Assembly (NCBI RefSeq): GCF_019753045.1
Contig: NZ_JAIELN010000020.1
Coordinates: 62,001 to 126,000 of the forward strand
Direction: 5' to 3'
Source of the DNA: Hyphomicrobium sp.
GTDB taxonomy: Bacteria > Pseudomonadota > Alphaproteobacteria > Rhizobiales > Hyphomicrobiaceae
DNA length: 64,000 nucleotides
Notes under the pieces: model-generated
Databases searched by the model: none
Seen by the model: the letters and a program-made list of their open reading frames with translations, nothing else
Told to the model about the DNA's origin: nothing
Program-made: the position numbers and the translations under genes
Shown here: in pieces, positions 1-64,000 of the stretch
Layout: every line of letters begins with the position of its first letter
Position numbering within the stretch: the stretch's first letter is position 1

Positions 1-381
1 GACGTCTTTCATGATCTCGAGACCACCGAGAGAGCCAGGGTCGGCGAATTGACGCGCCAAATCAGTGAGCTTCGGAGCTCGCAGGAAGAGATCGTCGCCA
101 CCCTCGCCAATCCTTCCGCGGTCCACGAGCCTTTTCTGGCGCTGATGTCGCGGAGCCTTGGGAACATTCAGCGGCGCCTTCAACGTCTCTCGAACGAACA
201 TGCGGCGGTGCTCGCTCGCTATGCCGCGGCTGCAGCCCGTACGCGTGCGGCGAATTCCTTGCTGGCTGACGTCCGAGCCGAGGAATCCCGCAAGTCCGAG
301 CAGCGGGAACTCGAGGCTTTGCTCGAATTTCAGCAAGCTACGACGGCGCAAGGCCGGGGTAAGTCTACTCGTTCATCGTGA
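1..381 (+). CDS. Coiled-coil FliJ-like flagellar protein, 5' end missing
   Basis: The frame is open from base 1, so the gene begins upstream of the window; about 126 residues are visible. The sequence is rich in Ala, Arg, Glu and Leu with heptad-like spacing, as in a mostly helical coiled coil such as FliJ, the export-ATPase cofactor. FliJ is otherwise missing from this window: fliI at 44975 is followed by an unrelated gene. The stop TGA lies inside a GTGA at 378-381, next to the rod-binding gene, so the two are probably co-transcribed. The FliJ label is inferred from length, composition and context; no diagnostic motif is visible. Confidence 0.5.
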   Translation, partial: DVFHDLETTERARVGELTRQISELRSSQEEIVATLANPSAVHEPFLALMSRSLGNIQRRLQRLSNEHAAVLARYAAAAARTRAANSLLADVRAEESRKSEQRELEALLEFQQATTAQGRGKSTRSS

Positions 382-410
382 GATTTCATCTTCCGCAACC
401 GAAACGAGCT

Positions 411-776
411 ATGCCTATCATTTCGCCCACAGCTGCCGCCGATCAGGCCATGTGGACCGCCCGACAGACAGTCCGGCCGACGCCATCTGCCGACGTTCGA
501 TCGGTCGGGGCCACCGCCGCGCAGGAACAATCCGGACAGACGCAGAAGAGCAAGGCCAAGGAAGCCGGCCAACAGTTCGAGGCAATGTATCTCCGGCAGA
601 TGCTGGAAGAGTGCATGCCGAAGGATTCGGAATCTCTCTTCGGCGATGGCACCGCGGGAACGGTATGGCGGGGAATGATGGTGGATACCTTAGCGACCAC
701 TCTGTCGAAATCGGGAACGATCGGCATCGCGCAAATGATTATCAAACCGGAACCCGACGGTTCCAGAGGACAGTAA
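411..776 (+). CDS. flgJ: FlgJ-type rod-binding protein (no hydrolase domain)
   Basis: Small protein matching the N-terminal rod-binding (scaffolding) half of FlgJ: the core around AGQQFEAMYLRQMLEE, followed by an FGDG.AG.VWRGM segment and a helix ending in AQMII. It should help polymerise the rod in the periplasm. The muramidase half of enterobacterial FlgJ is absent, which is common in alphaproteobacteria. I prefer ATG 411 (121 aa); an in-frame GTG at 378 overlaps the previous stop and would add 11 residues. The next gene starts 2 bases after the stop, so they are likely one operon. Confidence 0.75.
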   Translation: MPIISPTAAADQAMWTARQTVRPTPSADVRSVGATAAQEQSGQTQKSKAKEAGQQFEAMYLRQMLEECMPKDSESLFGDGTAGTVWRGMMVDTLATTLSKSGTIGIAQMIIKPEPDGSRGQ

Positions 777-777
777 A

Positions 778-1275
778 ATGAGCAATGCGGCGGCGGAAGC
801 AAAAGCCGGATCTCAACAACCTTCGTCCGCAGCCGTCGCGCGCGCCGGCGCTGTTGTGCAAAGCGGTCGCGGTCTACGGACGGTGATTCCCAGCCGCGCC
901 GTTACGCACGACATCGAAGCCGCGCGCGCACTTGTGATCCAGGTGATCCAGCGTATCGACAGTTGCCTCGACGAGGAAATCGCTGCTTTGGACAAAGCGC
1001 CAAACTTCGATCTCAAGGCTTCGAACGATCGCAAGAGCCAGGGCCTCGTCGATCTCAGCCAGGCCATGCGGCGGTTGAAACCGGCCGACGTCGATGACGA
1101 ACTCAATCTGCAGCTTCAGGCCTTCCGCGCCAAGCTCGCCGTCAATCTTCGCAAGATTTGCCTTCACCTCGATGCGGTCAAGGAAATCACGGCGATGCTG
1201 TCCCTCGCCATCCAGAGCGCGGAATCGGACGGCACTTATACTCGTCACATCGGACCGCAACGGAGCCCGACGTGA
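778..1275 (+). CDS. FlgN-like flagellar protein
   Basis: 165 residues. The N-terminal 45 are low-complexity (Ala, Ser, Gln); the rest is predicted helical with paired segments around LVIQVIQRIDSCLDEEIAAL and a C-terminal helix. Overall size and helix layout resemble FlgN-type chaperones for the hook-associated proteins FlgK and FlgL, and similar genes follow the rod-binding gene in alphaproteobacterial flagellar clusters. Identification is weak and depends on context. The start lies 2 bases after the flgJ stop; its own stop overlaps the next start in a GTGA. Confidence 0.5.
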   Translation: MSNAAAEAKAGSQQPSSAAVARAGAVVQSGRGLRTVIPSRAVTHDIEAARALVIQVIQRIDSCLDEEIAALDKAPNFDLKASNDRKSQGLVDLSQAMRRLKPADVDDELNLQLQAFRAKLAVNLRKICLHLDAVKEITAMLSLAIQSAESDGTYTRHIGPQRSPT

Positions 1276-1739
1276 TCCGACTCCTCGTCCTATCATTCAT
1301 CGCCTGTCTCTCCACGATCGGCGGCGTCTATGGCGCCGTTTCATGGAAGTCCAGTGCGAAGACGGATACGGCGAAGGACACGGGCCCCAAGCTGCAGATG
1401 ATGAAAACTCACATGGTCAGCGTACCGATCCTGACCAACGGCGAAGTCATGGGTTATGTCGTGACACGCATGCAGTTCACGGCGGATACCGAACTTGTAA
1501 AACTCAGCACTATCCAACCGGAAGTGTTCGTGGCCGATGAAGCGTTTCGGCAGATCTACGAGACCACGCCGAACGACATCAGAACCGGACGCAAGCAGGC
1601 CATCAAAGATCTGGCGGCCAACATCGCGGCTGGAGCCAACAAGCGGCTCGGCCGGGATGTGATCAAGGACATCATGATCGATAGTTGGACCTATCTCTCA
1701 AAAGCGGACATGATGAAAAACAATGAGCGCAATCGATAG
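1272..1739 (+). CDS. Membrane-anchored flagellar-cluster protein, function unknown
   Basis: 155 residues from GTG 1272, chosen because it overlaps the upstream stop (GTGA); a longer frame from 1158 would run through the upstream gene. Residues 1-23 form a hydrophobic signal anchor (IRLLVLSFIACLSTIGGVYG). The rest is a soluble, probably periplasmic domain with the segment SVPILTNGEVMGYVVTRMQF, reminiscent of the FliL fold (anchor followed by a beta-rich domain), but no FliL signature is clear. Its operon position suggests a role in the basal body or stator surroundings. I do not recognise the family. Confidence 0.55.
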   Translation: MIRLLVLSFIACLSTIGGVYGAVSWKSSAKTDTAKDTGPKLQMMKTHMVSVPILTNGEVMGYVVTRMQFTADTELVKLSTIQPEVFVADEAFRQIYETTPNDIRTGRKQAIKDLAANIAAGANKRLGRDVIKDIMIDSWTYLSKADMMKNNERNR

Positions 1740-2286
1740 TAACTTCGGCTTCGATGCCGTTTTCCGCCAAACAGCCGCCGAGCTCAAACTTCGGCTAGCA
1801 CGCGACGCCGGGCTTTCCGGCAAGCCGGTGACTGCGCGGCAGCACGGAGGAATGGCCGCCTTCGCGATATTCGCCGGTCTTGGACTTTTATCGGTGCTGA
1901 TCTTTGCGATCGGCTATTCGGCGCTGTTGTCCGATGAGCCCGAGATCTGGATTCATCGACTGATGGCGCTCGCCGTCATGCAAAGCATCCTGATCGCTGC
2001 GGTGACGATGAAGCTCGCTCCTATCATCGAGCGCCGCGGGTCAATGATCCGCATCGGGCAGCAACTCAATTTCTGGCAAGCACCTGCTAGCGACGCACGC
2101 AAGCCTGCGCTGCCTGCCGCAACGGTACCACCGCCGCTGCCGGAGCCGCGAAAGCCCGTCATTGGCGGAAAGCTCGCTGGCCGCGAATATCTTGAATATG
2201 ACGATGGATCCATCGAGATCGATACGCTTATCGGGCGACGGCGCTTTGCGTCGCTTGCAGCCGCACGCGAATTCGTCGGATCCTAA
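1723..2286 (+). CDS. Two-helix membrane protein, function unknown
   Basis: 187 residues, starting 17 bases inside the previous gene. Two membrane segments lie at about residues 46-68 and 80-98. A Pro-rich linker (ATVPPPLPEPRKPVIGG) leads to a C-terminal cytoplasmic-looking part with GREYLEYDDGSIEIDTLIGRRRF. It is the last gene of this + strand run and ends 5 bases before the CheT-like gene on the other strand, so the transcripts converge. No known family is recognised; the role is presumably motility-linked by context. Confidence 0.55.
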   Translation: MSAIDSNFGFDAVFRQTAAELKLRLARDAGLSGKPVTARQHGGMAAFAIFAGLGLLSVLIFAIGYSALLSDEPEIWIHRLMALAVMQSILIAAVTMKLAPIIERRGSMIRIGQQLNFWQAPASDARKPALPAATVPPPLPEPRKPVIGGKLAGREYLEYDDGSIEIDTLIGRRRFASLAAAREFVGS

Positions 2287-2291
2287 GCGGG

Positions 2292-2702
2292 TCAGCCCGT
2301 CATAGGCCAATTGCCGAAATCATCGAACTCGCCCGTCTCTTCATTGGACGGATCGCTTGCCGTCTGCCGCCCGGTCAACCGATCAGAAAGATCGGCGAGC
2401 TTTACCGCGTGAGCGGCATCGGCAATGTCGACCTTCCAATCGAGGGACGAGCTTTTCGAGATGCCAGCGAGAAAGTCGGCAACCGCACCAAGATTCTGGC
2501 AGAGCCTATCGAGACTTTGCAGCTCGTACAGGGATTGCGAGCCGCCGAACGCTCCGGCCACGACGAGGTTGCTGATAAGATCCTGAAGATCGCTGGCGGT
2601 ATCCGACATCATCCGCACTTCTTCAGAGACCGTCGTCAAGATCTCCGGTACGGGCACACCTGTGAGCCGCGATCCATCTTGCTGTCGATTGCCGTCGTTC
2701 AT
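2292..2702 (-). CDS. CheT-like chemotaxis protein at end of che operon
   Basis: 136 residues from ATG 2702, which has a GGGGGA ribosome site about 10 bases upstream; longer frames would read into cheD. The protein is mainly helical, with the segment VPEILTTVSEEVRMMSDTASD and an acidic C-terminal tail ending near GEFDDFGNWPM. Downstream of cheD in this gene order, Sinorhizobium meliloti carries cheT, a small protein with a loose resemblance to CheZ, and this gene holds the same place. The acidic tail with an aromatic end could be a response-regulator-binding helix, as in CheZ. Function by position only. Confidence 0.6.
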   Translation of the reverse strand: MNDGNRQQDGSRLTGVPVPEILTTVSEEVRMMSDTASDLQDLISNLVVAGAFGGSQSLYELQSLDRLCQNLGAVADFLAGISKSSSLDWKVDIADAAHAVKLADLSDRLTGRQTASDPSNEETGEFDDFGNWPMTG

Positions 2703-2728
2703 CTCGTCCAGTCCCCCCAAAAAAACGA

Positions 2729-3274
2729 TCAGAAAAGTTCGAGTTCGCCGGCGTTGACATCGACAGTTGCAGCGGGCATCTGCACGGGCTTTTCGATTTG
2801 TGCTGGACCCGCGAGCAAAATTTGCCGCGCACGTCCTGAAACCGGCCAATACTGAATGCGCCGCCCCTGTAAACCGCCGGTGCTGCCACCGACGTAGGAA
2901 ATACCTTCGGCTTTCAGAAAGCGTTGCGCGAATTCCGCGTTGTGCTTTCCGATGTCGGAGTGAGAGCGCACCGTCCGGGCGCCTCCGAACAATTTCGCCT
3001 CCAGCCGATCACGCCGGCCACCGGCCTTCAGGAGGCCGTTGACGAGCATTTCCATCAGATGGACGCCCATGCGTTCGTCTGCTCCCGACGTACCGTTGAG
3101 ATTGCCCGGAAGCAGGAAGTGGTTGATACCGCCGACTCCCGCGAGCGGATCGCGAATACATGCAGCGATGCAAGACCCGAGGATCGTCGTCACCATGACA
3201 TTCCGGTCGCTGGTGACGAAGAACTCGCCTTGAATTATGTGGACCCGATTTTCCGTCTTTACGGCGGACGTCAT
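2729..3274 (-). CDS. cheD: Chemoreceptor glutamine deamidase CheD
   Basis: 181 residues. CheD deamidates glutamines in chemoreceptors and may act with a CheC-like phosphatase elsewhere. The catalytic Cys35 is in LGSCIAACI and His52 in GGINHFLLP; both are the expected family residues. The LFGGART segment and the IGKHNAEF core are also typical. The start overlaps the cheY stop by 4 bases (ATGA), so translation is coupled. Full length and intact. Confidence 0.95.
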
Positions 3275-3660
3275 GTCAACTTACCGACAACAGCTTCGAT
3301 GCACGTTTTGAGCTGTGGCACAGCGAACGGCTTAGCGAGGAAGTTATTGAGGCCCCACTTCTTGCCTTCGTCGATAAGAGCTTTGTCGCCCTTACCCGTT
3401 ACAAGGATAAAGCCGACCTTGCTTGTGGGCGCATGCTGGCGCAGCGCACGCAAAAGCTGAATGCCGTCGATCTTGGGCATGTTGTAGTCCGAAATGACGA
3501 GATGGCAGGGCGCCGTCATCATCATCTTCAGCCCCTCTTCGCCGTCTTTGGCGACTTTGAAGTTCTTCAACCCGATCTGATCAAGACCGTCGGTTAGAAG
3601 CGCCCGGCTGACGGACGTGTCATCAACGACCAGAATCTGCAATTGCTGCATTGAGGGCAT
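3271..3660 (-). CDS. cheY2: Response regulator CheY (second copy)
   Basis: 129-residue single receiver domain with Asp13-Asp14, phospho-acceptor Asp58 ([11 protein letters not shown]), Thr88 and Lys110 (LAKPF). It should carry phosphate from CheA to the flagellar switch FliM. In rhizobia with this operon order, the CheY lying between cheB and cheD is the main motor-binding one and the upstream CheY acts as a phosphate sink; that division of labour is inferred here from position. Its start is 12 bases after the cheB stop. Confidence 0.93.
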
Positions 3661-3672
3661 GATTTTCGCCTC

Positions 3673-4716
3673 CTAGTGTTTCTTCTTCATTGACGTTTCT
3701 GCAATTATCGCTGCCGCAAGGCGGTCGAGGGACAGCTGATTTTCAACGGCACCGACTTCGAATGCCGCTTTCGGCATTCCATAGACGATGCAGCTGGATT
3801 CGTTTTGGCCGAATGTTTTCGCACCAGCCTGACGCATTGCGAGCAGGCCCGCCGCGCCGTCCTTTCCCATGCCGGTCAGGATGACGCCGACTGCGTTCCC
3901 CTTGCAAGAGCGCGCTACGGAGTTGAAGAGCACGTCCACCGACGGGCAATGCCCGTTGACACGTTCGCCGCTCTTCAAACGGCACCGAAGATCCGGCGTG
4001 ATTTCGAGGTGGCGCGTTCCTCCCGGCGCGAGAAAAACGTTTCCCGGCAAGAGCTTTGCGCGGTCGGTCGCTTCCTGAACCTTCGGTGCGCAGAGTCTAT
4101 CGAGACGGTCAGCAAAGCTGTGCGTGAATGCCGGCGGCATGTGCTGAGTTATGACTGTCGGCGGACAATTCTCGGGAAATCCGGACAGCAGTTCCAGAAG
4201 AGCTTCAACGCCACCAGTCGAAGCGCCGATCGCAAGCACGCGGCCGTCAGACACATACGACTCATGTGCCGATTGGCTGCCTCTTGCCTGCCGATGGCTG
4301 TCTTCCGTTCTGACCAGTGGCTTCACGCGGGCAGAGGCTGCGATCTTGACCTTGTATGGCAGCTCTTCGAAGCTGTGCTCATTTCCCGGACGCGGTTTTT
4401 CTATGCAGTCGATCGCGCCCATCTCGAGAGCCTTAAGCGTTTCCTCGGCACCGCGTTTCGTCAGGGTCGAGACCATGATGACCGGCATCGGTCGAAGCCG
4501 CATGATCTTTTCGAGAAATTCCAGGCCGCTCATATTCGGCATCTCGACGTCGAGCGTGACAACATCAGGGTTGAGCGCCTTGATGGCCTGACGCGCCTGA
4601 AGCGGATCCTCGGCCTCGCCCACAACGACGATATCGGGATCCTTTGTCAGCGCTGTGGCGATCAGCCCGCGCATGGTGGAGGAATCGTCGACGACGAGAA
4701 CTCTAACTTTTCTCAT
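3673..4716 (-). CDS. cheB: Protein-glutamate methylesterase CheB
   Basis: 347 residues: a receiver domain (Asp10-Asp11, Asp56 in [11 protein letters not shown]), a linker, then a methylesterase domain with catalytic Ser166 (GASTGG), His192 (TQHMPP) and Asp286 (GMGKDG). Phosphorylated CheB removes methyl groups from chemoreceptors, opposing CheR. The start overlaps the cheR stop (ATGA). All catalytic residues are present. Confidence 0.96.
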
Positions 4717-5606
4717 GATGGCTTGCCGCCCTTCCTGCGATAGCTGGTGATGCCATCGCTGGACAACATTGCGGCTGCGGGTCCGGACATACGTTCGGAA
4801 TGTCCGATGTACAGCGCGCCCTCGTCACGCAGCAGACGCGCCAAACGGTTCCAAATCATGCTTTGCGTATCGCGGTCGAAATAAATGACGACGTTCCTGC
4901 AGAATATCGCATCGAACGGGCCGCTGAACGGCCAGGTCCCCATCAAATTGAGCTCACGAAACGAAACGAGAGAGCGTGCCTCGTCGGAGATTTTCAGCAT
5001 CGTGCCGCGGCTGTCACCTGGCACGGGCTCGAACCATTTGGAGCGCAGATCCGGCGGCACATCACGCACCTCCTCTTTCTGATACTCCCCCTTCCTTCCA
5101 TGCGCGACGACGTGAGGATTGAGATCAGTCGCAAGGATGCGGACATCGAGCGATGCAGCGTTGGGGATGACCGAGAGCACCGTCAGCGCCATGGAATATG
5201 GCTCCTGTCCGGTCGAGCACGCAGCCGACCAAAGCCGGACGCGATCGCCCCGGCGAGCATGCTCGGCAAGCGGCTCAATGATCTTGGTGCGCAAATGCTC
5301 GAAGTGATGCGGCTCGCGAAAGAAGCGCGTCACATTAGTGGTTAGCGCTGCGATCATGCTGCCGCGCTCGTCTGCATCGGCGCGTACCGTTGCGCAGTAA
5401 TCTGTAAATGTCGCGATCCCTCGCGCCCGCAAACGCTTTGCAAGCCGCGAATATACGAGAGTCGCCTTCGACTGCGGCAGGTCAATGCCGGCTTCCGCCT
5501 TCGCGATGTCTGCTATCTCGCGGAAATTTGCGGCCGAAAACGCGAACTCACCTGTTACGAGAGCTCCGGAATCGCGCGACGAGGAACTCCCCAATGCCGA
5601 TGTCAT
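4713..5606 (-). CDS. cheR: Chemoreceptor methyltransferase CheR
   Basis: 297 residues. An N-terminal helical CheR domain contains the conserved [17 protein letters not shown] stretch at about residues 89-105; the C-terminal Rossmann methyltransferase has [15 protein letters not shown] for S-adenosylmethionine binding and [10 protein letters not shown]. It methylates receptor glutamates during adaptation. The upstream receptor ends in GWEEF, a likely CheR/CheB docking tail, so substrate and enzyme are encoded together. Overlaps cheW and cheB by 4 bases each. Confidence 0.96.
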
Positions 5607-6070
5607 GCGGCCGCCTTGGCGCTTATCGGCAGCACGCTTTCCAGCGTGACGATGCTGATCATGCGGCCTTCAACAGCATAGACGCCTTTGACAAAAGTTT
5701 TTGCCAGATCCGACGCGACGTCAGGCGTCGGCTGCATGGAGGCTTCGGAAGTGGTCAGGATGTCGGAAACTGCGTCCACCAGCAGGCCAACGACCTGCTG
5801 ATAGACCTGCACGACGATAATGACGCTTCTCGCTGTCGGTTCGGTGAGGCCGATACCAAACCGCATGGCGAGATCGACGATCGGAAGAACTGCGCCGCGC
5901 AGGTTGATTACGCCGCGCACGTAAGCGGGGGCGTGCGGCAACGGCGTTGCGGGCGTCCAACCACGGATTTCGCGAACACCCATGATGTCGATGCAGAATT
6001 CCTGCGCTCCCACGCGGAAAGCGACGAACTCGCGGTTTGCGGAGTTGGCTGATGAACCGACGTCCTGCAT
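5603..6070 (-). CDS. cheW: Chemotaxis coupling protein CheW
   Basis: 155 residues. CheW bridges receptors to CheA in the signalling array. The core [17 protein letters not shown], the [17 protein letters not shown] segment and a C-terminal [17 protein letters not shown] are typical. Two ATGs lie 6 bases apart; the GGAGG site sits 9 bases before ATG 6070 but only 3 before ATG 6076, so I take 6070. The upstream ATG would overlap the cheA stop by one base. Confidence 0.94.
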
Positions 6071-6075
6071 GATCA

Positions 6076-8244
6076 TTATCCTCCAGTTCCATAGTGCACG
6101 TCGCCGCCGAGCTGCTCTTCGAACGAACCCGTGACCAAAGCGTCCACGTCGAGAATAAGTGCTACGCGGCCATCGCCGAGAATCGTGGCGGCCGCGATAC
6201 CTTCAACTGTGCCGTAGTTTGCTTCGAGACTTTTGATGACGACTTGGCGCTGATCCTGGATCGAGTCGACCAAGAGAGCGTTGCGCGCGCCGCCGCCGGT
6301 CTCGACCAGTATCGCCACGCTGCGTTCCGGGTCTGCCGGCGTGTCGCGGAAGCCCATCTGCGTTCCGACATCAATGAGCGGTACGAAAGTATTGCGGATG
6401 GCCATGACCCGGCTGTCTGCGCCGATGGCATGAATCTCGCCTTTCTTCGGCTTCAATGTCTCGACAATCGCCGTCAATGGCACGACGAGCGTCTGGCCTG
6501 CGACCGACACGGCCATGCCGTCGAGGACGGCGAGCGTCAGCGGCAGACTCATCGAGAACGTCGAGCCAAGCCCCGGTCGCGACGAGATCGATATGCGGCC
6601 GCCGAGTGCCAAGATCGAGCGCTTGACGACGTCCATGCCGACGCCGCGGCCTGAGATGTTCGAGATGGTGGAGGCGGTCGAGAAGCCAGGTAGGAAGAGA
6701 AGATTATCGATATCGCTATCGGAAAGCTGCGCGTCGGGCGATATCAGGCCCTTCTTGATCGCGGATGCGCGTACCTTCGGCCGATTGATGCCGGCGCCAT
6801 CATCCGAAATCTCAATGACGATCCGGCCCGAACGGTGAGCAGCGCTCAAACGAACGTTCCCTTCGGGGGACTTCCCGGCTGCAATGCGCTCCTCGGGCGA
6901 TTCGATGCCATGATCGACCGCGTTGCGGATCATGTGCGTCAGCGGCTCCGCCAGACGCTCCACGACGGTTTTGTCGACTTCCGTCGCTTCGCCGTCGGTT
7001 TTCAGGCGAACTTGCTTGCCCGTGGCATCCGCCACTTCACGCACAATGCGCGACATGCGCTGAAAGAGCGGCTTAACAGGCTGCGCGCGGATCGCCATCA
7101 CGCTTTCCTGTATCTCGCGCGTCAGCTGCTCCAGTTCTTCGAGACCGATGATGACCGATGATGAACCGGCGAAATTCGCTTCGATGACGCGCTGAGACAG
7201 CATCGCCTGATTGATAACAAGCTCGCCGACGAGATTGATCAGCCGGTCGACACGATCGAACTCGACGCGGATGGTCGTCTGCGTCTGGACGGCGACGGCT
7301 TTTGACGCCTCTGCCACTTGAGGCGCAGCAGATGTCTCGCTCGCAATCACTTCGACTGGCGCGGGGGCCGGTTGTACATGTTCTTCAGAATTCGTTTCGG
7401 TCGCGGCCGGTTCGGCTTCTGCCGGGGGCGCGTTGCCGAGCGCCTGCGCCAACAGCGCGGCAATAGCTGCGTCCGAAACTTCGGGTTGACCATCGGCTTC
7501 GACTGAGATTTCGGCTTCTCCGTCGACGAATTCGAACACCTCGCGAACGGCCTCGATCGGTGCTTCCGATGAAAGCTTGATGTTCCAAGAGAGATATGCG
7601 CCGTTGGGATCGATCGTATCGAGATCCGGCACTGCGGACACATCGCAGCTGACTTCGGCATTGCCCAGTCGCGAAAGCTCTCGGACGATCAGTACCGTCT
7701 CGTTTCCATTGAGGTAGAGTTCCGGCCGAGGCGTGAAGCCGACACGATATTCATGTACTGGCGCCGCGGCGGGCTCCGGCGCCACATCGGGAAGACCGAA
7801 ATCTATGACCGTCGGCTGGAACTCGATGACTTCCTCGACTTCTTCCTCGCCTTCGACTGTCGTCAGCGCTTTAACGTCTGCAGCGACGCCCGCGTAGCTC
7901 GACTCGTCGATTTCCTTGCCGTCACGAGATGCCGCCACGAGATCGGCCAGAACGTCAGCGGCGCGGAGCATCGCTTTCATTACATCGGCGGACGGGTGAA
8001 GCTTGCCGCTTCGCACGTAATCCAGTGCCGTTTCGAACGTATGCGCGAATTGCACGAGCGCCGTCAGCTTGAAAGCGCCCGCGCCTCCCTTGATCGAGTG
8101 GACTGCGCGGAAGACGGCATTGACCGTTTCGGAATCGGCGTTGCCTTCGTCCATTGCAAGCAAGCCGAGTTCCATTTCCGAGAGTTGCTCTTCGCACTCC
8201 TGGAAGAACGTCTGGCGGATTGCGGCCATCGTATCGACGGTCAT
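6076..8244 (-). CDS. cheA: Chemotaxis histidine kinase CheA
   Basis: 722 residues. P1 phosphotransfer domain with His49 in [13 protein letters not shown] long acidic, Pro/Ala-rich P2/linker region spans roughly residues 120-320. It is followed by the P3 dimerisation helices ([16 protein letters not shown]) and the P4 ATPase with the N box ([11 protein letters not shown]), G1 (DDGAGI) and G2 ([10 protein letters not shown]). A CheW-like P5 domain closes the protein. It phosphorylates CheY and CheB. All catalytic boxes are intact. Confidence 0.97.
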
Positions 8245-8267
8245 CGTTTATGCTCTTTTATTTCGAA

Positions 8268-8633
8268 TTAGGCGGCGACACGGCGGATAGCGGCAATCAG
8301 CTTCGTCGGTTCGAACGGCTTTACGATCCACCCTGTCGCACCAGCTTCCTTCGCGCGCGTTTTCTTCGCGGCATCGCTCTCGGTGGTGAGAACAAGGATC
8401 GGCACTCTGCGGTAGCGGCTATCTTTCCGCACAGCCTCGATAAGTCCGAAACCATCCATCTTCGGCATGTTGATGTCGGTTACGATAACGTCCGGCATGG
8501 ATGTCTGAAGCACCTCCAGGCCATGAACGCCGTCAACAGCCTGCACGACATTGAAGCCCGCTTCTGCGAGTGCCATTTTCAGCATGTCGCGCATCGTCCG
8601 GGAATCGTCGACGGTTAGTATCGTTTGCATCAT
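8268..8633 (-). CDS. cheY1: Response regulator CheY (first copy)
   Basis: 121-residue single-domain receiver: Asp9-Asp10, phospho-acceptor Asp53 (VTDINMPKMDG), Thr83/84 and Lys105 (VKPFEPTKL). It closely follows the canonical CheY pattern. In the S. meliloti operon this upstream CheY mainly drains phosphate from CheA and CheY2; the same role is inferred from its place between the STAS gene and cheA. The start overlaps the STAS gene stop by 4 bases (ATGA). Confidence 0.93.
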   Translation of the reverse strand: MMQTILTVDDSRTMRDMLKMALAEAGFNVVQAVDGVHGLEVLQTSMPDVIVTDINMPKMDGFGLIEAVRKDSRYRRVPILVLTTESDAAKKTRAKEAGATGWIVKPFEPTKLIAAIRRVAA

Positions 8634-9052
8634 GGGGAAAATCCTTCGAGAAGAAATTGGTCGCCCGACAATCCAACGAGCGCGATCGTGTCGAGAAGAG
8701 CGGCGCTCGGATTTGTCACCGCATAGCTCTGGCCATCGGCGCGCCAGGTGTTTGCCGCGGCCATCAAAACCTGCAACGCCTGCACGCCGACCCGGTTCAC
8801 TTGACTCGCGTCAACGACCAGCGGAGCGCCACGACGAGCGACCAGCAGATCCTTGAGGGCGGCCGCCGACGACGAATCGCATGAATCCGGGAGGACGAGG
8901 TTGGCGTCTTCAACGGGGCTTGGCGTTTCGGCGGCCACTTCCATTATTTGCGCGACGTCCGCACCATCCTTACGGTTCGACTTTGCAGTCTTACGCGCCG
9001 CGCTCTTCGTACGGGGACCGTTGGCGCCCGCTTTCGCTTTAGCGCGCGCCAT
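8630..9052 (-). CDS. STAS-domain protein of the che operon
   Basis: 140 residues. Residues 1-30 are strongly basic (Lys/Arg/Ala-rich, KAGANGPRTKSAARKTAKS), then an acidic linker leads to a STAS domain at about 50-138 with APLVVDASQVNRVGVQALQV and a C-terminal LVGLSGDQFLLEG. STAS domains bind partner proteins or nucleotides. Small STAS-like proteins occur at this place in alphaproteobacterial che operons but their role is not settled. The start overlaps the mcp stop by one base. The basic tail is unusual for this fold. Confidence 0.8.
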   Translation of the reverse strand: MARAKAKAGANGPRTKSAARKTAKSNRKDGADVAQIMEVAAETPSPVEDANLVLPDSCDSSSAAALKDLLVARRGAPLVVDASQVNRVGVQALQVLMAAANTWRADGQSYAVTNPSAALLDTIALVGLSGDQFLLEGFSP

Positions 9053-11199
9053 TAAAATTCCTCCCAGCCGGCGTCAGAGGAGGCCACATTGCGCCGGCCC
9101 ATGCCTCCGGCAGCAGCAATCTTCGACTTTGCAGGCGCGCGCTGCGGGCGGGGCAGCGACTTCGGCTGTTCGCGCCGGGTCGACATTTCGATGACCGTCT
9201 CGTCGCCTGTGCTGAAGCGGCTTACGAGGCGAACGAGATCTTCGGTCTGTTGAGCGAGCGTTTGCGTTGCAGCCGTCGCTTCTTCGACCATCGCGGCGTT
9301 CTGCTGCGTGACCTGATCCATCTCGTTGACGGCCGTGTTGACTTGCTCAAGTCCGTGCGCCTGTTCGTTGGCGCTGGTGGCGATGTCCGTGACGATGGTG
9401 TTGATTTCCGCGACCTGGGTCACGATACGAGTCAACGCCAAGCCGGTCTCACCGACGAGCTGAACTCCCTGTGCGACCTGTCCGGTCGAAGCAGAAATGA
9501 GACCTTTGATCTCCTTTGCCGCCTCGGCAGAACGCTGCGCCAGGGCTCGCACTTCGGATGCGACGACCGCGAAGCCTCGGCCAGCGTCGCCGGCACGTGC
9601 TGCTTCGACGCCAGCGTTCAAAGCGAGCAGGTTCGTCTGGAACGCGATCTCGTCGATGACGCCGATGATCTGACTGATCTGCTTCGACGAACTCTCGATG
9701 CCGTTCATCGCCGAAATTGCTTTGCGAACGATTTCTCCGCTCTTCTCGGCGTCTGCCTTGGCAATCGACACCGTTTCCCGAGCATGGGTAGCACCGCGAG
9801 CCGTCTTGTTGACGGTATCCGTGATCTCCTTAACGGCAGCTGCCGTCTGCTCAAGACTTGCGGCCTGGTTTTCCGTGCGCCGCGAAAGATCGTCGGAGGC
9901 TTGCGATATTTCCTCGGTACCGAGCTTGATGCTGGCGGCACCTTTTTTCACGAGCTCGATCGTGCTTCTCAGCTGGGAAGCCGCAGAGTTGAAGTCTGTC
10001 TTCAGCTTCGCGAACTCCGGAGCGATGTCGGCGTATACCGAGGTCTCGAGGTTTCCTTGCGCGAGTTCCGACAGCGAGGTTCCGAGCGATTGAACCACGA
10101 CATTGATCTGGCCCTCCGCCTCGATCTTAGAGGCTTGCGCGGCTTCGAGCTGACCCATCATCAGGTTCATCTGGCTGATGATAGCCTCGTACTCCGGGAT
10201 GACCTTCTCGGTAATCCGATGCGTGAAGTCGCCGCTCGCTATACGCTCGGCCGCGCTGGTGAACGCGTCCATGAAGCGCTCATGCTCTTTCGCATAGTGC
10301 TCGCTCTGCTCCTGCTGCTGTTTGGCTGCATCGACGGCGGCGTCGGTCATCGACTTATTTTCGATGACGGCTTCCTTGAAGCGTGCGAGCGCACTCGCGA
10401 TCATGCCGTTTTCGTTGCTGTCGGCGAGATACGGGACTTCTACGCTCAAATCCTTATGGCTGATTTGATCCATCGCGCGGACCAGGTTCGAAAGCCGGAG
10501 CGAAATGCCCTTGGCGATGAGACCGACCATGACAACCGCAGCGACGGTTGCCGCGATCAGCAGCGCGAGCATCCGGTAAAGGGAGGAGCGTGCGGCGCTG
10601 GCGTGATCTTCAGCGAGACGCTCAAAAAGGTCGCTGACCTGACCAGCAGACGCTCCGACGAGGCTATTGGCGTCGCTCAGTGATGCAATCACGTCGCTAC
10701 CAATCGCGGCCCGCCGATAGTCGGCCGCTTTGACCTTCGCGGCGATCTGATCGAGCGTCGTCAAAAGCCTGATGCTCGTGTCGCCGAGCGCATTCTTCGA
10801 TTCGCTCGAAGCATCAGACGCCATGAGTTTATTCAGCGAGCCGCGGAACTTCTCCGTGGTTCTCCGCAACACTGCGTAATTAATTGCAAGCTTGGTCTGG
10901 TCGTCTGCCGGACCCGCGGTATCAAGTGTGGATTTCAGATCAAGTAGCGCCTGCTTTACTCCCGGCAAGCGCTGCACAATCAGGTCTTGCGCGTGGAAAC
11001 TGGCCGGCGCGGCATCCGAAGCGAGACCAGATGAGCTGGCGATCTGATCCAAAAGATCGACGCCGAGACGCACTCGTTCGTCCCCTGACCGGGCGTTCTC
11101 GAGAGCATTTACGCTCGGCTGCACTCCGAGACTTTGTGCAATGTCCGAGAGTTTTGCCAACTCGCCGTTGCCCGAACCTGAGTTTTCATCGGCGGACAT
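9052..11199 (-). CDS. Methyl-accepting chemotaxis protein, separated from its first membrane helix
   Basis: Main open frame of 715 residues: a periplasmic-type helical sensor (1-205), one membrane helix (about 210-230), HAMP region(s) (231-340) and a long signalling domain with the hairpin-tip sequence [15 protein letters not shown]. It ends in GWEEF, a likely CheR/CheB tether. The ATG at 11199 has no good ribosome site. The same frame continues upstream through one TGA (11206-11208) into a membrane helix and a proper start at 11382, so this is the larger part of a receptor broken by a nonsense codon. It may be made by re-initiation 6 bases after the TGA, or by read-through. Confidence 0.9.
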
Positions 11200-11205
11200 C
11201 TTCGT

Positions 11206-11382
11206 TCAAACCGCCGAAGCCAACCGGCCCCCATCGATTTCGCGGTCAAGCGTGCGGATCTGCACGAGCTGGGTTTGTGTGTAGAGGTAAAGCTGGATCA
11301 GCGATGGAATTAAAAATACCGCAGATATCAGGGCAAGCCGGCGCGGCATCGACCATTTGCTATTGATATATCCTATGACCAT
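11206..11382 (-). pseudogene. Detached N-terminus of the chemoreceptor (58 codons, then in-frame TGA)
   Basis: ATG 11382 has AGG 7 bases upstream, with GAGGAAA further up. The 58 codons encode a basic start (SKWSMPRR), a membrane helix (LALISAVFLIPSLIQLYLY) and the beginning of a periplasmic helix (LDREIDGGRLASAV), the usual start of this receptor family. Codon 59 is TGA in the same frame as the downstream receptor ORF; a TGG (Trp) at this place would restore a 776-residue receptor. A single-base change or a base-calling error would explain it. Confidence 0.75.
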
Positions 11383-11904
11383 AGCTGAACCTGTTTCCTC
11401 GGAGCGTTGATCTTGTTTCTAGCGGTGCGATTCGGCGTCGGCGCGGGCGCACGCAATGCCGTTGATGAATTCGAGTTGCAGAGACTCTCAAAGAGTGGGG
11501 AGCTGACGCGAGCAATCGCCCCCAAAGCAGCGGAGGCTGCATCGGTGGAAATGATCGGCGATCGTTAGATCTTTCGGGACTGACGAAAGAAGCGGCCGCG
11601 AATTATCGTGCCCCATCGGTAGTTCCTGCTTTTTTCTAAAAGCCTGGAACATGTCGGATCTTGCCGACTCAGCTGCGCGGCGTCATGCCTATGATTTACC
11701 AATCAAGCAGCTGTGCACGATAATTAGTCCGAAAAACTGTCGAATTGGTTTACGAAACTATCGCCGCTGCGTGTTTATTTGAAACAATCCAGCACGGGCT
11801 ATTTATTGACTCGCCTGTATTTCCGCGTGCATTTCAGACGTTAATTTCCATTTATTATTGCGCCACGGACGGTTCGGTGGCGCTATTTTCCCCGATATCT
11901 TCGG
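11383..11904. other. Intergenic region before the che operon
   Basis: About 520 bases, more AT-rich to the left of the PilZ gene, and expected to hold the che promoter. A possible 51-codon + strand frame runs from TTG 11413 to TAG 11568; it has no recognised homology and only a weak GGAG upstream. An inverted repeat at 11622-11650 (GTTCC, GCTTTT, loop, AAAAGC, GGAAC) would form a strong hairpin. No tRNA or other gene is visible. Confidence 0.5.
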
Positions 11905-12339
11905 CTATTTCCTCACCCATGAAAGCCGCCTCGGCGGCCTGACATAGCTAAGACCGGCTATCGCATCATCAATGCGAATGAGCCTGCATTTCACAATCAA
12001 ATCGTCACCCGGGATCTCTAAATAAAATTCGCCATTCAGCCGGTGAGGCTCGGGGAGTTTAATTCGCGCTCCTCCGTCCGATAAATCCAGGACTGTTCCG
12101 GAAAGCCTTTGCCCATCGCCAAGTTCGATAACGGCGGCTTTGAATACCGGCCGCCGGCCAAATTTGCGCAGATCTCGGGAACGCTCTATTGCCAAAGCTC
12201 TTCTCGGTATTTTAATTCTGTTAACGACCCTTCTCCGAAAGCCGTACATCAGCGTGAGAAAACAAAGCCGTAATAAGGTGCATATAATTGTGCGGTTCTT
12301 GATCGCAGTACGTGGATTCCGTTTCTGTTCTACAGGCAT
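11905..12339 (-). CDS. PilZ-domain protein
   Basis: 144 residues from ATG 12339 (GGA five bases upstream); a shorter start at 12249 is possible. A basic N-terminus precedes a PilZ domain from about residue 60 with VLDLSDGGARIKL, the DxSxxG motif. The upstream Arg motif is weak: GRRPVFK gives RxxxK rather than RxxxR, so c-di-GMP binding is uncertain. It lies next to a GGDEF-EAL gene and probably belongs to a c-di-GMP circuit acting on motility. The last codons contain a GC-rich inverted repeat followed by TTT, possibly a terminator. Confidence 0.8.
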   Translation of the reverse strand: MPVEQKRNPRTAIKNRTIICTLLRLCFLTLMYGFRRRVVNRIKIPRRALAIERSRDLRKFGRRPVFKAAVIELGDGQRLSGTVLDLSDGGARIKLPEPHRLNGEFYLEIPGDDLIVKCRLIRIDDAIAGLSYVRPPRRLSWVRK

Positions 12340-12589
12340 TTCATCCGTTGGCGGACCATATCAGCTCTATACGATTCGCCGGCTGAGCGAGCTAATCTCG
12401 CCTTAAGACATTACGTTTAATTGTTGGAATGGTGGGCCGTCACCGATTCCAGTCGGGGACGGAGGCATAATGCTAACCTAGATTGCCAAAGAAGGTTTTA
12501 GAATACGGAATTGCCATTAAGGGCTGCCTCTCGGTCGAGGGCTATCCGAAGGGATCAACTACGACCGGTATAAAAAGCGGGGCGGAACA

Positions 12590-14737
12590 ATGCGAGGCTC
12601 ATCGGTTAAAGGCGTCATGGCTTTCAATCTCGACGGACTTGCCTATAACGCTCCTGTTGCAAAAGGGGGTCGCAAGAAGGATGCGACCAGTCCGTATTTC
12701 ACCACCAGCTCGGATGCGAAGGCCTTCGTGTCCGCTCTTGATCAGGTGGGTATCGTTTCGATCACGGATCCCGAGGGCCGCATCCTTCATGCGAACAGCG
12801 AGTTCTTGCGCATCAGCGGCTACAGCATTGGAGAAGTCGTCGGCAAAGACCATTCGATTCTAAATTCCGAGCACCACCCAAAGAAATTCTGGGCTGACGC
12901 CTATGGAAAACTTCGCAAAGGCGAGACTTGGCGCGCACCCGTGAAAAATCGGGCGAAAGACGGTTCGTTCTATTGGGTTGATTCTATCATCGTTCCGCTC
13001 AAGGGCAGAGATCGCCAGAGCAAGGGCTTCCTGTCGTTTCAGATCGACATCACGACTGCCGTCACGCTTCACATGGCACTCCAGGAACGCAACGCCCTGC
13101 TGCAGGCCGTGGTCGACAGCTTCCCCGGCGGCCTCACAGTCTTCGACCGCGACCTTCGCTTAATCCTCTGCAACAGAAAGCAGCGGGAGCTGCTCGAATA
13201 TCCGGATTCTCTCTTTGAGAACGCTCCTCCAACGCTGGAGGAGCTTTACCGCTTCAACGCCAATCGCGGAGAATACGGTCCGGGGGATGTCGAGGAACAG
13301 GTGCTCACTCGTCTCGAGCGCGCGCGCAAGGGCGAGACACATATCTTCGAGCGGCAACGGCCCAACGGAACCTACCTTGAGATTCGCGGCACGGCATTGC
13401 CCGGCGGCGGGTTCGTGACTGCCCACCTCGATGTGACGGAGCGGAAGCGGTATCAGGAAACTATCGGGCGGCTTGCGCACCAAGATGTTCTGACGGGCCT
13501 GCCGAACCGCGCACTTTTCCAGGAACGCATCCGGGTCGGTCTAAAGCAGGTACAGAACGGGTCATCCTTGGCGCTGCATTGTCTGGATCTCGACCGGTTC
13601 AAGTCCGTCAACGACACGCTTGGTCATCCTATCGGAGATTCTCTGTTGATCGCCGTGGCTGAAAGGCTTCGGGCCGAGATCCGAGAAACCGATACCGTCG
13701 CGCGGCTCGGCGGCGATGAATTCGCAATCATTCAAATGGCCCCCCGATCAATCGAAGAAATCGAGGCTCTTGCAAAGCGGATCATCGCCGCCTTCGCAGA
13801 GCCATTCGTTCTCGAAGAGAATACGGTCTCGATCGGAACAAGCATCGGCATTGCCGTCGCACCGTCCGACGGCATCGAAGTCGGCCAACTGATGATGAAT
13901 GCGGACATGGCCCTTTACCGGACCAAATCGGTCGGCAGAGGCACATTCGGTTTCTTCGAACACTCGATGCATGAACGATTGCAGACGCGGCACCAAATCA
14001 TCATGGGGCTGCGCGAGGCGATCGCGAACAGCAAGTTCGAGCTTCACTATCAGCCGATCGTGAACGTCAAAACGCGCAAGATCGTCGGCTGCGAGGCATT
14101 GATACGCTGGTCGCATCCGGTAAGGGGGCTCATTCCGGCGTCCGAATTCATTCCGATCGCCGAAGAATGCGGGTTGATTGGTCAGATCGGCGATTGGGTG
14201 CTGAAAACAGCATGCGCCGAGGCGAGCCTCTGGCCTGACGACATCTGGGTTGCAGTCAATATTTCTCCTGCCCAGTTCCGCGGCCAGGATCTCGTGGAGA
14301 AGGTCACGAACGCGTGCCGAGGGCTTCCCCTCTCGCGTCTCATCCTCGAGATTACTGAGACGCTCCTCATGAAAGATCGGGATGTTGCATCGGACACACT
14401 CGAGCGTCTGCGCAAAATGGGCGTCCGATTTGCGATCGATGACTTTGGGACGGGCTTCTCGTCACTCAGCTATCTGCAGAGCTTTCCGTTCGATAAAATC
14501 AAAATCGATCGCTCGTTCGTCTCTGCCGTCGCGAACGTCAAGCGCTCCGCGACGCTGCGGCGATCCATTATCCAACTCGGCTACAATCTCGGCATGACAA
14601 GCGTCGGCGAAGGCGTCGAAACCGAACAACAGCTTGATCGTTTGCGGGCCGAAGGGTGCGTAGAGGCGCAAGGCTTTCTCTTTTCGCGGGCGGTGCCCGC
14701 CGCAAAGCTTCGCACGCTATTCTCCAAGCCTCTCTGA
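12590..14737 (+). CDS. PAS-PAS-GGDEF-EAL c-di-GMP enzyme
   Basis: 715 residues, no membrane segment. PAS 1 lies at about 45-155, PAS 2 at 165-285, GGDEF at 295-455 and EAL at 470-705. The cyclase motif is intact (RLGGDEFAII, 374-378) with the inhibitory I-site RETD at 365-368. The phosphodiesterase motif CEALIRW (502-504) and DDFGTGFSSL are also intact, so both making and breaking c-di-GMP are possible, with the PAS domains sensing a cytoplasmic signal. GGCGGA precedes the start. Flanked by two PilZ genes, the likely readers of its product. Confidence 0.95.
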   Translation: MRGSSVKGVMAFNLDGLAYNAPVAKGGRKKDATSPYFTTSSDAKAFVSALDQVGIVSITDPEGRILHANSEFLRISGYSIGEVVGKDHSILNSEHHPKKFWADAYGKLRKGETWRAPVKNRAKDGSFYWVDSIIVPLKGRDRQSKGFLSFQIDITTAVTLHMALQERNALLQAVVDSFPGGLTVFDRDLRLILCNRKQRELLEYPDSLFENAPPTLEELYRFNANRGEYGPGDVEEQVLTRLERARKGETHIFERQRPNGTYLEIRGTALPGGGFVTAHLDVTERKRYQETIGRLAHQDVLTGLPNRALFQERIRVGLKQVQNGSSLALHCLDLDRFKSVNDTLGHPIGDSLLIAVAERLRAEIRETDTVARLGGDEFAIIQMAPRSIEEIEALAKRIIAAFAEPFVLEENTVSIGTSIGIAVAPSDGIEVGQLMMNADMALYRTKSVGRGTFGFFEHSMHERLQTRHQIIMGLREAIANSKFELHYQPIVNVKTRKIVGCEALIRWSHPVRGLIPASEFIPIAEECGLIGQIGDWVLKTACAEASLWPDDIWVAVNISPAQFRGQDLVEKVTNACRGLPLSRLILEITETLLMKDRDVASDTLERLRKMGVRFAIDDFGTGFSSLSYLQSFPFDKIKIDRSFVSAVANVKRSATLRRSIIQLGYNLGMTSVGEGVETEQQLDRLRAEGCVEAQGFLFSRAVPAAKLRTLFSKPL

Positions 14738-14793
14738 AGACCTTTGTACTCCGTGCGTCCAACGACTTCGATCTTATTCGAGAGAACCGACCT

Positions 14794-15660
14794 GTGCTGA
14801 GGACGCTGCTTAAGATTTCGGAACCACGGCGGTCGTCGTTACCGCAAACGCGGATTTCCGACGAACCGGATGAAGGCAATGCGCTTTTCGAAGCGCTCAT
14901 CTGTGAATTTCATTGGACGGCACTGCAGATCGGGGGCATCGCGGCTTGCATGAATGCAGCGCTTGCTCTCGGACGCACATGGATACTTCGATCATGCAGC
15001 AACTTGGTCCCCGTCGAGCCGCCAATTATCAATGTCGCACTACGGGCGTGGCAGGAGATCGGAATTTCCGGCGAGCTCGCCGCTTCGATCAGCAAGATCT
15101 ATTTCGATCTGTTGGACGCCAAGAAGCTCGCGATGCCGCTTATAGACCAGGCCGGCGCCTTTGCCGGCTCAGGCATATCGCTCGCGAAGCTGGAGCAAAT
15201 TACAGCGCTGTGGCGGAAGCTGGCGGAAGACTGCAAAATTGCGGTACGCCGACTTGAACCTGAGACACGCTGGCGTTTCAACGGCATCTACACCGGAAAC
15301 GCGCTCATTCTCAGCAAATTCTTGCAGGAAGCGCAGTCGGGCTCGTACAGTTGCGTCAATCAATTTGGCGAAGCCGCCATCCCTGTTTTGCCACAACGTC
15401 GCAAGACACCGAGATATGTCCTGCTGCAACCGTGCAAGATCAGCGACAAAGGTGGCAGCTCCATTGCATTTGCACGCGATATCTCGAAGAGCGGCATCGG
15501 CCTGGATTGCGAGCGGGACCTCGCATTGAAGGAGCGGGTTCTCATCGAACTTCGCAGCGGTCAAAAGTTGAAGGGGACTGTCGTCTGGGCCCGAAACAAG
15601 CGGGTCAGCGTACAATTCGATGAGCCATTGGCCGACGGCGACCCGTTGATAGCACGTTGA
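14794..15660 (+). CDS. PilZ-domain protein with unknown N-terminal domain
   Basis: 288 residues from GTG 14794, preceded by GAGAG; earlier in-frame starts would lie inside the EAL gene. Residues 1-190 form a helical domain of unknown kind, with hydrophobic helices around GGIAACMNAALALGRTW. The C-terminal 95 residues are a PilZ domain with RKTPR (RxxxR) and DISKSG (DxSxxG), both c-di-GMP-binding motifs intact. It follows the GGDEF-EAL gene on the same strand by 56 bases and is probably co-transcribed as its effector. Confidence 0.8.
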   Translation: MLRTLLKISEPRRSSLPQTRISDEPDEGNALFEALICEFHWTALQIGGIAACMNAALALGRTWILRSCSNLVPVEPPIINVALRAWQEIGISGELAASISKIYFDLLDAKKLAMPLIDQAGAFAGSGISLAKLEQITALWRKLAEDCKIAVRRLEPETRWRFNGIYTGNALILSKFLQEAQSGSYSCVNQFGEAAIPVLPQRRKTPRYVLLQPCKISDKGGSSIAFARDISKSGIGLDCERDLALKERVLIELRSGQKLKGTVVWARNKRVSVQFDEPLADGDPLIAR

Positions 15661-15692
15661 GCGTTCGTATTTAGAGATTTGCGGCGGGCGCT

Positions 15693-16880
15693 CTATTCGT
15701 CGGCGATAATACGATTGCGGCCTGCCGCCTTTGCTTCGTAAAGCTTGGAGTCGGCACGATCCAAGAGCGCGTAGCAATCTTCGCCAGGACGTAATTCTGC
15801 AACGCCGAAGGACGCGGTGACCTTACCGATTGGCTGCCCCGTTCTGTGGTGCATCCATTTCTTGCTTTCAAGCTCGCCCCGGATCTGTTCGCCGAGGTTC
15901 TTCGCGCCTTCAAGTCTGGTTTGCGGCAAAAGGATAATGAACTCTTCTCCGCCATAGCGAGCGGCCGTATCGCGGCCCTTGATGTTTTTCGAGAGAAGCT
16001 CGGCGAAGCGCCTCAATATCTCGTCGCCCACGGCATGCCCGAACGAGTCGTTGATCCGCTTGAAATGATCGACGTCGGCCATGATCAACGAGAGTGCGCC
16101 CTTCGTTTCATTGGCGGTGTCAACCTCTTTCGGAAGGTGGATCTCCAACCAGTGCCGGTTCTTCAGCGACGTGACGGCATCAAGCATTCCCAATTTGTGG
16201 CTATCGCTGAGGCTGATCCTTAACTTTTCGATCTGCTGCTGCGATTGCTGTAAGCGCGTATTGAGATCACGCACTTCATTCTGAACTTTCTTGTTCTCGC
16301 TGATCAGCATCTGGATTATCGAACGGACGCGTTCGGGCGACGTCGACGCTACGAGCGTGTTGCTAACCTTCGTCAGGGAGTCGGAATGCGATCCACTCAG
16401 CTCGAGATGCTCCTTCAGTAGGCGCATCACTGAAAAGACTTCGTCGTCCAGTTCCTGTCCGACTTTTTCGAGACGCTCCGACAGTCGCTCGTCAATTTGA
16501 CGATCCGCAGCAATTCCGCCGCGGAAGAACTGGAGGGCCCCCCAAGCGAAGGACATGCATCCCGCTGCGACAACTCCAAACAAGGTGGCTAGAGCAAACG
16601 GATGAGAACCTAGCCGCACGATGCGGCCTCGCGAATCCACTTCAGCAATTTGCCAAGAAACGTCCGACCAGCTCGATATCGCGGAAACTTCGATCTGCGT
16701 GTGCATCAGCAGATGCCACAGCAAAAAGGTTGAGCCGATTACCGCGATACTTCCCAACATGATGATGGCAGACGAAGGCAATTGCTTAAGTGCAGATGCG
16801 CTCATAATCTTGCTCAGCTCTAAAGTGGCGAGGGGGTTAGCCTCGCTGAAAAGAACATCTGCCTGAGATTTATCAAACAT
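15693..16880 (-). CDS. Membrane-bound diguanylate cyclase (GGEEF)
   Basis: 395 residues: two membrane helices (about 38-58 and 96-118) around a short 35-residue periplasmic loop, a long coiled coil (125-225, ending QQSQQQIEKLRISLSD) and a GGDEF domain from 230. The active motif is GGEEF at 310-314. The usual inhibitory RxxD five residues before it reads KGRD, so product inhibition is probably lost. It makes c-di-GMP, perhaps for the nearby PilZ proteins. Convergent with the PilZ gene to its left; the 236 bases on its right, before fliQ, hold nothing recognisable. Confidence 0.9.
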   Translation of the reverse strand: MFDKSQADVLFSEANPLATLELSKIMSASALKQLPSSAIIMLGSIAVIGSTFLLWHLLMHTQIEVSAISSWSDVSWQIAEVDSRGRIVRLGSHPFALATLFGVVAAGCMSFAWGALQFFRGGIAADRQIDERLSERLEKVGQELDDEVFSVMRLLKEHLELSGSHSDSLTKVSNTLVASTSPERVRSIIQMLISENKKVQNEVRDLNTRLQQSQQQIEKLRISLSDSHKLGMLDAVTSLKNRHWLEIHLPKEVDTANETKGALSLIMADVDHFKRINDSFGHAVGDEILRRFAELLSKNIKGRDTAARYGGEEFIILLPQTRLEGAKNLGEQIRGELESKKWMHHRTGQPIGKVTASFGVAELRPGEDCYALLDRADSKLYEAKAAGRNRIIADE

Positions 16881-17116
16881 TCGGTTTCCGAGCGGAAACC
16901 TTGGGCAGATTTAGTGACGATCCGCATGGCGCCGGATTTTTTCCCGATGTCGTCAAGCGAGAATGACTAACGACGCTCCACTCAATGGAACGCATGCTTC
17001 AGCCTACGGACCATGAGTCGTCATTAGGCGCAATACTCTTATTGATGATTTCTGTGATTGCCCAGAGAACTATCGTTTGCAAAAAGCATTTTTAATTGTC
17101 ATCTGACGCACGCCAG

Positions 17117-17386
17117 TCACTTAAAGCCGAGCGCGATTCTCAAATAAAGTTGCTCAGTGAACACCTTTAGCAAGTTGCCACTGTAGCTACCTGTCAGCAG
17201 CAGGATCAGAAAGCCCGCGATGATTTTCGGCACGAAAGTCAGCGTCATTTCTTGAATTTGCGTCAGCGCTTGAATGAACGCGACACCTACGCCGATTACC
17301 ATGGCAGAGCCGACGACGGGCCCTGCCAATACAATCGTCAACCAGATCGCTTGTTGGACGATTTGAAGCGCGTCACCTTCCGTCAT
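17117..17386 (-). CDS. fliQ: Flagellar export protein FliQ
   Basis: 89 residues with two membrane helices (WLTIVLAGPVVGSAMVIGVG and a C-terminal KIIAGFLILLLTGSYSG) and the conserved QALTQIQEMTLTFVPKI loop. Part of the inner-membrane export gate with FliP and FliR. Its start overlaps the flgD stop by 4 bases. In rhizobia fliQ is followed by flhA and fliR; here it is the last gene of the operon and both are missing from the window. Confidence 0.94.
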   Translation of the reverse strand: MTEGDALQIVQQAIWLTIVLAGPVVGSAMVIGVGVAFIQALTQIQEMTLTFVPKIIAGFLILLLTGSYSGNLLKVFTEQLYLRIALGFK

Positions 17387-17790
17387 GACGTCGGGAAGCC
17401 TATCGTTACTCCGGCAGAGATCGGCACTTCCTTGCCGGTGGTCAGAATAGCCGTTGAGCCGGACGAATCGATCCGAACAGATTGGATCACACCCGTTGTG
17501 CCATCCGGTGCCTTCAGCGTCAGCCCAATCATGGTGCTGGCCTGCGAGATGTTCGAATTCACGAGGAGCTGATCGAGCTTGGAGTTCGTATTGATGGCTT
17601 GCTCGACGCCTGAAAACTGAGCGATCTGCGACATGTACTGTGTCGAGTCCGTAGGATTCAGAGGGTCCTGATTCTTCATCTGAGCGATCATCAGCTTCAA
17701 GAAATCGTTGTAGTTGAGCGTGTTTGACTTTGCTGCCGCCTGGGTGGCGGTTTGAGCGGTCGTGCCGTTGGTCGACGAAACCGTTGTCAT
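17383..17790 (-). CDS. flgD: Hook-capping protein FlgD (short form)
   Basis: 135 residues. Contains the FlgD core NYNDFLKLMIAQMKNQDPLNPTDSTQYMSQIAQFSGVEQ, interrupted by no gap, and a short C-terminal part (GLTLKAPDGTTGVIQSVRID). FlgD caps the growing hook and directs FlgE assembly. It lacks the longer Ig-like C-terminal domain of enterobacterial FlgD, as usual in rhizobia. Overlaps flbT and fliQ by 4 bases each. Confidence 0.93.
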   Translation of the reverse strand: MTTVSSTNGTTAQTATQAAAKSNTLNYNDFLKLMIAQMKNQDPLNPTDSTQYMSQIAQFSGVEQAINTNSKLDQLLVNSNISQASTMIGLTLKAPDGTTGVIQSVRIDSSGSTAILTTGKEVPISAGVTIGFPTS

Positions 17791-18203
17791 GCGACCTCCT
17801 TGCTCTGTTCCTCAGTGTTCATTCCAGCCGCCTCGTGCGGAAGCAGCGATCTGACTTTCTTCAAAGCCTCGAACGGGCGATCGTTATCGAGCAAATCCGC
17901 GGTGTCGAGCAGGCCCTGCCTCAGAATCCTGTCGCTGATATTGCCGAGCAGATTGGCGACGGACTCCCGTGCCATCGTTTGCGCCTTCATGTGCAATGAG
18001 GGGTCGATCAGCATCATCTGGATCATGAAATACAATTGCTTGAACGGCGTTGTCGTATCCTCGGGCTTCATCACATGCTGCTCGAGAAGGAAAATGACAT
18101 CGTTCATGAGTTCGATGCTGACCTTCCGGTCGACGCGCAAGACTCCGCCGTTGACGAAGAGGCGCTCACCGGCACGCAGCGTAATTTTCAAGCCGCCGGC
18201 CAT
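17787..18203 (-). CDS. flbT: Flagellin synthesis repressor FlbT
   Basis: 138 residues from ATG 18203, which overlaps the flaF stop; the family start MAGGLKITLRAGERLFVNG fits. FlbT is known in Caulobacter and Brucella to act on flagellin mRNA leaders; the target here is probably the single flagellin at 31731-32687. The core MQHV-type helix (VIFLLEQHVMKPEDTTTPFK) is present. Frame starts at 18299 would run into flaF and are rejected. Confidence 0.93.
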   Translation of the reverse strand: MAGGLKITLRAGERLFVNGGVLRVDRKVSIELMNDVIFLLEQHVMKPEDTTTPFKQLYFMIQMMLIDPSLHMKAQTMARESVANLLGNISDRILRQGLLDTADLLDNDRPFEALKKVRSLLPHEAAGMNTEEQSKEVA

Positions 18204-18547
18204 CACAACCCTTCCGCGATGACATTCGAGACGTCGATCAGCCCCGCGAAATTCCGCGAGTTGCCTTTGCTGATCGCATCGGCTTCCTTGAGCATCCAAA
18301 TGCCGATCGAGATGAGCCCCGCCCGGACTTCATCCGGCAACCCATTTTCGGGCTTCGCGAGATCGTCGAGGAAAAAGCTCCAAAGCCGATTGAGAAAGAA
18401 AATGGCATCGATCGCTTCACGCGACTGCGGTCCCGCCATTTCTGCGGTCCTGAGGAGCGCGACCGACTGCTCGATGGCCAGCCGCTCGTTCTCGCGTTGC
18501 CGGCTGCCGGATTCACTCAACGTCTCTTCGTATGAGAACTTGTACAT
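18203..18547 (-). CDS. flaF: Flagellar biosynthesis regulator FlaF
   Basis: 114 residues. Helical protein with the family features ENERLAIEQSVALLRTAE, FFLNRLWSFFLDDLA and a C-terminal SIGIWMLKEADAI. FlaF works with FlbT in alphaproteobacteria, promoting flagellin synthesis or secretion while FlbT holds it back. Sits between flgL and flbT in the usual rhizobial order. Confidence 0.93.
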   Translation of the reverse strand: MYKFSYEETLSESGSRQRENERLAIEQSVALLRTAEMAGPQSREAIDAIFFLNRLWSFFLDDLAKPENGLPDEVRAGLISIGIWMLKEADAISKGNSRNFAGLIDVSNVIAEGL

Positions 18548-18588
18548 CTTCTGCCTTCCGGAAGCCTGATATTAGATGCTGCCTATGC

Positions 18589-19644
18589 TCACGTGAGATA
18601 GTCCATGATGGTGAGATTGTTCAGCTTGTTGGTGATCGAGTACGCTGCTTGAAGCGCCGTCGAAACGTCCGAAAGCTGCGTTGTCAAAGCAATGGGATCG
18701 ACCTGCTCGAGGTCACCGATGGATTTCGTGAGAAAATCGATCTGCGAACTGATCTGGTCGTTTGAGTCGGAGACGCGCTTCTGCGTCACGCCGAGATACG
18801 ATTGGACCTGAGTAAGTCCGCCCGTTGCGTTGGCGACGAGATCTCGCGCCTTCGATACGATGACTTGCTGTGCCCCGCTTCCGAGGTTGGCGAAGCCCAA
18901 GCCTGCGAACATCGTGAAAGCTTGGGTCAATGAGCGGAAATTGCTGTCGTTTGCTGTTACCGAAGTATTGGCGATCTCGGTGCGAGAAATCCTACTGCTT
19001 ACTGATTTGTCGGACGCTCCCGACCACGTGCTTGACCAATTTGCAGCGGAGAACAGATCGGCGAACTCGTTATCGAGAAAATCCTGCATGTCAGACGGCG
19101 AGATATTGGCCGCGGCGGGATCACTCGGAGCGAAGCCAAACTTCGTGACGAACGCGTTCGTTACTGCCTGTTGCCCAGCTGACGGAGGAGATCCGAAGAA
19201 ATCGTCCATCGGTTTGACGTCGGAGTTGATGCCGGCAAAAAGATACTGCCCGTCAAGCGACGAATTGAGCTGGTCCTGCAGTGTTTGCATGCCGGCCTGA
19301 GCCGATTGAATGAGTGTCTCTGGCGACGTCGACGCCGAGCCGCCACTGACCAAAGCCGACAGGAACGACGATGTACTTTTCGCTACGGTCTGCAAAGCGG
19401 ATTGCGACGCGTCCATGCGATTCAGGACGAGGTTGTTCGATTTCTGGATGGCCTGGATCTGTTCCAGGTCCTGCCGCATGGAAACGCTGACGCCTGTGGT
19501 TGCGCCAAGGGTTACTCCGACGTCAGCATGCCTTTCGGTCGCCATCTCCTTTTGGATATCGACAAGTCGCGACTGCAGGCGAGCGATTGAACGACGCGTG
19601 TCGTCCGAGAGGCCAGCCGACGATATGAATGATGCTGTGATCAT
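18589..19644 (-). CDS. flgL: Hook-filament junction protein FlgL
   Basis: 351 residues from ATG 19644, just after the flgK stop; an upstream in-frame start at 19677 would overlap flgK. The N-terminal flagellin-like helix (SFISSAGLSDDTRRSIARLQ) and the C-terminal helix (QIDFLTKSIGDLEQVDPIAL) match FlgL. It forms the second junction ring between hook and filament. Confidence 0.92.
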   Translation of the reverse strand: MITASFISSAGLSDDTRRSIARLQSRLVDIQKEMATERHADVGVTLGATTGVSVSMRQDLEQIQAIQKSNNLVLNRMDASQSALQTVAKSTSSFLSALVSGGSASTSPETLIQSAQAGMQTLQDQLNSSLDGQYLFAGINSDVKPMDDFFGSPPSAGQQAVTNAFVTKFGFAPSDPAAANISPSDMQDFLDNEFADLFSAANWSSTWSGASDKSVSSRISRTEIANTSVTANDSNFRSLTQAFTMFAGLGFANLGSGAQQVIVSKARDLVANATGGLTQVQSYLGVTQKRVSDSNDQISSQIDFLTKSIGDLEQVDPIALTTQLSDVSTALQAAYSITNKLNNLTIMDYLT

Positions 19645-19648
19645 GATG

Positions 19649-21118
19649 TTAGTTGATCGACTGTAGGAGGGTTGCAAGCATGTTATCGACCGTATTTATC
19701 AGCCGCGAAGAGGCCTGGAAGGTGCGCTCGAGGTCGAGAAGGTTGGTCATCTCTTCGTCCAAACTCACGCCCGTTTCCCGCGACAGGGCGGAGCTGGCCC
19801 GGTCGGCCAGGGTTTGCCGGGACTCGGCTTCGGAACTCGCCGATTGTCTCAGCGCTTCTAGCCAGGACACGGAAGATTTCGCGTAATCGGAGACCGATGC
19901 CGTTGGCGGCAGCTGGGACGAAGGGTCGAAAGAACGGGATGCGGTGAGACTCGTTATCAGCTGCTGAATTCGATCCGTGTAGGATGCAGCACCCGTCGAG
20001 TTGTACGCATAAGCGGTTCCGGCGATGCCGCCGTCTCGCACAAGCTGCGCGTTTCCGCCTTGCGAAGGGTCGACAGTCGGATTGATTTTGATCGAGCCCG
20101 CAAGGCCTGCGATGACCGTTCCGGACGCAGGAATTGCCGGCCCGCCACCGTATGTAAATAGACCAGCGGCGGCCGGAAGAGTCGGCGTCGCGGATTGATC
20201 GGTCTCGGCGGTTGCTTCGATCAAGCCGCGAGCGATCTCATCGAGCTGGCTCTGATAGGCGAGCGTGATGTTGTCTCTAACGTCGACGAGGCCCGCGAGC
20301 TTGCCGGAACTGATCGACATCGTATGCGGGGTGCCCGCGATCGGAACCCCGTCCGCATAGACCGGAGAGCCGACCGAACTCGGCGAAAGATTTGAGGTTG
20401 GAGCGAACGTAACCTGGCGAGCGGTTTTATCAAATAATGTGACGCCGCTGTCGGTATAGATCGCCATATCGCCGCCGGCGCGCGAAACGGTGCGTATGCC
20501 GACTTCCGTCGACAACTGCTTCAGGACGGCGTCACGCTGATCGAGGACGTCCGTGATGTCTGCGCCGCTGCTCGTTCCTTTAACGACGCTCTGATTGAGC
20601 TTCTCGAATTGAGCGAGCAGATTGTTGATGTTGGAGACCGACGTCGCAATGTCGGTATCGGCCTGATTTCGGATATCCGTGACGGACTGGGTGGCGGAAT
20701 TGAGAGCCGTTGCCAACGTCTGAGCCGCCGAGACGACTGTCGCTGCAACGGCTCCATTCTGAGGCGCAGCCGAATAGTTTTGTAGCGCCGAACTCAGTTT
20801 GGAGATGAGAGCCGCGGGTGAGCTTTCAGAGTCTGTGTCTCCCACCGTGTTCTCAAGCCGGTCGAGTGCTGAATTGACCACGGTTTGAGTCTGATTACTG
20901 GCATTCGCGCTCAAATAAGTATCAAGCAGAAGCTTGTTTGCAGTCCGCGAAATGCCAGCGACGCTGACGCCGCCACCATACCCAGTTATGACGTTTGCGA
21001 CCTTACGCGTCGCGTCGGCATTGTTCACGTTCGCAATATTCTGCGACACCACCGAGATTTGCTCGGAAACGGTCGACAGACTCGAACGCGCGTTGCCGAT
21101 ACTCTGTGTAAGCGACAT
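19649..21118 (-). CDS. flgK: Hook-filament junction protein FlgK
   Basis: 489 residues. The N-terminus MSLTQSIGNARSSLSTVSEQ with VVSQNIANVNNADATRK is the axial-protein start, and the C-terminus (EEMTNLLDLERTFQASSRLINTVDNML) is the matching axial helix. FlgK is the first junction ring on the hook tip. The middle is a variable Ser/Ala/Thr-rich domain. Complete, 30 bases downstream of flgE. Confidence 0.95.
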   Translation of the reverse strand: MSLTQSIGNARSSLSTVSEQISVVSQNIANVNNADATRKVANVITGYGGGVSVAGISRTANKLLLDTYLSANASNQTQTVVNSALDRLENTVGDTDSESSPAALISKLSSALQNYSAAPQNGAVAATVVSAAQTLATALNSATQSVTDIRNQADTDIATSVSNINNLLAQFEKLNQSVVKGTSSGADITDVLDQRDAVLKQLSTEVGIRTVSRAGGDMAIYTDSGVTLFDKTARQVTFAPTSNLSPSSVGSPVYADGVPIAGTPHTMSISSGKLAGLVDVRDNITLAYQSQLDEIARGLIEATAETDQSATPTLPAAAGLFTYGGGPAIPASGTVIAGLAGSIKINPTVDPSQGGNAQLVRDGGIAGTAYAYNSTGAASYTDRIQQLITSLTASRSFDPSSQLPPTASVSDYAKSSVSWLEALRQSASSEAESRQTLADRASSALSRETGVSLDEEMTNLLDLERTFQASSRLINTVDNMLATLLQSIN

Positions 21119-21148
21119 ATGCTGGGCCTTTACCTTTCAATTATTCGT

Positions 21149-22423
21149 TCAGCGAACGAGATTTACGAGAACGTCCAACAGTTCGGCGCCGGTTTGGAAT
21201 ACTTTGGAGTTTGCCGTGTAGTTGCGCTGCGCCTGAACCATGTTCGTCAGCTCGGAAGCGAGATCGGCAGTACTGCTTTCCAGTGCAGCAGAGATGATTT
21301 TTCCCCTGCCGCCGTCGTTGGCGTTGCCGAGCTGCAAATCGCCCGACGACTTATTCGTCGCGAAAACGTTGCCGGAGATTGCCGTAAGGTTGTCGGGGCT
21401 TGCTACGGTTGCAAGTGGGATCTTGAACGCATCGATGCGCGAGCCATCAGCATAAACAGCCGTGACAATTCCTTCGTTGCTGATTTCGAGGCGATCGACC
21501 GCGGACGGTGGGCTACCGTTCGCGCTTGGCGCGTTGGAGCCTGTTTGCGGAGAATAGTTCGCCGCAAGTTGCGTCATCTTGCTGACGTCGAGAGTGAACG
21601 CGCTACCGTTGGGAATATTGAAGCTCAGCGATTGCGGGCTTGTCGTTGTCACCGCACCCGTCGTGGCGTCAAACGTCACCGACGTCGTCGCCAACTGCGA
21701 GCCTGCGGCATAGGGAAATCCGCCGGATGCCGACGCGCCGGACGCGTCGTAGACGGCTAGTTGCCATGTATTATTGGCGGTCTTGGCAGAATAAACATCG
21801 AGCGTGACCTGATGGCCGAGATTGTCATAGGCGACGATCGAGGTCTTGCCGGCGTACTCCGCCGTGGCGGCATTTGCCGCCGGCAAGTTGGCAGCAACGG
21901 TCACAGCCGCGTCGGCCGGAAGGTTCACGCCAAATTTGCCGCTCGTCGAAGGTGTTGCCTTCATACCCAAGCCGCTGGTGCTCACAACCTCTAGGCCGGC
22001 CGCGCTATTCACCACCGAACTCGAGCTTCCATCCAGGAGATTGTAGCCCAGGAGTTTGAAACCCGCGGCGTTTACGAGATCACCGTTGGCATCGGCGACG
22101 AAGTTGCCCGAGCGGGTCAGATAGGGCGTGCCGGCGTCGCTTTGCACCATGAAAAAGCCGTTGCCGCTGATAGCAAGATCGGTCGGCGACTTCGTGTAGG
22201 TAAAGTCACCTTGCTGCGATACGAGGCGACGCGCGATTGTCGAAACGGAGCCTGGCACATACTCTGCAACGCTGCCTGCCGCGATCAGCGTCGCGAATTC
22301 AGTAGACGAGGCCTTGTAACCAGTCGTGTTGATATTCGCGATGTTGTCCGCAACCGTACCCATTCGGTCAGACTGGACAGACATTCCCGAGACGCTGGTA
22401 GTCATTACTCCGTAGAGACCCAT
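21149..22423 (-). CDS. flgE: Flagellar hook protein FlgE
   Basis: 424 residues. ATG 22423 has GAGGAG 7 bases upstream; an ATG at 22429 is too close to it. The start GLYGVMTTSVSGMSVQSDRM with NIANINTTGYKASS and the end SELTNMVQAQRNYTANSKVFQTG are the conserved hook-protein ends. It polymerises to the universal joint of the flagellum. Its first 56 bases overlap the end of ftcR in another frame. Confidence 0.95.
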   Translation of the reverse strand: MGLYGVMTTSVSGMSVQSDRMGTVADNIANINTTGYKASSTEFATLIAAGSVAEYVPGSVSTIARRLVSQQGDFTYTKSPTDLAISGNGFFMVQSDAGTPYLTRSGNFVADANGDLVNAAGFKLLGYNLLDGSSSSVVNSAAGLEVVSTSGLGMKATPSTSGKFGVNLPADAAVTVAANLPAANAATAEYAGKTSIVAYDNLGHQVTLDVYSAKTANNTWQLAVYDASGASASGGFPYAAGSQLATTSVTFDATTGAVTTTSPQSLSFNIPNGSAFTLDVSKMTQLAANYSPQTGSNAPSANGSPPSAVDRLEISNEGIVTAVYADGSRIDAFKIPLATVASPDNLTAISGNVFATNKSSGDLQLGNANDGGRGKIISAALESSTADLASELTNMVQAQRNYTANSKVFQTGAELLDVLVNLVR

Positions 22424-23201
22424 CGACATTCTCCTCGTCGCGCATGATGCTCGGAGCAAGCAAAGCATCTGTGCCTTGCGTGAGACTGGTTGCTGCCGAC
22501 CCTTGAACAGGGTGCAAAGCGTCTTCGAGAGCGAAGTCTTTCAGACGGTAACCGAGGAAGCGCTGAGAATCGATCGGGTCGTATCCGAGCTTCTGCTTCA
22601 GTCTCTTGCGAAGCCGGCTGATGTGACTTTCAATTACGTTCTCGTGAATCTCATCATTAAAGATTCCATATACACGGTTGAATATCTGCGTTTTGGTAAT
22701 CCGCGTATTGCGGCTTAGGACGAGGCATTCCAAAATCCGGCGTTCGCGCCGCGGTAATGGAAGGACTTCGCCATTCACAATTGGATCGCGGCCGTCAAAG
22801 AAGATCCGTATGCCGCCGACATCGACGCACTCATCCGTAATCTGCATTCGACGGCGGATCGCGCCACAGCGGGCCAATATCTCCCGGACGTGAAATGGCT
22901 TCGCGAGCACATCATCGAAACCGAGCGAGAAGAGCTCCAGCGTTTCGCTAAGCGCCCTCGCTTCGATCAAGCCGATAAGCGGCGCCCTGCAACGCGACCG
23001 GACCCGCGCCGAAATCTGCCGGCGACTTGAAACCGTACCGAGCAAAAATCCCTCGATAACGGCGACATCCTGATCGTTGATGAGTTCAAACCACTCGAAG
23101 AACTCGGATGGCTCTACAGCTGTAGCTGCAATACCCTCGCGTTCGAAACACGCAACATACCCTCCCGCGACCGTCGAACGGTCGTCAAGTACAACGAACA
23201 T
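22368..23201 (-). CDS. ftcR: Flagellar transcriptional regulator FtcR (Rem-like)
   Basis: 277 residues from ATG 23201 (MFVVLDDRSTVAGGYVACF). The receiver-like N-terminal domain lacks a clear phospho-Asp pocket, as in FtcR/Rem. The C-terminal OmpR-type winged helix has PLPRRERRILE, KTQIFNRVYGIF, VIESHISRLRKRL and DSQRFLGYRL, all closely matching the Brucella FtcR family. It should activate the hook and later genes. The protein runs about 50 residues past the usual end and its stop lies inside flgE. Confidence 0.88.
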   Translation of the reverse strand: MFVVLDDRSTVAGGYVACFEREGIAATAVEPSEFFEWFELINDQDVAVIEGFLLGTVSSRRQISARVRSRCRAPLIGLIEARALSETLELFSLGFDDVLAKPFHVREILARCGAIRRRMQITDECVDVGGIRIFFDGRDPIVNGEVLPLPRRERRILECLVLSRNTRITKTQIFNRVYGIFNDEIHENVIESHISRLRKRLKQKLGYDPIDSQRFLGYRLKDFALEDALHPVQGSAATSLTQGTDALLAPSIMRDEENVDGSLRSNDYQRLGNVCPV

Positions 23202-23432
23202 GTTGCCCCCCAGGCCCCGCAAATCATTGGCATAAAAGGAAATACAGTGATTCACGTGTCTTATTAACAATTATTTCATTATTGCATGGGGCACAAAAGA
23301 CACGCCAAATCACACAGAAGTTACACTCGATGCAGATACATGCGCGACGAGCATCCGACGTTCCGGCGCACTCATTACCCAATTCAAAATCCATATAATT
23401 TTATGAGTTTTTCACTCAGCTCCGTAAGCTAA

Positions 23433-23460
23433 TTGCGGTTGAATAGATATTCCACCGCAA
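23433..23460. repeat. 28-base inverted repeat upstream of a PilZ gene
   Basis: TTGCGGT, T, GAAT, loop AGAT, ATTC, C, ACCGCAA: two perfect stems (7 and 4 bp) divided by one mismatch. It lies in the 351-base gap between divergent ftcR (starts 23201) and the PilZ gene (23553). No T-run follows, so it is more likely an operator or leader structure than a terminator. The rest of the gap is AT-rich and probably holds both promoters; no other gene is seen there. Confidence 0.6.
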
Positions 23461-23552
23461 GACCAAGAGGTGAATTCGAGGAATCGGAAAAGCGGTTGGA
23501 GAATTACGTTTTAATTGCAGCGAGCAGAGCGGGTCTTGTTCAGGTGCGTAAT

Positions 23553-23969
23553 ATGAGGCAGACGAAAATTCGAAAGCTCTTCCGCAGTATGACCGCTCCT
23601 GGAGTTATCGCCGAAGAAGTCCTGTCGTCAGATGAGCGCCGGGCCAGCGAGAGGCATTCTGCACGTCAGCACGTAGCCCTGCGCTTTCGCAATTCGCATT
23701 TGATCTGTGATTTGACAGATCTTTCCGAGACTGGAGCGAAGATCAGCGTCCTCGACGGTGTTGTGCCGAATGTCGATGAGCCTGTAACGCTGACGCTATT
23801 CGACGGCACCGTCATTGCCGGCACCGTGTCGTGGCTACGGGAAAAACATATCGGCGTTGAATTCGCCACTCCTGTCAGCGACGTGGACGAGCGATTGGAT
23901 TTCGAAAATCTCGGCAGAGAATATTTCGGCAAAGCCGTCAAACTTCAGAAGTCCGCGCGCCGGCCCTAG
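23553..23969 (+). CDS. PilZ-domain protein
   Basis: 138 residues from ATG 23553, which has AGG about 8 bases upstream; the longer frame from TTG 23433 would include the inverted repeat and is less likely. The PilZ domain has ERHSARQ (RxxxR) and DLSETG (DxSxxG), then TVSWLREKHIGVEF, so c-di-GMP binding is likely. It is divergent from ftcR, within the flagellar cluster, and may slow or steer the motor, or control gene expression. Confidence 0.8.
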   Translation: MRQTKIRKLFRSMTAPGVIAEEVLSSDERRASERHSARQHVALRFRNSHLICDLTDLSETGAKISVLDGVVPNVDEPVTLTLFDGTVIAGTVSWLREKHIGVEFATPVSDVDERLDFENLGREYFGKAVKLQKSARRP

Positions 23970-24055
23970 TTTCATCCGAAAGCTGTCAGCGCTCCGCAAG
24001 CCGCGCCAAATATAAGGTAGGATCACTTCGTGCCTTCCTTTACCCGGCTAAGCTA

Positions 24056-24496
24056 ATGCGATCGCGGGCGCCGCTTCCATCAAACTTCGACATTCTCATC
24101 GACGACCTAATCCGTCGAGAGGATGAGATGCTCAGCGCGCCAAGTTCGTCGCGCCGATTTTCGATGAGCGGCCTCGAGGCCGCGTGGGACTTCGCTGCTG
24201 CGCGGGCCGGAGCAGCCGCTCGCTTAACTCAACCCAATCCCAAACATTATGGCGACGACGGCGGCAGCGAAATTGAGCCCGATGCTTCGTTAGATCCTAA
24301 CAAAATATTACTCGAGCTGGGTCTCGGCTCAGGTGTCCCGGAGGCCGACGTCGCAAGTCTTCGACGCGAGTTCGCCTTGCGCAATCATCCCGACCGGGTT
24401 CCGGCAGAACTCAGGGCACTTGCAACCCAACGCATGATGATCGCCAACGATCTCATCGACAGATATGTTGCCGGGTTACGCAAATCTCGCGGCTAG
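24056..24496 (+). CDS. Minimal J-domain protein
   Basis: 146 residues. The C-terminal third is a J-domain: SLRREFALRNHPDRVP with the HPD motif at 111-113, then a helix IANDLIDRYVAGL like the end of DnaJ J-domains. There is no Gly/Phe region, zinc finger or substrate domain. The N-terminal 90 residues are unlike known domains. It should stimulate a DnaK-type ATPase, perhaps for a flagellar client, by analogy only. 86 bases after the PilZ gene on the same strand. Confidence 0.75.
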   Translation: MRSRAPLPSNFDILIDDLIRREDEMLSAPSSSRRFSMSGLEAAWDFAAARAGAAARLTQPNPKHYGDDGGSEIEPDASLDPNKILLELGLGSGVPEADVASLRREFALRNHPDRVPAELRALATQRMMIANDLIDRYVAGLRKSRG

Positions 24497-24608
24497 GACC
24501 CGAGCGAAATTTGCTAAAATGCAAACAGCTTTGTTGGCGATGTTCCCATCAATGCCGTGTATTTTCACAATCAGTGGAATAACCGGCGAAGTGCGGTGAG
24601 GGACGAAT

Positions 24609-24854
24609 ATGAAAGACGTGGGTGCAGACCTCGGTGCGTTGCAAGCTCGTATGGCCGGCATCGGCTCTCGTCTTGGCGGTGACTGGGCAGAGAAACTGCA
24701 ACCCCAATTGCATCTCGATCACGGCACGGCGGAATGCGCTTATTGGCATTCGGGCTATTATCAAGCCCTCGCAGATGTTCTCGACCTCATTGCGAAGCCG
24801 TCGACTAACGCCGACACCTCGGACATGACCATTCGGTACCGTGCGGCCGGCTAG
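24609..24854 (+). CDS. Small protein of unknown function
   Basis: 81 residues with a good ribosome site (GAGGG, about 8 bases before ATG 24609). The sequence has DLGALQARMAGIGSRLGGDW and LDHGTAECAYWHSGYYQALAD, with one Cys and several aromatic residues; no membrane segment and no known motif. Its last 50 bases overlap, tail to tail, the gene on the other strand. Probably real because of the ribosome site and codon use; no function can be proposed. Confidence 0.55.
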   Translation: MKDVGADLGALQARMAGIGSRLGGDWAEKLQPQLHLDHGTAECAYWHSGYYQALADVLDLIAKPSTNADTSDMTIRYRAAG

Positions 24855-25158
24855 GATGTAAGAAGTTTCCGCTCGGCAGAAATTGATGAAACATTTCGCA
24901 CTCTTTTTCGAAGGCTAGCCGCTGTTCCGCGAAGTGGCGGAATTTGAACTGCGATGCCGTTCCGATGTGCGCTTTCAGTTTCGATTTCAAATTTTCTCCG
25001 GCGCTGCCGACATAAGTAATCGAAAAGCGGCCAAGGTAATCGATAAAACCGAGCGCGTAAGCGCCAGGACAATTTTCGACAAGCTCTTCATCGATCGCGT
25101 CAGCAGCGAGCGAGAAGGGGCCATGCAGACCGGTACCTGTCAGTTCCTGCTGCGTCAT
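24805..25158 (-). CDS. GIY-YIG-like protein
   Basis: 117 residues. GAYALGFIDYLGRFSITYVGSAG fits the two short motifs of the GIY-YIG fold (G-A-Y and Y-V-G), followed by a basic helix with a His (KSKLKAHIG) and a later FEKECEMFHQF segment. The C-terminus ends in a CPRC pair (WSCPRCRR) that could help bind a metal. Family members are nucleases, but small stand-alone ones are mostly uncharacterised and the catalytic set cannot be confirmed here. It starts only 10 bases before the end of fliK. Confidence 0.6.
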   Translation of the reverse strand: MTQQELTGTGLHGPFSLAADAIDEELVENCPGAYALGFIDYLGRFSITYVGSAGENLKSKLKAHIGTASQFKFRHFAEQRLAFEKECEMFHQFLPSGNFLHPSRPHGTEWSCPRCRR

Positions 25159-25168
25159 CTAACGATAC

Positions 25169-26695
25169 CTAGATATAGACTGCGTTGCCTTGCCGGCTAT
25201 TCGGTAAGTCGCCGGCGGATGTCTGTTGTGAGTTATCCTTCTGGCGACGCGCCGCTTGATCAGATGATGAGCCATCGCGCCGTTGCGCATCCCCATCTTG
25301 CCGTCCCGTGAAGTTGGAGCGCGCCTGATCACCGTCGCGGAACGGCGATCCGCTCGTTTGCCCGTTCGAGCTTGCCGAATTGCTCGAAGACGCTTCGGTG
25401 ATCTTCAAACTGGCGACGTCGTAGCCCGCATCTCTCAATCCTCGCTCTAGCGATGCGCGATCGTCGTTGAGAATTTTCGCTGTCGCTGCCTTTGAAGCTT
25501 CAGCTTCGATTGCGAGCGAATTCGACTTGAGGCTGAGATGCAATCTCACAGAACCGAGGTCTGCCGGAGAGAGCGTCAAATCAAGCGATCGCAATACCGG
25601 TGTCGGAGCCGGAGCGCGATCCTGAAGGTCCATAGCAGTGGTATTCGGAGCCAACGCTGCGGCTTTGCCAGCGAGTGCATCAATGACACCGTTGCGAATT
25701 TGCGCGCTTACGCTCGGCTGTCCCTGCTGCGAGGGTTTGGGCTCGATCGAAAAGATCCGATCGTTGGAATCGGATGCATCCGCTTTCGCGACCTTGCTGC
25801 TCACTACATCGCCAGTCGCCTGCTGTTGAAAGCGTGCGCCGGTTTGATCCTTGTCGGCGAGGAAGGAGTTGTCCCGTGTATCCATCGCGGCTGCCGAGAC
25901 GGCTTGCGGCTGCAGTTGAGGCAGCGAGTCATTCGATGTCTTAACTGACGGGTCGGGATTCCTTTGCTCCATCGTCGGCGGACGAGGCAGCGAGAAGGGC
26001 GCGGACGCGAGAGGATGCAGCGTGATGCGCTCCTCGGGCGCCAGCCTGGAAACTTGCGAAGCAGCGGCCGCGACCGTTGTCTCTGCGAAATTCCAATGTG
26101 TCTCTTGGCTATTGACGACCGCAGGCGTTACATCGCCGATCTCATTCCTATGCTCCAGCGGCATCGCATTCGGCATGGCGGCCTGTGCCAACTTCGTATT
26201 ATCGTCACTCGGAACCTGACGCGATTTCGCGTCGAGCAATGCAGCGATGCTATCCTGCAGCAACAGATTTCCGGGCCGCGCCGCACGCTGCATATTATCG
26301 GAAGGCTGCTGCTCGACACTATCGGGTGCCTGGTCGACGGGGCCATTTACGACAGCCGCAATCGTAATCGGCGGCCCATTATCACTTCGCTCGACGCTTG
26401 TGTTAGCCTTCGTTTCCTGCTGACCGATGCTATCGAATGTTTCCTCGAACGACGAATCACCATCGTCCGCTTTCGAACTGCCCTGCTTTCGCGTCGATAC
26501 GCTATCGCTGCGTCTAATGGAGTTGTCGGACGAAGACGCTTTGGCCTTGGTAGTATCCTTCGTCACGTCATCAGGCTTATCGTCGCCTTCCCGGGACTGC
26601 TTGGCTGTGTCGCGATGCGAGCCGACACGCATACGAACAGATTGCAGAAGTTGATCGACCTTGTCTGGCGCGGCGCCTCTGACCGGGGCTGTCAT
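25169..26695 (-). CDS. fliK: Flagellar hook-length control protein FliK
   Basis: 508 residues. The long N-terminal part is low-complexity (Gln, Ser, Asp, Ala), expected of a molecular ruler. The conserved C-terminal domain has LRSLDLTLSPADLGSVRLHL and RASLERGLRDAGYDVASLKI. FliK measures hook length and switches the export gate (FlhB) from hook to filament substrates. Its start overlaps the motC stop by 4 bases (ATGA). Confidence 0.9.
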   Translation of the reverse strand: MTAPVRGAAPDKVDQLLQSVRMRVGSHRDTAKQSREGDDKPDDVTKDTTKAKASSSDNSIRRSDSVSTRKQGSSKADDGDSSFEETFDSIGQQETKANTSVERSDNGPPITIAAVVNGPVDQAPDSVEQQPSDNMQRAARPGNLLLQDSIAALLDAKSRQVPSDDNTKLAQAAMPNAMPLEHRNEIGDVTPAVVNSQETHWNFAETTVAAAASQVSRLAPEERITLHPLASAPFSLPRPPTMEQRNPDPSVKTSNDSLPQLQPQAVSAAAMDTRDNSFLADKDQTGARFQQQATGDVVSSKVAKADASDSNDRIFSIEPKPSQQGQPSVSAQIRNGVIDALAGKAAALAPNTTAMDLQDRAPAPTPVLRSLDLTLSPADLGSVRLHLSLKSNSLAIEAEASKAATAKILNDDRASLERGLRDAGYDVASLKITEASSSNSASSNGQTSGSPFRDGDQARSNFTGRQDGDAQRRDGSSSDQAARRQKDNSQQTSAGDLPNSRQGNAVYI

Positions 26696-27969
26696 TTTTC
26701 ACTCCGTGCAATGATCTGATCGGCTTCTTTCAAGAGGGCATCTGCCTTGCCGAGGGCAGCTGCTGCTTTCGGCAGGATCGGGAGCGCCGCACCCGCCCGC
26801 GCTTTCTTGACGTCATCGCGGCCAGCGGCTATTTCATCGCCAACTACGCTCTTCGCGATAAAGCCCGCCACTTCGCGAATTTCCGTATCGTCGTCGGAAA
26901 GCCGATCTGCCGTGATCTGATTCAGTGCCCTCAGGGCATCTCCCGCATCTGCTGAAGGCGCTTCGGCCGCTGCCCGATAAAGGCGAGCCTTATCCAATGT
27001 TTCAGGTGCTGCGCTTGCGATCTTCAGAATTCTGTCGGCCGCGGCCCGGGCCAGCTTCAATTTGCCTTGTAGAAGCGCTTCCCCGGCGACATCGATAAAC
27101 AGTTCCGACGCAACCTGCATGTCCTCATCATCGAAGGAATCGGCCAACTTATTGACGATCGCTGGATCATCCATATCGCTGCGCTTTGCCGTTGCTTCCG
27201 CGAAATCGCGAAAGAGCTTCCACGCATAAATGGACTTTCCAAACTGGCGGACGTAGCTCGTCGTCAGCATAAGCGCGCGGCTCCTGTCTCCCATGCCAAT
27301 GAGAATCGGGATTTCCCTTCGCGTGGCGGCCTCGTCGATTGCGGTGTGTGGGCAAGCAAGCCGCGCATCATCAAGCAACTCGATCGCCTTCGCCTGGCTG
27401 TCGTCGAGATAGAGCGAGGCGCGAGCCAACGCGAACGGTCCTACCAAGCTGACGTCGAGGGACCTCGGGTCGATCTCCATGAATAACTTCCGAGCAGCCC
27501 TCGGCTGTCCTTGGGCAAAACTCACGATTCCAGCCGCCAATTTCTGATCGGCCGTTCCGAGCGTATTGCTATCGATCAATGGGGTGAGAACGTGCGCATC
27601 GCCGCCGCTCAATACATAGAGCAAGCTCGTGCGCACGTTGATGTAGTCGCTCCAATCTTCCGGACCGAATTGGCGAACTTCACCGGCGATATCCCTCAAC
27701 AGTCGCGCCTGGTCGGCAAGCGCTGCGCGGTCTCCATGTATAATTTTGTCCTGGATTGCACCCAATTGCTCGACGAGGCGGAGCGTGGCGTCCCTCGCCC
27801 GCGTCTCGTTCGCTGCCTTTGCGGCATACGAGGGCACGGCATGAGCGAGAGGCTCATCCGATTTCGGCTCACCGAATATGAATGCAGGCTGGAAGTAAAA
27901 CGCCGCGCCGGCTGCGGCGCCGGCCAACGCAACGAACAAAGCAGCAGAAATCAGCGCAAGGCGCTTCAT
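26692..27969 (-). CDS. motC: Periplasmic motility protein MotC
   Basis: 425 residues from ATG 27969, which overlaps the motB stop (ATGA); longer frames would run back through motB. A signal or anchor segment ([20 protein letters not shown]) is followed by a helical, repeat-like periplasmic region with [12 protein letters not shown] and [20 protein letters not shown]. In rhizobia MotC is a periplasmic protein that works with MotB. The order motB-motC-fliK is the rhizobial one. Confidence 0.88.
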
Positions 27970-29264
27970 TTCTGATCCTCTCTGACGAGGATGTCGATCC
28001 TGCGGTTTGGTGCCGCCAACGTATCGGACGGAATTTTCGGGTCGCGGTCGGCGCGCCCTTCGATGGCTGTAACACGCGTTTCGGGAACGCCGCCTCGCAC
28101 GAGCATGTAATAAGCCATTTGCGCGCGCGCCGCAGAGAGCCGCCAATTATCGTAGTTTCCGCTCCTGTAGGCGCGACTATCGGTGTGACCGCGGACGACT
28201 ATCGTTCCCGGCTGGGCTTGCAGAACCTTTCCGATCTTATCCATCACGAGCACGAGTTCGGGGCGCGGCTTGGCCGAGCCGACTTCGAACATGCCGAAAT
28301 GCGCGTCGTCCGTCAGGCTGATGAGGACTCCTTCTGGAGTTGCCTTTACCTCGACTTGCGGCAGATCTTTCGAGATATTCGCAATCGCGCTTGTGATTTG
28401 GTCTTCGAGCTTTTTCGCCTTTTCGTCTTTATCTTTATCGTGCGTCTTCTCTTCTTTCTTGTCTTCCTTCTTCGTCTGATCCAATGCCGCCGGCGTCTGT
28501 TTCGCTACGACGTCCTGTTGCTTCGGCTTATCGAGTTGGTTCGCCGCCTGCGGAACGGGCGGCGTCTGCTTGGCGGTCTCTGGAGACGGCGGTTTCGAAT
28601 TGTTGGCTGTAACGGCCTTCGCCCCGCTGGGAGGGGGAGCTGCGGTCGCCGGCTGCTGCGCCGGCTTCAAGGTGTCCTGAGATTTCCCGGCCCGCCGATT
28701 GGTGCGATCGAACGGATCGCTGATGTTGCCGTCCGCGGGGCTTGCGGCCGTCGTCGGCGAATTGGCGCGCGCCTCGTCCGCGAGCTTCTCGAGAAGATCG
28801 CCCGGATTATCGAAAAGCGCCTGTTCCTTTTGAGCTTCGGTGCTTTTTCCACCGGCGGCCGCGCTCGATTTCTGCGCCGCTTCATCCATAGCGTCGCCAG
28901 TACGTTCTTTGCTCTCTTGCTCGGCTTCCTGCTTCTGCTGGCTGTTGATGACCTGCTTTTCGAAGCCTTTTTTGCCCCGCTCTTCGGTTGGCTTCGTCGC
29001 CGTTTCCGTCAAGTCCTCAAGGCCCTTCGGCGCAGCGTACCGGTCCGTCAGCCGCATCGGATTGAAGTAGGCGGCCACCTGGACGATAGTTTTCTTGTCC
29101 GCCGCATTGATCAGCCACATCACCAAGAAGAAGGCCATCATCGCGGTCATGAAGTCCGCGTAGGCGATCTTCCAAACTCCGCCGTGGTGTGCTTCGTCGG
29201 GGTTGCGCCGCCGCCGAATGATGACGAGCGGTTGCGATGAAACGTCTTCCTGACCGTTGCTCAT
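27966..29264 (-). CDS. motB: Stator protein MotB
   Basis: 432 residues. A basic N-terminus ([15 protein letters not shown]) precedes the single membrane helix with the proton-channel Asp37 ([18 protein letters not shown]). A long charged Lys/Ala/Pro-rich linker (about 75-300) is typical of rhizobial MotB. The OmpA-like peptidoglycan-binding domain follows ([17 protein letters not shown]). With MotA (43187-44074) it forms the proton-driven stator. Confidence 0.94.
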
Positions 29265-29848
29265 GGTGCTATCGCCTCAAGCGCCGCAATCCACGCAGAA
29301 ACATTGAGTTCGATCTTGGTGTCTTCAATGTGAGCGCGTATATCGCTGTTCGGACTTTCGGAGTATCCGATTTGAAAACCTTCCGTCGGCAATCGATCGC
29401 GAAGGCGTTCGACAATCTCGGCTGGCGCCTCAACGTGAACTTTCGCGCCTTCAACAAGAGCCCGTGAAATTGCATTCTCGAGATCCTGCAAAGCGCGTTC
29501 GCGCAACCGATCCATGAGCCACGGGCGCAGCAGCGCCGCTACACGCTCCTCGATGCTCAGCTCGATAAGTTTCGTGACGTTTTCCAGACGCGCGGCCAGG
29601 ACGTCGGCGCAGTCGCGCTGCCAGTTCTGCTTTTCCTCAGCGAGCTGCTCGGAATGAAGATTCGTCGCTTCCGTAAGGCGAAGCTCCGCATCGGCGTCTG
29701 CTTCCGTTCTTCCATCGGCGTGACCCTGCCGATAACCGTCCTCGAACGCCGACTTTAATTCGGCTTCAAAATCGATTTTGGCTTCGCCGTTCTCGCGATC
29801 GAAGTCGGACAGGAGCGAAAACGCCGAACTGTGAAGTCTCGCCGTCAT
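29261..29848 (-). CDS. FliH-like flagellar assembly protein
   Basis: 195 residues. An N-terminal segment ([20 protein letters not shown]) leads into a long helix, and the C-terminal half has [15 protein letters not shown] followed by a beta-rich end, the layout of FliH, the FliI-binding regulator of flagellar export. It lies between fliF and motB, as a FliH-like gene does in rhizobia. Low sequence similarity across FliH proteins limits certainty. Overlaps both neighbours by 4 bases. Confidence 0.65.
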
Positions 29849-31539
29849 CCGTTCTTGACCCAGTGCTTCAGGATGGCTGTCGCCTGCTCCTCGTCACTAT
29901 CGATGATGGCTCCGAGCTTTTCGACTGGCCCCAGCGCGAGCGACCGGCCAAACGATAGACCGGTTCCAAAGCCGGAGCCCATGCCCATGCCCATGCCCAT
30001 TCCGCCTTCGCCCTCGAATGGATTGGCCCCCGGCTCCAACAATGGCGATGCCATCTCAGGCATATCTATGGGTGCAGCCCCGGATCCGGTGATCGACGCG
30101 AGCGGAGACTGGAGCGCTGCGACGTTGCCCGGTCCCTCGACGGCTGTTCCGTTCGACAGCAGCGTACGCATGACGGGTCTGAAGCCCGCCATCACCACGA
30201 TGGCGGCGACGAGAAGTATCGTCAGCGATTTTATTCCCGTTCCCGCAAGGTTCATCAGCAACGGCGCCCACCCAGAGGCGGACGATGCTTCGTCGAATGG
30301 CGTCGGAGCAAAGTCGACTGCCGCGACGCTGATAAGGTCGCCGCGCTTCTTGTCGATGCCGGCTGCCGAGAGCGCCAGCTTTTCGATTTCGGCGACCTGC
30401 TTGTCGAAGTCTTCCGCCTTCGCGTCCTTGCCGATGACGTCGGCGAGGCGCTTCTTATTGATGACCACAGCGACCGAGAGATTATCGACCTTATATCCCT
30501 CGCTCGAGGTGGAAGCGGACTTCGAGCTGATTTCGTAGTTCGTCGTTTCTTCCTTGCGATCCTGGGCTTTCTTGGTCTGGTCTTTAGCCGGAGGCGCCTC
30601 GCCGGGAATATTCTGCTCGACGCTGACGTTCGTCTTTCCTGAAGCGTCCTGCGAGCTCTGCGCCTCTTTGATGAACCTGGTCGAACGCTCGACCTTGCTT
30701 TCGGGATCGAAATTCGTTTCGGTCGTTTGGTGCTTGTCGATGTTCAGGCGTGCGATCGCGCTGACCTCGAAATTATCGAGACCCAAATAGGGCGCCAGTG
30801 TGCGGCGGACGCTGTCCTGCACTTGCTGGGCAACGGTGCGTTCCAATTCGAGCATCTGGACGGGCGCATCGCCCGCTACATCGCGGCCGCCTCCGAGAAT
30901 CGTTCCATCGGTGCCGATCACCTGAACTTGGTCCGGTGTCATTTCGGGAATTGCGGACGCCACAAGGTGCTTGATCGCGGGGGCCGCAGCGGCATCGCCA
31001 GAAATGTCGGTTCTAATCACGACGGATGCAGACGGCGGCTGCTTCTTGACGCGCAGCGCGTTCTGATCGGGAAGGAAGATGTGCACGCGAGCGGCGCGGA
31101 TACCCTTCAGGTACTGAATGGTGCGCGAAAGCTCTCCTTCGAGAGCGCGGACGCGGGTAACCTCTTGCATGAACGAGGTGAGACCCAATGCACCGAGCTT
31201 GTCGAACAGCTCGTATCCGGCGGTCTGGCTTCCCGGCAGGCCCTTTTCGGCAAGAAGTGCGCGCGCTTGCGCGGTCTCACCGACAGGCACGCTCAGCTTG
31301 GTGCCGTCGATGCTGGTTTCAAAGGCTATCCCCGCCTCGCTCAGCACCGAGCCCATGCGACTTATGTCCGACGGCGTCAGGCCGACGTACAGGGTGTCGT
31401 AGCTCGAGCGGGAGGCGAAGTAGCTGCCCAGCGTTATCAGTGCGAAGACGAACGCGCCGGCGGCTCCGAGAGCCATAAGGCGCTGGCGGCCAAGGCCTTT
31501 CAAGCTCTGATACAGATTTTCGAATTGACGCCAATCCAT
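29845..31539 (-). CDS. fliF: Flagellar MS-ring protein FliF
   Basis: 564 residues. I take ATG 31539 (AAGG 6 bases upstream) rather than TTG 31557. First membrane helix at about 20-43; the ring-building domains follow (YDTLYVGLTPSDIS, GSQTAGYELFD, ARVHIFLPDQNAL). A second helix lies near residue 430. The acidic end (EKLGAIIDSDEEQATAILKHWV) is the FliG-binding tail. It builds the inner-membrane base of the motor. Preceded by a large hairpin between it and the flagellin gene. Confidence 0.95.
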   Translation of the reverse strand: MDWRQFENLYQSLKGLGRQRLMALGAAGAFVFALITLGSYFASRSSYDTLYVGLTPSDISRMGSVLSEAGIAFETSIDGTKLSVPVGETAQARALLAEKGLPGSQTAGYELFDKLGALGLTSFMQEVTRVRALEGELSRTIQYLKGIRAARVHIFLPDQNALRVKKQPPSASVVIRTDISGDAAAAPAIKHLVASAIPEMTPDQVQVIGTDGTILGGGRDVAGDAPVQMLELERTVAQQVQDSVRRTLAPYLGLDNFEVSAIARLNIDKHQTTETNFDPESKVERSTRFIKEAQSSQDASGKTNVSVEQNIPGEAPPAKDQTKKAQDRKEETTNYEISSKSASTSSEGYKVDNLSVAVVINKKRLADVIGKDAKAEDFDKQVAEIEKLALSAAGIDKKRGDLISVAAVDFAPTPFDEASSASGWAPLLMNLAGTGIKSLTILLVAAIVVMAGFRPVMRTLLSNGTAVEGPGNVAALQSPLASITGSGAAPIDMPEMASPLLEPGANPFEGEGGMGMGMGMGSGFGTGLSFGRSLALGPVEKLGAIIDSDEEQATAILKHWVKNG

Positions 31540-31598
31540 CTTCAACCTTACCGGCAAAGTTAGATGCCGACGGTAGAGAGGGAACCTTGTGCAAAGGT

Positions 31599-31661
31599 GA
31601 CGGGCCGCCCCCGCGAGGCATTCCGCGTTTGCGGAGCGTTGCCTCGGGGATGCGGCCCGTC
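31599..31661. repeat. 63-base imperfect palindrome between flagellin and fliF
   Basis: Outer stem GACGGGCCGC (31599-31608) pairs perfectly with GCGGCCCGTC (31652-31661). A second stem GAGGCA/TGCCTC and an inner TCCGC-GTTT-GCGGA hairpin nest inside it. In the fliF transcript it would lie 60-122 bases upstream of the start codon. No T-run follows on either strand. It may end flagellin transcription, shape the fliF leader, or both. Confidence 0.6.
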
Positions 31662-31698
31662 TGATGCGTCAGTTAGGCTAGACTGAGCGTTGTGAAGG

Positions 31699-31722
31699 GC
31701 TCGGCGCCGATAGGCGCCGAGC
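31699..31722 (-). terminator. Hairpin after the flagellin gene
   Basis: Perfect 10-bp inverted repeat GCTCGGCGCC / GGCGCCGAGC with a 4-base loop (GATA), 8 bases past the flagellin stop. The position suggests a terminator or a 3'-end stabiliser of the abundant flagellin mRNA. A clear U-tract is missing on the minus strand (only CCTTC follows), so classic intrinsic termination is uncertain. Confidence 0.6.
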
Positions 31723-31730
31723 TTCAGTCA

Positions 31731-32687
31731 TTAGCGGAAGAGCGAGAGGATGTTCTGGCTCGACTGGTTCGCAATGCTGAGTGCCTGTACACCCAGCTGC
31801 TGCTTAACCTGAAGTGCCTGCAATCTCGTCGACTCCTGGTTCATGTCGGCATCGACCAACTGGGAGACACCCGTGGTGATCGAATCCCGCAAGGACGAGA
31901 TGAAGCTCGTCTGAAGGTCGATACGCTTCTGGGCTGCGCCGAGGTTCGTAGCTGCCGTGGTCATTTCCTGGAACGCGCTATCGACGCCAGCGATGTACGA
32001 AACCAGCGTCGCCTGGTCGGTCGAGCTGTCCGTGAGCGAGCTGATGTCGATGCTCATGACCGACGTGCCGCCAGTCGTCACGATGGCGCCCGTCGTACCG
32101 CGCTGCGAGTCGAGGATGCCGCCGGTGGCGCCGGTTGTAGCGGTCGAGGAGTCGAAGAGAATCGACTTCGACGTATCAACCGAGATCGTGCCGATCGAAA
32201 CGGTACCCGTCGTTGTACGAGCAAACGAAGCCACGATCGACTTCGTCGAGCTGTAGCCGGAGACCGACGAGTCAACCGAGACCCAGTTCTGGCCGGAGAA
32301 GTTCGCCGTAGCAGCGATACCCTTGAGCTGCTCCTGGAGCTGCGTGATTTCCGACTGAACCTTGGCGCGATCAACGCCCGGAGCAGCGGCTGCCGTCAGC
32401 TTTTCCTTGATCTGGCTGACGAGCGTGATGGACTGGTTCAGCGCGTTGTATGCAACGTCGACTGTGCCTTTGCCCAGGCCGAGCGCGTCTTGAACGGTCG
32501 AGAGCGCGTCGTTGTCAGACTTCATCGTCGTCGCGATCGACCAGTAAGCGGCGTTGTCCGAAGCGGAAGCAACTTTCAAGCCGGTCGAGATGCGATTCTG
32601 CGTCGTCAGGAGGTCTTTAGAGGTCTGCTGCAACGACTGAAGTGCGGTCATTGCGGAAAGATTGGTATTGATACTGCTCATGCCCAT
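31731..32687 (-). CDS. flaA: Flagellin
   Basis: 318 residues from ATG 32687, or 316 from ATG 32681; both have a suitable AAGGA/AGGG site. The N-terminal helix (MSSINTNLSAMTALQSLQQT with RISTGLKVASASDNA) and the C-terminal helix (QTSFISSLRDSITTGVSQLV, ending in ILSLFR) are conserved. The middle is Ser/Thr/Val-rich and surface-exposed. It is the only flagellin gene in the window. The 218-base leader region up to fliP contains GCCGG-GTCTT-CCGGC at 32740-32754; FlbT acts on flagellin leaders in related bacteria. Confidence 0.95.
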   Translation of the reverse strand: MGMSSINTNLSAMTALQSLQQTSKDLLTTQNRISTGLKVASASDNAAYWSIATTMKSDNDALSTVQDALGLGKGTVDVAYNALNQSITLVSQIKEKLTAAAAPGVDRAKVQSEITQLQEQLKGIAATANFSGQNWVSVDSSVSGYSSTKSIVASFARTTTGTVSIGTISVDTSKSILFDSSTATTGATGGILDSQRGTTGAIVTTGGTSVMSIDISSLTDSSTDQATLVSYIAGVDSAFQEMTTAATNLGAAQKRIDLQTSFISSLRDSITTGVSQLVDADMNQESTRLQALQVKQQLGVQALSIANQSSQNILSLFR

Positions 32688-32905
32688 GTCCCTTGTCCTT
32701 CTACTCGGCACTAAAAAAGCGCACGCACACTGGGGACATGCCGGGTCTTCCGGCTTGACAGATCGGCATCATGCCTGTGGCGCAGGTGTCGGCGACCACT
32801 CTGTCATCAAACTTGAAATAGCTGAGACTTGTTTCCCAATAGTTACTTTTTGGCGACCAAACGTTAATCACCGCCTAGGCGATTAACTTCACAGCGTTCA
32901 TCGAC

Positions 32906-33649
32906 CTAGACGAACGATTTAACGAGTGCTCCGACGAGTAGAGTCCAACCGTCGACAAGTACGAAAAACAGAACCTTCAACGGCAGCGACACCACCGTGG
33001 GTGGCATCATCATCATGCCCATCGCTGTCATAATCGTTGCAACGACAAGATCGATGACGAGAAACGGAAGAGCTACGAGAAAACCTATTTCGAAACCTCT
33101 CCGAATTTCCGAAATCATGAAAGCCGGGATCAGGACGCGTAAATCATCTGATTCGGCTTTGTTTTGCTCGCCGAAACGTTCTGAAGACATTTCTTGAAAA
33201 AGAGCAAGATCTTTATCGCGAACGTTGGCTTGCATAAATGCACGGAATGGGGCGGTGGTGCGGGTATACCCCTCCTGCTGACTGATTTTGTTCTCGACCA
33301 TCGGTTTGACGCCATTGTCCCAGGCTTGCTGGAACGTCGGCGCCATAACAAACAGCGTCATGAACAACGCCAAGCTTATGATGATCAGGTTGTTCGGCGT
33401 CGTTTGGAGGCCGAGGCCTGCCCGCAAAAACGAAAACGCGATCACAAATCGCGCGAACGACGTCACCATCATCAGCAGACCAGGGGCGACCGATAAAACG
33501 GTCATCACCACCAGAAGCTGGACGATACGGCCTGAGACGCTTGCATCTCCCGCTGGAAACAAAGTCTGAAGATCAACCGCCTGGGCCAGCGCGGCATCAG
33601 AAGACAGAGCCAAGGCCGCGGTTGCGGCGAGAATTCTGCGTACTGTCAT
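32906..33649 (-). CDS. fliP: Flagellar export gate protein FliP
   Basis: 247 residues. A cleavable signal peptide (RRILAATAALALSSDAALAQA) is followed by four membrane segments. The family core SVAPGLLMMVTSFARFVIAFSFLR, NNLIIISLALFMTLFVMAP and the C-terminal GMMMMPPTVVSLPLKVLFFV are intact. FliP forms the export pore with FliQ and FliR. Last gene of the motA-to-fliP run. Confidence 0.96.
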   Translation of the reverse strand: MTVRRILAATAALALSSDAALAQAVDLQTLFPAGDASVSGRIVQLLVVMTVLSVAPGLLMMVTSFARFVIAFSFLRAGLGLQTTPNNLIIISLALFMTLFVMAPTFQQAWDNGVKPMVENKISQQEGYTRTTAPFRAFMQANVRDKDLALFQEMSSERFGEQNKAESDDLRVLIPAFMISEIRRGFEIGFLVALPFLVIDLVVATIMTAMGMMMMPPTVVSLPLKVLFFVLVDGWTLLVGALVKSFV

Positions 33650-34131
33650 TCGAGCACCAAGCCGCCGATCAACAGACCAAGGATTGCGCCGCGGCCGCGT
33701 ACTCTTGCACGGTCGTCGAGTTGCTCGCGCAGGTTCTGGAATCCTCTTACGCCCTGAAAGTCGGATATTGTGAGCCCCTTTAGATAGGCGATCACATCCT
33801 CCTTCACTTCATTCCTCAGTGTCGTGGTTTCGGGCGTTCCATACGCGACGATGATCGAGACATCGAGGCGGACCCTCATTTTCGGTGTCGTTTCAAGGTC
33901 GGCGATGATGGAAGAAATTTCGACCGCCAGCGCGTCCTTCGGAAACCGGCCTGCTGTCGGCGTCTTCTCTTCTATCGTTTCGGCGGGCGGCGGGGCCAGC
34001 GCGCTTGCGGCATCCGGCAACGCGAAATAGCCAAACGCTCCTCCGCCGGCCGCGCCGATGATGACCGCGGCAATAGCCGACTTTACCAAGTCCGCGGCGC
34101 CGCCACCTGCATCGCCTTTGTCTTCCGCCAT
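33646..34131 (-). CDS. fliL: Stator-associated protein FliL
   Basis: 161 residues. One membrane helix (SAIAAVIIGAAGGGAFGYFAL) after a short cytoplasmic start, then a periplasmic domain with KMRVRLDVSIIVAYGTPETT and ISDFQGVRGFQNLREQLDDR. FliL rings surround and support the stators. Start has a 4-base overlap with the fliP side: its stop overlaps the fliP start. Confidence 0.88.
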   Translation of the reverse strand: MAEDKGDAGGGAADLVKSAIAAVIIGAAGGGAFGYFALPDAASALAPPPAETIEEKTPTAGRFPKDALAVEISSIIADLETTPKMRVRLDVSIIVAYGTPETTTLRNEVKEDVIAYLKGLTISDFQGVRGFQNLREQLDDRARVRGRGAILGLLIGGLVLE

Positions 34132-34155
34132 GTGCCGACGCCCCCCGCCCCTTAC

Positions 34156-34887
34156 CTAGAACGGAGACACGATGTCGAGAATCTGCTGGCCATACGGTGG
34201 CTTCTGGATTTCCATCACAGTTCCCCGGCCGCCGTAGGAAATGCGGGCCTCGGCAATCTTCTCGTAGGAGATCGTGTTGTCGGTCGCGATATCGCGCGGA
34301 CGAATCACGCCCTGAACGTTCAACACGCGAAGTTCATAATTGACGCGCACTTCCTGCGATCCGCTCACGACAAGGTTTCCGTTTGGAAGCACTTGGCTGA
34401 CGACGGCGCCGACAAGCAAATTGATGCTTTCAGATCTCGCGATCGCACCTTTTGAACCCGTGGACGTCGTTCGATCGAGGCTGCCGTCGAGCTTACCGGA
34501 ACCGGAGGGGCCCGTGCCGCCGAAGCCGAAATCGAAGTCCGCTGACGACTTGAGGCCTACGCTCGCATCGCGCGACCGGTTCAGGTTGTTATCAAGCGAC
34601 GCCTTGTCGTTGATTTGAATTTTCACCGTCACGACGTCTCCAACGTGCAAGGCGCGCGCGTCACGAAAGAGATCGGCCCCGGAATCCTGCCACGTTGAAT
34701 TTCCCGAGTGGTAAGCGACAGGCGTAACGGGAAGATCGACATGCGCCGTACGATCCGGCGCCAAGCCACTTCCGACGGGCGACAATGTCGGTTCGCGGCC
34801 GATTTCGCGCAGTTGATCGGCGCACGCCGTCAGCAGCAAAGAGAGCAATGCAACTGCCGGCGCTGCCCAACGTATTTTACTGCACAT
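34156..34887 (-). CDS. flgH: Flagellar L-ring protein FlgH
   Basis: 243 residues from ATG 34887. A lipoprotein signal (VALLSLLLTACAD, lipidated Cys in LLTAC) sends it to the outer membrane. Core motifs DARALHVGDVVTVKIQIND and PNGNLVVSGSQEVRVNYE plus the C-terminal GRGTVMEIQKPPYGQQILDI are typical. It forms the ring through which the rod passes. Overlaps the motE end by 11 bases; a start at 34932 would lie further inside motE. Confidence 0.95.
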   Translation of the reverse strand: MCSKIRWAAPAVALLSLLLTACADQLREIGREPTLSPVGSGLAPDRTAHVDLPVTPVAYHSGNSTWQDSGADLFRDARALHVGDVVTVKIQINDKASLDNNLNRSRDASVGLKSSADFDFGFGGTGPSGSGKLDGSLDRTTSTGSKGAIARSESINLLVGAVVSQVLPNGNLVVSGSQEVRVNYELRVLNVQGVIRPRDIATDNTISYEKIAEARISYGGRGTVMEIQKPPYGQQILDIVSPF

Positions 34888-35428
34888 TGGGCTTGCGCTC
34901 CGGGTGAACCGCAATCTCTCCAGCTCCCGCAATGACGGCCGATAGTCGCGCCGCCTTGGCAGTTTCCATCTCGGTCATGATGAGGCTCGACACTTTCGGG
35001 GTGAGCTTCGACACGACCGCGGCGGCGACCATCTCATCCATTGCCGCAAGTTGCGCGGCGGCGGCGTCGGGCTTCATCTTGCTATAAATTTGGACCAGCG
35101 ATTCCGTCGCGCGCACGGTGAAATCCTCGCGCATCTTGATCCAGCTCTTCAGAACTTCCGCTTTCTCTGCGAGCAGACCGATACGCTCATCAAGCTGCTT
35201 CTGCGCCTTTTCCAGATTGCGGGTCTGCTGCGCGATTTGTGCGGCGGTCGCTTCGTCCAGAACGTTTGAGCAGTACTGCTGAGCCGGGCTCAACTCGGGG
35301 GTCGACGGCGGCGGCACTTGCAGAACTTCCAATTCCTTGTCGTCCGGCTTTGCGTCTTCCGCGCCGACGCCCGGCGCAAGCAACATCAGAGCGAGAGAGG
35401 CCGAGATCAGGCGAGTGAACAATCTCAT
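34877..35428 (-). CDS. motE: Motility chaperone MotE
   Basis: 183 residues with a signal peptide (FTRLISASLALMLLAPGVGA). The periplasmic part has a long coiled coil (QIAQQTRNLEKAQKQLDERI) and a C-terminal MgtE-N-like segment (MKPDAAAAQLAAMDEMVAAA, VSSLIMTEMETAKAA). In S. meliloti MotE is a periplasmic chaperone for MotC. Its place between flgI and flgH is the rhizobial arrangement. Confidence 0.88.
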   Translation of the reverse strand: MRLFTRLISASLALMLLAPGVGAEDAKPDDKELEVLQVPPPSTPELSPAQQYCSNVLDEATAAQIAQQTRNLEKAQKQLDERIGLLAEKAEVLKSWIKMREDFTVRATESLVQIYSKMKPDAAAAQLAAMDEMVAAAVVSKLTPKVSSLIMTEMETAKAARLSAVIAGAGEIAVHPERKPNVQ

Positions 35429-36534
35429 TGCACCACCAGCTCGGCTTGCAGCGCACCCGCTGTTTTCATGGCCTGCAGGATTGCGATAATTCCAAGGGGC
35501 TTCAGACCCATTCTGTTGAGGGCCGTGACGAGTTCACGCAGATTGGCTCCGCGCGTGATCTGCACGGCCCCGCCCGCTTCGTGCACATCGACCTCCGTAT
35601 CGGGAACAACGACCGTCTCTCCTCGATTGGAGAATGGAGCCGGTTGAGAGACCTTGGGCGTTTCCGTAACACGGACGGTGATGGTGCCATGAGCAACCGC
35701 AACGGTTGAAATGCGCACTTCGCTGCCGATCACGATCGTGCCGGTGCGCTCGTCTATGACGACGCGTGCCGACTGATCCGGGTCAACCTCAAGCTCGCCT
35801 ATTTCCGCAAGCAGCCGAGAAGACAGCATGCGTGGCGGTTTGCGTATCATTACCGATTGCTGATCTTTCGCGCGCGCTATCGGCATACCGTAGCGGTCTT
35901 TTGCGAAGTCATTGATGACGTCCATGATGCGGACAGCCGTCGTGAAGTCGGGATTGCGGAGCTCGAATTCGAGCGGCATGTCCTCATTGAAGGCGCCCGG
36001 AGCGTCCTGCTCGACGATGGCACCATTCGGAATTCTGCCGCGTGTCGGAATTCCCGATGTTATCGACTCGGCCGCGCCCTTCGCGAGGAATCCCGAAATC
36101 GTCACTTGGCCCTGTGCGGCCGCGTAGATCTTCTGGTCGGCGCCGGCGAGCGGCGTCAGCACGAGCGAGCCGCCGGCCAACGACTTGGCGTCGCCAATCG
36201 ATGAAACGGTTACATCGAAACGCGAGCCTTTGGAAGCAAACGGCGGGAGTTCCGCCGTGACCATAACGGCGGCGACGTTTCGCGTCCGCGGCTCGTACTG
36301 CGATCCGCGAATGTTGACGCCCATGCGATCCAGCATCGCCTGAACCGACTGCTGCGTGAACGGCGAATTTCTGAGGGTATCGCCCGTTCCGTTCAGGCCG
36401 ACGACAAGGCCGTAGCCGACGATCTGATTAACTCGGACACCTTTGAGGTCGGTTATGTCCTTGATGCGCGTGCCGGCCTCGGCAACGTGCGCCAGGCTGA
36501 GAAAAAAAAAGAATAGTGCAGCGGCCAATCTCAT
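35425..36534 (-). CDS. flgI: Flagellar P-ring protein FlgI
   Basis: 369 residues with a cleavable signal peptide (LAAALFFFFLSLAHVAEA). The mature start TRIKDITDLKGVRVNQIVGY and GLVVGLNGTGDTLRN are the family signature, with further conserved blocks to the C-terminal GANLRELVTALNRMGLKPLG. It builds the peptidoglycan bushing around the rod. Overlaps motE and flgA by 4 bases each. Confidence 0.96.
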   Translation of the reverse strand: MRLAAALFFFFLSLAHVAEAGTRIKDITDLKGVRVNQIVGYGLVVGLNGTGDTLRNSPFTQQSVQAMLDRMGVNIRGSQYEPRTRNVAAVMVTAELPPFASKGSRFDVTVSSIGDAKSLAGGSLVLTPLAGADQKIYAAAQGQVTISGFLAKGAAESITSGIPTRGRIPNGAIVEQDAPGAFNEDMPLEFELRNPDFTTAVRIMDVINDFAKDRYGMPIARAKDQQSVMIRKPPRMLSSRLLAEIGELEVDPDQSARVVIDERTGTIVIGSEVRISTVAVAHGTITVRVTETPKVSQPAPFSNRGETVVVPDTEVDVHEAGGAVQITRGANLRELVTALNRMGLKPLGIIAILQAMKTAGALQAELVVQ

Positions 36535-37019
36535 TGATCGTCCACCGTCAATGTTTGATCGGCCTTGATGCGAGCCTTGATGATGAGGCCCGTGTCTGGG
36601 TTGCGAACGTTTATGATTTCGCCGACGGATCCGGATTGCAGCGGCACGCCGACACCAATGATCGATACGAACTGGGACTCATAGGTGAGCTTGTAGGTCT
36701 TGCCCTGCTTTATGAGGTCCGGCGTTTTGACGGCCGTTCCTGGGATCAGCTCATTCGGCAACAACGTGCGGCGAGCAACCTTGCCCAGCAGCTCTTCCGA
36801 ACGTTCCCCAAAAACCGGCGGGTTATTTGGGGCAACCAGCAATTTGCGCTCCATGAGTGCTTCCGACGTGATGACGTCGCCCGGATAAATGACAGCGCGC
36901 GGAACGAAAACCGTGCGGCCGCCTTCCGTCGCGTGCACAACAGCAGAGGCGGCGAAAATCGCCAGCAGCGCCGCTGCCGCGAAGCCGCCCGTGTTCCGCA
37001 TGCTGCGCAACCCAATCAT
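36531..37019 (-). CDS. flgA: P-ring assembly chaperone FlgA
   Basis: 162 residues. Signal peptide in residues 1-30 (FAAAALLAIFAASAVVHA), then an SAF-type domain: FVPRAVIYPGDVITSEALMERK, VARRTLLPNELIPGTAV and GVPLQSGSVGEIINVRN. FlgA helps FlgI fold and assemble in the periplasm. Start overlaps the flgG stop by one base (TGATG). Confidence 0.93.
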   Translation of the reverse strand: MIGLRSMRNTGGFAAAALLAIFAASAVVHATEGGRTVFVPRAVIYPGDVITSEALMERKLLVAPNNPPVFGERSEELLGKVARRTLLPNELIPGTAVKTPDLIKQGKTYKLTYESQFVSIIGVGVPLQSGSVGEIINVRNPDTGLIIKARIKADQTLTVDDQ

Positions 37020-37807
37020 CAGCGAATATCCTTGGTGATGACGTTGTACATGTCGTCGGCAGCAGAAATGACCTTTGAATTCATTTCATAGGCGCGCTGC
37101 GCGGAAATCAGCTCGGTGATTTCCTTTACGGGGTCGACGTTGGAGCTTTCGAGATAGCCTTGTTGGATCGTCGCAAAGCCTTCGTCGCCGGGGCTTCCGA
37201 TCACGGGGCTCCCGGATGCCAGCGTTTCCCGCATGAGGTTGCCGCCGAGTGGCGCAAGGCCGGTCTCGTTTGCGAAATTCGCGAGAGACAATTGCCCGAG
37301 AAGCTGCTGCGTTCCGGTCGCGCCGATGACCGCATAAACTTGGCCGGCAGCGTTGACCACCACGTCCGTCGCGGTGTTCGGGATCGTGATATTCGGGATG
37401 ACGAGGTTGCCCTCGAGCGTGACGAGCTGCCCCGTCCCATTCTTATTGAAAGCACCGGCGCGCGTATACAGAATTTCGTTGTTCTCGCCCTGGACCTGGA
37501 AGTAACCGCGCCCGTTCAACGCGAGATCGAGCTTGTTGTTCGTCGATGCCAGCGCACCCTGCATGGAAAGATTGCGGATGGCGACGGTCCGTACCCCGAG
37601 GCCGATCGTATTGCCTTCCGGAATGATGGTATCGTCATCGCGCGCAGCCGTGCCGGCGGCGCGGTCCGTCTGATAGAGCAGATCGGCGAATTCAGCGCGC
37701 GAGCGCTTGAAGCCTGTCGTGTTGATGTTCGCAACGTTGTTGGCGATCACTTCGACGTTGGTCTGCTGCGCCGACATGCCCGTCGCAGCAATTGAAAGCG
37801 CTCTCAT
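37019..37807 (-). CDS. flgG: Distal rod protein FlgG
   Basis: 262 residues, the standard length. [20 protein letters not shown] with [17 protein letters not shown] and the C-terminal [20 protein letters not shown] are the defining ends. It forms the distal rod, following the proximal rod proteins encoded just upstream in the same operon. Confidence 0.97.
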
Positions 37808-37818
37808 GACTTACGACC

Positions 37819-38145
37819 TCAAATTTGCATACGACTGATTTCTTGGTAGGCGCTCACGACCTTGTCGCGAACGGCAACAACAGTGCGGAGTGCCTCCTCA
37901 GCCTCCATGACGGCTTGAACGACTTGCTGCAGCGGTGCCTTACCTTGCATGCCGGCGATAGCTGTTGTTTCGCCTGTCTTCACCGTTCCGATGGCGTCGG
38001 CTGCCATGCTCGCCAAGGTTTGCGCAAAATCGCTTTGCGGCGCGGCTCCCGATGAAACGTTCGGCGCCCCGCCGATGCCCTTCGACGCCGCAGCGCCGCC
38101 GATGCGGTTGATATCGGGCGATAGCATTGCGATGCTCAGGCTCAT
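37819..38145 (-). CDS. fliE: Basal-body protein FliE
   Basis: 108 residues. The C-terminal half has KAPLQQVVQAVMEAEEALRTVVAVRDKVVSAYQEI in two adjoining conserved blocks, the FliE signature. It connects the MS ring and export gate to the rod. Overlaps flgC by 4 bases. Confidence 0.94.
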   Translation of the reverse strand: MSLSIAMLSPDINRIGGAAASKGIGGAPNVSSGAAPQSDFAQTLASMAADAIGTVKTGETTAIAGMQGKAPLQQVVQAVMEAEEALRTVVAVRDKVVSAYQEISRMQI

Positions 38146-38564
38146 GAGTTCGGCCTCAATAGATCGAGGGTCATCGAGACAATCTCGCGGACCCGTTTGA
38201 TGACTTGTGTGTTGGCGGTATACGAACGCGACGCCTCGCGCATGTCGGCCAGCTCGACGAGCATGTCGACGTTAGGTAACTTGACGAAGCCTTTTCCGTC
38301 GGCAGCCGGATGCCCGGGCATGTATTCAGTGCGAAACGGCGCCGTATCCCGGTCGATATTGTCGACCTGCACCATGTCGATGCCGTCCATATCGTCGGTG
38401 ACGGACTGGAAACTGACCGTCTTGCGCTGATAGGGATCGGACCCCGCGGTCTTTCCGGTCGTTTCGGCGTTGGCGATGTTTTCCGACAGCACCCGCATAC
38501 GGGTCGACTGAGCGAAGAGGCCGTTCGACGCGGCCCTGCTGGCGGCGATAAGCGGATCACTCAT
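38142..38564 (-). CDS. flgC: Proximal rod protein FlgC
   Basis: 140 residues. DPLIAASRAASNGLFAQSTR with RVLSENIANAETTGKTAG is the rod-protein start, and the end (MREASRSYTANTQVIKRVRE) the rod-protein C-terminal helix. It assembles with FlgB and FlgF. Three bases separate it from flgB. Confidence 0.95.
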   Translation of the reverse strand: MSDPLIAASRAASNGLFAQSTRMRVLSENIANAETTGKTAGSDPYQRKTVSFQSVTDDMDGIDMVQVDNIDRDTAPFRTEYMPGHPAADGKGFVKLPNVDMLVELADMREASRSYTANTQVIKRVREIVSMTLDLLRPNS

Positions 38565-38567
38565 GGA

Positions 38568-38945
38568 TTAGCCTTTCGTCACGGATCGCAGCATCCCGTC
38601 GAACGTCCGCATGATCTGCGTGTTCATCGTGTAACTGCGCATGACCTCGTTAGACTTGAGAAATTCCTGTTCGAGATTGACGTCGTTGCCAGAAACGAGA
38701 ATCTCGGCCTCACCGAAACCGCTCTCCTGCTGGCGCAAATTACCGATATCGGCCGAGGCCATGTGCTGTCCGTCGGTCACCGTCATCGATACGGATTTGC
38801 TCATCACGTCTTCGAAACTTTCGACGTCTTTCGCCTTGTAGCCGGGCGTATTGGCGTTGGCGATGTTCGACGAAATCACCGACTGGCGCTGCGCGAGCCA
38901 CTCATTTTGGCGAAACGCCAGATTGAAAAGTTGCATGGGCTGCAT
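38568..38945 (-). CDS. flgB: Proximal rod protein FlgB
   Basis: 125 residues. LFNLAFRQNEWLAQRQSVIS with SNIANANTPGYKAKDVESFE and the C-terminal KSNEVMRSYTMNTQIMRTFD match FlgB. AAGGA lies 11 bases before ATG 38945. First of the rod genes; the 112 bases on its upstream side, after the unknown gene, may hold a promoter but nothing clear is visible. Confidence 0.94.
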   Translation of the reverse strand: MQPMQLFNLAFRQNEWLAQRQSVISSNIANANTPGYKAKDVESFEDVMSKSVSMTVTDGQHMASADIGNLRQQESGFGEAEILVSGNDVNLEQEFLKSNEVMRSYTMNTQIMRTFDGMLRSVTKG

Positions 38946-39057
38946 GAAAAGCGATCCTTAGGTGGCCCCACTTTCCTATGTGCACCCGCTCCCTTGCGTC
39001 GGCCTGAACAGTCGGCTGTGCGGCCGCAACTTCTCGCGCGGCACGCCTTAAGCGTCC

Positions 39058-39477
39058 TCAATTGAGGCGGGCTTCTCCGAGCGCATCGTGCAACCTCGTC
39101 GTGTTTCGGCCTGGGCTGACGGATTCGCCTTCGAAAGAGATGTAGGTGATTTCGACGCCCGCCTCCTCGGCCTCGAGGATCAGCCTGAAATAAACGTGGA
39201 CGGACTGATGGTGAAATTCCATATCGAGTAATACGCGGGGCAGCGATCCCCACTCCAGGTAGACATCGCCCGCGTGGCCGAAGGTCAACGTTTCCGGCTT
39301 GAACGACAGCTCGATCGAGGACTGCACAAGCGAGCCAATGCTCGCGATCTGACCGGTTTTCAAATAGCTGACGAGGTCGGGAAGGTCGATCAAGCGCAAG
39401 TCGGATGCGACGCAACGGATGCTCTCGCCGAGAATCTTCTCTCGAACTTCCGAATGATCGATGCGAAATGGAATCAT
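39058..39477 (-). CDS. Conserved flagellar-cluster protein, function unknown
   Basis: 139 residues from ATG 39477 (AGG 6 bases upstream); a TTG one codon earlier is less likely. No signal or membrane segment. It contains IRCVASDLRLIDLPDLVSYLKTG, then a beta-rich segment (SSIELSFKPETLTFGHAGDVYLEWG in part). It lies between flhB and flgB, so it is probably a cytoplasmic accessory of switch or export. I recognise no named family. Confidence 0.6.
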   Translation of the reverse strand: MIPFRIDHSEVREKILGESIRCVASDLRLIDLPDLVSYLKTGQIASIGSLVQSSIELSFKPETLTFGHAGDVYLEWGSLPRVLLDMEFHHQSVHVYFRLILEAEEAGVEITYISFEGESVSPGRNTTRLHDALGEARLN

Positions 39478-39492
39478 CAACGCCTTTTCCCT

Positions 39493-40578
39493 TTAAGCAC
39501 GTACCGGACCGGACCGGTTTCGCCCCGCCTGAAGGCGAAGGAGAATCGCGGCGACCGCCTTGTAGAATTCGACCGGGATCATTTGATCCACACTCACTTT
39601 TGCATAGAGGGACCTTGCGAGGGCCTTGTCTTCTATGACTGGAATGTCATTTTCTTCGGCAATTCTGCGAATCGAGAGCGCTACGAGATCCTGCCCCTTG
39701 GCGACGACACGCGGTGCGCCGCCTTCTGAACGGACGTAGCGGAGCGCCACGGCAAAGTGAGTCGGGTTGGCGATGACCAAGGTTGCACGCGGCACCGCGT
39801 GAAGCATGCGCTGGCGTGCGCGGGATCGGGCGATGGAACGCCGCCGCGCCTTGATGAGCGGATCGCCTTCCGACTGCTTTCGTTCGTCTTTGACTTCCTG
39901 CGGCGCCATTCGGAGCTGACGGCGCCAAAGCACGTGCGTGACAGGCAGATCGAAAATCAGAAGACAAAACGAAAGGACCGCCAGCGACGTGAGCAACAGG
40001 GTGACGCTCTTTTGCGACAGCCTGAGAATGGCTGCTGGATCGCTCCAAATCGAATTGGCGAACTCGTTCCACAGCAGCATCAGGACCGCGCCGGACGTTG
40101 CAGCGACGATGATCAATCTGAGCGTGAGCTTGAGAAACTCGAACGATCCGTTCGCGCTGAAGATGCGCTTCCAGCCCGTCGCCAGAGATAACCGAGAAAG
40201 CTCCGGCGTCACCCGCTTGAAGATTGGAAGTGGCGGTGTCTGGAGCACCGATGCCAATACGCCGGCCGCGGAAAAGCAGAGTATGATGGGAGCCGTCATA
40301 AGCGCGGCGTTTCTTCCCACCACGTCGAAAACCATGCCGAGATCGCCCGCACTCTCCAGGCGAATGGAGCCGGCGTTGGTTAGCAACCCCATCAGAAGCT
40401 CAGCGAAGTTGGTCAGAAAAACTTGGCCGAGGACCGAGATGACCAGAAGCGCCGCGAGAAGATACGCGAAATTGGTGGCCTCCTGCGAGATCGGGATGTT
40501 GCCCTCTCCGCGAGCGTCAGACATTCGCTTGTCTGTCGCTTCTTCTGTGCGGCTTTCTTTATCCTGCCCTTCGGCCAC
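39493..40578 (-). CDS. flhB: Flagellar export switch protein FlhB
   Basis: 361 residues from GTG 40578 with GGGAG 8 bases upstream. Four membrane segments in the first 220 residues, then the cytoplasmic domain with the self-cleavage site NPTH (VIANPTHFAVALRYV) and the IRRIAEENDIPVIEDKALAR stretch. With FliK it sets the switch from hook to filament export. Confidence 0.96.
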   Translation of the reverse strand: MAEGQDKESRTEEATDKRMSDARGEGNIPISQEATNFAYLLAALLVISVLGQVFLTNFAELLMGLLTNAGSIRLESAGDLGMVFDVVGRNAALMTAPIILCFSAAGVLASVLQTPPLPIFKRVTPELSRLSLATGWKRIFSANGSFEFLKLTLRLIIVAATSGAVLMLLWNEFANSIWSDPAAILRLSQKSVTLLLTSLAVLSFCLLIFDLPVTHVLWRRQLRMAPQEVKDERKQSEGDPLIKARRRSIARSRARQRMLHAVPRATLVIANPTHFAVALRYVRSEGGAPRVVAKGQDLVALSIRRIAEENDIPVIEDKALARSLYAKVSVDQMIPVEFYKAVAAILLRLQAGRNRSGPVRA

Positions 40579-40602
40579 GATCGAGCTCCCGCGTCCTGCC
40601 GA

Positions 40603-41625
40603 CTAGGCGGTTTCTAAGGACGTGCTCGAGATATCGATTGCGCCTTCGGCTGAAAGCCGCAGAACCGAATCAACCATCGCTCGCCGCGCATCGGAAATGT
40701 CGCGCGCGGGAACGTTGGCGGGGCTTTGCAATTCCGCTTCCGCCATGCGGCGAGCCCGCGGCGACAGCGCGGAAAGAACCTTGCTCTGCAGTTCCGCATC
40801 GGCGCCTTGAAGCGCGAGAACCGTGCGCTCCACCGGAATGCCATCCATCAACACTGTCAGTGCACGCGCAGGCAGTTTCAACAAATCCTCGAACTTGAAC
40901 AGCATCTTGCGGATCGCTTCGGCGTCCTTCGGTTTGATGCTGGCAAGGTATTGCAGGGCCTGGGCCGAATCCTCGCGGTCGAGATTGTTCAGGATGCCTG
41001 CGAGCGACAAATGCTTATCGGAAGAGCGCCGATCATTATCGAACAGTTCTTCGTTCAAACCGCTTTCGAGAGCTTCCACGACCTGAGGTGCGACCTGGCC
41101 GAGTCCGAGTATGCGGTAGAGAAGATCGTTGCGCTCAGCGACCGGAAAGCCCTTTAGAACTACAGATGCCCGTTCGCTACCAAGGCGGTCGAGATAATAC
41201 GCGGCGACTTGCGGCGATTGTTGATGGAAATGCGCCTGCAGCACATCGTCGGGAAGTCCGGCGAGCTGGCTCCAAATATCCTGGCGCGCAATGAATTGAT
41301 CATTGGGATCGCCGGTCGATTTGTTCTCGGAAATGACGTCCGTCACCAGACGTTTGACATCTTCGGCGCGACCGAGAAACGGCGTACCTTGACCGAACTG
41401 GCTTTCAAATTCCTGGACGATCTCTTCGAGCTCGGCCGCTGAAATCGTCGGCATGATCTCGGCGGAGCGAACGAGAATGTTCAGTTCTTCAGGATTGAAT
41501 TTTTTGAGGAGACCGCTTGCGCGTTGCTTGCCGAGCGCAAGAAGAAGCACTCCGACTTTCTCGGGTCCCGTCAGCGTTCGTCCGGAATCTGACAACGGGT
41601 CGCGCATGGACTGCATGTAGGTCAC
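40603..41625 (-). CDS. fliG: Motor switch protein FliG
   Basis: 340 residues, starting at GTG 41625 (overlaps the fliN stop, TAGTG) or ATG 41616. Conserved parts: LTGPEKVGVLLLALGKQRAS, HFHQQSPQVAAYYLDRLGSE and the C-terminal motor domain with MLFKFEDLLKLPARALTVLM and LALQGADAEL. It transmits torque from the stators to the C ring and binds FliF. Confidence 0.96.
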   Translation of the reverse strand: MTYMQSMRDPLSDSGRTLTGPEKVGVLLLALGKQRASGLLKKFNPEELNILVRSAEIMPTISAAELEEIVQEFESQFGQGTPFLGRAEDVKRLVTDVISENKSTGDPNDQFIARQDIWSQLAGLPDDVLQAHFHQQSPQVAAYYLDRLGSERASVVLKGFPVAERNDLLYRILGLGQVAPQVVEALESGLNEELFDNDRRSSDKHLSLAGILNNLDREDSAQALQYLASIKPKDAEAIRKMLFKFEDLLKLPARALTVLMDGIPVERTVLALQGADAELQSKVLSALSPRARRMAEAELQSPANVPARDISDARRAMVDSVLRLSAEGAIDISSTSLETA

Positions 41626-42056
41626 TATTTTCCGGCGGTGGGCAGGGCGCCGACCTGAGTCAGCACGACACCGAAGCGCGAGGTTCCTTCGTTCAGAACG
41701 ACGACCTCTCCGCGCGCTATTAAGCGGCCATTGACGAGAATATCGACCGGATCGCCGACCATCTTGTCGAGCTTGACCACCGAGCCCTTTGCCAACTTCG
41801 CCAGGCTCGCGACGGGCATCTTGGTCGAGCCGAGGACGACTTTCATCATCACCGGCAGGCCCATGATCAAGGCGCTGTTGCCGCCGAAGTCCGTCGCATC
41901 GGCGTGCGCGTCGACATGGGCGGCGTTGTGCGGACTTTCCGCCAAGCCCGCGGCCATTGCTTCGCTGAAATCGCCCATACCGGCCAGCGCTTGATCGAAG
42001 CCGGCTTCTGTCGCTTCCGAAGCGACTTCCGCTTCTACTGCATTACTCGGCGTCAT
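41625..42056 (-). CDS. fliN: Motor switch protein FliN
   Basis: 143 residues. An Ala/Glu/Asp-rich N-terminal 65 residues precede a SpoA domain with LPVMMKVVLGSTKMPVASLA, DKMVGDPVDILVNGRLIARGEV and VRVxQ-type end (RFGVVLTQVG). It forms the lower C ring and binds FliH. Lies between fliM and fliG. Confidence 0.94.
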   Translation of the reverse strand: MTPSNAVEAEVASEATEAGFDQALAGMGDFSEAMAAGLAESPHNAAHVDAHADATDFGGNSALIMGLPVMMKVVLGSTKMPVASLAKLAKGSVVKLDKMVGDPVDILVNGRLIARGEVVVLNEGTSRFGVVLTQVGALPTAGK

Positions 42057-42136
42057 TCCGGCTATTTCCTCGTGCTAAGGTATTCCGACTCAAATTCTGA
42101 CATTCGAAGCATGCCGCAGCCTTGTGGCGGGGCGCG

Positions 42137-43114
42137 CTAAAGCCCGTAGTATTCATCCACGGCTTCCCTCTGCTGATCGAATTCGTCATCGACACGCAGT
42201 ATCAGCGCGTTGTCGCGCTTACCCAATTCGCACCAGAACACCGGGCTTTCGTCGGCATCGAGCCGAACACGCGACATCGACGACAACTGCAGCTCGACGA
42301 CCGAGCCGACGGCGAATCGTTGGACTTCACCGAGGGAAATGGGGCGTTCCTCGAGAACGCCGTTGAGCTCGATGAAGGAACGAGCGATTTCCTCGGATAG
42401 CTGCTTCGACCACGCAGGGTCGTCGCGAGTGCGGTGCGCCGCGACGTTCAGGGCCTCGCTCGGGGTTGGGCCTGCGAGCACATGGCGGATGGGATCAAGC
42501 GCCGCCTGTGGGATGACGATCGTTACGATGCCGATATGGCCGCCGTAGTCCAGAGACAGCCGCGCGGCGATGACGGGCGATGAAGTCGTCAGCTGCGGTT
42601 CGAGCTCGATCTTTTCGACAACGGCTCCGATGTCGAAGCCGACATCGACGAGAATCGAGAATGCGCTCGTCATGGCACGCGCAACGCGCCGGAACAGAAC
42701 ACGCAGGACGTTCGCGTCGGTTCGGGTCGGCTTCCTCGCTCGCAGACCACCCGGCGGAAAGCCCTCGCAGCCTGTCGCCGCCTCAACGAAAAGTGTGGTC
42801 GCGGCCGGATCGGCGAGAAAATAGAGCCAGCTTCTCCATCTTTCGGCGCGCACCACACCGGCGAACGCGCCCTGCGGCAGTGCGCAGGTATCGCCAATGG
42901 TCGAGGCCGAGAGATCGAGAAGGCGCACTTTCAGCGGCAAAAGCGAGAGATTGCCGATCTCCTCGGTCATCACGCGCGGCAGCTGACCAAATATCATCTG
43001 CAGGCCCGGCAGGCGATCGGGACTGTTTTGACCGGTCGAAAGCGCGCGCTCGAGCGATCTTTCCGTTTCCATCCGCTTCTTGGCTGCGACTTCGTTCAGC
43101 GCGCTATTCGACAT
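42137..43114 (-). CDS. fliM: Motor switch protein FliM
   Basis: 325 residues. The N-terminus lacks an obvious LSQxEID CheY-binding peptide of enteric type; an internal sequence (SNSALNEVAAKKRMETERSL) takes its place. The middle domain has GLQMIFGQLPRVMTEEIGNL, and the C-terminal SpoA domain RPISLGEVQRFAVGSVVELQ. It carries the phospho-CheY signal to the switch. The 80-base gap before fliN holds nothing clear. Confidence 0.9.
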   Translation of the reverse strand: MSNSALNEVAAKKRMETERSLERALSTGQNSPDRLPGLQMIFGQLPRVMTEEIGNLSLLPLKVRLLDLSASTIGDTCALPQGAFAGVVRAERWRSWLYFLADPAATTLFVEAATGCEGFPPGGLRARKPTRTDANVLRVLFRRVARAMTSAFSILVDVGFDIGAVVEKIELEPQLTTSSPVIAARLSLDYGGHIGIVTIVIPQAALDPIRHVLAGPTPSEALNVAAHRTRDDPAWSKQLSEEIARSFIELNGVLEERPISLGEVQRFAVGSVVELQLSSMSRVRLDADESPVFWCELGKRDNALILRVDDEFDQQREAVDEYYGL

Positions 43115-43186
43115 ATCGGCCGCCTCGCGATGTCATCGCCGCGTTTGCAGATGGCCCGGAGAAAACGCAAAGCGCTTGCCGGAACA

Positions 43187-44074
43187 TCAGGCTGCCTTTC
43201 TTTCTTGACCGCGGCGATCGAGACCGCCGCCCATCGTCGCCGTCTCAACCTCGTTGATCGTCGGGCGTTCGTACGCCGAAATCGCTTTGCGGCCGTGTTC
43301 GATAGCAACCTGAGGCATAGCGCCGTTCATGAACGCCAACAGCGATTGCTTGACGATTACGTAGGATCGCAAATTCTTTTCACGGATGAGCTTCACCTTC
43401 GTCGCAAGGGGGCCGACGACCGCGTAGGAAAAGAAGATACCCGCGAACGTTCCGACAAGAGCGGAGGCGATGAGGTGACCGAGGATCTCCGGGGACTGGT
43501 CGATCGCGCCCATGGCTTTCACGACACCAAGAACCGCAGCGATGATGCCGAGAGCCGGCAGACCGTCACTGACGGCAATGAGCGCGTGATAGGCCTTTAG
43601 CTTATCGTGCCGCACGGTTTCGATTTCCTCGTCCATCAACGATTCGATCTCGTGGGTCCGGGCATTCCCCATAATGATGAGACGGAAATAGTCGCAGATG
43701 AAGGTCGTCAGTTCTTCGTTCGCAGTGACGGTCGGCGACCGCTTGAACACTTCTGCGTCCTGGGGCGCATCGATGATCATTTCCATTTCGGCGCGGGATT
43801 TATCGCGAAGCTCGCGCATCATGAAAAAGAGCAGCGCAAGAAGCTCGATATTCTCGGCCTTCGTCGGCGTACCGTTCTTGATAGCCTCAAGCGTGGCTTT
43901 ACCCGTGTCCTTGATCGTTTTCATCGGATTGGCGACGACAAACGCGCCCAAGGCCGAGCCGCAAATGATGACGTATTCCCAGGGTTGCCAGATAACCCAG
44001 ACGTGGCCACCCATAGCGGTGAAGCCGCCGAGCATGCAGACCAGTGTGATAATCAGGCCGAGCAGAATGGTCAC
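43187..44074 (-). CDS. motA: Stator protein MotA
   Basis: 295 residues from GTG 44074 with four membrane segments (first pair ILLGLIITLVCMLGGFTAMG and EYVIICGSALGAFVVANP; second pair LPALGIIAAVLGVVKAMG and ASALVGTFAGIFFSYAVVGP). The cytoplasmic loop includes MDEEIETVRHDK. With MotB it forms the proton channel. First gene of the long minus-strand operon, divergent from flgF. Confidence 0.95.
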   Translation of the reverse strand: MTILLGLIITLVCMLGGFTAMGGHVWVIWQPWEYVIICGSALGAFVVANPMKTIKDTGKATLEAIKNGTPTKAENIELLALLFFMMRELRDKSRAEMEMIIDAPQDAEVFKRSPTVTANEELTTFICDYFRLIIMGNARTHEIESLMDEEIETVRHDKLKAYHALIAVSDGLPALGIIAAVLGVVKAMGAIDQSPEILGHLIASALVGTFAGIFFSYAVVGPLATKVKLIREKNLRSYVIVKQSLLAFMNGAMPQVAIEHGRKAISAYERPTINEVETATMGGGLDRRGQERKAA

Positions 44075-44131
44075 GAGGGTATCCCAAATGCCAATTTAGG
44101 CGAAAACCCATAAAGGGCGCTTTGGCTTGCG

Positions 44132-44149
44132 TGGGACTTGCTCGTCCCA
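44132..44149. repeat. Inverted repeat in the motA-flgF intergenic region
   Basis: TGGGAC-N6-GTCCCA, a perfect 6-bp inverted repeat in the 158-base gap between the divergent motA and flgF genes. Symmetric placement in a divergent promoter region suggests a regulator site, but FtcR-type half-sites are direct repeats in related species, so no regulator can be named. Confidence 0.35.
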
Positions 44150-44232
44150 GCGCGCGGGGTGTCAGCCACCCACAAGTTCGCGTTGTTACGTTTCGGCGAC
44201 AGGACGAGATCCACGAAGACGGATTGCAACGC

Positions 44233-44955
44233 ATGCCATCGAATATCTACGTCGCCCTCTCTGCTCAGATGGCGCTGCAACGACGCCTCGATACGGTCGC
44301 GAACAACGTCGCGAACACCAACACTGTGGGATTCCGTGGCGAAGAAATGTCGTTCGAGGAGCTCCTGACACCGGCGGGCAAGGAACCCGTTAGCTTCGTT
44401 TCGAAAGGCAAGAACCATCTTTCGATGAAGACCGGCGAAGTTACGCAGACCGGAAACCCCCTCGATGTCGCGGTGAGAGGCGATTCGTTCCTGGCTATCC
44501 AAACTCCGAACGGAGTTGCCTATACGCGCGACGGGCGCATGCAGATGACGAGCGAAGGCGTTCTGACGACGCTTGCGGGCTACCCAATTCTCGACGCCGG
44601 CGGATCGCCGGTGCAGCTCAATCCCAATGATCCGGCACCGACCATCAACAAAGCTGGCACGATCGAGCAGTCGGGCAACAATCTCGGCGCGCTCGGGCTT
44701 TACCGGATGCCGCGCGGAGCAATTCTGACGAGAGCCGAGGGCGCGTCGGTCGTGTCCGACATTGCACCAACGCCCGAGATCGACTTCCTCAACAATGGCG
44801 TCGTGCAAGGATACGTCGAGAAATCGAACGTCAATCCGATCCTGGAAATGACGCACCTCATTACCATTCAACGGAATTTCCAGGCCGTCACCAATATGCT
44901 GAGCGCCACCGAAAACTCGCTCGACGATTCTCTGAAAACTCTCGCGGGCTCGTGA
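44233..44955 (+). CDS. flgF: Proximal rod protein FlgF
   Basis: 240 residues from ATG 44233; frames from 44122 would add a sequence unlike any rod protein. PSNIYVALSAQMALQRRLDT with NNVANTNTVGFRGEEM and the C-terminal NPILEMTHLITIQRNFQAVT fit FlgF. It forms part of the proximal rod. Starts a short + strand operon with fliI. Confidence 0.94.
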   Translation: MPSNIYVALSAQMALQRRLDTVANNVANTNTVGFRGEEMSFEELLTPAGKEPVSFVSKGKNHLSMKTGEVTQTGNPLDVAVRGDSFLAIQTPNGVAYTRDGRMQMTSEGVLTTLAGYPILDAGGSPVQLNPNDPAPTINKAGTIEQSGNNLGALGLYRMPRGAILTRAEGASVVSDIAPTPEIDFLNNGVVQGYVEKSNVNPILEMTHLITIQRNFQAVTNMLSATENSLDDSLKTLAGS

Positions 44956-44974
44956 TGTCTAGCCGGAGGGGGGA

Positions 44975-46348
44975 TTGTTGACCGCCGAGGCAACAGCGAC
45001 GCCGTTCGACCGGTTGGACGAGCTGATGGCGACGGCATCGCGAACACCGGCGCACCGGGTGTCCGGACGCGTCGTTCGGATCAGCACGACGTTCCTGGTC
45101 GTATCCGGCCTTTCAAAATTCGTTTCAATCGGTGATGCGGTTTCGATCGCTGGCCTCGGCGGCCCAGTGCTCGCGGAGGTCGCGACGATCGAAGCCGAAG
45201 CGATCAACGTCACGCCGTTCATCGCCGATCATAGGATCGAACTTGGCGCGCGGGTCACTGCGTTGTCCGGGCAATTGACGCTTTCGCCTCACGAATCCTG
45301 GCTCGGCAGAACGCTCAACGCGTTGGGACAGCCGATCGACGACGGCGATCCTCTCATCATCGGCGACCGGGCGTTCACGATCCAAGGCACGCCGCCTTCG
45401 CCGCTCCGCCGGAACAGGCTCGGCACGCCGCTGACGACCGGCGTCAAGGCGATCGATCTTTTCACTCCCATCTGCGCGGGCCAGAGACTTGGCATCTTCG
45501 CGGGCTCCGGCGTCGGCAAATCGACGTTGCTTGCCATGCTGAGCCGGGCGCCATCGAGCGACGTCACGGTTCTGGCGCTCGTCGGCGAACGAAGCCGGGA
45601 AGTGAGGGACTTTCTAGACGATACGCTTGCAGCCTCACGCTCGCGGGTCGTTTCGGTCGTCGCCACATCTGACGAGAGCCCGATGATGCGGCGCTTAGCG
45701 CCGAGTACCGCGATGTGCATCGCCGAATATTACCGGGATCGCGGAAAAAACGTTCTTCTCATTATCGATTCCCTGACGCGTTACGCTCATGCCATGCGCG
45801 AGCTGGCGCTCGCTGCCGACGAGCCGCCCGTCGCTCGCGGGTATCCGCCGAGCGTCTTCAGCAACCTGCCGCGCTTGCTCGAACGGGCCGGACCTGGCGA
45901 AGAAGGTGCCGGAACGATCACCGCGATCCTGTCCGTTCTCGTCGACGGCGACGATCACAACGATCCGATCGCCGACGCCGCGAGAGGCATCCTCGACGGG
46001 CATATCGTTCTCGATCGCAGCATCGCGAGCCAGGGCCGGCTTCCGGCCGTCGATCCGCTAGCGTCGCTATCGCGCTTGGCACCGAAGATCAGAACGAAAA
46101 ACCAAGCACAGTTCGTGACTCAACTGATCGAGGTCATTTCCCGTTACGAGGACACGCGCGATCTCCGCGCCATCAGCGGCTATCGGCCCGGAACCGACCC
46201 GACACTCGATCGCGCGATGGAAATCGTTCCGCGCGTTTACGAAGCGGTGAAGCAGGATCTCGATGAAGAGCCCGTCGCGGATGTGTTCGCCTATCTTTCC
46301 GAGACGTTGCCAGGCGGGCAGCGGCCCAACTCCGCACCACCACGCTAG
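44975..46348 (+). CDS. fliI: Flagellar export ATPase FliI
   Basis: 457 residues from TTG 44975 (or 44978), preceded by GGAGGGGGG. Walker A GIFAGSGVGKST, Walker B VLLIIDSLTRYAHAMRE and the ATP-synthase-like signature PPSVFSNLPRLLERAGPGEE are intact. It drives unfolding and delivery of substrates to the export gate. It starts 20 bases after flgF; the expected fliJ partner does not follow. Confidence 0.96.
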   Translation: MLTAEATATPFDRLDELMATASRTPAHRVSGRVVRISTTFLVVSGLSKFVSIGDAVSIAGLGGPVLAEVATIEAEAINVTPFIADHRIELGARVTALSGQLTLSPHESWLGRTLNALGQPIDDGDPLIIGDRAFTIQGTPPSPLRRNRLGTPLTTGVKAIDLFTPICAGQRLGIFAGSGVGKSTLLAMLSRAPSSDVTVLALVGERSREVRDFLDDTLAASRSRVVSVVATSDESPMMRRLAPSTAMCIAEYYRDRGKNVLLIIDSLTRYAHAMRELALAADEPPVARGYPPSVFSNLPRLLERAGPGEEGAGTITAILSVLVDGDDHNDPIADAARGILDGHIVLDRSIASQGRLPAVDPLASLSRLAPKIRTKNQAQFVTQLIEVISRYEDTRDLRAISGYRPGTDPTLDRAMEIVPRVYEAVKQDLDEEPVADVFAYLSETLPGGQRPNSAPPR

Positions 46349-46410
46349 GAGTTCACGCGGCTTGCTCGTAGGCGTCGAAAAAGGGATCTGACACCCGAGG
46401 CGGAACAAAC

Positions 46411-46998
46411 ATGGCGACGAATACGGATACCATCGCCCGTCTGATTGCGACAGACACGCTGATGCGAGGCGATCGCCAACTCCTTCGCAATCAGAACCCC
46501 TCGCCGCAGGAGCCGGGCAACGACGCGGCGCGTAACATCGCTCCGCCGATCTCGCACAACGACAAAACCATGGCGCCCGTATTGCTGACGTTGCTCGACG
46601 AGCAGCTCGGCGCCTCGGTCCCTCCTGACGCAACCCGGGCTGCCGCGAGGGGCGGAGACGTTCCATCCACGCCGAACCGTATTGCCGCCCGTTACGTCGA
46701 AGACGATTCGGTTTTCCGGGCGGATCTGCCGGCCAACGGAACGGCGTTGCCGCTCGGCCAAAGCTACCCGCTGACCGCCCAAACGGTATCGTCGCTCGAT
46801 CTTCAGACGTTCATGCAGCGGTTTCTGATGGGCAAGGCGGGCAGCCTTCCCGCCGATGGCAGGGGCGCCGCCAACGGCGGGCGCGGATCCAAGTCCGACG
46901 ACGCGTCGCAGCCAAACCTAGCCGCGGTCAAGTACGCCGCGATTGCTGTCGTCGCGGTGATGGCGGCGATTGCCATTGGGATCAGATTCTTCGGCTAG
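46411..46998 (+). CDS. C-tail-anchored protein of unknown function
   Basis: 195 residues. A mostly disordered, Asn/Asp/Pro/Ala-rich body with TMAPVLLTLLDEQLGAS and LDLQTFMQRFLMGKAG helices, a Gly-rich linker, then one membrane helix at the very C-terminus (YAAIAVVAVMAAIAIGIRFFG), so the protein should face the cytoplasm. It takes the place of fliJ after fliI. No family recognised; a link to the export apparatus is only positional. Confidence 0.55.
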   Translation: MATNTDTIARLIATDTLMRGDRQLLRNQNPSPQEPGNDAARNIAPPISHNDKTMAPVLLTLLDEQLGASVPPDATRAAARGGDVPSTPNRIAARYVEDDSVFRADLPANGTALPLGQSYPLTAQTVSSLDLQTFMQRFLMGKAGSLPADGRGAANGGRGSKSDDASQPNLAAVKYAAIAVVAVMAAIAIGIRFFG

Positions 46999-47009
46999 CT
47001 GGCCTTACC

Positions 47010-47753
47010 TCAGCCGGTGCTGACCCGAATATCATTTTCCCGGGATTTCTGATCGGCCCGGTGTTCCGACTTCTTGGTGTCGTCGTCATTCCCGCCTCTC
47101 GCTGACGCGGTCGACATTTGCGACAGCAGCGACAGGAGAACCTGGTCGCTGGTGAGGCTGGCGAAGGACGTGGGCGCGGAATCGATCGACGATGATGCCG
47201 TCGACTGAACCACAGGCCGTGGCGTTGCCACGACTGTTGCCGCGGAAGGCGCATCGGTAACCGCGCTCAGTACGGACGCTGCGCCGCTTGCTGCTGCGGC
47301 CATCGCTGCAAGACTTGCATTGGCGACTTGCGCGGTCGGCCCACCCTGGCCGAACCAGGCTACTTCCTGCAGCCGCCGCTGCACGAGACCGTCCAAGACG
47401 TTGCCGCCAGCCTTATTATATTGGAGGAAGAGCGAGCGCGCGGTATCGAGATCGCCACTCGCGACGGCTTGGCCAAGCCCGCTTTTCGACCAAGCGGTGC
47501 CTGCGTTGTACGTCAGAGACGTCAATGCGGCTCTGCTGCCGTCGTCGAGACCGGGCGCAAATTTATCGACGAAGTCTGCGGCCTTTTTTATCTCGTCCGA
47601 GAAGCGCCGGTCGGCCTCGGCCTGATCGATGACTTCGCCCGCGAAGCGCGCACGCGTGCCATAGCCGTTGGAGTTCTGGGCGTAATCCCAACGGGCCTTG
47701 GCTGTGTAGCCTTCGAACTGCTTTATTGCGTCAAGATAGCTTGGGTCGACCAT
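47010..47753 (-). CDS. Lysozyme-like (GH24-type) protein, candidate rod-associated muramidase
   Basis: 247 residues from ATG 47753; an earlier TTG at 47786 is possible. The N-terminal 150 residues resemble phage-type lysozyme: YLDAIKQFEGYTAKARWDY with Glu14 and Asp23 (nine apart, as in T4 lysozyme), then NGYGT, and helices ALTSLTYNAGTAW and VQRRLQEVAWF. The C-terminal 95 residues are Ala/Ser/Thr-rich. No signal peptide is visible, so export could be through the flagellar system. FlgJ here lacks a hydrolase, and this protein could supply it. Confidence 0.65.
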   Translation of the reverse strand: MVDPSYLDAIKQFEGYTAKARWDYAQNSNGYGTRARFAGEVIDQAEADRRFSDEIKKAADFVDKFAPGLDDGSRAALTSLTYNAGTAWSKSGLGQAVASGDLDTARSLFLQYNKAGGNVLDGLVQRRLQEVAWFGQGGPTAQVANASLAAMAAAASGAASVLSAVTDAPSAATVVATPRPVVQSTASSSIDSAPTSFASLTSDQVLLSLLSQMSTASARGGNDDDTKKSEHRADQKSRENDIRVSTG

Positions 47754-47820
47754 ACCCGTTGCTTTGGCATGGATACCTTGCGGCAAGCTGGTGTCGAGGG
47801 TTTTTCCTGAGGACGACGAT

Positions 47821-49053
47821 CTAGCGCCGCGACCGTGCGACGTCTCTCAGCACGCTCGCTTCGAGTTGCACCTCGTCCAACCGGTGCTTCAGCACGTCAC
47901 CGATACTGATGAGGCCGACGACCTTGCCTTCGACCACCACGGGCAAATGACGGATGCGCCGCTGGGTCATTATGCTGGCGACAGCTGCCACGCGATCGTC
48001 GGGTGCACAGGTGATGACAGAACGGGTCATCAGATTGGCGACGCGCATCTGGGGCAAGTCGATGCCGAACTCGTCGATGCCGCGCGCCAAATCTCTTTCG
48101 GAAATGATTCCCTCGAGACTGCCCTTGTTGTCGAGAACAAGCATCGCGCCAACGGATTCTTTTCTGAAGCTATGCGCCAAGGCGCGCATCGTGGCGTTTG
48201 CCTCGATGGTTTTAACTGCAGACCCCTTGGTCTTCAGAATGTCTGAGACCTTCATCTGATCGCTCCAATCAAGTCCCGTCAGCCCTTCGCATTTGCTTGC
48301 GTGCAGACGGTATATAGCCGCTAAAAGATCTTCCCGGTCCTCCGCGGTCAGCGGATCGTGCGGGTTGCGATCACGCGCCGCCAAAAGGCTCGTGAGATCG
48401 TCCACAATGACCGTGTCCTCGCTGAAGGCCGGACTTTCCCGACAGAAGGCGCTTCTGGTCGTGATGACATCGTATCCCGCCGCCTTCGCAGCCAATGTGC
48501 CGCGGCGTCCGCCTTCGATGACGAGGGCGTGTTTGGGATCGATTCCCAGCGTCGTGCGCGCTTCGGCGTAAAGCCGCTCGCACTCGCCCTTTCCGGATTT
48601 ATCGCCGGAGACGACGGCATCGAACAGCGTCCGTCCACGATCGCCGAGAAGCGTGGTGAGCAGGCGCTCGGTATCTTTGGGTTCGAGAAGCGAAACAAGG
48701 ACAAGGCGCAGCCCGTCGCTGCGCCCTGCGATGATCAAGTCGCGAATGCCGGGGCGGGGCTCGACCGCCGTCGTGGAAAGCATCTCGCCGAAGATTTTCG
48801 AAGCGCGGCGATGCATGGCCTGAATGAGGAGCGAAAAATCCTCAGTCTCGGGCTTACCGCGAAGGATGGAGCGTACGTAGTACGCCATTCGCGCCTCGCC
48901 GCCGCCAAGCTTTGCGGTGAGGGCAAATCCCTCGCGGTCGCATGACCAATCAAAGCCAGCCTCGGAAAACGTTTGTGCGAACGCTCGCCGGCGAACGTCT
49001 TCCGTTTCAGCAAGAGCACCGTCTGCTCGAATGATGATAGACCGCAGCGTCAT
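47821..49053 (-). CDS. HAD-CBS fusion protein with degenerate HAD active site
   Basis: 410 residues from ATG 49053; a TTG start at 49122 would add 23. The N-terminal CbbY/PGM-type HAD domain begins IIIRADGALAETEDVRRRAF: the nucleophile Asp of DxDGT is Arg9 and Thr is Ala13, though Asp11 remains. The fourth motif reads IEGGRRGTLAAKAAGYDV, where ED is expected. A CBS pair follows at about 265-395 (VGAMLVLDNKGSLEGIISERD, RRIRHLPVVVEGKVVGLISI). Probably a non-catalytic ligand-sensing protein. Confidence 0.8.
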   Translation of the reverse strand: MTLRSIIIRADGALAETEDVRRRAFAQTFSEAGFDWSCDREGFALTAKLGGGEARMAYYVRSILRGKPETEDFSLLIQAMHRRASKIFGEMLSTTAVEPRPGIRDLIIAGRSDGLRLVLVSLLEPKDTERLLTTLLGDRGRTLFDAVVSGDKSGKGECERLYAEARTTLGIDPKHALVIEGGRRGTLAAKAAGYDVITTRSAFCRESPAFSEDTVIVDDLTSLLAARDRNPHDPLTAEDREDLLAAIYRLHASKCEGLTGLDWSDQMKVSDILKTKGSAVKTIEANATMRALAHSFRKESVGAMLVLDNKGSLEGIISERDLARGIDEFGIDLPQMRVANLMTRSVITCAPDDRVAAVASIMTQRRIRHLPVVVEGKVVGLISIGDVLKHRLDEVQLEASVLRDVARSRR

Positions 49054-49259
49054 CTGCCAGTCGTTATCCAATCTGGATTTCAAGTATTCGAGAAAGGTAC
49101 TCCTGGTTTCGAACCGCGCCAACGCGACGTAAAGTCAGGGAGATCGGCCATTAACTCGGCCCAATTGCACCGCGGAAATATTGATCTACCGCATTGCAGT
49201 GCAACAGCGACGCGTATGCCTCGCCGGTTGCTCAGAGGGCTCTCGGTTAGCTTAACTCG

Positions 49260-50228
49260 TTAAGCTCGGAGATCTTCGTCCAGCCACGGCATGGCGCTTC
49301 GGAGCGGAGCAAGGGTGGATGCTTCGAGCGACGACTTGCAGGCCTTGGTCAAGTCGCGGGGAAGGGTCCCGAGTTCATGCCGTCGGCTCACTAGCGTTAA
49401 GGTCCGTTTAAGTGTTGGACCGGGCAACGGGACGGTCCGAACATCGCCGTTATCGAGGTCTGCTTCGGCGAGACATATCGGCGTCGTTATCGCGAAGCCT
49501 TTGCCTCGCGCGACCATGTCGCTCACGCCAAACGGCGTATCGAATTCAAGACCTTGCGGGAAGTCGATATTGAGACGACGGAGATGGCGCTCGATATCGA
49601 TGCCGGTCTTCGAACGGGCGCTGTAGCGAATAAAGGGCAGCTTCTCCGCGCAGGCCTCGAGGTCTGCCACGGAGCGCGGGATTTTGTGCCTCGGCGGCAG
49701 CACAAGAATGTAGGGCTCGGTAACGATCTCATGACGGTCGAACCCTTCGACGTCGCTCATATCGTCGACGCCGATGAAAAGGTCGAGGTTTCGCGTCAGC
49801 AGCGCGCCGGCGTGCGCAGACGTCAGTCCGGATTGCACAGACACGTGATCGGCGTGGGTGACGAGAAACGACGCAAGCGGCCCGGTTAGCGCCCGCGACA
49901 GACTGTCAACCAATCCGGCGCGGATCAGCGCAAGGCGGCCGCGTGACGTATGCCGAATTGCCGTCGCAATCTGCCGGGCCTCGGAGACCAGGGCGGACGC
50001 GCGCTGGCGCATCAATTCGCCGGCAGGGGTCAGCGCGAGGGGGCGGACACTGCGGGCGAACAGCTTGACGCCGATCCTCTGCTCGAGATCGGCGACGGCT
50101 TGAGAGATCGCCGGTTGCGTCATCGCGAGGCTCTTGGCGGCAAGCGCCATCGAGCGCGCCTCGCAAACACCGAGAAACGCTTCGAGGACGTGAAGATCGA
50201 AAGGGAGCCGGGCCGGGCGTGTCGTCAT
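49260..50228 (-). CDS. LysR-family regulator, divergent from mgdA
   Basis: 322 residues. The N-terminal winged helix has VLEAFLGVCEARSMALAAKS and MTQPAISQAVADLEQRIGVK; the C-terminal part is a periplasmic-binding-protein-like effector domain. LysR regulators commonly control the divergent neighbour, here the mgd operon, and their own gene. An inverted repeat with LysR-type spacing lies 11 bases upstream (50239-50255). The effector could be methylamine, NMG or a related metabolite; this is inference. Confidence 0.88.
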   Translation of the reverse strand: MTTRPARLPFDLHVLEAFLGVCEARSMALAAKSLAMTQPAISQAVADLEQRIGVKLFARSVRPLALTPAGELMRQRASALVSEARQIATAIRHTSRGRLALIRAGLVDSLSRALTGPLASFLVTHADHVSVQSGLTSAHAGALLTRNLDLFIGVDDMSDVEGFDRHEIVTEPYILVLPPRHKIPRSVADLEACAEKLPFIRYSARSKTGIDIERHLRRLNIDFPQGLEFDTPFGVSDMVARGKGFAITTPICLAEADLDNGDVRTVPLPGPTLKRTLTLVSRRHELGTLPRDLTKACKSSLEASTLAPLRSAMPWLDEDLRA

Positions 50229-50238
50229 AGCCGCGCAC

Positions 50239-50255
50239 TATAAGTATTTCTTATA
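50239..50255. promoter_or_regulatory. LysR-type operator between the LysR gene and mgdA
   Basis: TATAAG-N5-CTTATA, a perfect 6+6 inverted repeat matching the T-N11-A layout of LysR sites. A further half-site TATAAG lies 40 bases away at 50279-50284, a spacing that fits looping or a second activation site. Set in the 117-base gap between two divergent genes, so it probably controls both. Confidence 0.6.
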
Positions 50256-50345
50256 TTATCGTCAATTACGTGCCGATATATAAGCATGAACGTTGATACA
50301 CGGCGGGCTGGACTCTCTGGCGCGCGTGAAAAATCAGAGCATCTC

Positions 50346-51608
50346 ATGCCGCGCTCAGATCGCTATTCCATCTTTTCGGTTTTTCTCGAGGGGCTTCGTG
50401 GGCAGACCGGTTGGGGTCCTGCCTGGCGTAAGGCTTCTCCCAAACCCAGCTACGACGTCGTCATCGTCGGCGGTGGCGGGCATGGCCTCGCGACGGCTTA
50501 TTACCTCGCAAAGAGATACGGGCTGACCAACGTCGCGGTCGTCGAAAAGGGCTGGATCGGTTCCGGCAACGTCGGCCGCAACACGACGATCGTTCGCTCC
50601 AATTATCTCCTGCCGGGCAACATCCCATTCTACGAAACGAGCATGAAGCTCTGGGAGGGCCTGGAGCAGGACCTGAACTACAATGCGATGGTCTCGCAGC
50701 GTGGCGTCCTCAATCTTTATCATTCGGATGCACAGCGCGACGCTTATGCGCGACGCGGGAATGCGATGCGCCTTCACGGCATCGATGCCGAACTGCTCGA
50801 TCGCGAAGCGGTTCGCTCCATGTATCCGTGGCTGAACTACGATAGCGCCCGCTTCCCAATCCAGGGCGGCCTCCTGCAGCGCCGCGGTGGAACGGTGCGC
50901 CATGATGCTGTGGCTTGGGGTTATGCTCGAGGCGCGGACCGGCTCGGCGTCGATATCATCGAGAACGCCGAAGTTACCGGCTTCCGCTTGGACAACGGCA
51001 AAATCACCGGCGTTGAGACGACGCGCGGCTTCATCGGCGCCAAGAAAGTTGGACTGGCCGTTGCTGGCAATTCCTCGCGCGTCGCGGCGATGGCCGGTTT
51101 GACGCTGCCGATCGAAAGTCATGTTTTGCAAGCCTTCGTCTCCGAAGGCATCAAGCCCTTGATCGACGGCGTCGTGACGTTTGGCGCCGGACACTTCTAC
51201 GTCAGCCAATCGGACAAGGGCGGCCTTGTCTTCGGTGGCGACATCGACGGTTACAATACCTACGCGCAGCGGGGTAACCTTCCGGTCGTCGAGGATGTCC
51301 TCGAAGGCGGGATGGCGCTGATGCCGCGTATCGGCCGGGTGCGCCTGCTGCGCTCCTGGGGCGGCATCATGGACATGAGCATGGATGGCTCGCCGATCAT
51401 CGATCGGACGCCGACACAGGGACTCTATTTCAACGGCGGCTGGTGTTACGGCGGCTTCAAAGCAACGCCTGCTTCGGGCTTGTGCTTCGCGCACCTTATT
51501 GCCCGCGACGAACCACACGAGGTAGCGCGAGCCTATCGTCTCGATCGCTTCCGCACTGGTCACATGATCGATGAGAAGGGCATGGGCAATCAGCCCAACC
51601 TGCACTGA
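50346..51608 (+). CDS. mgdA: N-methylglutamate dehydrogenase subunit A (SoxB-like)
   Basis: 420 residues from ATG 50346; the family begins RYSIFSVFLEGLRGQTGWGP, so the 20 residues from 50286 look non-native. FAD-binding GxGxxG in YDVVIVGGGGHGLATAYYLA and the C-terminal GWCYGGFKATPASG are as in sarcosine oxidase beta. It forms the amine-oxidising core of the enzyme that turns NMG to glutamate plus a C1 unit. The mgsABC-gmaS neighbours make NMG the likely substrate rather than sarcosine. Confidence 0.9.
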   Translation: MPRSDRYSIFSVFLEGLRGQTGWGPAWRKASPKPSYDVVIVGGGGHGLATAYYLAKRYGLTNVAVVEKGWIGSGNVGRNTTIVRSNYLLPGNIPFYETSMKLWEGLEQDLNYNAMVSQRGVLNLYHSDAQRDAYARRGNAMRLHGIDAELLDREAVRSMYPWLNYDSARFPIQGGLLQRRGGTVRHDAVAWGYARGADRLGVDIIENAEVTGFRLDNGKITGVETTRGFIGAKKVGLAVAGNSSRVAAMAGLTLPIESHVLQAFVSEGIKPLIDGVVTFGAGHFYVSQSDKGGLVFGGDIDGYNTYAQRGNLPVVEDVLEGGMALMPRIGRVRLLRSWGGIMDMSMDGSPIIDRTPTQGLYFNGGWCYGGFKATPASGLCFAHLIARDEPHEVARAYRLDRFRTGHMIDEKGMGNQPNLH

Positions 51609-51620
51609 AGGCGAGCCAAC

Positions 51621-51914
51621 ATGCGCATCCATTGCCCACATTGCGGCGAACGCAGCCTCGACGAATTCTCCTATCTCGGAGATGCTGTCGTGCGCCCCGA
51701 TCCCGCGTCGCCGAACGCTCAAGAAGCATTTTACACCTACGGGTATGAGCGATCCAACGTCGCCGGCCCGATGCAGGAGCTCTGGTATCACGCCGCGGGA
51801 TGCCACGCTTGGCTCGTCGTCACGCGCGACACACGCACTCACGAAATTCTTGAAGTCAAATCCGCTCACGAGGTCGCCCTCGCGCGGCAGAAAGTTGCGG
51901 GCACGGCGCAATGA
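51621..51914 (+). CDS. mgdB: N-methylglutamate dehydrogenase subunit B (SoxD-like)
   Basis: 97 residues with the zinc-site cysteines of sarcosine oxidase delta: HCPHCGERSLDEFSYLGDA and a later HAAGCHAW. The small subunit stabilises the large ones. It lies 12 bases after mgdA and its stop overlaps the mgdC start (ATGA). Confidence 0.93.
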   Translation: MRIHCPHCGERSLDEFSYLGDAVVRPDPASPNAQEAFYTYGYERSNVAGPMQELWYHAAGCHAWLVVTRDTRTHEILEVKSAHEVALARQKVAGTAQ

Positions 51915-54898
51915 CACAATCGGCTCAAACTTCACGTCTCAATAATCGCGGACTGATCGACCGTTCTCAGCTCCTCGATTTTACGTTCGACGGCGTTCCC
52001 TACACGGGTTACGCAGGCGATACACTCGCTTCCGCGTTGCTCGCGAACGGCGTTCGTCTGGTCGGCCGCTCGTTCAAATATCACCGTCCGCGGGGCATCC
52101 TCACCGCCGGATCGGAGGAGCCCAACGCGCTCGTCGAGCTTCGTTCGGGAGCGCGTCGTGAGCCCAACACGAGAGCGACCGTTGCTGAACTTTTCGGTGG
52201 CCTCGAAGCGAAGAGCCAGAACCGCTTTCCGTCGCTGTCGCTTGATCTTCTCGCCATCAACGGACTTGTGTCGCCGTTTCTCTCGGCGGGCTTCTACTAC
52301 AAGACGTTCATGTGGCCAGCCGCCTTCTGGGAGAAGCTCTATGAGCCTATGATCCGGCGTGCGGCGGGCCTTGGCCGCGCTGCACCGGAACAAGATCCCG
52401 ACAGCTACGATAAGGCCACCGCGTACTGCGATGTGCTTGTCGTCGGTTCGGGCCCGTCGGGATTGATGGCGGCGCTTTCGGCCGCGCGAGCAGGGGCACG
52501 GGTCATTCTGGCTGACGAAAGCTTTGCTTTCGGCGGAAGACTGCTCAGCGACGCTCGAACTGTCGACGGCAAAAGCGGCGCGGACTGGGTCGCGTCCGTC
52601 ATCGCCGAATTGAAGTCTTTCCCCGGCGTCAAATTGATGTCGCGAACGACTGTCTTCGGCGCTTACGACACGGGAACTTTCGGAGCCGTTGAACGCGTCG
52701 CCGATCACGTCGCCATTCCTGCAGCAGGCGTGCCGCGCCAACGGCTTTGGCGCATCGTCGCGAAGCATTCCGTCATCGCTCAGGGCGCAGGGGAACGTCC
52801 GATCGTATTCGGAAACAACGATCGCCCGGGCGTCATGCTCGCGAGCGCAGTGCGCACCTACATCAACCGGTTTGGCGTGGCGCCCGGCGGAACGGCCGTC
52901 GTGTTCTCGAATAACGACGAAGCCGCGAGCACGATCCAAGATCTTGTGAGCGCCGGCGTTACGGTCGCGGGTCTCGTCGACACGCGGACTTCGCTGCCGC
53001 CTGCAATCAAATCGCTGGCGCGTAAGCACGGAATTCGCGTCTTCGAGGGTGCCGTCGTTGCCGATGCGCTCGGAGGTTCTCGCGTTACCGGTGCGCGCAT
53101 CATCGCTTCATATGGCGCGCCACAAACCGTTGCGTGCGATCTCATTGCCGTCTCCGGCGGTTTCAACCCCAATCTTCAAGTCACGACACATCAAGGCAGC
53201 CGTCCGCAGTGGCGGGATGACTTGGCCGCTTTCGTGCCCGGCGCATTGCCGAAGGGAATGGCCGTTTCGGGCTCTGCAAAGGGCACCTATGGCCTCGCTT
53301 CCTGCCTCAAGGAAGGTGCGCAGGTCGGTGCGGCAGCCGCCGCCGCTGGCGGATTTGTAGCAACGGCTGCAGCTATTCCCACCGCCGACGACGAGCCAGC
53401 CGAGGTCTCTGCCTTCTGGCACGTCGATAGTTCGAAGCATAAGGCGTTCGTCGACCAGCAGAACGACGTTACGGCGGCCGACGTTCGCTTGGCGGAGCGC
53501 GAGGGTTTCCAATCCGTCGAGCATTTGAAGCGCTATACGACGCTCGGCATGGCGACCGATCAGGGCAAGACTTCAAACATCAACGGACTTGCCATGCTGG
53601 CGGCGTTGACGGGCAAGACCATTCCGGCAACCGGCGTAACGGCGGCGCGTCCGCCATACACACCGGTGGCGCTCGGAGCCCTTGCCGGCGAACATCGCGA
53701 CAAGCATTTCAAGCCGACACGTCTCACGCCGTCGCACGATTGGGCAAAAGAGAGAGGCGCTGTCTTCATCGAGACGGGCCTATGGCTCAGGGCGCAGTAT
53801 TTCCCGAAGCCCGGCGAAACCGATTGGCTCACCACGGTCTGCCGGGAAGTGAGCACGGTCAGAAATTCCGTCGGCGTCTGCGATGTCTCGACGCTCGGTA
53901 AGATCGAAATACACGGCACCGACGCCGGCAAGTTCCTGGATCGTGTCTACATCAACATGATGAGCACGCTTGGCGTCGGAAAAGCTCGCTATGGCATGAT
54001 GCTGCGCGAAGACGGCATCGCGATGGACGACGGAACAGCGGCGCGCTTCGCCGACGACCACTACTTCATCACGACGACCACGGCGAACGCCATCAAGGTT
54101 CTGCAGCATCTCGAATTCTGCCGCCAATGGCATTGGCCCGATCTCGACGTGCAGATCGTCCCGGTTAGCGATCAGTGGGCGCAGTATTCCGTTGCCGGTC
54201 CCCGCGCCCGCGATCTTCTCGCGAAGATCGTCGATGCTCCATTCGATATTTCGAACGCCGCATTCCCGTACATGGCGGTGGCCGAGCTCACCGTGCTCGG
54301 CGGCATCAAGGCCAGGCTCTATCGCCTCTCGTTTTCGGGCGAAATGGCATACGAAATCGGCGTTCCTGCACGGCACGGCGATCTCTTGATGCGGACGCTG
54401 ATGTCGAAGGGCGAAGAATTCGGCGTTACGCCCTACGGAACAGAAGCACTTGGCGTCATGCGCATCGAGAAGGGCCACGTCGCGGGTCCCGAGCTCAACG
54501 GAACAACGACCTGTGCGGATCTCGGTCTCGGCAAGATGGCATCGACGAAGAAGGACTTTGTCGGCCGCATTCTTTCGCAACGGCCGGGCCTCGCCGATCC
54601 TAACCGGCCGCGCGTCGTCGGCTTCAAGCCTGTCGACAAATCGGCACGACTGAGAGGCGGAGCGCATTTCATCGCCAAGGACGCCGAGCCTGTCGCCAAG
54701 AACGATCTCGGCTTCATGACGTCGGTCGCGTTCTCTCCCTCACTCGGCCACTGGGTTGGCCTGGGGTTCCTGGCGGGTGCCGAATCGCGAATGGGCGAGA
54801 TTTTGAGGGCAGTCGATCCGGTCCGGAATAGCGACATCCTCGTCGAAGTGGTCTCGCCAGTATTTTATGATGGTGAAGGAGCGCGCCTGCGTGTCTGA
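51911..54898 (+). CDS. mgdC: N-methylglutamate dehydrogenase subunit C (SoxA-like)
   Basis: 995 residues. An N-terminal ferredoxin-like domain (FDGVPYTGYAGDTLASALLA, YHRPRGILTAG) is followed by an NAD-binding domain with VLVVGSGPSGLMAALSAARA at about 175-195. The C-terminal half (from about 620) is GcvT-like and should bind tetrahydrofolate and take the C1 unit as 5,10-methylene-THF (GKIEIHGTDAGKFLDRVYIN, GMMLREDGIAMDDGT). Length equals that of sarcosine oxidase alpha. Confidence 0.95.
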   Translation: MTQSAQTSRLNNRGLIDRSQLLDFTFDGVPYTGYAGDTLASALLANGVRLVGRSFKYHRPRGILTAGSEEPNALVELRSGARREPNTRATVAELFGGLEAKSQNRFPSLSLDLLAINGLVSPFLSAGFYYKTFMWPAAFWEKLYEPMIRRAAGLGRAAPEQDPDSYDKATAYCDVLVVGSGPSGLMAALSAARAGARVILADESFAFGGRLLSDARTVDGKSGADWVASVIAELKSFPGVKLMSRTTVFGAYDTGTFGAVERVADHVAIPAAGVPRQRLWRIVAKHSVIAQGAGERPIVFGNNDRPGVMLASAVRTYINRFGVAPGGTAVVFSNNDEAASTIQDLVSAGVTVAGLVDTRTSLPPAIKSLARKHGIRVFEGAVVADALGGSRVTGARIIASYGAPQTVACDLIAVSGGFNPNLQVTTHQGSRPQWRDDLAAFVPGALPKGMAVSGSAKGTYGLASCLKEGAQVGAAAAAAGGFVATAAAIPTADDEPAEVSAFWHVDSSKHKAFVDQQNDVTAADVRLAEREGFQSVEHLKRYTTLGMATDQGKTSNINGLAMLAALTGKTIPATGVTAARPPYTPVALGALAGEHRDKHFKPTRLTPSHDWAKERGAVFIETGLWLRAQYFPKPGETDWLTTVCREVSTVRNSVGVCDVSTLGKIEIHGTDAGKFLDRVYINMMSTLGVGKARYGMMLREDGIAMDDGTAARFADDHYFITTTTANAIKVLQHLEFCRQWHWPDLDVQIVPVSDQWAQYSVAGPRARDLLAKIVDAPFDISNAAFPYMAVAELTVLGGIKARLYRLSFSGEMAYEIGVPARHGDLLMRTLMSKGEEFGVTPYGTEALGVMRIEKGHVAGPELNGTTTCADLGLGKMASTKKDFVGRILSQRPGLADPNRPRVVGFKPVDKSARLRGGAHFIAKDAEPVAKNDLGFMTSVAFSPSLGHWVGLGFLAGAESRMGEILRAVDPVRNSDILVEVVSPVFYDGEGARLRV

Positions 54899-55424
54899 GC
54901 TAGCCAACGATATCAAAAAAGCCAGCCTCGAAGCTTCCGAGCGGACAGGCCTCACCGTCACCCATGTCGCCGCCCGGCGAGGCGCTCGCGCTTCATTGGA
55001 CGACGTCGCTCGCGCGGCCTTCGGAGTTTCTCTCCCGTCGTCGCCGAAAGCGGTCGAAGCCCGAGGCGCGCTGATCGTCTGGACGGGTCCGGATCAATGG
55101 CTCATCGTTCAAAAAGACGAAACCGGTCGTGACCACTACGCCGAACTTGCAAAGACATTCAATGGATTGGCTTCGCTCGTCGACGTTACGGACAGCCGTA
55201 CGATTTTTCGAATTGCCGCATCGCGCCCGTCCGAAACGCTTTTGAGAAACATGGGAATTGATTTCCACGAGAACAGCTTCCAGCCGGGAGACGTTGCAAT
55301 CACGCACGTCTCACATCTTGGTGTAATCGTCTGGCGGCTTCCGGATGGTACAGCGTACGATTTCGCCTGTGCCCGCACGTATTCAAGGGAATTTGCAGAT
55401 TGGCTTCGCAAAGCGAGCGCCTAA
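54891..55424 (+). CDS. mgdD: N-methylglutamate dehydrogenase subunit D (SoxG-like)
   Basis: 177 residues from GTG 54891, which has GGAG 9 bases upstream and overlaps the mgdC stop by 8 bases; the ATG at 54867 lies further inside mgdC. Features of sarcosine oxidase gamma: ALIVWTGPDQWLIV, SLVDVTDSRTIFRIAA, DFHENSFQPGDVAITHVSHL. It closes the four-gene mgd operon. The next gene lies 157 bases on. Confidence 0.92.
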   Translation: MSELANDIKKASLEASERTGLTVTHVAARRGARASLDDVARAAFGVSLPSSPKAVEARGALIVWTGPDQWLIVQKDETGRDHYAELAKTFNGLASLVDVTDSRTIFRIAASRPSETLLRNMGIDFHENSFQPGDVAITHVSHLGVIVWRLPDGTAYDFACARTYSREFADWLRKASA

Positions 55425-55581
55425 TACGATAGCCATTGTTCAATAGCGGGGCTTTTTCTGGCCCTGCGTCCTTCCGGCAATAGACAATTTCCGTTCGGGT
55501 AGTGGAATAATCACTCCCGACGTGCGAACTTATTTTTTTCCAATAATGATTTGAGCCGCCGTTACCGGCGGAAGGTCGTTC

Positions 55582-56235
55582 ATGTCAGATAAAACACGTA
55601 AAAATCCTATTGCGCTGCTGGAGCCGGAACCTCTTGCGACGGGCTCGAATGCGCCAGGCGCGGCCGAGCACACACTCGAGCAGGCTATCGGTCATCAGGT
55701 TCGACACCACCGCAAGCACGCCGGATTGACGGTCGCGGAACTCGCCACTGCATCGCAGATATCTCCCGGCATGTTGTCGAAGATCGAAAACGGCCAGATT
55801 TCTCCGTCGCTCAGCACGTTGCAGATGCTGGCTTCTGCATTGAATATCCCGCTGACTGTGCTGTTTTCCTCGTTCGAACAGCGCCGCGATTGCTCTTACG
55901 TGAAGTCCGGCGAAGGCGTGGTGATACGCCGGCGCGGAACGAAGGTCGGGCATCAGTATCAGCTTCTCGGTCACTCGCTCGATGGCCCCGTCATCATCGA
56001 GCCGTATCTCATCACGCTGACGGATGATGCAGTTGCGTACACAGGCTTCCAACACGAAGGCGTAGAATTCATCTTTATGCTGACGGGTGAAGTCGAATAC
56101 GCTCACGCCGATCGCAGCTATCACCTGAGCCCAGGTGATGCGATCCTTTTCGATAGTGCTGCTCCGCATGGCCCGGCGCGGCTCGTGAAAACCCCGATGA
56201 CATACCTTTCCATCATCATTTATCCGCGCCCCTGA
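55582..56235 (+). CDS. XRE-cupin transcriptional regulator
   Basis: 217 residues. An N-terminal XRE helix-turn-helix at about 38-92 (GHQVRHHRKHAGLTVAELAT, SQISPGMLSKIENGQISPS) and a C-terminal cupin at about 140-215 (EYAHADRSYHLSPGDAILFD, APHGPARL). These regulators bind small carboxylates or amines in the cupin and control nearby catabolic genes. It sits between the mgd and mgs operons; the palindrome in the mgsA promoter is a candidate target. Confidence 0.88.
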   Translation: MSDKTRKNPIALLEPEPLATGSNAPGAAEHTLEQAIGHQVRHHRKHAGLTVAELATASQISPGMLSKIENGQISPSLSTLQMLASALNIPLTVLFSSFEQRRDCSYVKSGEGVVIRRRGTKVGHQYQLLGHSLDGPVIIEPYLITLTDDAVAYTGFQHEGVEFIFMLTGEVEYAHADRSYHLSPGDAILFDSAAPHGPARLVKTPMTYLSIIIYPRP

Positions 56236-56287
56236 TGCGCGCCTTCCGATCCCGCATTTCTTTTGAAGAAAACTTCTTTCTCCTGAG

Positions 56288-56316
56288 TTGACAATTTAAT
56301 GACGCGTCATTATGGT
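56288..56316 (+). promoter_or_regulatory. Promoter and operator of mgsABC
   Basis: TTGACA (56288-56293), 17-base spacer, TATGGT (56311-56316): a near-consensus housekeeping promoter 39 bases before the mgsA start. The spacer and first -10 bases contain a perfect 16-bp palindrome TAATGACGCGTCATTA (56297-56312). A dimeric regulator bound there would block polymerase; the XRE-cupin protein encoded just upstream is the first candidate. Confidence 0.7.
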
Positions 56317-56354
56317 CCAGATCCGTTCCTTCGTGGCCCGGTCTGGAGGCAATC

Positions 56355-57251
56355 ATGTGTGGCATCGTCGGACTATTTCTAAAGAACCCAAAAATGGAGC
56401 CACAGCTCGGCCAGCTACTTTCTGGCATGCTGTCGACGATGTGCGAGCGAGGGCCGGACTCGGCCGGGTTCGCCGTCTATGGCTCCGGTACTGAAGGTCG
56501 ATCGAAAATCACGCTGCAGTCCGCGACTGCTGCGGAAGACTTCGCGAAGCTCAATGCATCTCTCGCGAAGGACAAGAAATTGGACGCGAAGCTCACCACG
56601 AAGGACACGCACGCCGTTCTCAGCGTTCCGTCGGATAAGCTTGATGCCGTCCGCGCACTGCTGAGCTCAGACTTCCCGTCGATCCGCATCATGGCGACCG
56701 GCGAGAATATCGAAATCTATAAGGAAGTCGGCTACCCGACAGAGGTCGCCAAGCGCTTCGACTTCGCTCACATGTCGGGCACGCATGCGATCGGCCACAC
56801 GCGCATGGCCACCGAGTCAGCTGTGACGACGCTCGGCGCGCATCCCTTCTCGACCGGCGCGGACGAGTGCCTCGTGCACAACGGCTCGCTTTCGAACCAC
56901 AACAGCCTGCGCCGCGAACTCATTCGCGACGGCATGAAGTTCAATACAGAGAACGACACCGAAGTCGCTGCTTCATATCTCACGTGGCGCATGAAGCAGG
57001 GCATGAACCTCGGCGAGGCGCTCGAGAAGAGCCTCGACGATCTCGACGGCTTCTTCAATTTCGTCGTAGGCACGAAGGAAGGGTTCGGCGTCGTACGCGA
57101 TCCAATCGCGTGCAAACCAGCAGTCATGGCGGAAACCGACGACTACGTCGCATTCGGTTCCGAATATCGCGCACTCGCAGGCTTGCCTGGAATTGATAAG
57201 GCGAAAGTCTGGGAGCCGGAACCGTCAACCGTCTACTTCTGGCAACGCTGA
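56355..57251 (+). CDS. mgsA: N-methylglutamate synthase subunit A (amidotransferase)
   Basis: 298 residues. A class II glutamine amidotransferase domain with nucleophile Cys2 (MCGIVGLFLK), ERGPDSAGFA, a middle HTRMATESAVT and a VHNGSLSNH stretch. In MgsABC it should handle the amide donor, matching the N-terminal part of GltB. Strong promoter upstream. Its stop shares a base with an ATG at 57251, but mgsB probably starts at 57275. Confidence 0.92.
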   Translation: MCGIVGLFLKNPKMEPQLGQLLSGMLSTMCERGPDSAGFAVYGSGTEGRSKITLQSATAAEDFAKLNASLAKDKKLDAKLTTKDTHAVLSVPSDKLDAVRALLSSDFPSIRIMATGENIEIYKEVGYPTEVAKRFDFAHMSGTHAIGHTRMATESAVTTLGAHPFSTGADECLVHNGSLSNHNSLRRELIRDGMKFNTENDTEVAASYLTWRMKQGMNLGEALEKSLDDLDGFFNFVVGTKEGFGVVRDPIACKPAVMAETDDYVAFGSEYRALAGLPGIDKAKVWEPEPSTVYFWQR

Positions 57252-57274
57252 TGCAGCAGCTTATTGGGGAACTT

Positions 57275-57961
57275 ATGCGTACGATTGATCTGGCACAAAG
57301 CCCGTTGCGCGAACTTAACGAAGAACTGCATCGGCAGACCGATGGCTCCAACGAAGCTCAGTGGGAAATTCTCAATCCACGCGGCGGACATGCCATCGCT
57401 GTTGGCCTCGATGCTCCCATCAATGTCGATGTCCGCGGTAGCGTCGGATATTATTGTGCGGGGATGAACAAGAAGGCGACTGTCACCGTACACGGCTCGG
57501 CCGGTCCGGGGGTTGCCGAAAACATGATGTCGGGTCGCGTCGTTATTAAGGGCGATGCGAGCCAATACGCTGGGGCCACCGGCCGCGGCGGTCTCCTTGT
57601 CATCGAAGGCAACGCGTCCTCGCGGTGCGGCATTTCGATGAAGGGCATCGATATCGTCGTTAAGGGCAATATCGGTCACATGTCTGCCTTTATGGCCCAA
57701 TCAGGTCATCTGGTCGTTCTTGGCGATGCTGGCGACGCTCTCGGAGATTCGATCTACGAAGCGAAACTCTTCGTTCGCGGCAAGGTGAAAAGCCTTGGCG
57801 CCGACTGCATCGAGAAAGAGATGCGGCCCGAGCATCAGGAAGCGCTCACGAACCTGCTCAAGAATGCCGGAATCAAGGACGCCAAAGCTTCGGAGTTCCG
57901 GAGATACGGCTCTGCGCGCAAGCTCTATAACTTCAACATCGACAACGCGGATGCATACTGA
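57275..57961 (+). CDS. mgsB: N-methylglutamate synthase subunit B (GXGXG)
   Basis: 228 residues from ATG 57275 (GGGGA 5 bases upstream); an ATG at 57251 has no such site. The GXGXG beta-helix fold of the GltB C-terminus: repeated VKGNIGHMSAFMAQSGHLVVLGD-like turns with Gly every few residues (GSAGPGVAENMMSGRVVIKGD in parts). It is a structural partner of the synthase; stop overlaps mgsC (TGATG). Confidence 0.9.
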   Translation: MRTIDLAQSPLRELNEELHRQTDGSNEAQWEILNPRGGHAIAVGLDAPINVDVRGSVGYYCAGMNKKATVTVHGSAGPGVAENMMSGRVVIKGDASQYAGATGRGGLLVIEGNASSRCGISMKGIDIVVKGNIGHMSAFMAQSGHLVVLGDAGDALGDSIYEAKLFVRGKVKSLGADCIEKEMRPEHQEALTNLLKNAGIKDAKASEFRRYGSARKLYNFNIDNADAY

Positions 57962-59298
57962 TGTCGCCGAAAATCCCGCTTACAACGCCACGTCCCTCGG
58001 CCACATTCGATGACTACACGCTGTCGGAAATCCGGCGCGCAGCATCGACTGGCATCTACGATATCCGCGGAGGCGGCGCCAAGCGCCGTGTACCGCACTT
58101 CGACGATCTTCTTTTTCTCGGCGCCTCCGTATCGCGCTATCCTCTCGAAGGCTATCGCGAGCGCTGCAGCACGAGCGTGACGCTCGGAACGCGGTTCGCC
58201 AAGAAGCCGATCGAGCTCAAAATTCCGATCACGATTGCAGGCATGAGCTTCGGCGCACTGTCGGCAAACGCGAAGGAAGCGCTTGGCCGTGGCGCGTCGA
58301 TCGCCGGCACTTCTACGACGACAGGCGACGGCGGCATGACGCCGGAAGAGCGCGGCCAGTCGAAGACACTTGTCTATCAATACCTGCCGTCTCGTTATGG
58401 CATGAATCCTGACGATCTGCGTAAAGCGGATGCGATCGAAGTCGTCGTCGGTCAGGGCGCCAAGCCAGGCGGCGGCGGCATGCTGCTCGGTCAGAAGATT
58501 TCGGATCGCGTTGCCGAGATGCGCAACCTGCCGAAGGGCATCGACCAGCGCTCAGCTTGTCGCCATCCCGATTGGACGGGTCCGGACGATCTTGAAATCA
58601 AGATCCTGGAAATCCGTGAAATCACCGACTGGCAAAAGCCAATCTATGTGAAGGTCGGCGGTACGCGTCCCTACTATGACATTGCCCTTGCCGTTAAAGC
58701 AGGCGCCGACGTCATCGTTCTCGATGGCATGCAGGGCGGCACCGCCGCCACGCAGGAAGTCTTTATCGAGAACGTCGGCCTGCCGACACTCGCTTGCATC
58801 CGGCCGGCCGTTCAGGCCCTGCAGGATCTTGGCATGCACCGCAAGGTTCAGCTCATCGTGTCGGGCGGTATTCGCAACGGTGCCGACGTTGCCAAGGCCC
58901 TGGCGCTTGGCGCTGACGCCGTCGCGATCGGTATGGCCGCGCTCGTTGCTCTGGGCGACAACGATCCAGCACTCGATGCTGAATACGCGAAGCTCGGCAC
59001 CAGAGCCGGCTGCTACGATGATTGGCACGAGGGCCGCGATCCGGCGGGCATCACAACCCAGGATCCCGAACTCTCGAAGCGCCTCGACCCTGTACGGGCC
59101 GGACGCCGTCTTGCCAATTACCTGAAGGTTATGACGCTCGAGGTGCAGACCATCGCTCGCGCGGCAGGACACAACAACATCCACAATCTCGAACCGGAAG
59201 ACCTCTGTGCGTTGACGCTGGAAGCGGCAGCTATGGCTCGCGTACCCCTTGCTGGAACGTCATGGATTCCTGGAGTGAACGGATCGGGCGGCTTATAA
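57961..59298 (+). CDS. mgsC: N-methylglutamate synthase subunit C (FMN domain)
   Basis: 445 residues matching the FMN-binding glutamate synthase domain: GMSFGALSANAKEALGRGAS, GDGGMTPEERGQ, GQGAKPGGGGMLLGQKI and VIVLDGMQGGTAATQE. The [3Fe-4S] Cys pattern C-x5-C-x4-C of GltB is here Cys351-Glu357-Ala362 (GCYDDWHEGRDPAG), so the cluster is probably absent. It should catalyse NMG formation with FMN. A terminator-like hairpin overlaps the stop. Confidence 0.93.
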   Translation: MSPKIPLTTPRPSATFDDYTLSEIRRAASTGIYDIRGGGAKRRVPHFDDLLFLGASVSRYPLEGYRERCSTSVTLGTRFAKKPIELKIPITIAGMSFGALSANAKEALGRGASIAGTSTTTGDGGMTPEERGQSKTLVYQYLPSRYGMNPDDLRKADAIEVVVGQGAKPGGGGMLLGQKISDRVAEMRNLPKGIDQRSACRHPDWTGPDDLEIKILEIREITDWQKPIYVKVGGTRPYYDIALAVKAGADVIVLDGMQGGTAATQEVFIENVGLPTLACIRPAVQALQDLGMHRKVQLIVSGGIRNGADVAKALALGADAVAIGMAALVALGDNDPALDAEYAKLGTRAGCYDDWHEGRDPAGITTQDPELSKRLDPVRAGRRLANYLKVMTLEVQTIARAAGHNNIHNLEPEDLCALTLEAAAMARVPLAGTSWIPGVNGSGGL

Positions 59299-59313
59299 GC
59301 TGCCCCTTTTTTT
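59287..59313 (+). terminator. Intrinsic terminator overlapping the mgsC stop
   Basis: Stem GGCGGC (59287-59292) and GCTGCC (59299-59304), five pairs plus a G-U, around the TTATAA loop that contains the stop codon, followed by CC and seven T (59307-59313). It should stop or weaken read-through from mgsABC into gmaS. Confidence 0.65.
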
Positions 59314-59339
59314 GGCCTTCGCTCGGGTAACGATAAAAT
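59312..59339 (+). promoter_or_regulatory. Possible gmaS promoter
   Basis: TTGGCC (59312-59317), 16-base spacer, TAAAAT (59334-59339), 45 bases before the gmaS start, directly behind the terminator. The -10 is good and the -35 weak. The upstream AT-rich stretch and the terminator make a separate gmaS transcript plausible. Confidence 0.4.
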
Positions 59340-59384
59340 AAAAAACGCACGAATTAAACAAATCTAGTGTCGAGGAAAGACCCC

Positions 59385-60692
59385 ATGGCTCAAGACTTAG
59401 CCCAGCTCGCAAAAGAGCGCGGCATTCGCTACTTCATGATCTCGTATACGGACCTTTTCGGTTCGCAGCGCGCCAAGCTCGTTCCTTCGTCGGCGATCGC
59501 CGACATGCAGAAGGACGGTGCAGGCTTCGCTGGCTTCGCGACTTGGTTCGACATGACGCCTGCACACCCCGATCTCTTCGGTCTGCCGGACGCATCGTCA
59601 GTTATTCAGCTGCCGTGGCGGAAGGAAGTTGCATGGGTCGCCGCCGATTGCGTGATGGAAGACAAGCATGTTGCGCAGGCGCCCCGCGTTGTTCTGAAGA
59701 AGGTCGCGGCAGAGGCAGCGGAACTTGGCCTCTACGTGAAGACCGGTGTCGAGTGCGAGTTCTTCCTGACCACTCCGGATGGAAACGAGATATCCGATAA
59801 CAAAGATACCGCTGCGAAGCCCTGCTACGATCAGCAGGCCTTGATGCGCCGCTACGACGTTATCGCAGAAATTTGCGATTACATGCTCGAACTCGGCTGG
59901 GGTCCGTACCAGAACGACCACGAGGACGCGAACGGCCAGTGGGAAATGAACTGGAACTTCGACGATGCTCTGCTCACCGCGGACAGGCATTCGTTCTTCA
60001 AATTCATGACGCGCTCGATCGCTGAAAAGCATGGCTTGCGCGCGACGTTCATGCCGAAGCCGTTCCCGAACCTCACCGGCAATGGCTGCCACGCCCACAT
60101 CTCCGTCTGGGACAAGGACGGCAAGACCAACATGTTCTACGACGGGCATGACGAAATGGGCCTGTCGCAACAGGGCTACAACTTCCTCGGCGGCATCATG
60201 AAACATGCCGAGGCTCTTGCTGCGATTACCAACCCGACGGTCAACTCGTATAAGCGCATCAATGCACCGCGCACTACATCGGGCGCGACGTGGTCACCGA
60301 ACTCGGTCACGTGGACTGGCAACAACCGCACGCACATGGTTCGCGTGCCGGGCAAGGGCCGCTTCGAGTTGCGCCTGCCGGACGGCGCCGCAAATCCCTA
60401 TCTGATGCAAGCTGTGATCATTGCCGCCGGCCTCGATGGCATTCGTTCGAAGGCGCATCCCGGCAAGCGGTACGACATCGATATGTACCAGGAAGGGCAT
60501 TTGGTGACTGACGCGCCGCGCCTGCCGCTGAACCTACTCGACGCGATCCGCGCCTTCGATAAGGACGCTTCGCTCAAGGCCGCTCTCGGTGACGAGTTCT
60601 CTGCGGCTTACATCAAGCTTAAGATGAAAGACTGGAATTCCTTCGCCTCACACTTCACGCAGTGGGAGAAGGACCACACGATGGATTGCTAA
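59385..60692 (+). CDS. gmaS: Gamma-glutamylmethylamide synthetase
   Basis: 435 residues from ATG 59385 with GAGGAAAG just upstream. Glutamine-synthetase fold: CEFFLTTPDG, QWEMNWNFDDALLTADRHSF, NGCHAHISVWD, GTxRI-type NSYKRINAPRTTSGATWSPN and RFELRLPDGAANPYLM. It makes gamma-glutamylmethylamide from methylamine, glutamate and ATP, the first step of the NMG pathway. Close to GlnA in fold; its place beside mgsABC makes GmaS the better call. A strong terminator follows. Confidence 0.92.
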   Translation: MAQDLAQLAKERGIRYFMISYTDLFGSQRAKLVPSSAIADMQKDGAGFAGFATWFDMTPAHPDLFGLPDASSVIQLPWRKEVAWVAADCVMEDKHVAQAPRVVLKKVAAEAAELGLYVKTGVECEFFLTTPDGNEISDNKDTAAKPCYDQQALMRRYDVIAEICDYMLELGWGPYQNDHEDANGQWEMNWNFDDALLTADRHSFFKFMTRSIAEKHGLRATFMPKPFPNLTGNGCHAHISVWDKDGKTNMFYDGHDEMGLSQQGYNFLGGIMKHAEALAAITNPTVNSYKRINAPRTTSGATWSPNSVTWTGNNRTHMVRVPGKGRFELRLPDGAANPYLMQAVIIAAGLDGIRSKAHPGKRYDIDMYQEGHLVTDAPRLPLNLLDAIRAFDKDASLKAALGDEFSAAYIKLKMKDWNSFASHFTQWEKDHTMDC

Positions 60693-60723
60693 TTACCGTT
60701 CGTGTTCCTCCACGAGCAACTAC

Positions 60724-60753
60724 CCCCGGCTGCCGCTTTGGCCGGGGTTTTTT
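60724..60753 (+). terminator. Intrinsic terminator of gmaS
   Basis: Stem CCCCGGC (60724-60730) / GCCGGGG (60741-60747), 10-base loop, then six T (60748-60753). Classic rho-independent terminator 32 bases past the gmaS stop, separating it from the convergent hrpB gene. Confidence 0.85.
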
Positions 60754-60789
60754 CTTGCCTGCGTCGCGGCCTCGGCTAGAAATCGCCCC

Positions 60790-63258
60790 TCACGTACCTC
60801 GGGGCTTGGCTCGCGCCGTCGGCATCGCGTTCGCAGGATCCTCAGGCCAAACGTGCTTGGGATATTGGCCGCGCATGTCGGCTCTCACCGCTTTCCATGA
60901 ACCCGCCCAGAAGCCCGGCAGATCCCGCGTGATTTGAATGGGGCGATGCGCGGGCGATAGCAAATGCAGCGTCAGCGGCAGGCGGCCGCGCGCGATGGCG
61001 GGATGGTTCTTCAATCCGAAGAGTTCCTGCACGCGAATATGAAGCGCGGGCGCGTCCGCTACATCGTAGTCCAGCGCGAAGTTGTTTCCGGTCGGCGCCG
61101 CAAAATGCGTTGGGGCCTCTGCATCGAGGCGTAAGCGCATCTGACGGGGAAGCATGGAGCCGAGCGCGCTCTCCAGAATATCGGCGTTGATCTCGGAGAC
61201 CCGTGACTTACCCGCTAAAAACGGGGTCAGCCATTCATCTACGGTCGCAGTCAGCGCAGCGTCCGACAGATCCGGCCACGTATCGTCACCTTTACGCAAA
61301 AACGCGACGCGGCTGCGAAGCTGAAGCTGCGTTTTCGTCCACGGCAAAGCTTCCGCTCCGAGATCCGCTACGCCTCGGGCAAGCGTGGCGGAGACGTCCT
61401 CGTCAGGTCGAAGCGAGCGCGGCTCGCTGCTCAGTGCGATGGCGCCAAGGCGGCGGGTACGGCGCGCGCGCACGGCGCGTGCTTCCTTGTCGAACAGGAC
61501 TTCGTCGCTCGTTTCTATCCGATCGGCGGCGAATGTTTCGATCTCCGCTTCATCCGTCGCGACAGCAAGCATGATCCGCGTCGCGGCCGCTCGCCCCTGC
61601 AGTTCGGCAACGACAAGATATGGCGCGGATGCCAAATGGTGGCTGTCGTCGACAATGCCAGCCCTGCCGTTCGCGAGCAGAAAGCTGCCGCGCTTTCCCC
61701 GGTTCTTTGCGATGCGCTCAGGATACGCCAAGGCGAGAAGTGCGGCGGGCGAGATCGCTATTGATTTGCCTGCGTCCTTGTTTGATGTCCGCGCCCATTG
61801 TCGGGACAGCGCGCGCATGCTCTCGGCCCGTTGCGACCGGTCGCGGCGGAAATTTTCGAGGCGAACCGCGAGATCGAGATCGTTGCCGCCGATGCCACGC
61901 TCGACGAGGATCGCTGCGAGATCTGCAGCAGTCAGCGCATTGCCGCTCTCGCCGGCCTTCAGCACCATACGCGCCAAGCGGGGCGGAAGCGGCAGCGCCC
62001 GGAGCCGCTTGCCTTCATCGGTGATGCGGCCATCGCGGTCGAGCGCATCGACAGCCTGAAGGCCGGAACGGGCGGCGGCAAGCGCGCCTTCTGCCGGAGG
62101 ATCAAGCCATGGCAAAGATCGCGGGTCGCTCGCACCCCACTCCGCGCAATCGAGCATCAGGCCGGAAAGATCAGCGGACCGGATTTCAGGTTCGGCGAAC
62201 GGTACGAGGCCTTGCGTTTCAGGCTCGTCCCACAACCGATAGCAAACGCCGGGCGCCGTTCGTCCCGCACGCCCGCGCCGCTGATCAGCAGACGCGCGAG
62301 AGACGCGCACGGTCTCGAGCCGCGTTATGCCGACATCGGGCTCAAAGCGCGGTACGCGCGCGACACCGCTATCGACGACCACACGGACGCCTTCGATAGT
62401 AATCGACGTTTCCGCAATCGACGTTGCGAGGACGACTTTCCGTCGCCCGTTTTTCGCCGGCGCTATGGCGCGATCCTGCGTTGACGGGTCGAGCCCGCCG
62501 TAAAGCGGAACGACGTCTACGTCGGGCGGCAATGTGCGCGCACTCAAGCGTTCCGCTACGCGCGTAATCTCGCCTTGGCCGGGAAGGAATACGAGGATGG
62601 AGCCTCCGTCCGTTGCGATCGCGCGTTGCACGGCATCGGCAACGTCATCCTCGATGCGCTGTGCGCGGCGGGGGAAGTGGCGGGTTTCAACGGGAAATGC
62701 CCGGCCTTCGCTTCTGACGTTCGGAGCATCGCCGAGGAGCTTCGCGACGTTCGCGGCTTCGAGCGTTGCGGACATAACCAGGATTTTGAGATCGGGGCGA
62801 AAGCCCGAACGCGCGTCGAGCGCCAAGGCAAGTCCGAGGTCAGCGTCGAGCGAGCGCTCGTGGAACTCATCGAACAGCACCGCGGCGACTCCCGAAAGCT
62901 CGGGATCGTCGAGGATCATGCGCGTGAACACGCCTTCCGTCACGACTTCGACCGCGACGCCGGGGCCTGTCTTGGAATTGAGACGCGCGCGCAATCCGAT
63001 TTTGTCACCGAGGCGGCTGCCGATGTTCGCGGCCATCCGCTCGGCTGCGGCCCGGGCCGCAATGCGGCGCGGTTCGAGAACGAGAATTTTGCCGTTGCCC
63101 CGCCAGGGCTCATCGAGAAGGGCGAGGGGCACGCGCGTCGTTTTTCCGGCGCCGGGCGGCGCCACGAGGACGGCCGCGCCACTCGATCGAAGCGCTGCCT
63201 GGATATCGGCGAGCACGTCATCGATCGGCAGTGGTTCGGAAAATTTGGTTTGGGTCAT
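60790..63258 (-). CDS. hrpB: ATP-dependent helicase HrpB
   Basis: 822 residues from ATG 63258 (GGCGGG site); TTG 63294 is less likely. DExH helicase with Walker A APPGAGKTTRVPLALL, DEFH (VLFDEFHERSLDADLGL), MSATLEA, and helicase C motifs DQRRGRAGRTAPGVCYRLW. HrpB family C-terminal domain ends the protein. It probably acts on RNA; exact role is unclear in most bacteria. Unlinked to the neighbouring methylamine genes. Confidence 0.93.
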   Translation of the reverse strand: MTQTKFSEPLPIDDVLADIQAALRSSGAAVLVAPPGAGKTTRVPLALLDEPWRGNGKILVLEPRRIAARAAAERMAANIGSRLGDKIGLRARLNSKTGPGVAVEVVTEGVFTRMILDDPELSGVAAVLFDEFHERSLDADLGLALALDARSGFRPDLKILVMSATLEAANVAKLLGDAPNVRSEGRAFPVETRHFPRRAQRIEDDVADAVQRAIATDGGSILVFLPGQGEITRVAERLSARTLPPDVDVVPLYGGLDPSTQDRAIAPAKNGRRKVVLATSIAETSITIEGVRVVVDSGVARVPRFEPDVGITRLETVRVSRASADQRRGRAGRTAPGVCYRLWDEPETQGLVPFAEPEIRSADLSGLMLDCAEWGASDPRSLPWLDPPAEGALAAARSGLQAVDALDRDGRITDEGKRLRALPLPPRLARMVLKAGESGNALTAADLAAILVERGIGGNDLDLAVRLENFRRDRSQRAESMRALSRQWARTSNKDAGKSIAISPAALLALAYPERIAKNRGKRGSFLLANGRAGIVDDSHHLASAPYLVVAELQGRAAATRIMLAVATDEAEIETFAADRIETSDEVLFDKEARAVRARRTRRLGAIALSSEPRSLRPDEDVSATLARGVADLGAEALPWTKTQLQLRSRVAFLRKGDDTWPDLSDAALTATVDEWLTPFLAGKSRVSEINADILESALGSMLPRQMRLRLDAEAPTHFAAPTGNNFALDYDVADAPALHIRVQELFGLKNHPAIARGRLPLTLHLLSPAHRPIQITRDLPGFWAGSWKAVRADMRGQYPKHVWPEDPANAMPTARAKPRGT

Positions 63259-63302
63259 AACCCGCCGAAATACGCTCGCGGCCTGCGAATTCAAGCGGCG
63301 TC

Positions 63303-63977
63303 TTAGGCCTCGAGCCTGGTCGCCGACCTTATGGCGTTGATGTTGGCGCGATAGCTGGCTTCGCTTCCGCCTTTGAAAACGGCCGAGCCTGCGACCAGGA
63401 CGTTAGCGCCCGCCTCGACGACTTGCCGCGCCGTCTCTGGCGTGACGCCGCCGTCGACCTCGATGTCGATCGGGCGTGCACCGACCATCGCCTTGATGCG
63501 GCGAATTTTTTCGACGACCGCGGGGATGAACGATTGGCCGCCAAAGCCAGGGTTGACGCTCATCACCAGGATCAGATCAAGACGATCGAGAACGTATTCG
63601 ATCACATTCTCGGGCGTACCCGGATTGAGCGATACGCCGGCCTTCTTGCCGAGTGCTCGTATGGCCTGCAGCGAACGATCCAAATGCGGCCCCGCTTCAG
63701 CGTGGACCGTGATGATATCGGCCCCGGCCGCGGCAAAGTCCGCCAGATAGGGGTCGGCCGGTGCTATCATCAGATGCACGTCGAAGATTTTCTTCGATGC
63801 GCCGCGGACGGCTTTTATGACCGGCGCGCCATACGTAATGTTCGGCACGAAATGCCCATCCATCACGTCGCAATGAATCCAATCGGCGCCCGCCGCGTCG
63901 ACGGCGCGAATTTCGTCGCCGAGCTTGCTGAAGTCGGCCGAGAGAATGGACGGGGCGATCAAGAGAGGGCGAGTCAC
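63303..63977 (-). CDS. rpe: Ribulose-phosphate 3-epimerase
   Basis: 224 residues from GTG 63977 with AGG 7 bases upstream. Interconverts ribulose-5-phosphate and xylulose-5-phosphate. Conserved blocks [35 protein letters not shown] with metal-binding His and Asp, [12 protein letters not shown] and [15 protein letters not shown] are intact. It lies 44 bases upstream of hrpB on the same strand. Confidence 0.97.
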
Positions 63978-64000
63978 GGAAGACCTTTCGAGGGTTCGAT

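Follow-up and report, generated by a model that had tools for sequence, protein, structure and literature searches.

A probable recent nonsense mutation interrupts the receptor gene heading a che operon in one Hyphomicrobium strain

The first gene of the che operon in the window, that is, in the whole 64,000-nucleotide stretch of Hyphomicrobium sp. DNA analysed here, probably carries a very recent, strain-level nonsense mutation that arose by a single substitution. On the minus strand, the frame that opens with the ATG at 11382 runs through 58 codons, ending in GRLASAV, and meets a TGA at 11208-11206; it then continues through ACG AAG and, with the frame unchanged, enters a 715-residue ORF that begins with the ATG at 11199-11197 and extends to 9052. 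When the TGA is passed over, a 776-residue receptor is obtained, and no second stop or frame change occurs in this 776-codon frame. The features described in the first-pass annotation were all found. A purine-rich ribosome-site region (GAGGAAACAGG...; 11383..11400, minus strand) precedes the full-length start, and these 18 bases are identical in the two nearest relatives (loci L002 and L003) and similar in the next three. The N-terminal piece, comprising the 58 codons and the TGA (11206..11382, minus strand), is conserved in 15 orthologues and includes hydrophobic segment 1 (residues 15-35), as delimited by hydropathy. The TGA itself (11206..11208, minus strand) is codon 59 and is followed by an A, giving the context UGA-A. 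The 715-codon frame from Met62 (9052..11199, minus strand) carries the remaining helical sensor, hydrophobic segment 2 (residues 266-298), HAMP and the MCP signalling domain, and the two Pfam matches of the read-through protein, PF00015 (E 1.3e-52) and PF00672 (E 7.2e-11), both lie within it. As the sequence stands, this TGA leaves the two hydrophobic segments on separate chains; a periplasmic sensor framed by two membrane helices in a single chain would require either read-through of the TGA or an error in the sequence there.

The gene resembles a transmembrane MCP at the head of a che operon in its HAMP and MCPsignal domains, its two hydrophobic segments and its neighbours. Downstream on the same strand, Pfam searches identified a STAS-domain protein (8630..9052), a CheY-like single-domain response regulator (8268..8633), CheA with Hpt, dimerisation, ATPase and CheW-like domains (6076..8244), CheW (5603..6076), CheR (4713..5606) and CheB (3673..4716). 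The ATG of the STAS-domain gene overlaps the receptor's own stop (TAATG), so translational coupling between the two is probable; a PHROGs scan of the STAS-domain protein returned no match. The receptor differs from such an MCP in two respects, namely that its frame is broken at codon 59, in this genome (G000) only, and that its sensor has neither a Pfam family nor a significant match among solved structures. The sensor, about 230 residues between the hydrophobic segments (window positions 10432-11382), was modelled by AlphaFold as all-helical with a mean pLDDT of 79.2, and residue 59 lies close to the end of the long first helix in this model. A Pfam search of the sensor part yielded no family at E 0.001. 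Comparison with solved structures by sequence gave nothing significant, the best match being an unrelated coiled coil (E 0.097), and comparison by fold gave none at 0.001, the best match being the periplasmic sensor domain of a histidine kinase (E 0.26).

Searches for orthologues covered 41 genomes with the read-through protein as query and 22 genomes of the genus with the sensor region. The sensor region was matched in 16 of the 22, with no match in the other 6, and a stop within the region was found in G000 only; of the eight loci that have named records, the nearest is that of Hyphomicrobium facile DSM 1565. The first-pass annotation had asked whether Trp is conserved at the site of the TGA, and it is: all 15 other genus orthologues carry Trp in this column (14 in the alignment, plus the metagenome-assembled G017, which reads TGG there and is frameshifted further on), and the G000 codon is one substitution away from the Trp codon of the relatives. 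A sense codon is thus found in the intact orthologues, as for a young nonsense pseudogene. The 58-residue piece is identical to that of the close relative G003 at 51 of 58 residues, with 6, 3 and 17 nucleotide differences at the first, second and third codon positions, respectively; since it is conserved at the protein level and its start codon is common to the relatives, the piece is more than a product of chance. The possibility raised earlier that homologues might naturally start at the position of ATG 11199 is ruled out, as none of the 15 orthologues begins there and the 58 residues upstream are conserved. Given the Trp in all 15 orthologues, this ATG is the internal Met62 and no natural start; Met occupies the position in 12 of the 15 aligned sequences, that of the window included, and Val, Ile or Leu in the rest. 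Judging from these alignments, the full-length receptor is the ancestral form.

The age of the lesion was then approached through the changes on the G000 branch, counted as unambiguous changes over 773 codons; G003 and G001 (H. facile) served as the sister genomes, and three additional genomes as outgroups. The G000 branch carries 19 non-synonymous changes, the stop included, and 35 synonymous ones. In the C-terminal signalling part (after column 335), 1 non-synonymous and 15 synonymous changes were counted; in columns 60-335, which span the sensor and the second helix, the numbers were 16 and 18, compared with 8 and 12 on the common branch of the sisters and 6 and 8, and 5 and 3, on their own branches. 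The dN/dS values of G000 against the two sisters were 0.108 and 0.112, that between the sisters 0.074, and those of the sisters against an outgroup 0.122 and 0.123. Beyond the stop itself, the G000 branch thus bears no clear sign of decay or relaxed constraint, which makes an old pseudogene very unlikely. A stop in a gene that is otherwise under purifying selection on this branch must be very young, a base error or leaky. A dN/dS of 0.11, within the 0.07-0.12 of the relatives, and the ratio of 1 to 15 in the C-terminal part are what a gene functional until very recently would show; a leaky gene that still functions would also fit the unrelaxed constraint.

Whether the stop is an isolated event was evaluated by comparing about 1.59 Mb of G000 (4.52 Mb) with 0.8 Mb of G003 (4.62 Mb). 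ORFs of G003 gave 279 alignments at 70% identity or more, of which 237 with a coding-like substitution pattern were kept and 42 were dropped. Among the eight commonest outcomes, the TGG codons of G003 corresponded in G000 to TGG in 1,074 cases, to TAG in 3 and to TGA in 1, which is codon 59 of the receptor; the opposite comparison, for which 245 of 286 alignments were retained, gave 1,086 TGG and 2 TGA, again among the eight commonest outcomes. Stops occurred in 13 of the G000 ORFs, many apparent ones falling within the initial 25 codons or further upstream, in stretches lacking a coding pattern, and the sequence before the stop was clearly coding-like only in the receptor and in an ORF at C5 143440-141815. 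Clearly coding-like flanks on both sides of the stop were found in 2 of the 237 ORFs in G000, the receptor included, and in at most 1 of 245 in G003, and three further cases, opposite the G003 ORFs at 166633, 97449 and 267506 of the compared stretch, were ambiguous. Such coding-flanked stops are rare in both genomes, so one nonsense allele is unsurprising. A second set of G000 ORFs, based on alignments at 85% identity and 90% coverage, by coincidence also numbered 237; here TGA was the commonest stop, ending 119 ORFs, 19 of them as TGA-A. The single TGG to TGA case and the frequency of TGA as a terminator indicate that UGA is a normal stop here and that the event is single in the compared part, for which a genome-wide reading or suppression of UGA as Trp is therefore ruled out.

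Several alternatives to a genuine nonsense mutation were weighed. The one that deserves most attention, although we consider it clearly less probable, is that the consensus base at this one position is wrong, or belongs to a minority variant in a mixed population, in which case the receptor of the living cells would be intact. A stop in one genome only, within a gene free of other decay, is what such an artefact predicts, and the same data fit it about as well as they fit a nonsense mutation. The assembly, however, does not appear error-rich (35 contigs, 97% complete), and candidate frameshift splits against G003 amounted to 6 rows in 4 ORFs, equally few as the 8 rows in 7 ORFs of the reverse comparison. 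Termination followed by re-initiation, which would yield a functional two-piece receptor made of the 58-residue helix and the 715-residue body from ATG 11199, appears improbable. The ATG lies 6 bases past the stop, and because the authors of PMC6728339 expect re-initiation to fall with distance, so short a gap would favour it. Against this, no ribosome site was seen ahead of ATG 11199, in agreement with the first-pass annotation; Met62 lies within the full-length protein as an ordinary residue, at which no orthologue starts; the arrangement occurs in one genome only; and the 715-residue body has hydrophobic segment 2 but not the sensor's export signal, so that normal export of the sensor would not take place. 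Programmed insertion of selenocysteine at the UGA can be given almost no weight. G000 does encode a tRNA-Sec (L061, G000:C17:90314-90405; 78.4 bits against a gathering score of 47, with ARAGORN in agreement), and selenoproteins are therefore probably made somewhere in this organism; since at E 0.001 the family search matched every one of the 14 control genomes, 5 of them above the cut-off, the cut-off together with ARAGORN was taken as decisive. As a selenoprotein, the receptor would be expected to have Cys or Sec in its homologues and a SECIS element after the UGA. The 15 other orthologues have Trp and none has Cys, the 69 bases from the stop onwards fold unremarkably (z -1.41, 19 of 200 shuffles as good), and no Rfam family reached its gathering score in 2500-17000.

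Read-through of a leaky UGA-A, misread by tRNA-Trp at a low rate so that the ancestral Trp is restored and some full-length receptor is made, is more credible than these last two but still unlikely. In its favour, the stop stands at an ancestral Trp position and in the UGA-A context, and two tRNA-Trp(CCA) genes were found in G000 by ARAGORN, while an anticodon-arm pattern matched once in 19 of the other 21 genus genomes and not at all in two (pattern matches, without an ARAGORN check). The chromosomal gene lies shortly before ORFs that we take, from their resemblance, to be nusG and rplK. The second gene belongs to an array Pro(CGG)-Trp(CCA)-Met(CAT) (L092 4245-4531, G000:C4), outside the window and within a prophage whose head genes are of Mu type (Pfam Mu gp36, Mu F-like, virion morphogenesis). 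The 361-base array region was matched over its full length in G000 itself only, among 41 genomes, and in a search of phage records with this region 471 records gave partial, tRNA-like matches, none covering 80%. By hand numbering, the prophage tRNA-Trp has the pair U11-A24, its 24th base being that of the Hirsh suppressor, and the chromosomal one has C11-G24, so the prophage gene might raise the rate of misreading. In E. coli, an A after UGA is reported to make misreading by tRNA-Trp especially likely (PMC5289835, citing Engelberg-Kulka 1981), and the Hirsh change G24A in tRNA-Trp enables UGA read-through (PMC13092985). Taken together, the UGA-A context and an additional prophage tRNA-Trp(CCA) with A24 make partial read-through possible, and the receptor resembles a known leaky UGA in both features. 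It differs in that, across the 237 coding-like ORFs and among the eight commonest outcomes, nowhere else does a TGG codon in G003 correspond to TGA in G000, and the standing of TGA as the commonest stop likewise speaks against read-through. In functional read-through the stop would be conserved among relatives, and here it was found in 1 of 16 genomes. The prophage tRNA, in which hand numbering places an A at position 8, is moreover irregular and perhaps inactive. PMC13092985 also reports A9C and/or G24A in 2,414 of 3,438 natural short-stem bacterial tRNA-Trp genes, so A24 alone says little; and the short-stem mechanism of that paper is not applicable, because both G000 tRNAs fold with 5-base-pair anticodon stems and a short stem is absent from both genes. 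That the suppressor-like A24 of the prophage tRNA-Trp(CCA) renders the Trp-codon nonsense mutation in the receptor nearly silent, the phage thus supplying a suppressor that shields a host gene, is a highly improbable extension of this idea. The first-pass annotation had listed a nonsense mutation, re-initiation, read-through and a base error without choosing among them; the present comparisons favour the first and the last, and gave no positive support to a two-piece receptor or to functional read-through.

We therefore return to the young nonsense mutation as the preferred reading. Single-substitution nonsense alleles are young pseudogenes in bacterial genomes, and the receptor gene resembles them in having one stop, an otherwise open and constrained frame and a distribution limited to one genome, with no point of difference apparent. 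If the stop is real, translation would begin at ATG 11382 and in most cases end after a 58-residue membrane peptide, and little or no full-length receptor would be produced. A restart at Met62 could occur; the protein so made would be without the first membrane helix, so that the sensor would not be placed outside the membrane in the normal way. Input through this receptor would probably be lost or strongly reduced, with the downstream che genes and the three other receptor genes remaining. Both the loss of function and the recency of the mutation are what we infer from these comparisons. G000 has three MCP-signal genes besides the one described, and that a single strain has probably lost one of its four MCP-type receptors is of little significance as it stands. 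A gene call of 715 residues at this locus would omit the first membrane helix, which is a point of caution for annotation. Should the TGA prove genuine and the receptor nevertheless be produced, the gene would be a natural reporter of UGA misreading by tRNA-Trp and of how a phage-borne tRNA affects it.

Two further lesions were observed in the course of these comparisons. The G017 orthologue (L014 ~1500-1545, G017:C23) is frameshifted at a GC repeat near codon 240, so copies of the receptor broken in or near the sensor number 2 of 16 in the genus (G000 and G017), with different lesions; as G017 is a metagenome-assembled genome, its frameshift may also be an error. In G000, the ORF at C5 ~143440-141815 (L154), whose C-terminal part is presumably transglycosylase-like, has a TGA at codon 66 where G003 has TCA, which could reflect either a start extension or a second nonsense change.
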